IMG/VR virus record: IMGVR_UViG_3300043427_001877
Span: 1-21,103 of that record
DNA from: a virus
Direction: 5' to 3' (one strand)
Length of the DNA stretch: 21,103 nucleotides
Below the pieces are notes generated by a model that was not told the origin of the DNA, did not search any database, and worked only from the letters and a program-made list of their open reading frames with translations. The translations under genes and the position numbers were made by a program. Of the stretch, positions 1-21,103 are shown one piece after another (position 1 is the stretch's first letter; each line of letters begins with the position of its first letter).

Positions 1-160
1 AATATCTGATAGATTTGCGGTCATCTCTAGAAACAATTAAATCAATTTCATCTGCAAAAACTAATGAGAAATCTATATTTTCTTTTGCCGCTTCTTCAAT
101 AAATCTCTCTCGCTCATAAACCTCTGTGGTAAGACGATTTCCAAGCATCCAAAGTTTCAT
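1..160 (-). CDS. RimK-like ATP-grasp ligase, N-terminal part only (truncated by window edge)
   Basis: The first 53 codons are present, from ATG at 160 and running off the left edge. The protein starts MKLWMLGNRLTTEVYERERF, then shows an alternating hydrophobic/acidic region (FADEIDLIVSRDD). This resembles the preATP-grasp beginning of RimK-type alpha-L-glutamate ligases, which add amino acids to a protein or peptide using ATP. Such ligases are known in cyanomyoviruses. The catalytic ATP-grasp core lies outside the window, so the assignment rests on the N-terminus alone. It follows the 33-aa gene after a 3-nt gap, so the two are probably co-transcribed. Confidence 0.5.
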   Translation of the reverse strand, partial: MKLWMLGNRLTTEVYERERFIEEAAKENIDFSLVFADEIDLIVSRDDRKSIRY

Positions 161-163
161 ATA

Positions 164-265
164 TTACTTTTTCTTACCGCCGTTCTTAGCCTTTCTTGCT
201 GTCGCGTTACCACTATTCTGTTTCGCGTTGGCAGACTTCCCCTTCTTGTTCTTGGGTTTGCCCAT
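164..265 (-). CDS. Tiny Lys/Asn/Gly-rich basic protein (33 aa)
   Basis: ATG at 265 is preceded by AGGAG at 276-280, ten bases upstream. The product begins MGKPKNKKGKSANAKQ and ends KNGGKKK: about one third lysine, no hydrophobic core, no membrane segment. It is very likely disordered and could bind nucleic acid or acidic partners, but no function can be assigned. It overlaps the end of the 63-aa membrane-protein gene upstream by 53 nt in another frame, and it stops 3 nt before the RimK-like gene starts. The strong ribosome site and the biased composition argue that it is real despite its size. Confidence 0.6.
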   Translation of the reverse strand: MGKPKNKKGKSANAKQNSGNATARKAKNGGKKK

Positions 266-404
266 CGTGTCGCATCTCCTGAAATGCTAATATTAGTATA
301 TATGCGACACAATATAAGGTAAATAATAATCCGCAACAAAGAAGTATAATTACACTCCAGGTTGGATCGGTAACATTATCGAGAGAGTGAAGTATTAAAT
401 TCAT
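213..404 (-). CDS. Small single-pass membrane protein, unknown function (63 aa)
   Basis: The N-terminal third is short and polar. It is followed by a hydrophobic stretch (about residues 16-40, VIILLCCGLLFTLYCVAYIL) and then a charged, Glu/Gln-rich tail, giving the look of a type II or III single-pass inner-membrane protein. There is no clear Shine-Dalgarno before ATG 404. The sequence just upstream contains a T4-late-like AATAAATA (411-418) only six bases before the ATG. Its 3' end overlaps the 33-aa gene in a different frame. It is not recognised as a named family. Confidence 0.5.
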   Translation of the reverse strand: MNLILHSLDNVTDPTWSVIILLCCGLLFTLYCVAYILILAFQEMRHDGQTQEQEGEVCQRETE

Positions 405-410
405 TTTTAC

Positions 411-418
411 TATTTATT
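411..418 (-). promoter_or_regulatory. Possible late promoter octamer AATAAATA, unusually close to a start codon
   Basis: The reverse complement reads AATAAATA, matching the NATAAATA late motif of T4-like cyanophages. It is only six bases from the ATG at 404 and overlaps the TAA stop (414-416) of the upstream gene. A transcript starting here would be nearly leaderless. In this AT-rich DNA the match could be chance. Confidence 0.25.
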
Positions 419-845
419 TACAATCGTCAACCCAAGGAGCACATATTCTCATCGGTGGGGCAAGAGCCTTACATTCATCAGTATAGCATAATGTTTCGTC
501 ATTTTCTTCTTCAAGATATTTTGGTTGGTATATTTGGTCTGCTTCACGAATGATACGATCATATTCTGGAATTACTTGTTCAATTGCTCTATCCACATCA
601 GATTCAATTCTGGCATCTCTTTCCTTTTCACTTTCAATCCTTATAGAATCTCTATCAAGTCCAAAATGTTGAACAATTTCATTATAAAATTTCCAAATAT
701 CCTTTTCATCAATTTTCAACCATCCAGATAAAGAAATTACAACCAATATAATAATTGAACCAAAGATAAAACCTCTAATTTTTTTAGAAGTTATATCCGG
801 AATAGCAGTAAATTTTCCCTCTTTAATTTCAAAAAGTTTAAACAT
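414..845 (-). CDS. Membrane-anchored protein of unknown function (143 aa)
   Basis: A short cytoplasmic N-terminus (about 24 residues) is followed by one strong transmembrane helix at about residues 25-43 (IRGFIFGSIIILVVISLSGW). A long charged, probably helical region comes next (residues 60-110, many Glu/Arg/Asp). The C-terminus is cysteine-containing: C119, C124, C133, C142 in CYTDEC...MRICAPWVDDC. The four cysteines could form disulfides if this end is periplasmic. The start codon overlaps the upstream gene by 8 nt, so translation is probably coupled. Family not recognised. Confidence 0.6.
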   Translation of the reverse strand: MFKLFEIKEGKFTAIPDITSKKIRGFIFGSIIILVVISLSGWLKIDEKDIWKFYNEIVQHFGLDRDSIRIESEKERDARIESDVDRAIEQVIPEYDRIIREADQIYQPKYLEEENDETLCYTDECKALAPPMRICAPWVDDCK

Positions 846-1128
846 TATTCTTCTCGTATTCTTGAATAGAATTGTCTATCACTCTATTAATACGATATCC
901 TATAAGTTCATCATCCCGAATAATATAATCATTTAAAACATCAATTGTTCCCATCTTTAACTGGAACTCGTCTAATAGATTAAAAACTTTTCTTTTTTCA
1001 ACTCCAGGAATAATAGAAATCAAATCCAATGACCCATGAATAATCGCACCGATTTTTATTAATTCTTTAAGTGACTTTTTTTCTTTTCCAGATTTAAACT
1101 GAAAAATATTAAACTTACTCATATTCAT
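838..1128 (-). CDS. Small conserved-looking protein, unknown function (96 aa)
   Basis: The chosen start is ATG 1128 (MNMSKFNIFQ), because GGAGG at 1137-1141 lies nine bases upstream; a longer form from 1152 lacks such a site. The protein is soluble and mixed alpha, with a basic N-terminal part (KSGKEKKSLKELIKIG). A hydrophobic IHGSLDLISIIPGVEKR segment and an acidic C-terminus follow. It overlaps the preceding gene by 14 nt and the following gene by 8 nt, typical of a coupled phage operon. No domain is recognised. Confidence 0.55.
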   Translation of the reverse strand: MNMSKFNIFQFKSGKEKKSLKELIKIGAIIHGSLDLISIIPGVEKRKVFNLLDEFQLKMGTIDVLNDYIIRDDELIGYRINRVIDNSIQEYEKNNV

Positions 1129-1408
1129 TAAAGAATTCCTCCAAAGCATCATCTAATATTTCTTCTGGATTGATATTCTTTTTAGGTTCTCTCATCTTCT
1201 TAGTATCAAAAGTCAAAGTAGGAGTGATTGAACCATTATCTTCAACTTTTACCTTAGCACCAAATGGAGTTCCTTTTGGTTGTATTTCTACAGAATCGTG
1301 AGAGTTGAGTTTAATTTCCCCAAACTCAGTATCCACCCCTAGGTATCCAGCATTCGCAATAATGTCAATACCATCTTCCGTTTTTTGTGGCAGATTTTCT
1401 ATTGACAT
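1115..1408 (-). CDS. Small acidic protein, unknown function (97 aa)
   Basis: Residues 15-70 alternate in a beta-rich way (GYLGVDTEFGEIKLNSHDSVEI). The acidic helical tail reads EEILDDALEEFFNEYE. There is no signal peptide or membrane segment. The ATG at 1408 has no Shine-Dalgarno and abuts the T-run of the terminator at 1409-1436. A late octamer at 1439-1446 lies 31 bases upstream, so the gene is probably expressed late from its own promoter and leads the small operon down to the window edge. Function unknown; a structural or accessory virion role is possible from late expression but not shown. Confidence 0.6.
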   Translation of the reverse strand: MSIENLPQKTEDGIDIIANAGYLGVDTEFGEIKLNSHDSVEIQPKGTPFGAKVKVEDNGSITPTLTFDTKKMREPKKNINPEEILDDALEEFFNEYE

Positions 1409-1436
1409 AAAAAAGGGGAGGTCTGCAGCACTCCCC
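1409..1436 (-). terminator. Rho-independent terminator after the tail-type lysozyme gene
   Basis: On the minus strand GGGGAG (1436-1431) pairs with CTCCCC (1420-1415) around a ten-base loop, followed directly by six T (1414-1409). It lies 27 nt after the stop of the 1463-2107 gene. The next ATG (1408) begins immediately after the T-run. Confidence 0.75.
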
Positions 1437-1438
1437 GG

Positions 1439-1446
1439 TATTTATT
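1439..1446 (-). promoter_or_regulatory. Late promoter octamer AATAAATA
   Basis: The reverse complement of 1439-1446 is AATAAATA, the T4-type late motif used by cyanomyoviruses. It sits 31 bases before the ATG at 1408. Initiation about six bases downstream would fall inside the 5' arm of the terminator hairpin. Confidence 0.5.
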
Positions 1447-1462
1447 AGATTGTGATGTATTA

Positions 1463-2107
1463 TCAGACTTCGGTTAGAACAAGACGATTTGCGTAACCAT
1501 AAGCAAAGTCAGTTCTTGCTCCATGATGTCCCCAACGAATCCACCTTTTAGCAAGTCTCATATAATCATTAATAGATTTACCAGGTGTTTTCATTTGGTC
1601 CTCAATCATCTTCCAATCACCTTCATGCAGCATGTAATCAAGTTGCGCGTCCATTGAAGAAGGACTTGCACCAATACGAGCAGCATGTGCTCCTAGTCCA
1701 TAAAAACGAGGAGCATTGGTCCATTGGATTAGACCATAACCACCACTTCTACACCCACTATAAGGCACTCTAGCACCACCTTCACATATGTTGGGAATGA
1801 AGGTAGATTCTTGGCGAATATTGCCCATAATGGTTGCTAGGGCGTTTTTGTCAGTGATTCCACGATCTTGAAGGAAATTCAAAGCACGGGACTCATTAGT
1901 ATTACATCCTTTACAAACTAATCGTTTTACTTTAGGTTTTTCGGGAACAACCTCTTTGGTCTCTGTCTCTTGAGTAGGACCTTCAGGAACAATCGCAAAT
2001 GGTTGCTGTACTGAAGATGTTGCCATACTCGGTGCTGGCAGTGTTGCCGCTGATGTTGCAACCGCACCTAAAAGAGCTACGGTTACATTTGTTAGGTTTT
2101 TAAGCAT
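1463..2107 (-). CDS. Secreted phage-tail-type lysozyme (214 aa)
   Basis: Residues 1-30 look like an export signal (MLKNLTNVTVALLGAVATSA, then ATLPAPSMA). A Pro/Glu/Lys linker (about 40-62) and a CKGC pair follow. The lysozyme-like domain from about residue 70 matches the phage tail lysozyme family. It opens NESRALNFLQDRGITDKNALATIMGNIRQES with the likely catalytic glutamate E100, then GGYGLIQWT (122-130), the glycine-rich substrate-binding signature. Such proteins cleave peptidoglycan. A signal peptide is unusual for a tail lysozyme and could suit a late periplasmic role or a virion component. No Shine-Dalgarno precedes ATG 2107. The gene ends in its own terminator and lies 203 nt from a divergent plus-strand gene. 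Confidence 0.75.
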   Translation of the reverse strand: MLKNLTNVTVALLGAVATSAATLPAPSMATSSVQQPFAIVPEGPTQETETKEVVPEKPKVKRLVCKGCNTNESRALNFLQDRGITDKNALATIMGNIRQESTFIPNICEGGARVPYSGCRSGGYGLIQWTNAPRFYGLGAHAARIGASPSSMDAQLDYMLHEGDWKMIEDQMKTPGKSINDYMRLAKRWIRWGHHGARTDFAYGYANRLVLTEV

Positions 2108-2212
2108 TTAGTTAAATTGAATTCGGCATCCGTATAGAAAGGGGGTCCACCCTTTTCTCAAAGGGCACTTTCCACGGCTCTAAGTGTCACGATCAAAGAC
2201 TCATAATGAGTA

Positions 2213-2236
2213 CCCCGCTCATAACGGGGATTTTTT
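2213..2236 (+). terminator. Plus-strand rho-independent terminator without an obvious upstream gene
   Basis: CCCCG (2213-2217) pairs with CGGGG (2225-2229) around loop CTCATAA, followed by A and six T (2231-2236). The T-run makes it work only on the plus strand, yet no plus-strand gene precedes it. This suggests a short untranslated or leader RNA. Confidence 0.6.
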
Positions 2237-2259
2237 CATAATAAGTTACTATTTAGAAT

Positions 2260-2290
2260 TTGTCAAGATATTAAAAAATATATACATAAT
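2260..2290 (+). promoter_or_regulatory. Putative sigma70-type promoter for the plus-strand nuclease pair
   Basis: TTGTCA (2260-2265) is followed by an AT-rich spacer and TACATAAT (2283-2290). The best -10 choice, CATAAT, is 19 bp from the -35 box, so the match is imperfect. The position, 20 nt before ATG 2310 and after the terminator, fits a promoter for this island. Confidence 0.35.
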
Positions 2291-2309
2291 TACACTGGAC
2301 AAAAATAAA

Positions 2310-2645
2310 ATGTATCAGTATAAAATCAAGAAGATCACTAGAGTAGTTGATGGTGATACTATAGATGTAGATATTGATTTGGGATTTGGTATTACACTAT
2401 CTCACAGAGTTCGTCTTAAAGGAATCAATGCCGCTGAAACAAGAACTCTGGACTTAGAAGAAAAGCAGGCAGGCATTAACGCAAAATTGTGGTTAGAAAA
2501 AGAACTTTCCAAAAAAGGTGAGTGGATAATTGAAACTACAAAAGAAGACAAGTATGGAAGAATACTTGGTACTCTTTATCTTGTAGGAGAACCAGTTACA
2601 GTGAATGAAAGAATGTTGAACGAAGGTATTGCTAAACCTTATTAA
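2310..2645 (+). CDS. Thermonuclease-like (SNase fold) protein (111 aa)
   Basis: The protein matches the staphylococcal nuclease fold: ITRVVDGDTIDVDID (start of the OB barrel, with the calcium-binding Asp region), HRVRLKGINAAETR (the R and E of the active-site strand), KYGRILGTLYL (second catalytic Arg region), and NERMLNEGIAKPY. The length is that of a minimal SNase domain with no signal peptide. The start is ATG 2310 (MYQYKIKK). An upstream in-frame start at 2184 is rejected because that extension would run through the terminator and promoter. It would hydrolyse nucleic acid phosphodiester bonds. In a phage it could help degrade host DNA, or it may be a structural SNase-like domain. It is followed by a membrane protein 1 nt later. 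Confidence 0.8.
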   Translation: MYQYKIKKITRVVDGDTIDVDIDLGFGITLSHRVRLKGINAAETRTLDLEEKQAGINAKLWLEKELSKKGEWIIETTKEDKYGRILGTLYLVGEPVTVNERMLNEGIAKPY

Positions 2646-2646
2646 A

Positions 2647-2901
2647 ATGAAAGATATATTCAAAGAAATTAGTGCTTTCACAATAGTTAGATTAGTAATC
2701 TTAACTTGGTCAGCATCACTTCTTACACTTGGTTATATGGATTACCTAAAAAAAATGGATGCTACTTTTATAGCATCCGTATTTACTTCTACTTTAGCAA
2801 CCTTTGGAGTTGATGCCGCAAATAGGAAATCAAAGACCAGCCTTGACAAATCTGTAGACTGTGATACCTGCAGAACCAAGAGTAGCAACGAGAGCACCTA
2901 A
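2647..2901 (+). CDS. Two-helix small membrane protein, holin candidate (84 aa)
   Basis: ATG 2647 lies one base after the nuclease stop. Hydrophobic segments at about residues 10-34 (FTIVRLVILTWSASLLTLGY) and 40-58 (ATFIASVFTSTLATFGVDA) are joined by a short charged turn (DYLKKMD). A polar, Lys/Ser/Thr-rich tail with CDTC follows. Two helices, small size, charged tail and closeness to three wall-degrading genes resemble a class II holin, which would permeabilise the inner membrane to release the endolysin. This is inference from topology and position; there is no sequence signature. Its last 72 nt overlap, antisense, the end of the minus-strand gene. Confidence 0.55.
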   Translation: MKDIFKEISAFTIVRLVILTWSASLLTLGYMDYLKKMDATFIASVFTSTLATFGVDAANRKSKTSLDKSVDCDTCRTKSSNEST

Positions 2902-3609
2902 ACTACTGAAAAAACCCGATAATTTTTCCTCAAGAGGTTTTCTCTCAATATGAAATAACTCTTTATTTTCATATACCCACTTCCATACAGGAACTCTCAT
3001 ATCTTCAGGGACTAGTGGATTAATCCAAGAACTTATTTCACTTTCTCTATCATCAACCAAAATACCTTTACTATTATAAGTACGAATTCTTTGAATATTA
3101 TACTCACCAGTATAGTCTACAGATTTATCGGCAATCTCATCAGCAACCCAAAAATCTACATCTGCTTGAATTCTTTCATAATGAGTTTTCATAAAAGTAA
3201 TATCCAACTCAACATCACCATTTTCTGGTCTGTATGGATGTGATACTCCATTTACACAAACTTGAAGTTTGCCTGGATGTAGTCTATTTTGGGTGGCAAA
3301 TACTTGACATACTAATGGTTTTGGAATTAACCAAGATGTTCTGGTTAAAACAAAATATGGAGTACCAATAGAAAGAGTGAGTGGTATTCCTATAGCAAGT
3401 ATTCTTTTTCTGTGACTTTTAATTAATTGTGTGGCAGCTTCACCTAGGTCTTTTGTTTTAGCAGCATGGATTATTAAAAGATTACGAAATGCTTGTAGTC
3501 TTTTACGAAATCCAGAGTCATAATTTGATTCTTCAGCAACAAGTATCATTCTATCCAGCTTCTGTAACAAGACGACATGATCTGTGTCGTTACAGGATTG
3601 GGATGACAT
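2830..3609 (-). CDS. Membrane-associated protein of unknown function (259 aa)
   Basis: An N-terminal helical cytoplasmic part (residues 1-68, LQKLDRMILVAEESN, FRKRLQAFRNLLIIHAAK) leads into a membrane helix at about 70-88 (ILAIGIPLTLSIGTPYFVL). A roughly 140-residue domain with two cysteines follows (CQVFATQNRLHPGKLQVCVNG). A second hydrophobic segment lies near the C-terminus (about 234-254, FFSSLGALVATLGSAGITVY). Two membrane passes with a large loop suggest an inner-membrane protein with a periplasmic domain. The AATAAATA octamer at 3641-3648, 32 nt upstream, points to late expression. No family is recognised. The neighbouring endolysin genes make a spanin- or antiholin-like role conceivable but unsupported. 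The 3' end overlaps the convergent membrane gene. Confidence 0.6.
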   Translation of the reverse strand: MSSQSCNDTDHVVLLQKLDRMILVAEESNYDSGFRKRLQAFRNLLIIHAAKTKDLGEAATQLIKSHRKRILAIGIPLTLSIGTPYFVLTRTSWLIPKPLVCQVFATQNRLHPGKLQVCVNGVSHPYRPENGDVELDITFMKTHYERIQADVDFWVADEIADKSVDYTGEYNIQRIRTYNSKGILVDDRESEISSWINPLVPEDMRVPVWKWVYENKELFHIERKPLEEKLSGFFSSLGALVATLGSAGITVYRFVKAGL

Positions 3610-3640
3610 TTTGGTGTTAGGGGGGCGCTTTATCTAAAAC

Positions 3641-3648
3641 TATTTATT
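3641..3648 (-). promoter_or_regulatory. Late promoter octamer AATAAATA
   Basis: The minus strand reads CAATAAATAG, with the octamer 32 nt before the ATG at 3609 and just after the muramidase stop codon (3671). The spacing is nearly identical to that of the octamer before the 1115-1408 gene, which supports both. Confidence 0.55.
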
Positions 3649-3670
3649 GGTAAGATGTGTATATTAAATA

Positions 3671-4129
3671 TTACTTAATCCACAATTGCCCTTCGGCAGT
3701 TCTTCTTCTTGCTAATCCCGATTCAACTCTTGTTCCTGGATTACGATAAAGATATAAAGCATCAGGAACTTTGGACCACTCTTTATCTTTTAAGACTCTT
3801 GTTATCGTATTAAAGTCAGAGCTTCCATAAAAATCAGCGCCAAGATTATAAGCAAAGCTAAGAATTGCGCCTTGTTGATTTTCATTCATCTCTCTCCAAT
3901 AAGGAATTTTAGAAAGTTTTGGAAGGAACCTATTTTTTAAATCAAACTCAAGTAAAGCATCAGCATACTTTTGAGTGATAACTCTTCCAATTTTAAAGGG
4001 AGTTCCATCAAAATCCTTTGTACTTCCCCACCCTATCGTGATTGGAAGACTTTTAGTTAAAGGATCTGGATATGCATTTAAATGGCATCCCTCAAATGAT
4101 TTAATTAAATTGATACCAACCAACGACAC
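3671..4129 (-). CDS. GH24 muramidase (T4-lysozyme-type endolysin domain, 152 aa from GTG)
   Basis: T4-lysozyme-type active site: E13 (SFEGCHLNAYPD), D22 nine residues later, and T31 in ITIGWGST. ENQQGAILSFAYNLG, the RNPGTRVESGLARRRTAE region and a C-terminal LW follow, typical of phage GH24 lysozymes. It cleaves the MurNAc-GlcNAc bond. The only start is a GTG (4129) with no Shine-Dalgarno, lying in the loop of a perfect 7-bp hairpin (4120-4137). The reading frame is open upstream to 4177, giving a 16-residue Asn/Ala-rich linker right after the slippery heptamer ending the upstream C39-like gene. Expression as the C-terminal half of a 399-aa fusion by -1 frameshifting is therefore attractive. 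Independent initiation at GTG remains possible. Confidence 0.9.
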   Translation of the reverse strand: MSLVGINLIKSFEGCHLNAYPDPLTKSLPITIGWGSTKDFDGTPFKIGRVITQKYADALLEFDLKNRFLPKLSKIPYWREMNENQQGAILSFAYNLGADFYGSSDFNTITRVLKDKEWSKVPDALYLYRNPGTRVESGLARRRTAEGQLWIK

Positions 4130-4132
4130 TTC

Positions 4133-4162
4133 GTTGGCATTGTTTGCCTTGTTGGCATTGTT
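4133..4162 (-). repeat. Two 12-bp direct repeats encoding an Asn/Ala linker
   Basis: AACAATGCCAAC occurs at 4162-4151 and again at 4144-4133 (minus strand), separated by six bases. In the muramidase frame the repeats encode NNAN-KA-NNAN, an interdomain-linker-like sequence. Repeat expansion preserving this frame suggests the stretch is translated. Confidence 0.75.
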
Positions 4163-4173
4163 AGTTGGCGTTT

Positions 4174-4869
4174 CTACTTTTTTGCTTCAAAAATGCGACC
4201 CCACCCAGTCTTATCTTTACCTTTTTCTAACCAACGATAAGTAAGGTCCGACTTCTTATATACAGCACCCTTACCATTCGTAACAGGTCCAGTATAACCA
4301 TCATTGATAGAACCATAAGGATCATTTACAACATAATCTTCACCCTTCTTACCAATCACCACAACCATGTGCCCACCAGTAGGTGCAGATAAAGAACCCC
4401 TGTGATAGATGCCAATAATGACAGGTCTGCCAGCGGCAAGCTCACGATCAAGATCAGAAAACCCAAGATTGTAACTAAAGCGTGACTTAACTCCATAACC
4501 TTCCAAAACTTTTGTTTGGACGGAGTGATCTGTTGTATCACCAACGGCAAATACTTTTTGAACATAAGCATCATCACCCTTTGGTCCTTGAAGAGTTCCT
4601 GGTCTAAAGTACTCTAAGCACATCGCACATGAGGATGAATTACAAGTTCTTTGAGCATCCCTATAATTATCTGTTTGGGGATAAAATGGAACTGGAAGAA
4701 CTCCAGGAATTGCTGGTTTGGTTCTAAAAATTCTAACCCAGTTTGAAGTATCTTCAAGTAAATCAGGTTCTTTACTAATCAAATCTACTTCTAGTTGCTC
4801 AACTGCCGCAACGTGTTTTGGATTATTAGGATCGAAATGTTGAAAAAAGTTATGAAGATCTATTCTCAT
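4174..4869 (-). CDS. C39-like cysteine peptidase, likely N-terminal half of a two-domain endolysin (231 aa)
   Basis: The peptidase C39-like fold is marked by PFYPQTDNYRDAQRTCNSSS, with catalytic C76 spaced like C-G-P-x-S-x-A-M in the family. H167 (GGHMVVVIGKKG) and D183 (VNDPYG) complete a Cys-His-Asp triad. An alpha-helical N-terminal 50 residues precede it; there is no signal peptide. Such domains cut peptide bonds, here plausibly peptidoglycan cross-links. GGAG at 4876-4879 serves ATG 4869, and a late octamer lies 23 nt upstream. The last codons are GCA AAA AAG TAG, so the heptamer A AAA AAG directly precedes the stop and is in phase for a -1 shift into the muramidase frame. Confidence 0.75.
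   Translation of the reverse strand: MRIDLHNFFQHFDPNNPKHVAAVEQLEVDLISKEPDLLEDTSNWVRIFRTKPAIPGVLPVPFYPQTDNYRDAQRTCNSSSCAMCLEYFRPGTLQGPKGDDAYVQKVFAVGDTTDHSVQTKVLEGYGVKSRFSYNLGFSDLDRELAAGRPVIIGIYHRGSLSAPTGGHMVVVIGKKGEDYVVNDPYGSINDGYTGPVTNGKGAVYKKSDLTYRWLEKGKDKTGWGRIFEAKK
4177..4183 (-). promoter_or_regulatory. Candidate programmed -1 ribosomal frameshift site A AAA AAG
   Basis: On the minus strand the heptamer A AAA AAG is in the 0-frame phase required for tandem slippage (..GCA AAA AAG TAG) and is followed immediately by TAG. After a -1 shift the next codons are GTA GAA ACG CCA. They remain open for 16 codons up to the muramidase GTG and on through the gene. A perfect 7-bp hairpin (4120-4137) lies about 39 nt downstream, farther than the usual stimulator distance. 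The alternative is a single-A deletion or sequencing error in the run. Confidence 0.5.
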
Positions 4870-4892
4870 TATTTTCTCCGCAACTAGTAATC

Positions 4893-4900
4893 TATTTATT
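4893..4900 (-). promoter_or_regulatory. Late promoter octamer AATAAATA before the endolysin genes
   Basis: The minus strand reads TAAATAAATAGATT. The octamer begins right after the T-run of the preceding terminator, 23 nt before ATG 4869, with GGAG in between. This fits late transcription of lysis genes. Confidence 0.55.
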
Positions 4901-4901
4901 T

Positions 4902-4927
4902 AAAAAAAAGAGGGTATTACTACCCTC
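4902..4927 (-). terminator. Rho-independent terminator of the redox/Hli operon
   Basis: GAGGGTA (4927-4921) and TACCCTC (4916-4910) form a 7-bp stem with a four-base loop, followed by eight T (4909-4902) on the minus strand. It lies just after the 30-aa gene, separating the photosynthesis/redox cassette from the lysis genes. Confidence 0.85.
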
Positions 4928-4932
4928 TATAA

Positions 4933-5025
4933 TTAGTGAATATCTTCAGTTGTTTTATTAATTGAATAAGCAATTAACACTAAGGACGCAATACCGACAA
5001 AAGTAAAAAGAACTTCGTGAAACAT
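4933..5025 (-). CDS. Very small single-helix membrane protein (30 aa)
   Basis: The ORF runs from ATG 5025 to TAA 4933-4935. Residues 4-20 (EVLFTFVGIASLVLIAY) form one membrane helix with a short polar tail (SINKTTEDIH). Size and topology recall small subunits of photosystems or the cytochrome b6f complex, but it matches none that I recognise. It aligns with the 28-aa protein at 6065-6151 (shared FT....A..VL.A.S.N pattern), so the two look like paralogues flanking the peroxiredoxin-Hli-ferredoxin genes. It sits last in this operon, before the terminator. Confidence 0.55.
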   Translation of the reverse strand: MFHEVLFTFVGIASLVLIAYSINKTTEDIH

Positions 5026-5061
5026 TTGGTCTATCCAATTACTTCACTACTAGTTATAATC

Positions 5062-5601
5062 TCAAACAGTAGCACCAACTTTCACATTCGCTGAAACGTA
5101 CTCAAGAACATTTTCTGGAGTGGTTTCCACATATGGATCCGTATCGGAGTTGTCACGCATACCCTCCTCAAGGAAAAGTTTACTGATGACTCCATTGTCC
5201 ACAACCATAGCATAACGCCAAGAGCGATCTCCGAAACCAAGGTTAGACTTATTGACAAGCATTCCCATAGAACGTGTGAAGTAAGCATTGCCGTCTGGAA
5301 TGAGTTTTACTTTTTCAATGTTCTGGTCTTGTGCCCAGGCATTCATCACAAACCCATCATTAACAGAGATGCAGTAAATATCGTCGATGCCAAGACCAAT
5401 AAAGTCGTCGTATTTCTCTTCGAATCCAGGTAGCTGATAGGCACTGCAAGTAGGAGTGAAAGCACCAGGCAAACTAAACACGACCACACGCTTTCCATCG
5501 AAGAGTTCTGCAGTTGTACGAGTTACAAACTCACCATTCTCACGAAAAGTAAATTGAACTTGAGGAACTTGATATTGCTCTTTACGCATTTTTACCTCCA
5601 T
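5062..5601 (-). CDS. Peroxiredoxin, Prx5/redoxin type (179 aa)
   Basis: The family signature PGAFTPTCSAYQLPGF carries the peroxidatic Cys (C52 from this start). VVVFSLPG (strand before the active site), CISVNDGFVMNAWAQDQ and SWRYAMVVDNG (the conserved Arg region) follow, a complete Prx5-like redoxin fold. It would reduce hydrogen or organic peroxides using a thiol donor, plausibly protecting the infected cell from photosynthetic oxidative stress. Start: AAGGAG lies six bases before ATG 5601. A second site GGAGG precedes ATG 5589 by five bases, and a third ATG (5634) overlaps the Hli stop as TGATG, so N-terminal variants are possible. It lies directly downstream of hli. Confidence 0.88.
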   Translation of the reverse strand: MEVKMRKEQYQVPQVQFTFRENGEFVTRTTAELFDGKRVVVFSLPGAFTPTCSAYQLPGFEEKYDDFIGLGIDDIYCISVNDGFVMNAWAQDQNIEKVKLIPDGNAYFTRSMGMLVNKSNLGFGDRSWRYAMVVDNGVISKLFLEEGMRDNSDTDPYVETTPENVLEYVSANVKVGATV

Positions 5602-5633
5602 AGAAGTCTCCTTCTTTTTAAAAAAATTAAGCA

Positions 5634-5753
5634 TCAAAATACGCCAGGAATAATTTGACCAGTGGTTACATAAGTTCCGACAGCAATAACAAATCCAAGC
5701 ATTGCCAGTCGTGCGTTGAGGATTTCTGCCTCAGGGGTCCATCCGAATTTCAT
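5634..5753 (-). CDS. hli: High-light-inducible protein (Hli), short phage type (39 aa)
   Basis: The single helix carries the chlorophyll-binding motif of the CAB/ELIP/HLIP family (EAEILNARLAMLGFVIAVG). The protein begins MKFGWTPEAE and ends TTGQIIPGVF, a form typical of cyanomyovirus Hli proteins. Hli proteins bind chlorophyll and carotenoid in the thylakoid and dissipate excess excitation or protect photosystem II. AGGAG at 5761-5765 serves ATG 5753. Its stop codon overlaps an ATG in the peroxiredoxin leader. It lies 18 nt after the ferredoxin gene. Confidence 0.93.
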   Translation of the reverse strand: MKFGWTPEAEILNARLAMLGFVIAVGTYVTTGQIIPGVF

Positions 5754-5771
5754 TTGTTTTCTCCTAAAAAA

Positions 5772-6065
5772 TTAAAGGTTTTGTTCTTGTTCTGTGAGGA
5801 TTACACAATCACTTGTTGGATATGCAACACAAGTGAGAATAAATCCATCTTCGATTTGCTCATCATCCAGGAAAGACTGCTCACTATTGTCAACAGTGCC
5901 GCTAACCAGTTTACCAGCACAAGAACTGCAGGCGCCTGCACGGCAAGAATAAAGCATATCTAGTCCTGCCTCTTCAGCAGCTTCCAGGATATATTGATCA
6001 TCTTGGCACTGAATTACATTCTCAGTGCCATCAGGGTGTTGAAGAGTGATGTTGTAGGTAGTCAT
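5772..6065 (-). CDS. petF: Plant-type [2Fe-2S] ferredoxin (97 aa)
   Basis: The cluster ligands are all present: C41-x4-C46-x2-C49 ([12 protein letters not shown]) and C79 ([11 protein letters not shown]). The acidic surface and length (about 97 aa) are typical of photosynthetic ferredoxin PetF. It carries electrons from photosystem I to FNR, nitrogen and sulfur assimilation enzymes, or phage-encoded reductases and bilin enzymes. Ferredoxin genes are known in some cyanomyoviruses. ATG 6065 overlaps the stop of the 28-aa gene (TAATG), so translation is coupled. Confidence 0.95.
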
Positions 6066-6151
6066 TAGTAGGTCTTAGAAAGTTGATTTACAGAGTGTGC
6101 CAATAAAACAAAAAAGGCAACACTAGTAATTGTAAAGATAGTCGCGGTCAT
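6065..6151 (-). CDS. Very small single-helix membrane protein upstream of ferredoxin (28 aa)
   Basis: AAGGAG lies eight bases before ATG 6151. The protein is one hydrophobic helix (residues 3-20, [18 protein letters not shown]) with a polar tail VNQLSKTY. The TAATG overlap with petF suggests obligatory coupling. It resembles the 30-aa protein at 4933-5025 in size, helix pattern and shared residues. It could be a small thylakoid subunit or membrane adaptor acting with ferredoxin or Hli; no named family is recognised. Confidence 0.6.
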
Positions 6152-6163
6152 TGTCAAGTCTCC

Positions 6164-6454
6164 TTAAAAATGTGGTCCTACTCCAGACATCCACGGTTCT
6201 TGATAATTCTCAGATCCACCAATAAAACTTGGAAGAGGATCTAAAGTTAAAGTTGTAGCAACATTTTTAGTTGCGATATCATAAAGAACTTCGTGGATAT
6301 TTTCTGGTTCTTTGGTTTGATTTTCTTTGGGAAAATCTTCTTCGTGAAGAATTTGCTCCTGAATAAGTTGCTTTAGTGCGATGGATTTTTCTGTATCTGG
6401 AGCAGGTCCAAACCAAGGATCATCCTCAAGGATTTCTGGAGCAGGGTAGGTCAT
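6164..6454 (-). CDS. Acidic soluble protein, unknown function (96 aa)
   Basis: Starts MTYPAPEILEDDPWFGPAPD, followed by a helical Lys/Glu/Gln region, a possible central helix (IHEVLYDIATKNVATTL) and a proline/glycine-rich end (PWMSGVGPHF). It is highly acidic, with no cysteines and no membrane segment. It lies between two photosynthesis-related genes, 6 nt after the second Hli gene and 12 nt before the 28-aa gene, so it belongs to the same early transcript. Function not recognised; the position suggests a photosynthesis or redox accessory role, which is inference only. Confidence 0.55.
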   Translation of the reverse strand: MTYPAPEILEDDPWFGPAPDTEKSIALKQLIQEQILHEEDFPKENQTKEPENIHEVLYDIATKNVATTLTLDPLPSFIGGSENYQEPWMSGVGPHF

Positions 6455-6460
6455 TAAAAA

Positions 6461-6670
6461 TTAAACGATTCCAAAGAAGAGTTTACCAGTTGCTGCGTAA
6501 GAAATCAAGCCCGCAATGATACCAAGCATCGCCCAGCGTCCATTCATTTTTTCAGCTTTTTCAGCATAAGGTTCAAACCCATAACGTTCGATATCTTCAG
6601 CAGACATCCACATTGTAGGTTCTTTGGCAAACATATTCATTTGCCCAAACTCATTTTTTGTTACAGTCAT
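6461..6670 (-). CDS. hli: High-light-inducible protein (Hli), longer type (69 aa)
   Basis: ATG 6670 (MTVTKNEFGQMN) is preferred over the longer frame that starts inside the pstS terminator. The N-terminal 40 residues are polar (SAEDIERYGFEPYAEKAEK). The chlorophyll-binding helix is EKMNGRWAMLGIIAGLISYA, with the conserved E, N, R and M of the HLIP motif. No Shine-Dalgarno is visible. A near-consensus promoter (6698-6726) places the transcript start about 20 nt upstream, so this Hli heads the cassette that runs down to the terminator at 4902. The protein would sit in the thylakoid and protect photosystem II under light stress. Confidence 0.92.
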   Translation of the reverse strand: MTVTKNEFGQMNMFAKEPTMWMSAEDIERYGFEPYAEKAEKMNGRWAMLGIIAGLISYAATGKLFFGIV

Positions 6671-6697
6671 TTTCGTTTTATTACGAATTGTTACACA

Positions 6698-6726
6698 ATT
6701 ATATAGCAAAAATAAAGGGGCGTCAA
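6698..6726 (-). promoter_or_regulatory. Sigma70-type promoter for the hli-petF-hli-Prx operon
   Basis: TTGACG (6726-6721), a 17-bp spacer, then TATAAT (6703-6698) on the minus strand. The -35 box lies in the loop and 3' arm of the pstS terminator hairpin, so terminator and promoter are interleaved. The near-consensus match suggests recognition by host RNA polymerase early in infection. Confidence 0.8.
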
Positions 6727-6731
6727 GCCCC
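6708..6731 (-). terminator. Rho-independent terminator of pstS, interleaved with the next promoter
   Basis: GGGGC (6731-6727), loop TTGAC, GCCCC (6721-6717), then TTTATTTTT (6716-6708) on the minus strand. It lies 23 nt after the pstS stop. The loop is the -35 element of the hli promoter. Confidence 0.75.
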
Positions 6732-6754
6732 CCATCCAAAAATTTTGTTTTGAT

Positions 6755-7717
6755 TTACTGACCAATACGCCCAACAGCAATCCTTGCTTTGTTAAGCACG
6801 GAACCGCTCAAAGGAACATATCCAAGGTCATCAGCAATAGATTGTGCCTTGGAACTCAGAGCATAATTTAAAGCAGCACGGATATCATTTGTCTTTGCGC
6901 CATTCCCAGTCTTATAGGCAAGAACCCAAGTCAAAGTGGAAATTGGATATGCAGTTGCTCCAGCAGGATTGGGATTTTCACCAGCAAGGTTTGCGTCCAG
7001 TTTGATGCCATTCAGAGCAGCAGAACCAGAAGATGCAGTAGGAAGAACAAACTTACCTGCCTTGTTTTGAAGTGCTGCTGCTTGGAGTTTGTTTACCTTT
7101 ACAAATCCAGTATTCACATAACCAATAGATCCAGGAGTTTGGCGAATAGAACCTGAAACACCCTCATTACCCTTTGCACCAACACCAACAGGCCACTTAA
7201 CTGCCTTACCTACACCAGCAGTCCAACCACCAAAGGCATCCAGAGAGTTGGTAAAGGCAAAGGTAGTTCCAGAACCATCTGCACGATATACAGTGCGAAT
7301 AGGACCAGCAGCACAACCAAGTGCCTTCCAATCCTTAATGCGACCAGCAAAAATATCTACAGTTTGCTTCTGAGTGAGTTTCAGAGTACAACCTGGTTTG
7401 TTATAAGCAACAGCAATCGTTCCACCAACCATAGGAATCTGAACGACACCACGCTTTACTTTTGCTGCTTCTGCTGGTTTGATTGGTTCGTCACTTGCGC
7501 CGAAGTCAACTGTTCCCGCAAGGAATTGACGAACACCAGCACCAGAACCAACGGACTGATAATTAACCCTATTCCCAGAAGTTCGTGCATAATCTTGGAA
7601 CCATCGTTGATAAATTGGTGCGGGGAAGGTGGCACCAGCACCATTCAGAGCAGGTCCAGCAATTGCCGCAACAGGAGCAGCAACCAGACTAGCAACAATA
7701 AGATTTTTGAGTTTCAT
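6755..7717 (-). CDS. pstS: Phosphate-binding periplasmic protein PstS (320 aa)
   Basis: A signal peptide (1-20, ending VAAIA before GP) precedes the PstS fold. Phosphate-contact motifs are GAGATFPAPIYQRW, SVGSGAGVRQF, DFGASDEP and RADGSGTTFAFT. Length and order match PstS, the periplasmic subunit of the Pst ABC transporter. Phage-encoded PstS is well known in cyanomyoviruses and is thought to boost host phosphate uptake during infection. A Pho box (7767-7785) and a -10 element (7741-7746) lie upstream, predicting induction by host PhoB under phosphate starvation. No Shine-Dalgarno precedes ATG 7717. It forms a single-gene transcript between two terminators. Confidence 0.95.
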   Translation of the reverse strand: MKLKNLIVASLVAAPVAAIAGPALNGAGATFPAPIYQRWFQDYARTSGNRVNYQSVGSGAGVRQFLAGTVDFGASDEPIKPAEAAKVKRGVVQIPMVGGTIAVAYNKPGCTLKLTQKQTVDIFAGRIKDWKALGCAAGPIRTVYRADGSGTTFAFTNSLDAFGGWTAGVGKAVKWPVGVGAKGNEGVSGSIRQTPGSIGYVNTGFVKVNKLQAAALQNKAGKFVLPTASSGSAALNGIKLDANLAGENPNPAGATAYPISTLTWVLAYKTGNGAKTNDIRAALNYALSSKAQSIADDLGYVPLSGSVLNKARIAVGRIGQ

Positions 7718-7740
7718 AAAAAGTGAGTAACTACAAAGAA

Positions 7741-7785
7741 ATTCTAAATGAATTGGAAAGAAAAGTCCACTAAGAATAGGTTAAG
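7741..7785 (-). promoter_or_regulatory. Pho box and -10 element controlling pstS
   Basis: The minus strand reads CTTAACCT-ATT-CTTAGTGG (7785-7767). The first repeat is a perfect cyanobacterial PhoB half-site and the second shares its first four bases, with the canonical 3-bp gap. A further CTTAAA lies just upstream. TAGAAT (7746-7741) follows 20 bp downstream as the -10. The arrangement replaces a -35 box, as in activator-dependent promoters. It lies 24-68 nt before ATG 7717. Confidence 0.75.
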
Positions 7786-7795
7786 AACTTTAAGA

Positions 7796-7821
7796 AAATA
7801 AAAAGCACCCCTAGGGGTGCT
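7796..7821 (-). terminator. Rho-independent terminator of the porin gene
   Basis: AGCACCC (7821-7815), loop CTAG, GGGTGCT (7810-7804), then TTTTTATTTT on the minus strand. It lies 24 nt after the porin stop and directly before the Pho box, insulating pstS from porin transcription. Confidence 0.85.
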
Positions 7822-7845
7822 TTCACTCAATCTATGAGTAGTTTA

Positions 7846-9312
7846 TCAGAAAGTGAACTTAGTCTGGATTACACCACCCCACTTGGAGGCATTATCATTC
7901 AGACGCTGGTTGTCACTAGCGTAGAAGATAGCAGGAGTGATGCTGATATTGTCAGACACCTGATACTTGTAGAAAATTTCAAGCATCGTTGCCTTCTCAA
8001 GTTCTTCACCAGTTGGTGCTTGACCTACAGCAACACCAGCAGAGTTACCTTTTACAAACACATCTTCCCACTGAAGACCTGCCATCCAAGATTGGCTATC
8101 AGTAGCAGCACTCTCAGTACCACTTACAGTGTTCCAACCATAACCAACGGAGATTGAAGGAACAATACCAGACTGCTTAGGTTGCCAGTAAGCGTTTGCA
8201 GAGTAACCACTGGAAGTTTGTCCAGGAACAAGAGTACCAGAAGAACCATCGAGACCGTTATAAGTACGAACACGGGTTCCCTGAGTACCATAACGATATC
8301 CAAGTCCGATACCCCAGTTAGTACCACGATAACCGATTTGTGCCATAGTATTCAGAGCACCAGTTTCATCAAATACTCCAGTTTCGGAGTTGTCACCATC
8401 TTGAGCAACATAGTTTACGCCAGCAACGAAACCTTGCTTACCCTTTTGCTTCCACATAGCACCGAAACCAGCACCAGTTGCCTTGTTATAGACGCCAGGA
8501 GTACCAGCAACAGCAAAGAAGTCAAGAATATCAGACTTATATACTGAAGGAATCCAAGCCATTTCAGTATTACGAACCTTAGCACCAGCAGTCAGAGTAG
8601 TGGTGTTATTGAACGCGGGGAACTGATAGTACAGACGATCAAGGACTACATTATCACCATTATCGCTTGAGAAGTTATCTGCCTTGTCAAGTTTGAACAG
8701 GGAAGAAGAAGAACCGAATGGATCAGTGCTGAAGTTGGAAGAACGCAGACGAGTACGGAGCAAGTCCTTACCAGTAAACGAAGTATCAAAGTTCAGACGA
8801 ACATCATAGTTAAATGCTGTGCGAGTGCTGACATCACTCTTGGTATCATAACCAGGAACACCACCAAGAACGAAGGTTGCTTCACCTTTCAGTTTGGTTG
8901 TGGTGGAGAACTGAGTTGCCTCAAGTTCGCCAACCTTTGCTTCAAGACCGTCTACACGACCTTTGATAACAGCAAGTTCAGAAGAGAACTCGCTCATAAG
9001 ACGCTTGAGTTCATCGGTAACTTCAGTTACACGGTCCAAGCAAGAATTGAGAAGAGCTGCTGCCTCATAGCGGGTCATTGCCTTGCCACCACCATAGGTG
9101 CCATTAGGATAACCAGCAACGCAACCATAACGCTCTACAAGGTTGCTGAGTGCCTGATATGCCCAATCAGTTGGTTGCACATCAGAGAATTGACTAATAC
9201 TAGTAACTTGTGATTCCACATATGGTCCATATTGACCAAAAGGTTCTGCGAACGCAGCACCAGCGACTAGTGGGGTTGCAGCGAGGGTTGCTGCGATTGC
9301 GGATTTAAACAT
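7846..9312 (-). CDS. Cyanobacterial SLH-domain outer-membrane porin (Som/OprB-like, 488 aa)
   Basis: A signal peptide (residues 1-22, AGAAFA before EPF) is followed by an S-layer homology domain at about 42-92 (FSDVQPTDWAYQALSNLVERYGCVAGYPNGTYGG...MTRYEAAALLNSC). Next come a short coiled coil at about 95-132 (VTDELKRLMSEFSSELAVIKGRVDGLEAKVGELEA) and a long beta-barrel region ending in phenylalanine (TKFTF), the outer-membrane insertion signature. This is the domain order of cyanobacterial major porins, whose SLH domain anchors to the wall. A phage copy would add pores for solute entry; next to pstS, a phosphate or phosphonate role is attractive but not shown. The gene has its own promoter, a structured leader, GAGG at 9318-9321 and a terminator. 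Confidence 0.9.
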   Translation of the reverse strand: MFKSAIAATLAATPLVAGAAFAEPFGQYGPYVESQVTSISQFSDVQPTDWAYQALSNLVERYGCVAGYPNGTYGGGKAMTRYEAAALLNSCLDRVTEVTDELKRLMSEFSSELAVIKGRVDGLEAKVGELEATQFSTTTKLKGEATFVLGGVPGYDTKSDVSTRTAFNYDVRLNFDTSFTGKDLLRTRLRSSNFSTDPFGSSSSLFKLDKADNFSSDNGDNVVLDRLYYQFPAFNNTTTLTAGAKVRNTEMAWIPSVYKSDILDFFAVAGTPGVYNKATGAGFGAMWKQKGKQGFVAGVNYVAQDGDNSETGVFDETGALNTMAQIGYRGTNWGIGLGYRYGTQGTRVRTYNGLDGSSGTLVPGQTSSGYSANAYWQPKQSGIVPSISVGYGWNTVSGTESAATDSQSWMAGLQWEDVFVKGNSAGVAVGQAPTGEELEKATMLEIFYKYQVSDNISITPAIFYASDNQRLNDNASKWGGVIQTKFTF

Positions 9313-9331
9313 AAGTACCTCTATATTTTCT

Positions 9332-9374
9332 CGCAGAGATTTCCTGCGGATGAATGGAAGATCGACTATCTTCC
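9332..9374 (-). other. Two hairpins in the porin mRNA leader
   Basis: GGAAGAT/ATCTTCC (9374-9368 with 9362-9356, 5-nt loop) and CGCAG/CTGCG (9348-9344 with 9336-9332, 7-nt loop) lie in a leader of about 110 nt. The second hairpin ends 11 nt before the GAGG ribosome site. They could stabilise the mRNA or control translation. No known riboswitch consensus is recognised. Confidence 0.55.
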
Positions 9375-9429
9375 GATTTAGGTCACGTAACTAAACGAGT
9401 AGTTGAGGTTTCGTCACGCTCACTTATTT

Positions 9430-9458
9430 AGTATAAGTTAGAAAGAGTGGACTGTCAA
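9430..9458 (-). promoter_or_regulatory. Near-perfect sigma70 promoter of the porin gene
   Basis: TTGACA (9458-9453), a 17-bp spacer, then TATACT (9435-9430). The -35 box contains the TGA stop (9457-9455) of the glycosyltransferase-like gene upstream. The predicted start near 9423 leaves a leader of about 110 nt. Confidence 0.82.
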
Positions 9459-10162
9459 GCCTTTTTAACCTTTCTGTAAGGTTTTCCTTGAGAATCAAAT
9501 CCATCAATTTCGATGTAATGAGGTTCCCCATTAAAATTATCAACAGGAGAAACCAGCAGATATGGACCAGGAACTCTATCATCATTTGGATGATATGTTC
9601 TCCAATTAGTTGGATGGAAATGAATTGTGACAACTTTCTTTCCAGGATTTCTACAAGTATATCCCAACTCTCTCATGTGATAGGTAATCTTATTATCACA
9701 TCCAGGAACACCCATAGTATAGTTCATACCATCAGAAGTTGGAATTGGAGTCTTGAATATCCAAGAATCTTGTGATGCCGCATTATCATAGGGTTCGATT
9801 TCCCAGTTCTTTCCATCTCCTGTAGAAATTTCCCAACGAGTCAAGGCATAAAAAGTTTTGTCCATATTAGCATTATTAAAATGACGAAGAGTATCATCAA
9901 AAATAATATCGGCATTAGAAATAATACAAATCTGGTCTTTCAGATTCTCATTACAAAAATCAAGTAATTCTTTGTATGTCGGTCTACTATCTCTAATTAC
10001 TTTATGAATTTTAGGCGAATCAAAATTGAGTTCCGTATCCTCTTCCATAAAGAGATATACATTCTCAATCAAATCATTGCCAAGATTTTGATGGAGACAA
10101 TATAAATACTCTCCATTTCTCATATGATTGGGAGAGTTAAAGTATTCTACAATAAGATTCAT
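9455..10162 (-). CDS. Glycosyltransferase-like protein (235 aa), last gene of the glycan operon
   Basis: The N-terminus MNLIVEYFNSPNHMRNGEYLYCL resembles the first strand of a GT-A fold. Acidic segments that could be nucleotide-sugar/metal sites are ISNADIIFDDTL (about residues 81-92) and ASQDSWIFK (about 129-137). A His-rich region (VTIHFHPTNWRTYHPN) follows. Proteins of this look recur in cyanomyovirus genomes beside sugar genes. It would transfer a sugar to a glycan or protein; donor and acceptor are unknown. ATG 10162 overlaps the upstream stop (ATGA), so it is coupled. The porin -35 box overlaps its stop codon. Confidence 0.55.
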   Translation of the reverse strand: MNLIVEYFNSPNHMRNGEYLYCLHQNLGNDLIENVYLFMEEDTELNFDSPKIHKVIRDSRPTYKELLDFCNENLKDQICIISNADIIFDDTLRHFNNANMDKTFYALTRWEISTGDGKNWEIEPYDNAASQDSWIFKTPIPTSDGMNYTMGVPGCDNKITYHMRELGYTCRNPGKKVVTIHFHPTNWRTYHPNDDRVPGPYLLVSPVDNFNGEPHYIEIDGFDSQGKPYRKVKKA

Positions 10163-11058
10163 GACTCTAATAATTCCATAACACTATTATTTAAAGATTC
10201 TATAGAAGAAAAACATTCGTAAACATATTCTGCTTCCATATTATTTTCATCTTCACTCAATCCATATGGATAATTCCAAGAAACTTTATCCGATGCTCCA
10301 AAACATAAAAACTTTTTAGATGGATCAAAAAAGTTTTTCTTAGTATTGGTGAATGTGAAAGGTCCAGAACTTCTACCAACAATTAAATCACAAAACTCGG
10401 ATAGATGCGAAATTTCATACAAATCTTGTCCTTCATTTTGTATGATGTCTCCACTATATTTTATATTTTCCAAAGAAGAATCAATTTTATGCGTAGTGAT
10501 AGCAAGATAATTAGGATACTTTGAAGCAATGTATTCAATAACTTCCTTCATGTCACCGTTATACTCTGGGCATTGTCCAGATAGTGAAGGTCCATTGCAG
10601 AACAAAACTTTTTTTCTAGTCTCGTCTTCTATGAATTTATCTACTGTTTTAGTATTAAAAAAAGACCTATCAAAAAATGGATAATAATCTTCCATATTAC
10701 CCAGAACTATTTTAGTATTCAAATTTTGGTTAATAAATTTAATTATAGTAGACCAAACATTGAGATACAAAGTTTTTATATTACATCCAGAATAACTATC
10801 GTTAGTAAAATATTTACCTTGCCAGGTGTTAATATACAAAATACCATCCTTTACAAGATTATCACTGCTATAATTAACAACGCTTGAAATTTCTGATAGT
10901 GGTCTTTGCTTTATGTTCAACCCTCTTAAAAGATAATCGTCATATTGATGAAAATATTGAACGTCAACATCTTTCAAACTGGAAATTATAGTTTCCAAAA
11001 AAGAACGTGTACAAAACACATCACCTTTATGAAAAAAGTTATAAAAATATATTTTCAT
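10159..11058 (-). CDS. Possible GT-B-type glycosyltransferase (299 aa)
   Basis: The start is taken at ATG 11058 (MKIYFYNFFHKGDVFCTRSF), two nt after the previous stop; the longer form begins with TTG. The N-terminal GD-containing segment and the C-terminal LIVGRSSGPFTF with LCFGASDKVSW recall GT9-like (heptosyltransferase-like) GT-B folds. In those a late Gly/Ser-rich loop holds the nucleotide. VLFCNGPSLSGQ marks the start of the second Rossmann half. It lies in the coupled glycan operon and overlaps the next gene by 4 nt. The family assignment is tentative; it could be another nucleotide-sugar-dependent enzyme. The DNA is clearly AT-rich compared with fcl and gmd. Confidence 0.45.
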   Translation of the reverse strand: MKIYFYNFFHKGDVFCTRSFLETIISSLKDVDVQYFHQYDDYLLRGLNIKQRPLSEISSVVNYSSDNLVKDGILYINTWQGKYFTNDSYSGCNIKTLYLNVWSTIIKFINQNLNTKIVLGNMEDYYPFFDRSFFNTKTVDKFIEDETRKKVLFCNGPSLSGQCPEYNGDMKEVIEYIASKYPNYLAITTHKIDSSLENIKYSGDIIQNEGQDLYEISHLSEFCDLIVGRSSGPFTFTNTKKNFFDPSKKFLCFGASDKVSWNYPYGLSEDENNMEAEYVYECFSSIESLNNSVMELLES

Positions 11059-11060
11059 AA

Positions 11061-11369
11061 TCAATAAGTTTTATGACTTCTTTGGATATATTTTCCACTA
11101 TCAAGTTCTTCACCACTTGTTGCTGCAGAAATAATTTCAACTATCTTTTCATCCACTTCATCAATAAGTTGATTTCTTTGAACATTAAGGTCACAACATT
11201 TTTTTAGACACTTCCAAAGGTTTTCTGCACCTTCTTCAGTATCAAAATACTTTGCTTTATATTCTTCAAAAGTCATTCTACGAATTTCATAAAGTAACTC
11301 TTGATTGTTCCACATCTTCAAATCAACAGTAGTGAGTTTGTCAATTAAAGATCCGAGTGTATCAGCCAT
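11061..11369 (-). CDS. Small helical protein in the glycan operon, unknown function (102 aa)
   Basis: Starts MADTLGSLIDKLTTVDLKMW, largely alpha-helical and acidic, with a CC pair (KKCCDLNVQRNQLIDEVDEKI) and a distinctive end YIQRSHKTY. Similar roughly 100-aa proteins accompany sugar-modifying genes in cyanophages as I recall, but no biochemical function is known to me. It is sandwiched between an acetyltransferase and a glycosyltransferase-like gene with 2-nt gaps. It could be an assembly or scaffolding partner of the glycan enzymes; this is inference. Confidence 0.6.
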   Translation of the reverse strand: MADTLGSLIDKLTTVDLKMWNNQELLYEIRRMTFEEYKAKYFDTEEGAENLWKCLKKCCDLNVQRNQLIDEVDEKIVEIISAATSGEELDSGKYIQRSHKTY

Positions 11370-11371
11370 AA

Positions 11372-11773
11372 CTAGTCCAGTTTACAATAAAAAATTTTTT
11401 CGGTCTGTTTATAAATCTTAAATCCGTTGGACAAATAAAGATTTATTGCCTTAAAGTTGTCTTTGTCTACCGTTAAATGTAGACTATGGTTTTCTCTTTT
11501 ATCTATAAGTGTTTTGAATATTAATTTTCCATAACCTTTTCCTACATAAGAATCAAAGACACACATACCTAACCACATTTTATCATTATCATAGTCTAAA
11601 TGTCCATACCCAACTGGATTTGGATCATTCAAAACAAAATGATAGAAGTGATTGTTAAAGCAACTTTCATCTCTAGAATCAAAATATCTAAAATATTTTT
11701 TTAAATTTTTATTTTTTTCAACAATATCTTTTACTTCATCAAAAGAAATATCTATTTTTTCTCCAAAAGACAT
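11372..11773 (-). CDS. GNAT-family N-acetyltransferase (133 aa)
   Basis: ATG 11773 (MSFGEKIDIS) is chosen: GGAGG lies nine bases upstream, inside the end of the preceding gene (22-nt overlap). The GNAT motif A is YVGKGYGKLIF (acetyl-CoA pyrophosphate loop) with preceding strand MWLGMCVFDS. LTVDKDNFKAINLYLSNGF is motif B (the N.kAi.lY...GF signature). The family moves an acyl group from acyl-CoA to an amine. Here the amino-sugar product of the neighbouring aminotransferase is a plausible acceptor, giving an N-acyl perosamine-type sugar. The substrate is inferred only from context. Confidence 0.8.
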   Translation of the reverse strand: MSFGEKIDISFDEVKDIVEKNKNLKKYFRYFDSRDESCFNNHFYHFVLNDPNPVGYGHLDYDNDKMWLGMCVFDSYVGKGYGKLIFKTLIDKRENHSLHLTVDKDNFKAINLYLSNGFKIYKQTEKIFYCKLD

Positions 11774-12399
11774 ATAGAAGAACCTCCATGGCCAACAAAA
11801 ATATTTAATATTTCCCAATTCGAATCACATTCATCAGCATTAGACAAAAAATAATCTGCGATGTAAGTTCCCCGTCCATACAAAAAATCATCCAATATAA
11901 CAAAAGTTCCTTTTTCAGATCTTTCATTTTGGATCTTCAAAAAGAACTCCAAATTTTCGGATTTTCCTTTACCAAAAAAAGACTCTTCTCCATAATTTTT
12001 TCCTTTTATTTCCCAATCTCCTACATTATTTTGATTACTCCATAATTTTTCGTCTCCAGCATCCAACATATACATGTCTGGAATAAAATTTTGATATTGA
12101 TCAAAAAAATTGAACATATCATCACAATGTATTTTGGAAAAACTGTCAAATTCTTTTAACTTTTCTACAGCAGAACTATAATTGTCTTTACATAATTCAT
12201 ATGATATAAACATTTTTTCTTCAAAATCCTTCATTGAAGAGCAAATTGAACTTGCATATGACGCATCTTTTCCTGTTCCAAGTTCTACAAAAGTTTTTGG
12301 TTTTTTTTCAGACACAAACAGACTTACAATTTCCGTAGTGTACATATTTGGAGAATCAACTTCCCAATTATCATCAATAAAAAAATCAGATAAAGACAT
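11752..12399 (-). CDS. Putative class I SAM-dependent methyltransferase (215 aa)
   Basis: The likely SAM motif I is TFVELGTGKDASYASS (residues about 36-51), followed by ISYELCKDNYSSAVEKL (motif II position) and MYMLDAGDEKLW (motif post-II). FVILDDFLYGRGTYIADYF resembles the DD strand of Methyltransf_24-type enzymes. Length fits a single Rossmann domain. It may methylate a sugar hydroxyl of the predicted glycan, but the substrate cannot be told. It starts 2 nt after the aminotransferase stop. The motif is somewhat degenerate, so a related Rossmann enzyme is possible. Confidence 0.55.
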   Translation of the reverse strand: MSLSDFFIDDNWEVDSPNMYTTEIVSLFVSEKKPKTFVELGTGKDASYASSICSSMKDFEEKMFISYELCKDNYSSAVEKLKEFDSFSKIHCDDMFNFFDQYQNFIPDMYMLDAGDEKLWSNQNNVGDWEIKGKNYGEESFFGKGKSENLEFFLKIQNERSEKGTFVILDDFLYGRGTYIADYFLSNADECDSNWEILNIFVGHGGSSICLLEKK

Positions 12400-12401
12400 A
12401 A

Positions 12402-13490
12402 TTATTTAAAATTTAAAATGCTATTAGATATGTATTCTAGTTGAGATTCTGTAAGATCTGGATAACTTGGAATATTAAATCCTCGTCTACTTATATCTTC
12501 AGAAACTCTATGTAATTGATATCTATGAGAATACATAGGCATTGTATGTACAGGATAAAACAGTGGTCTTGTATCAATACCTTTGCTACTCAGATAGTTT
12601 CTAAACTCATCTCTCTGCTCTTGATTACATTCAAGAATAATACTATTCATCCAATAGCTATGGGTAGTATTAGGTTGCTCTTTATGAGTTTTAATGTGAG
12701 TTCCTTCAAAAACAGAATGATAGTAGTCCGCAATCTTTCTCTTTTTTGAAATCAACTCATCAGACCTTTCTAGTTGTGCCTGGCCAATGGCACATGCAAT
12801 ATTAGTCATTCGATAATTATATCCAACAACATCGTGCCAGTATTGACGATGCTCAGCAAGACCTTGACCTTTTAAATGAACTACCCTTCTATAAAGAGTT
12901 TCATTGTTAGTCACGACCATACCACCTTCACCCGCAGTTATAGTCTTATTACCAAAGAAACTATATGTAGAAATATCTCCAAAGGACCCAACATGCCTTC
13001 CCTTATATTGTGTACCAAATCCCTCCGCACAATCCTCAACAAGGAAGATATCATTGTCCTTTACAATTTTACAAATAGAATCCATATCACATGATTGTCC
13101 ATACAAATGAACAATCATAACTGCTTTTGTTTTGGAAGTTATCTTCTTTACAATATCTTCTGGATCTATCTGCCAACTTTCTTCCAAACAATCAACAAAT
13201 ACAGGAGTTGCTCCACAATAGACAATTGCGTTTACAGAAGCAATATATGTAAATGTTGGCACAATAACTTCATCTCCTGGTCCAATACCAAGAGAAAGAA
13301 GTGCTAAATGTAAGGCAACTGTACCATTACAAACACTTGTAGCATAATCTACGCTGGTCTTTTTTGCAAAAGACTTCTCAAAAAGATTTACATATTTACC
13401 CCTGGAAGAAATCCAAGAACTATCCAAACACTCATTCACATATTGTTTTTCAAGATTGGTAATAGATGGTTGATAAATTGGAATTTTCAT
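12402..13490 (-). CDS. DegT/DnrJ/EryC1-family PLP aminotransferase, GDP-perosamine-synthase-like (362 aa)
   Basis: MKIPIYQPSITNLEKQYVNE and the SSWISSRGKYVNLFE region match the perosamine-synthase subgroup. NGTVALHLALLSLGIGPGDEVIVPTFTYIAS, VEDCAEGFGT and SFFGNKTITAGEGG (PLP lysine K182) are the DegT/AHBA-synthase signatures, with a complete C-terminal domain. The enzyme would aminate a 4-keto-6-deoxy sugar nucleotide using PLP and glutamate. With gmd in the same operon the natural substrate is GDP-4-keto-6-deoxymannose and the product GDP-perosamine, made in the cytoplasm. It overlaps the preceding glycosyltransferase gene by 4 nt. A different keto-sugar substrate remains possible. Confidence 0.88.
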   Translation of the reverse strand: MKIPIYQPSITNLEKQYVNECLDSSWISSRGKYVNLFEKSFAKKTSVDYATSVCNGTVALHLALLSLGIGPGDEVIVPTFTYIASVNAIVYCGATPVFVDCLEESWQIDPEDIVKKITSKTKAVMIVHLYGQSCDMDSICKIVKDNDIFLVEDCAEGFGTQYKGRHVGSFGDISTYSFFGNKTITAGEGGMVVTNNETLYRRVVHLKGQGLAEHRQYWHDVVGYNYRMTNIACAIGQAQLERSDELISKKRKIADYYHSVFEGTHIKTHKEQPNTTHSYWMNSIILECNQEQRDEFRNYLSSKGIDTRPLFYPVHTMPMYSHRYQLHRVSEDISRRGFNIPSYPDLTESQLEYISNSILNFK

Positions 13491-14290
13491 TTGTACATTT
13501 CAATTAATTTTTCAGTTAATTTGAATGATCCTTCAACAGATCCATTCCTATCATACCACATTTTACATTCATTGTGCATGTCTTCCCACTTAGATTTACT
13601 TATGGATAAAATTTTATCCTCAATTTCATCGGGAGAATTTACCTTGATGTAATGTACATTTTCAATCCATGGTTCATGATAATTGATAACATCACATCCA
13701 GGAACGACAATCGGAACTGTCCCCAACCCCATAAGTTCAATATCTCTATTACACTTAGGACCATAACCAGGCAAAATTAGACCAAATTTGGAATGAGACA
13801 ATTTATCCAAATATTGATCTTGAGTATACTTATATCTTGGAGGATTACCCTGTCCCATATAAAACTCCTCAATCGAAGTGCTCCAATCATGATTACTTCT
13901 ACCAACTGCCTGAATATAATTTTCTATATTTCCAATAAAAATTGAAGTAATATTTCTTTCTTCGTAAGAAGGCAATTTGGACTTAGAAAACTTTTCAAGT
14001 TTTCTAGGATTTCTAGAAAACATTGTCCATGGTTTACATTGAGGATGATTTGGTACAGTGTTAGCAAATAGACCAATTCTAAATGGAGGAACTTGAGATA
14101 ATGGATCATCTACTCTTGGATAGTGCCATAATAGAAAGGACTTTTCTTTATCTGCCCAAGTGGCATTTCCACTTACATATTCACTTTCAACAAAATCATT
14201 TTCTTCCCAAAGTTCAACCATCTCCAAATAGCTTCTGCCATTATATCCTTCAATTACTGGAGTAGGAGTATATCTGTATAATTTAAGCAT
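13487..14290 (-). CDS. Exostosin-like (GT47-type) glycosyltransferase (267 aa)
   Basis: The central and C-terminal region carries an exostosin-like nucleotide-sugar motif, SKFGLILPGYGPKCNRDIEL followed by MGLGTVPIVVPG, typical of GT47 and related GT-B enzymes (G....R.fe...G.iPVi). The N-terminus (YLEMVELWEENDFVESEYV) is less conserved. A role in building a phage-directed glycan or decorating host or virion surface sugars is likely; donor unknown. It is coupled to neighbours at both ends (TAATG upstream, ATGA downstream). Confidence 0.7.
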   Translation of the reverse strand: MLKLYRYTPTPVIEGYNGRSYLEMVELWEENDFVESEYVSGNATWADKEKSFLLWHYPRVDDPLSQVPPFRIGLFANTVPNHPQCKPWTMFSRNPRKLEKFSKSKLPSYEERNITSIFIGNIENYIQAVGRSNHDWSTSIEEFYMGQGNPPRYKYTQDQYLDKLSHSKFGLILPGYGPKCNRDIELMGLGTVPIVVPGCDVINYHEPWIENVHYIKVNSPDEIEDKILSISKSKWEDMHNECKMWYDRNGSVEGSFKLTEKLIEMYK

Positions 14291-14862
14291 TATTTTTTAA
14301 TGAAAATACAAAAACCTTTACCGTCTTTATTCCACTCTTCTCTATCTACAATATCACTATTCTTTTCATAAAAATCATCACATGCCTGAGTAACTACAGG
14401 AATACTATAACCATTTGGAGGACCAGATTTATAATCATCAATAAGAATTAATCCACCACTATTAACATGAGGAACAATTTTATTCAAATCAAATAAGCAT
14501 CCATCATAACTATGATCACCATCAACTAAAGCATAATCAATCCCATTCGGGTAATTAGTTTTAAAAAAAGATTTAGTTAATTTTTTTTGAGAATTTGATT
14601 CAATAGCAGAAAAAGAACTAAAGTTTTCTTGTAAAGTTTCAACCATTTTTCTCCCATTCATTCCACCATAGTCAAAATCAATATCAATGGAAATCATTTT
14701 TTCCAAGTCTGGGCAATTGTTTAATACTGCTAAAGCAGATCTACCTGTACAGAATCCTGTCTCCAAAACATATTTGATTTCTCTTTTTTCCAAAAGAGTT
14801 ACTATAAAATTATACTGATCTAAATTAAAATGTCCTTTTTCAGGCCAAAAGTTTGGTGTCAT
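14290..14862 (-). CDS. Class I SAM-dependent methyltransferase (Methyltransf_24 type, 190 aa)
   Basis: SAM-binding motif I is VLETGFCTGRSALAVL (residues about 32-47), motif II is ISIDIDFD, and the later strand reads IDYALVDGDHSYDGCLFDLNK with SGGLILIDDY. The DGDHSY...IDDY pair is characteristic of Methyltransf_24 enzymes, which often methylate sugar hydroxyls. The ATG overlaps the upstream stop by 4 nt (ATGA) and its own stop overlaps the next start (TAATG). Likely substrate: the sugar or glycan made by this operon. Confidence 0.8.
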   Translation of the reverse strand: MTPNFWPEKGHFNLDQYNFIVTLLEKREIKYVLETGFCTGRSALAVLNNCPDLEKMISIDIDFDYGGMNGRKMVETLQENFSSFSAIESNSQKKLTKSFFKTNYPNGIDYALVDGDHSYDGCLFDLNKIVPHVNSGGLILIDDYKSGPPNGYSIPVVTQACDDFYEKNSDIVDREEWNKDGKGFCIFIKK

Positions 14863-15461
14863 AGGTTTTTTCCTTTTTCTTGTAATTGATTTACCAAATT
14901 TGCGTTACTTTTTTTAAATGCAACTGAAGTGATCCATTTATGAGGAGGTCTCCATCCAGTAACATCATATTCAGTAGTTTGTTCAAAATTTATCAAATAA
15001 TAATCATTTTCAAGTATCTCAAGATATTTTTCATAAGGTTTTCCATAATAATATATTCTTTCTGTATTATCAAGAACAAGTATTCCATCATCCGTCAAAA
15101 GATTACTAGAGACACATTCTTCTAAACATTCTACTCTGTTAATACCATCTATGGAAATAATTTCAAATTTTTTTATATTATAATTTTCAATTTCATCAAG
15201 AATACAACCATTATATGGCGCATCTCTACACAATAAAGTTAAATTGTTCATACTCAAAGCAGATGCGGTTTTTCGTATTGCGTCTGCCCATTGAAAATCA
15301 TGCTCAAAAGTCAATAAAGATTTACATCTTGTAGAAAAATATAATGTACTTGCTCCAGAACCAAATTCAAGAATATTTAAATTATTATTTCTTTTTCTAA
15401 GAAAACTTTCAATAAAGTGAACACTACCATCAGTCATCCATGGTATAATTCTAGTAATCAT
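14859..15461 (-). CDS. Methyltransferase-like Rossmann protein (200 aa)
   Basis: NNLNILEFGSGASTLYFS (residues about 26-43) is a clear SAM motif I. LLTFEHDFQWADAIRKTA occupies the motif II position, and ISIDGINRVECLEEC with DDGILVLDNTERIYYY follows as the distal strands. It differs from its downstream neighbour, so it is a distinct enzyme rather than a recent duplicate. Starts ATG 15461 overlapping the fcl stop by 4 nt. Target unknown; glycan O-methylation is the contextual guess. Confidence 0.7.
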   Translation of the reverse strand: MITRIIPWMTDGSVHFIESFLRKRNNNLNILEFGSGASTLYFSTRCKSLLTFEHDFQWADAIRKTASALSMNNLTLLCRDAPYNGCILDEIENYNIKKFEIISIDGINRVECLEECVSSNLLTDDGILVLDNTERIYYYGKPYEKYLEILENDYYLINFEQTTEYDVTGWRPPHKWITSVAFKKSNANLVNQLQEKGKNL

Positions 15462-16408
15462 TGATCTTTATACCACCTATAAGTTGAATCAATTCCCGTT
15501 TCAAGGGAAATTTGTGGAGTCCATCCAAGAGATTTGATCTTATCAATATTAAGAATTTTTCTGGGAGTTCCGTTTGGTTTAGAAGTATCCCATGAAGTAT
15601 TTCCAGGATATTTAACTATATTAGACACAATATCTGAAAGTTCTTTGATAGTAATGTCTTCACCGGTTCCAACATTTATTGGATCAGAACTATCATAATC
15701 TTTCATACAAACAAAACAAGCTTCGGCAAGATCATCCACATGAAGAAACTCTCTACGAGGAGATCCATCTCCCCAAAGTTTTACATCTGGCCACCAAGGA
15801 CCACCCATATCAATAGTATAACCCTCAGTCTTTGCCCAATGATATTTGGCAATCATCGCAGGAAGAACATGTGATGTCTCAAGATCAAAATTATCATTAG
15901 GACCATAAAGATTGGTGGGCATCAACGAGATGGCATTGAATCCATATTGCTTTCTATATGCTTGGCACATTTTGATACCAGCAATCTTAGCAATGGCATA
16001 GGCATCATTAGTTGGTTCTAACGGACCTGTCATCAAGTATTCTTCTTTGATTGGTTGCTCGCACATCTTTGGATAGATACACGAGGAACCAAGAAATAAA
16101 AGTTTTCTAACTCCAAACTTTCTTGCGGCTTCAATTATATTTGATTGAATCATCAAATTATCATAAATGAAATGTGCTGGATAATCTTTATTAGCACCAA
16201 TTCCGCCTACCTTAGCAGCAGCAAGATAAACATATTCGGGTTCATTAATCCTGAAAAAAGTTTCAACATCTTCTTGTCTCCTAAGATCCCAACGAGAAGA
16301 TGGTGAAGAAAGGATATTAGTATATCCCTTTCTATGAAGCATACGAACAATTGCTGACCCAACTAGTCCTGTGTTGCCAGCAACATATATTTTAGATTCA
16401 ACATTCAT
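15458..16408 (-). CDS. fcl: GDP-L-fucose synthase-like epimerase/reductase (316 aa)
   Basis: Extended SDR: Rossmann motif [11 protein letters not shown] (G11, G14, G17), catalytic S109 in LGSSCIYP, and Y137/K141 in [27 protein letters not shown] and [14 protein letters not shown] are family-typical. The length matches GDP-fucose synthase (about 310-320 aa), which converts GDP-4-keto-6-deoxymannose, the Gmd product, to GDP-L-fucose with NADPH. It overlaps gmd by 11 nt. It shares its presumed substrate with the aminotransferase further down, so the operon may make two GDP-sugars from one intermediate. Confidence 0.93.
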
Positions 16409-17402
16409 TTTGACACATGTCCTTAACTAATTCATCAAAAGAAAATTTAGGTTCCCAACCCAATTCAATTTTTGCCTTTGTGGCATCACCCAATAAAGTA
16501 TCAACTTCAGAAGGTCGGAAGTATTTAGGGTCAACCATTATACGCACCAACCCAGTGTTTGTATCAATTCCAACTTCTGTCCCAACATCAGTAAACTGCC
16601 ATTCAATATCCATCCCAAAATAAGGTGCAGACCTTTCCACAAACTCACGAACTGAATACTGCTTGCCAGTAGCAATTACATAATCTTCTGGTGTATCTTG
16701 TTGAAGCATTAACCACATTGCTTCAACAAAGTCTTTTGCATGTCCCCAGTCACGAAGAGCATTTAGGTTTCCGAGTTTAAGAACATTCTGCCTGCCTTCA
16801 GACATTGCTTTGAAACCTCGGGTAATCTTACGAGTAACAAAAGTCTCACCACGACGAGGAGATTCATGATTAAAAAGAATCCCCGTACAAGCATAAAGTC
16901 CATATGCCTCACGATAGTTTTTAGTAATCCAATAACCATATACTTTAGCACAACCATATGGCGAACGAGGATAAAAAGGAGTTGTCTCCTTCTGAGGAAT
17001 CTCTTGAACCTTACCAAACATCTCTGAAGTGGATGCCTGATAGATTCTAGTTTTTTCTTCCATACCAAGAAGACGAACTGCCTCAAGAACACGAAGTGTC
17101 CCTAGACCATCGACCATACCAGTATATTCAGGCATCTCAAAAGATACCTTTACGTGACTCTGGGCACCAAGATTATAAATCTCATCAGGTTGAACTTGCT
17201 GAATGACTCTTACAAGATTGGTAGAATCAGTAAGGTCACCGTAATGGAGAGTAATAGAATCATAGATATGATCAATGCGGTGAGTATTAATAAGGGACGC
17301 TCTTCGGACAATGCCATGAACTTTATAACCCTTTTCAAGTAATAATTCTGCGAGATACGACCCATCTTGTCCTGTAATTCCAGTAATTAAAGCAACTTTC
17401 AT
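16398..17402 (-). CDS. gmd: GDP-mannose 4,6-dehydratase (334 aa)
   Basis: Extended [23 protein letters not shown] (NADP site), [19 protein letters not shown] (residues 121-130, catalytic Thr/Glu), and Y149/K153 in [25 protein letters not shown] follows, the classic Gmd signature. It makes GDP-4-keto-6-deoxymannose from GDP-mannose in the cytoplasm. It is first in the coupled operon that runs to 9455, behind a sigma70-like promoter (17424-17452). No Shine-Dalgarno precedes ATG 17402. Confidence 0.96.
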
Positions 17403-17423
17403 ATAACAATGATCAGTATACTC

Positions 17424-17452
17424 ATTATATCAAACTATTTGGAATTACGCAA
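17424..17452 (-). promoter_or_regulatory. Promoter of the gmd glycan operon
   Basis: TTGCGT (17452-17447), a 17-bp spacer, then a consensus TATAAT (17429-17424), followed about 21 nt later by ATG 17402. The -35 is weak (TTG plus mismatches) but the spacing and -10 are ideal. No terminator separates it from the upstream 83-aa gene, so some read-through is likely. Confidence 0.6.
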
Positions 17453-17457
17453 CCTAG

Positions 17458-17709
17458 TTATAGGGGCAATTTGTTACCTTTAAACTTCGCAGTTAAAAAT
17501 GGATATTGATTTAATACATCCAAAAGACTTTCAATTTTATGCTCCATATCCGCAACTTGTTTCTCAAGTTCATGTATTCTCAATTCTTGACTTTTTGGTT
17601 TTAGTGTTGGAATTGATTTTGGAGCAATTTCTAGTTGGGGTTTTGGCAAACTTTGCGAAGAATTAACAGTATCACCTTTAAGTTTTTGGGTAAAGGTTTT
17701 TCTTGGCAT
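17458..17709 (-). CDS. Small basic coiled-coil protein, unknown function (83 aa)
   Basis: A basic, Pro/Ser/Lys-rich N-terminal half (MPRKTFTQKLKGD, KSIPTLKPKSQE) is followed by a short coiled coil (LRIHELEKQVADMEHKIESLLDVLNQ, about residues 43-68). The end is hydrophobic/basic. Such a layout suits an oligomerising structural or DNA-associated protein, but no family is recognised. An A/T-rich CTAAATAA (17736-17743) upstream is only a weak late-promoter resemblance. It follows a terminator (17756-17785), so it has its own promoter. Confidence 0.55.
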   Translation of the reverse strand: MPRKTFTQKLKGDTVNSSQSLPKPQLEIAPKSIPTLKPKSQELRIHELEKQVADMEHKIESLLDVLNQYPFLTAKFKGNKLPL

Positions 17710-17755
17710 TTTACTATCTTGGTATTATTTTTATTTAGATATTAGAACTAGACAC

Positions 17756-17785
17756 AAAAAAAGAGGAGTCTTATCAACTCCTCTT
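17756..17785 (-). terminator. Rho-independent terminator after the 17912-18390 gene pair
   Basis: AAGAGGAGT (17785-17777) and ACTCCTCTT (17769-17761) form a 9-bp stem around TGATAAG, followed by a run of T on the minus strand. It terminates transcription from the 18413-18441 promoter. Confidence 0.85.
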
Positions 17786-17844
17786 GAGGGTAATTCAGGC
17801 TCGCCACCAATTTTTTAAGGAAATTGGAAACCTATTTGTTAGGA

Positions 17845-17922
17845 TCAACTTGACTCCACCAGTACTTTTAGAGTCTCTCCGTGACTAAAGGGGGGTTCCC
17901 GACCAGTGCTGTTATAGACCAT
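17845..17922 (-). CDS. Possible 25-aa ORF in the space before the terminator
   Basis: ATG 17922 overlaps the last codons of the 87-aa gene and runs 25 codons (MVYNSTGREPPFSHGETLKV). No ribosome site and no recognisable feature. The rest of this 126-nt space contains only a weak hairpin (CCAATTT/AAATTGG, near 17811-17831). Confidence 0.2.
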   Translation of the reverse strand: MVYNSTGREPPFSHGETLKVLVESS

Positions 17923-18175
17923 CCGTGTCTTCATCATCTTTAATATAACAAGGAACCGTATCTGGGTCTAACCACTTTGTATATTCAAAGTCTTCAATAG
18001 AAAGAAAAAATTGATCCTCGTTATCACAAAGATACATATCACGATATCGTCCAGTATAAGAATCAACTTTTTGAATCCTACAATCAGGTTTACCGTTAAT
18101 TTCTAACGTACCAACTTGAACATAACGATAAGGAAATCTTTCCATAATAACAGTTGGTTTCCTAATCACTTTCAT
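17912..18175 (-). CDS. Small protein, unknown function (87 aa)
   Basis: ATG 18175 overlaps the upstream stop (TGATG), so it is coupled; a TTG-started longer form is not preferred. The protein looks beta-rich (VIMERFPYRYVQVGTLEINGKPDCRIQKVDSYTGRYRDMY in spirit: alternating hydrophobic and charged residues). It ends very acidic (KDDEDTDGL). No domain is recognised. It is part of an early two-gene unit driven by the 18413-18441 promoter. Confidence 0.55.
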   Translation of the reverse strand: MKVIRKPTVIMERFPYRYVQVGTLEINGKPDCRIQKVDSYTGRYRDMYLCDNEDQFFLSIEDFEYTKWLDPDTVPCYIKDDEDTDGL

Positions 18176-18390
18176 CAAGCAACCTCAACTGTTTCAAGAT
18201 CAGCAAGAACATATTCCATAAGCATTTCATAGTCATCAAGAGGATCACCAGAGAATACTACACCTTCGTTTTCATAGTAGCGACGAACCTTTTTATAAAG
18301 TTTCGGATTCTTTACATCAAGGTAGAAATCTCCATTTGCCGCGCCACGAAGGGTCTGAATGTCTTTCTTAAACTTGGAAGTAATTGTCAT
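18175..18390 (-). CDS. Small conserved-looking cyanophage protein (71 aa)
   Basis: Starts MTITSKFKKDIQTLRGAANG, followed by FYLDVKNPKLYKKVRRYYEN and an acidic tail. Length and layout look like a compact alpha/beta protein; I recall similar short ORFs in cyanomyoviruses but no function. The consensus promoter 23 nt upstream indicates early, host-polymerase transcription, which suits a host-takeover factor. That role is inference. Confidence 0.65.
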   Translation of the reverse strand: MTITSKFKKDIQTLRGAANGDFYLDVKNPKLYKKVRRYYENEGVVFSGDPLDDYEMLMEYVLADLETVEVA

Positions 18391-18412
18391 TGTTTTGTTT
18401 GATTACCTTTTA

Positions 18413-18441
18413 ATTATAAGGGAATTTGATTTTGAAGTCAA
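18413..18441 (-). promoter_or_regulatory. Strong sigma70-type promoter
   Basis: TTGACT (18441-18436), a 17-bp spacer, then TATAAT (18418-18413) on the minus strand, 23 nt before ATG 18390. Near-consensus elements suggest early expression by host RNA polymerase. Confidence 0.82.
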
Positions 18442-18476
18442 GGGCATTGTGCCACTTGTTCTTTTGGACCAGATAG

Positions 18477-19052
18477 TTATTTGAGTTTAGGTCCAAAAAT
18501 CCAACTTACAAGGGAAATACGTTTTCCTTTAGTTACTGGAGTAACTCTATGAGGAATTCTAGAATCAAAAATAATCATTGTACCTTTAATTCGTGGAGCA
18601 ACAACAGTTTTTCCATGATAATCAATAAACTCAAGATCTCCCCCTTCAAATTCTGATGGATCTGTTACTAACAAAGTTGCGCTCAACTTTCTAGTGTGAT
18701 TTGGATCATTGGAAAGACCATAATCAGAATGCCAACTATAATGCTCACCAACGTCATAACTTGTAATTTGAATTCCCTCAATATGAGTCAAGTCATACTC
18801 CCAGTAATTCTTGTTAGCAAGATTAAAGTAATGAGAGAATATTGATGAAACCCAATGCGTTTCATACCACCAACTAATCTTTGAGTCTCTAGTCTTAGTT
18901 TCTATTTTTGAGTTATTAGAGTCACCAATAGATGCCTCAGAAAAACATTCAAATTCAATCTCATCAACCTCTTTGACCATCAAGTCAATGAGTTCTGAAG
19001 GAATAACTTGTTCATAGTGACCTACAGCGGTCGCAATTTTAGTATAAGTCAT
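18477..19052 (-). CDS. 2-oxoglutarate/Fe(II)-dependent oxygenase (191 aa)
   Basis: The facial triad is H108 and D110 in YSWHSDYG and H168 in IPHRVTPV, with R178 (GKRIS) to bind 2-oxoglutarate. LSATLLVTDPSEFEGGDLEF is the core strand of the prolyl-4-hydroxylase-like family. The enzyme would hydroxylate a protein residue or small molecule, releasing succinate and CO2. Such genes are frequent in T4-like cyanophages, with unknown substrates. It lies 9 nt after the antitoxin-like gene and is probably transcribed with tRNA-Pro from the 19342-19370 promoter. No Shine-Dalgarno is seen. Confidence 0.9.
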   Translation of the reverse strand: MTYTKIATAVGHYEQVIPSELIDLMVKEVDEIEFECFSEASIGDSNNSKIETKTRDSKISWWYETHWVSSIFSHYFNLANKNYWEYDLTHIEGIQITSYDVGEHYSWHSDYGLSNDPNHTRKLSATLLVTDPSEFEGGDLEFIDYHGKTVVAPRIKGTMIIFDSRIPHRVTPVTKGKRISLVSWIFGPKLK

Positions 19053-19061
19053 AATTTAAAT

Positions 19062-19235
19062 TTAAGGTGCCTCGTCGTGATTCTTATAAAGTTCCAGTAT
19101 TTCATCATCGGCAGGTATCATTACTGCCTTTTCTCCAGTGATAGGATTTTCTATTCCTATCGTTTCACCACTTTCCACTCTATTTAAAAGAGAGTCCCAG
19201 TTCTCTTGCCAATATTCCACGGAATAAAAGTCCAT
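19062..19235 (-). CDS. Phd/YefM-like antitoxin-fold protein, no partner toxin (57 aa)
   Basis: ATG 19235 (MDFYSVEYWQENWDSLLNRV) is chosen, since the longer frame needs a TTG. The pattern WQENWDSLLNRVESGETIGI-ENPITGEKAVMIPADD follows the Phd/YefM layout: a helix ending in LL..V, then GE.i.I, a turn, and AVMIP. YefM/Phd proteins are DNA-binding antitoxins that neutralise toxins such as Doc or YoeB. No toxin gene adjoins it. It might act as a phage antitoxin against a host system, or as a small repressor. Similarity is by eye and the C-terminal toxin-binding part is short. Confidence 0.5.
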   Translation of the reverse strand: MDFYSVEYWQENWDSLLNRVESGETIGIENPITGEKAVMIPADDEILELYKNHDEAP

Positions 19236-19257
19236 ATTTTTGTCATATTTAGACAAT

Positions 19258-19330
19258 CGGGGTGACAGGATTCGAACCTGCGACCTAATGCTCCCAAAGC
19301 ATCCGCGCTACCAAGCTGCGCTACACCCCG
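19258..19330 (-). tRNA. tRNA-Pro (anticodon UGG)
   Basis: The 73-nt cloverleaf reads on the minus strand: acceptor CGGGGTG/CACCCCG, D arm GCGC...GCGC, anticodon stem GATGC/GCATT with loop TTTGGGA (anticodon TGG), and T arm GCAGG-TTCGAAT-CCTGT. No 3' CCA is encoded. It decodes CCA/CCG-type proline codons. A perfect promoter lies just upstream (19342-19370). Confidence 0.96.
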
Positions 19331-19341
19331 TAACAGAAATA

Positions 19342-19370
19342 ATTATAACACTACTTATGATTCCTGTCAA
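19342..19370 (-). promoter_or_regulatory. Perfect-consensus sigma70 promoter for tRNA-Pro and downstream genes
   Basis: TTGACA (19370-19365), exactly 17 bp, TATAAT (19347-19342). It lies inside the last codons of the 49-aa gene, and the predicted start is within a few bases of the tRNA 5' end (19330). It probably also drives the antitoxin-like and oxygenase genes. Confidence 0.88.
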
Positions 19371-19500
19371 ATGGTTCCCAATGTTGCCAGTTATACTTAT
19401 GAATTGCCCAAATACCTATGATAGGAACGCAAATCAATAAGTAACATAATATCCCCAATACAATCTGATTATTGAGTGCCGATGCTATAAAGTGTGCCAT
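19351..19500 (-). CDS. Small membrane protein, unknown function (49 aa)
   Basis: ATG 19500 overlaps the stop of the upstream gene (TAATG). Residues 8-31 form one hydrophobic helix (IVLGILCYLLICVPIIGIWA), and the tail is basic and aromatic (HKYNWQHWEPFDRNHK). Probably a single-pass inner-membrane protein. Its 3' end contains the tRNA-Pro promoter. Family not recognised. Confidence 0.6.
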   Translation of the reverse strand: MAHFIASALNNQIVLGILCYLLICVPIIGIWAIHKYNWQHWEPFDRNHK

Positions 19501-19646
19501 TATGGATTAGAAGGGTCAATACCAAGTTCTTTTAAATAATCAATCCACCATTGTGGGTCTTCCTTTGAATTCCAATCAGGAACTTCCATTCCTCTTTCAG
19601 AATAATACTCTAAAAGAGCATCATTTATAGTCTGTGCGACTTCCAT
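19500..19646 (-). CDS. Small acidic protein, unknown function (48 aa)
   Basis: The start chosen is ATG 19646 (MEVAQTINDALLEYYSERGM), because GAGGAAGAGGAAT lies just before it. The longer reading from 19727 would overlap the preceding gene by over 100 nt. The sequence is helical at first, then Trp-rich (DWNSKEDPQWWIDYLKEL). No domain is recognised. Coupled to the next gene by TAATG. Confidence 0.55.
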   Translation of the reverse strand: MEVAQTINDALLEYYSERGMEVPDWNSKEDPQWWIDYLKELGIDPSNP

Positions 19647-19824
19647 ATTCCTCTTCCTCTTCATCAAGGTCTGCATATGCATTTGCCACATAAGGTCCGT
19701 GTGGGCGTTTGGAATCTTCTCTGACATATTTTTGTTCTGAGTTGATTGCGGATAACCATACAGCAGTCTTCATCACTATGTAGATTGTAAGTAATGGTGT
19801 GAAGCAAAGTAATAACTTAAACAT
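19621..19824 (-). CDS. Small membrane-anchored protein with acidic tail (67 aa)
   Basis: ATG 19824 (MFKLLLCFTPLLTIYIVMKT) is nine bases after GGAGG; an ATG two codons earlier sits too close to it. One N-terminal membrane helix (about 3-24) is followed by a soluble tail with DLDEEEEEYGSRTDYK. It overlaps the 42-aa gene by 8 nt. Likely anchored with the acidic tail in the cytoplasm; function unknown. Confidence 0.6.
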   Translation of the reverse strand: MFKLLLCFTPLLTIYIVMKTAVWLSAINSEQKYVREDSKRPHGPYVANAYADLDEEEEEYGSRTDYK

Positions 19825-19945
19825 CGTCATCTTCCTCCCAATATCCGTCGAATGGTTCTTGTAAGAGTTCTCTGTGCTTCAAAAATCTCATTGCTTGTCG
19901 CAAGAGTTTTTCATCTTCTTCTGTAAATTGCTCCTCAGAATTCAT
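19817..19945 (-). CDS. Tiny acidic protein (42 aa)
   Basis: ATG 19945 overlaps the upstream stop (ATGA). Residues 4-30 look helical with heptad-like hydrophobics (EEDEKLLRQAMRFLKHRELL), ending EPFDGYWEEDDDV. No signal or membrane segment. The GGAGG of the next gene is inside its 3' end. Function unknown; its position in a run of coupled genes supports it being real. Confidence 0.5.
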   Translation of the reverse strand: MNSEEQFTEEDEKLLRQAMRFLKHRELLQEPFDGYWEEDDDV

Positions 19946-20121
19946 TTGTCTTTAAGTAATTCTTCTACTATTCGTCTAGTATCTTCCAATTTCTTTTGCT
20001 CCCTAGCACAATGCTTATATCCATTCTTACCCATATAAATCATTGTTCCTTGATAAAACATTGTTGCCGCAAAAATTAGAAGAAAAATAATTCCAATTAT
20101 TTCAGTGTAATGTTGAGCCAT
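19942..20121 (-). CDS. Small membrane protein with coiled tail (59 aa)
   Basis: Residues 6-24 form a membrane helix (EIIGIIFLLIFAATMFYQG), followed by a basic/amphipathic segment (EQKKLEDTRRIVEELLKDK). It overlaps the 65-aa gene by 25 nt and the 42-aa gene by 4 nt. Looks like a single-pass protein with a cytoplasmic coiled tail. No family recognised. Confidence 0.55.
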   Translation of the reverse strand: MAQHYTEIIGIIFLLIFAATMFYQGTMIYMGKNGYKHCAREQKKLEDTRRIVEELLKDK

Positions 20122-20294
20122 GGTAATAAAGGTGGTATAACTCCTATGAGCCTGAGGAGACCTTCAGCAAAAAGAGCAAGAACGACCCAACCAACACACA
20201 TAGAAATAATTGAAGCATTGCGATTGTGTCTACGAATTGCATCATCAATCATCTCCTGGCATTCTTGTTTTGTTATAAGTTTGTCATTAGTCAT
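20097..20294 (-). CDS. Small membrane protein (65 aa)
   Basis: A soluble, charged N-terminal half (NDKLITKQECQEMIDDAIRR) leads to a long hydrophobic stretch at about residues 29-60, with a kink at GVIPPLLPW that may make one long or two short helices. ATG 20294 overlaps the zinc-ribbon gene stop by 8 nt. Function not recognised. Confidence 0.6.
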   Translation of the reverse strand: MTNDKLITKQECQEMIDDAIRRHNRNASIISMCVGWVVLALFAEGLLRLIGVIPPLLPWLNITLK

Positions 20295-20535
20295 TTGGAA
20301 AATCTTCTTCGAGTTCAGTAAGTCTCTTCTTCCATGTTACTCCACCCTCCATTCCTTTGCATGGATTTATGCAGGTTTCATCACCATTATTGTTACAAAC
20401 TAGTCCAGCAAGATCTAACTCATTTCCTTTTTTTCCAGTTCCAGTCCAATAATGTTCTCCATTAATCCAGACAGCACCACACTTAGGGCATTCCTTTCTT
20501 TCGATAGAAAGATCAGAAACTTCTCTACTGTCCAT
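20287..20535 (-). CDS. Small zinc-ribbon-like protein (82 aa)
   Basis: AAGGAG lies seven bases before ATG 20535 (MDSREVSDLS), so this start is favoured over 20562. The cysteines are ECPKCGAVWINGEHYW (C-x2-C) and, about 31 residues on, CNNNGDETCINPC. This is a CPxC-type knuckle followed by a second cysteine cluster, so it likely binds zinc. Such small zinc proteins often bind nucleic acid or protein partners such as host polymerase. No specific role is known. It overlaps both neighbours. Confidence 0.65.
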   Translation of the reverse strand: MDSREVSDLSIERKECPKCGAVWINGEHYWTGTGKKGNELDLAGLVCNNNGDETCINPCKGMEGGVTWKKRLTELEEDFPND

Positions 20536-20743
20536 CTTCGTACTCCTTAAGAAACTTCTCAAAATTGGTCGTATCCTTAATAAGTTGCCTCTTAAGTTTC
20601 CAACCCATCCACTTCATCTGAATTTTTACAAACACATATCGGATTTGTAAATCGGCATAGATGACGAGCTTCATTGTCTCATCATAACCAGCAAAAGCAA
20701 CTAATACAACTATTGTTAGCATTAGAAGATAAAACCCTGCCAT
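20525..20743 (-). CDS. Small membrane protein typical of cyanophages (72 aa)
   Basis: Residues 3-19 form a membrane helix (GFYLLMLTIVVLVAFAG). A second amphipathic segment follows (MKLVIYADLQIRYVFVKIQM) with a basic region MKWMGWKLKRQL, then a charged C-terminus (KEYEDGQ). I recall near-identical short ORFs in cyanomyoviruses, function unknown. A TATAAATC (20804-20811) about 60 nt upstream resembles a late box but is uncertain. It heads the coupled run of small genes that ends at 19351. Confidence 0.65.
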   Translation of the reverse strand: MAGFYLLMLTIVVLVAFAGYDETMKLVIYADLQIRYVFVKIQMKWMGWKLKRQLIKDTTNFEKFLKEYEDGQ

Positions 20744-20817
20744 TCTACATTCCCATATAGTCTTATGTAGACATTAAACCATTTCTTAAGATTTTATTGT
20801 CTTGATTTATACACAAC

Positions 20818-20901
20818 GGAAAGGGTGGGATTCGAACCCACGGAAGCTTGCACTTCGCCAGTTTTCAAGACTGGAGCCTTCAACCACTCGACCACCTTTC
20901 C
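20818..20901 (-). tRNA. tRNA-Ser (anticodon UGA)
   Basis: The 84-nt type II tRNA with a long variable arm reads on the minus strand. The acceptor stem is GGAAAGG/CCTTTCC, the anticodon stem CCAGT/ACTGG with loop CTTGAAA (anticodon TGA), the variable arm CGAAG...CTTCC, and the T arm GTGGG-TTCGAAT-CCCAC. No CCA is encoded. It decodes UCA/UCG-type serine codons. Confidence 0.96.
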
Positions 20902-20912
20902 AATATAGAGAT

Positions 20913-21098
20913 TTAACGAATCTCAAAGTCCAATTTACGAACTTTTCTTTGTCTTCTTGCCTCTTGCCAGGCAATATCTTGAGAAGTCAGAACATTCTTT
21001 TGTTCTTTCTGTGTAGAGTTTACCATAACTACCCTACTTAAGTCAAGAGCTGAAACACTGCCATCTTTGACAGTCATCATATTTGAACAACCACACAC
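20913..21098 (-). CDS. Small basic-tailed protein starting with CGC motif (61 aa, 5' end uncertain)
   Basis: The GTG at 21098 gives MCGCSNMMTVKDGSVSALDL. A Ser/Gln-rich middle and a very basic end (EARRQRKVRKLDFEIR) follow. The frame stays open to the window edge at 21103, so the true start may lie outside; an ATG seven codons in is the other option. The N-terminal CGC could bind metal or form a disulfide, and the basic tail could bind nucleic acid. Function unknown. It lies 11 nt before tRNA-Ser. Confidence 0.5.
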   Translation of the reverse strand: MCGCSNMMTVKDGSVSALDLSRVVMVNSTQKEQKNVLTSQDIAWQEARRQRKVRKLDFEIR

Positions 21099-21103
21099 CT
21101 GAA

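Follow-up and report, generated by a model that had tools for sequence, protein, structure and literature searches.

Conserved signals for a putative −1 ribosomal frameshift between the peptidase and muramidase frames of cyanophage endolysins

Abstract

In this work, we are reporting that in cyanophages a C39-like peptidase gene is very likely joined to the GH24 muramidase frame downstream of it by a programmed −1 ribosomal frameshift, a conclusion reached without measurement of any product. The two reading frames, the slippery heptamer A_AAA_AAG at the end of the peptidase gene and a stem-loop behind it were established by sequence comparison, as were their conservation and covariation. The frameshift had been proposed in an earlier note on a single viral sequence, and it is now supported by comparative evidence, while the product and the ratio remain inferred. 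That note did not contain three of the observations given below, namely the covarying stem-loop 3–8 nt downstream of the heptamer, the T_TTT_TTT site of S-CAM7 and the mirror-image arrangement of ACG-2014f.

Methods

The window, by which we mean the whole stretch of DNA analysed, is an IMG/VR virus record of 21,103 bases with cyanophage genes, most of them on the minus strand. The peptidase was present in 106 records of a phage collection, all but one of them named Synechococcus phage or cyanophage. IMG/VR was scanned with peptidase, GH24 and fusion queries, which gave about 400 loci. Each locus was classed by the position of GH24 relative to the peptidase, and the counts refer to distinct junctions. 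Of the 120 heptamer-bearing junctions, 80 that share <90% DNA identity made up the non-redundant set, S-PM2, S-SRM01 and S-CAM7 among them; clustering at 75% DNA identity leaves 27 clusters.

For the hairpin search one rule was applied to all sequences, taking the best hairpin starting 3–11 nt past the heptamer. Structure was assessed by folding each sequence singly and comparing it with its shuffles, and by aligning one subgroup, in place of a mixed alignment.

Results

Two overlapping frames in the window

The peptidase gene of the window (4174..4869, minus strand; frame 0, 231 aa, C-terminus ...EAKK) encodes the putative unshifted product, matches Peptidase_C39_2 in Pfam (PF13529, E=1.6e-11, 45.4 bits with a cut-off of 24) and ends GAA GCA AAA AAG TAG. 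The putative shift site A_AAA_AAG lies at 4177..4183 (minus strand) in the phase X_XXY_YYZ, and the frame-0 stop TAG (4174..4176, minus strand) adjoins it directly on the 3' side. Read in −1 from the heptamer, the sequence gives KK-VETPTNNANKANNANE-V(GTG)SLVGINLIKSFEG... and no stop is met through the GH24 ORF to position 3671. The 16-codon linker VETPTNNANKANNANE (4130..4177, minus strand), which carries two copies of the 12-bp repeat AACAATGCCAAC, both in frame, leads into the GH24 muramidase domain (3671..4129, minus strand; frame −1 versus the peptidase), a match to Phage_lysozyme (PF00959, E=2.9e-21, Pfam). The conceptual fusion of peptidase and GH24 has 399 aa. The earlier note, made from sequence alone, had claimed the GCA AAA AAG TAG ending with a phased heptamer and adjoining stop, a −1 frame open for 16 codons into the lysozyme giving a 399-aa fusion, and 12-bp repeats in frame in the linker. 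On re-reading of the sequence all of this held, the fusion as reading frames only, its product being inferred.

The conserved Cys, His and Asp of the peptidase are present and Cys76 of TCNSS is invariant; among relatives the motif GGH is found in 80/80 and [NH]DP[YW]G in 79/80. The catalytic E-D-T pattern of GH24 reads FE..YPDP..TIGWGS in the window, and its strict form occurs in 76 of the 80 relatives.

As own starts of the window GH24 only the GTG at 4129 or a TTG are possible, both without a Shine-Dalgarno sequence. The same note had recognized a GTG alone, lacking a ribosome site and placed in a hairpin loop; the missing Shine-Dalgarno held, a TTG has to be added, and the loop was confirmed in part, as the GTG (4129..4127) sits in an inner 4-bp helix within the big hairpin and not strictly in its loop. 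An internal start with Shine-Dalgarno in frame, of the two-polypeptide type, was not met in the window, where the split is between frames.

The split is kept among relatives

GH24 was found in −1 with a heptamer at 120 distinct junctions, which comprise 116 A_AAA_AAG, one A_AAA_AAA and three T_TTT_TTT, the last of S-CAM7 type. Among isolates this class contains S-PM2 (with the record of a deletion mutant), S-SRM01 and three isolates of S-CAM7. A class without heptamer (25 distinct junctions) overlaps in −1 as well, mostly as ...TTC AAA TGA with the GH24 ATG overlapping the stop. The other distinct junctions are 23 in-frame fusions, three separate genes, 24 without GH24 downstream and 11 with GH24 upstream.

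These data bear on the rival explanation named in the earlier note, a one-base loss, biological or in sequencing, that broke an in-frame fusion in the window copy. In its favour, some relatives do have seven A and one uninterrupted ORF, the case regarded there as refuting; only two such relatives were found (L227 and L249). Against it, the split recurs at 120 distinct junctions, drawn from numerous metagenomes and from several isolates (S-PM2 and its mutant, three S-CAM7), and the linkers vary in length and sequence yet are open in −1. Moreover, each of the two seven-A copies stands alone among six-A relatives in the tree; they may be real variants or run-length errors. Because heptamer and split frames are conserved across the 120 junctions, separately sequenced isolates included, we consider both a base loss in this copy and an error of sequencing excluded for practical purposes.

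In the deposited S-PM2 and S-CAM7 records the GH24 'lysin' is made to begin at an ATG lying within the GH24 domain and is thus annotated as a truncated fragment, which suggests that annotators could not find the GH24 start. In L002 (2477), L008 (2945) and further isolate records the 'lysin' annotated in this way loses the N-terminal half of the GH24 domain.

The shift site is conserved beyond protein-coding need

In the bodies of the 80 homologous genes an in-phase heptamer occurs at 0 of 18,114 codon positions, while their ends carry A_AAA_AAG in 78 cases, A_AAA_AAA in one and T_TTT_TTT in one, so a chance origin of the terminal heptamer is excluded. The terminal Lys-Lys is coded AAA-AAG in 78/79 genes, compared with 8/68 for Lys-Lys elsewhere in the same genes. 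The codon before the terminal Lys-Lys encodes Ala, Val, Thr, Ile or Glu, and its third base is A in all of 79/79 genes, compared with a background of 29% (Ala/Val/Thr/Ile codons in gene bodies). The −1 linkers span 14–30 codons from heptamer to GH24 motif; their sequence and length vary, the frame stays open, and no stop was found in any of the 80 non-redundant junctions. At 63 of them a −1-frame stop lies 3 nt upstream of the heptamer, and since the −1 frame is closed there, the change of frame is possible only on the heptamer itself.

Without a systematic test, nothing was recognized that clearly corresponds to the Shine-Dalgarno stimulator of E. coli dnaX, which lies about 10 nt 5' of the heptamer. 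The G-rich GGNTGGGGN upstream codes for a conserved GWGR motif, which relatives without heptamer have too.

Termination-reinitiation has to be considered as another way of expressing GH24. According to it, GH24 would be a separate protein whose translation, coupled to that of the peptidase, starts shortly behind the stop at the GTG or some other codon, and the heptamer would be incidental. It can draw on the in-frame GTG at 4129 of the window, on the ATG or GTG that overlaps the stop in the S-SRM01-like group and on the 25 no-heptamer junctions, where TTC AAA TGA mostly comes with an ATGA overlap and GH24 has its own N-terminus of ~48 residues. However, 42 of the 80 frameshift-type junctions have no ATG, GTG or TTG before GH24, and an ATG or GTG with Shine-Dalgarno was found there in 0/80. 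Furthermore, heptamer and stem are kept where overlapping starts are absent and decayed where they are present: all six S-SRM01-like junctions lack the proper stem, and in two of them the heptamer has decayed (A_AAA_AAA in L216, GCA GCA AAG in L237). On the missing starts and this heptamer/stem pattern simple reinitiation was rejected as the main route, and we regard it as very improbable.

A covarying stem-loop follows the heptamer

At most junctions a stem-loop is found 3–8 nt downstream of the heptamer. The window has a 10-bp stem 7 nt after it, with the 5' arm GCCAACUAAC at 4160..4169 and the 3' arm GUUGGUUGGU at 4115..4124 (both minus strand), the latter within the first codons of the GH24 domain; the repeats of the linker lie in the loop. 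This region folds at −20.6 kcal/mol (z −3.6), and 1 of 200 shuffles was as low.

Mean hairpin energy was −14.7 kcal/mol versus −8.9 in dinucleotide shuffles (Wilcoxon p=1e-13), and −14.4 versus −8.2 kcal/mol when synonymous shuffles keeping the −1-frame protein were used (p=2e-14). In the 25 no-heptamer controls the hairpin excess was absent (−5.2 versus −7.7 kcal/mol in shuffles). The p-values overstate independence, because the sequences are phylogenetically related.

The outer helix joins the linker to the first GH24 codons in 66 of 80 junctions, and the paired third positions of Gly and Val codons show all Watson-Crick types (for Gly codons: TA 21, AT 25, GC 8 and CG 3). The pairs in this tally were chosen by folding, therefore the shuffle test is the proper control. 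In a subgroup of ten sequences RNAalifold recovers an outer stem of 11 bp, both sides of which show compensatory changes. Over 38 mixed junctions it detected no shared structure, since the loops are of unequal length and MAFFT misregisters the subgroup arms.

Transcriptional slippage could in principle produce the same fusion: RNA polymerase would lengthen the A6 run by one A (in S-CAM7, the U8 run by one U), so that a fraction of mRNAs would be fused. Homopolymer runs at the site speak for it, S-CAM7 having T8. Runs of about 9 are as a rule required for transcriptional slippage. Here the A run is no longer than six bases and an invariant G ends it at 116/120 junctions, and both the phase of the heptamer and the stem-loop 3–8 nt downstream are what ribosomal shifting needs. 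On these grounds transcriptional slippage was rejected as the main route; we hold it to be very unlikely.

Proposed mechanism

For ribosomal frameshifting two core sequence elements are present, A_AAA_AAG in phase and a 3' structure near the usual distance. The usual spacer from heptamer to structure is 5–9 nt, and in E. coli A_AAA_AAG is far more shift-prone than A_AAA_AAA or U_UUU_UUU (Atkins review, PMC5009743). In the proposed mechanism, ribosomes translating the peptidase gene would arrive at A_AAA_AAG, where the stem-loop 7 nt downstream would detain some of them and both lysine tRNAs would re-pair one base back. Shifted ribosomes would bypass the stop, continue with GTA GAA ACG... and so enter the GH24 muramidase frame; the resulting 399-aa endolysin would carry the C39-like peptidase at its N-terminus and the muramidase at its C-terminus. 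Unshifted ribosomes would terminate and release the 231-aa peptidase. The stop adjoining the heptamer may contribute a slow-termination pause, which is again an inference. That the shift occurs, in which ratio, and that both products act together in host lysis is likewise inferred.

A bolder reading, to which we incline by a small margin, is that Kyanoviridae cyanophages generally set the ratio of two lysis enzymes by recoding, through at least four routes in different lineages: the A_AAA_AAG −1 shift, the T_TTT_TTT −1 shift, an inverted, dnaX-like truncating shift, and internal initiation in a fusion of reverse order. If this were true, the product ratio would be a setting of lysis timing or lysis efficiency.

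Variant lineages

S-CAM7 nests in a clade of marine in-frame fusions (tree support 100) and carries T_TTT_TTT within a T8 run, followed after 5 nt by a hairpin of its own (z −4.4). From its position inside that clade, the −1 layout probably arose separately, or was lost around S-CAM7.

ACG-2014f and its relatives (L006, L275–L278, L432–L436) present the mirror image. They have a frame-0 fusion which retains GCA AAA AAG TCT GAG, followed by a GC-rich hairpin GGAGGGUAAGUUGCCCUCC (GGAGGG...CCCTCC); a −1 slip would yield KKV and then a stop, truncating the fusion. Within this group the upstream bases vary and heptamer and hairpin are kept, the hairpin by itself being less extreme versus shuffles (z −2.1). 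The same inverse frame layout was noticed in another lineage (L297).

In S-CREM1 and eight relatives (L003, L353–L360) GH24 comes first and the peptidase second in a single ORF, and a strong, GGAGG-like Shine-Dalgarno with an in-frame ATG a few nt on is located at the peptidase start. As inferred from the sequence, this internal start would also give the peptidase alone. Considering the ACG-2014f mirror image and the S-CREM1-type internal start, both products are probably functional. One marine clade (14 tree rows) has the in-frame fusion only, without heptamer, hence two products are not needed everywhere. Taken together, the variant lineages suggest that the peptidase alone plus the fusion is a favoured, not universal, product pair, and also that GH24 works with an N-terminal module.

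GH24 encoded as a separate protein carries an N-terminal extension belonging to itself. For the GH24 of the ATGA-overlap group, homology between its ~48-residue N-terminus and the peptidase N-terminus was not shown (hhalign probability 4%). In DSL-LC02 and DSL-LC03 the separate GH24 genes (L004 2568–3239, L005 2151–2819) begin with a module of ~50 aa (IDLHNFFK.YD...) that belongs to one family with the peptidase N-terminus. AlphaFold2 modelling of a natural in-frame fusion (A3) reached a mean pLDDT of 62, too low for fold searches.

Relation to known systems

Well-known carriers of −1 frameshift signals of this quality are dnaX, the tail assembly chaperones and IS elements. With E. coli dnaX the window and its relatives share A_AAA_AAG, its phase and a stem-loop a few nt downstream (3–8; 7 in the window). 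The polarity of dnaX, with a long frame 0 and a −1 frame that stops at once, is found in ACG-2014f; in the window and most relatives it is reversed, frame 0 being short, −1 long, and the stop adjoining the heptamer. Unlike in dnaX, the host gene is a phage peptidoglycan hydrolase, and an upstream Shine-Dalgarno stimulator is not established.

A Lactococcus phage lysin encoded by two overlapping genes (Shearman 1994) is cited as a lysin frameshift by the PRFect paper (PMC10885494). The cyanophage enzyme would similarly be a phage lysin out of two overlapping frames, but it belongs to another phage group, its signal is family-wide and accompanied by a covarying RNA structure, and the shift would link two catalytic domains. 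Endolysins with a full-length and a shorter product are also made by internal in-frame starts (PMC9430671; CTP1L, PMC4777826; LysIME-EF1, PMC7098653). There too one endolysin gene gives a long and a short product, which in our case is inferred; the short form is C-terminal in those enzymes, whereas in cyanophages it would be the N-terminal enzyme, obtained by −1 frameshifting. S-CREM1-like cyanophages of reverse order do appear to use internal initiation. As in phage tail assembly chaperones of the lambda G/GT type, a conserved −1 shift would join a short product to a second ORF; here, in contrast, lysis and not tail assembly is concerned, and genes and slippery sites differ.

In the open-access literature, to which our search was restricted, no report on frameshifting in cyanophage endolysins was found. 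What is new is that a signal of canonical form occurs in this gene pair and is kept throughout a large group of phages, together with its mirror form and other routes to the same products. The results correct gene models in well-studied phages (S-PM2, S-CAM7) and mean that, in many picocyanobacterial viruses, a main enzyme of lysis has so far been mis-described. Parallel routes to one product pair make the ratio of endolysin isoforms a concrete, selectable trait, and in S-PM2, being a laboratory phage, both the shift and its ratio are open to direct test.

Other genes of the window

A protein encoded at 1463–2107 (minus strand) resembles a tail lysozyme over one stretch (MGNIRQESTFIPN...) and has a signal-like N-terminus, with no NCBIfam match; it is possibly a further lysis or entry enzyme. 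A phage-encoded SomB-type iron uptake porin (NF033921) is located at 7846–9312 (minus strand), adjoined by a PstS phosphate-binding protein at 6755–7717 (minus strand).
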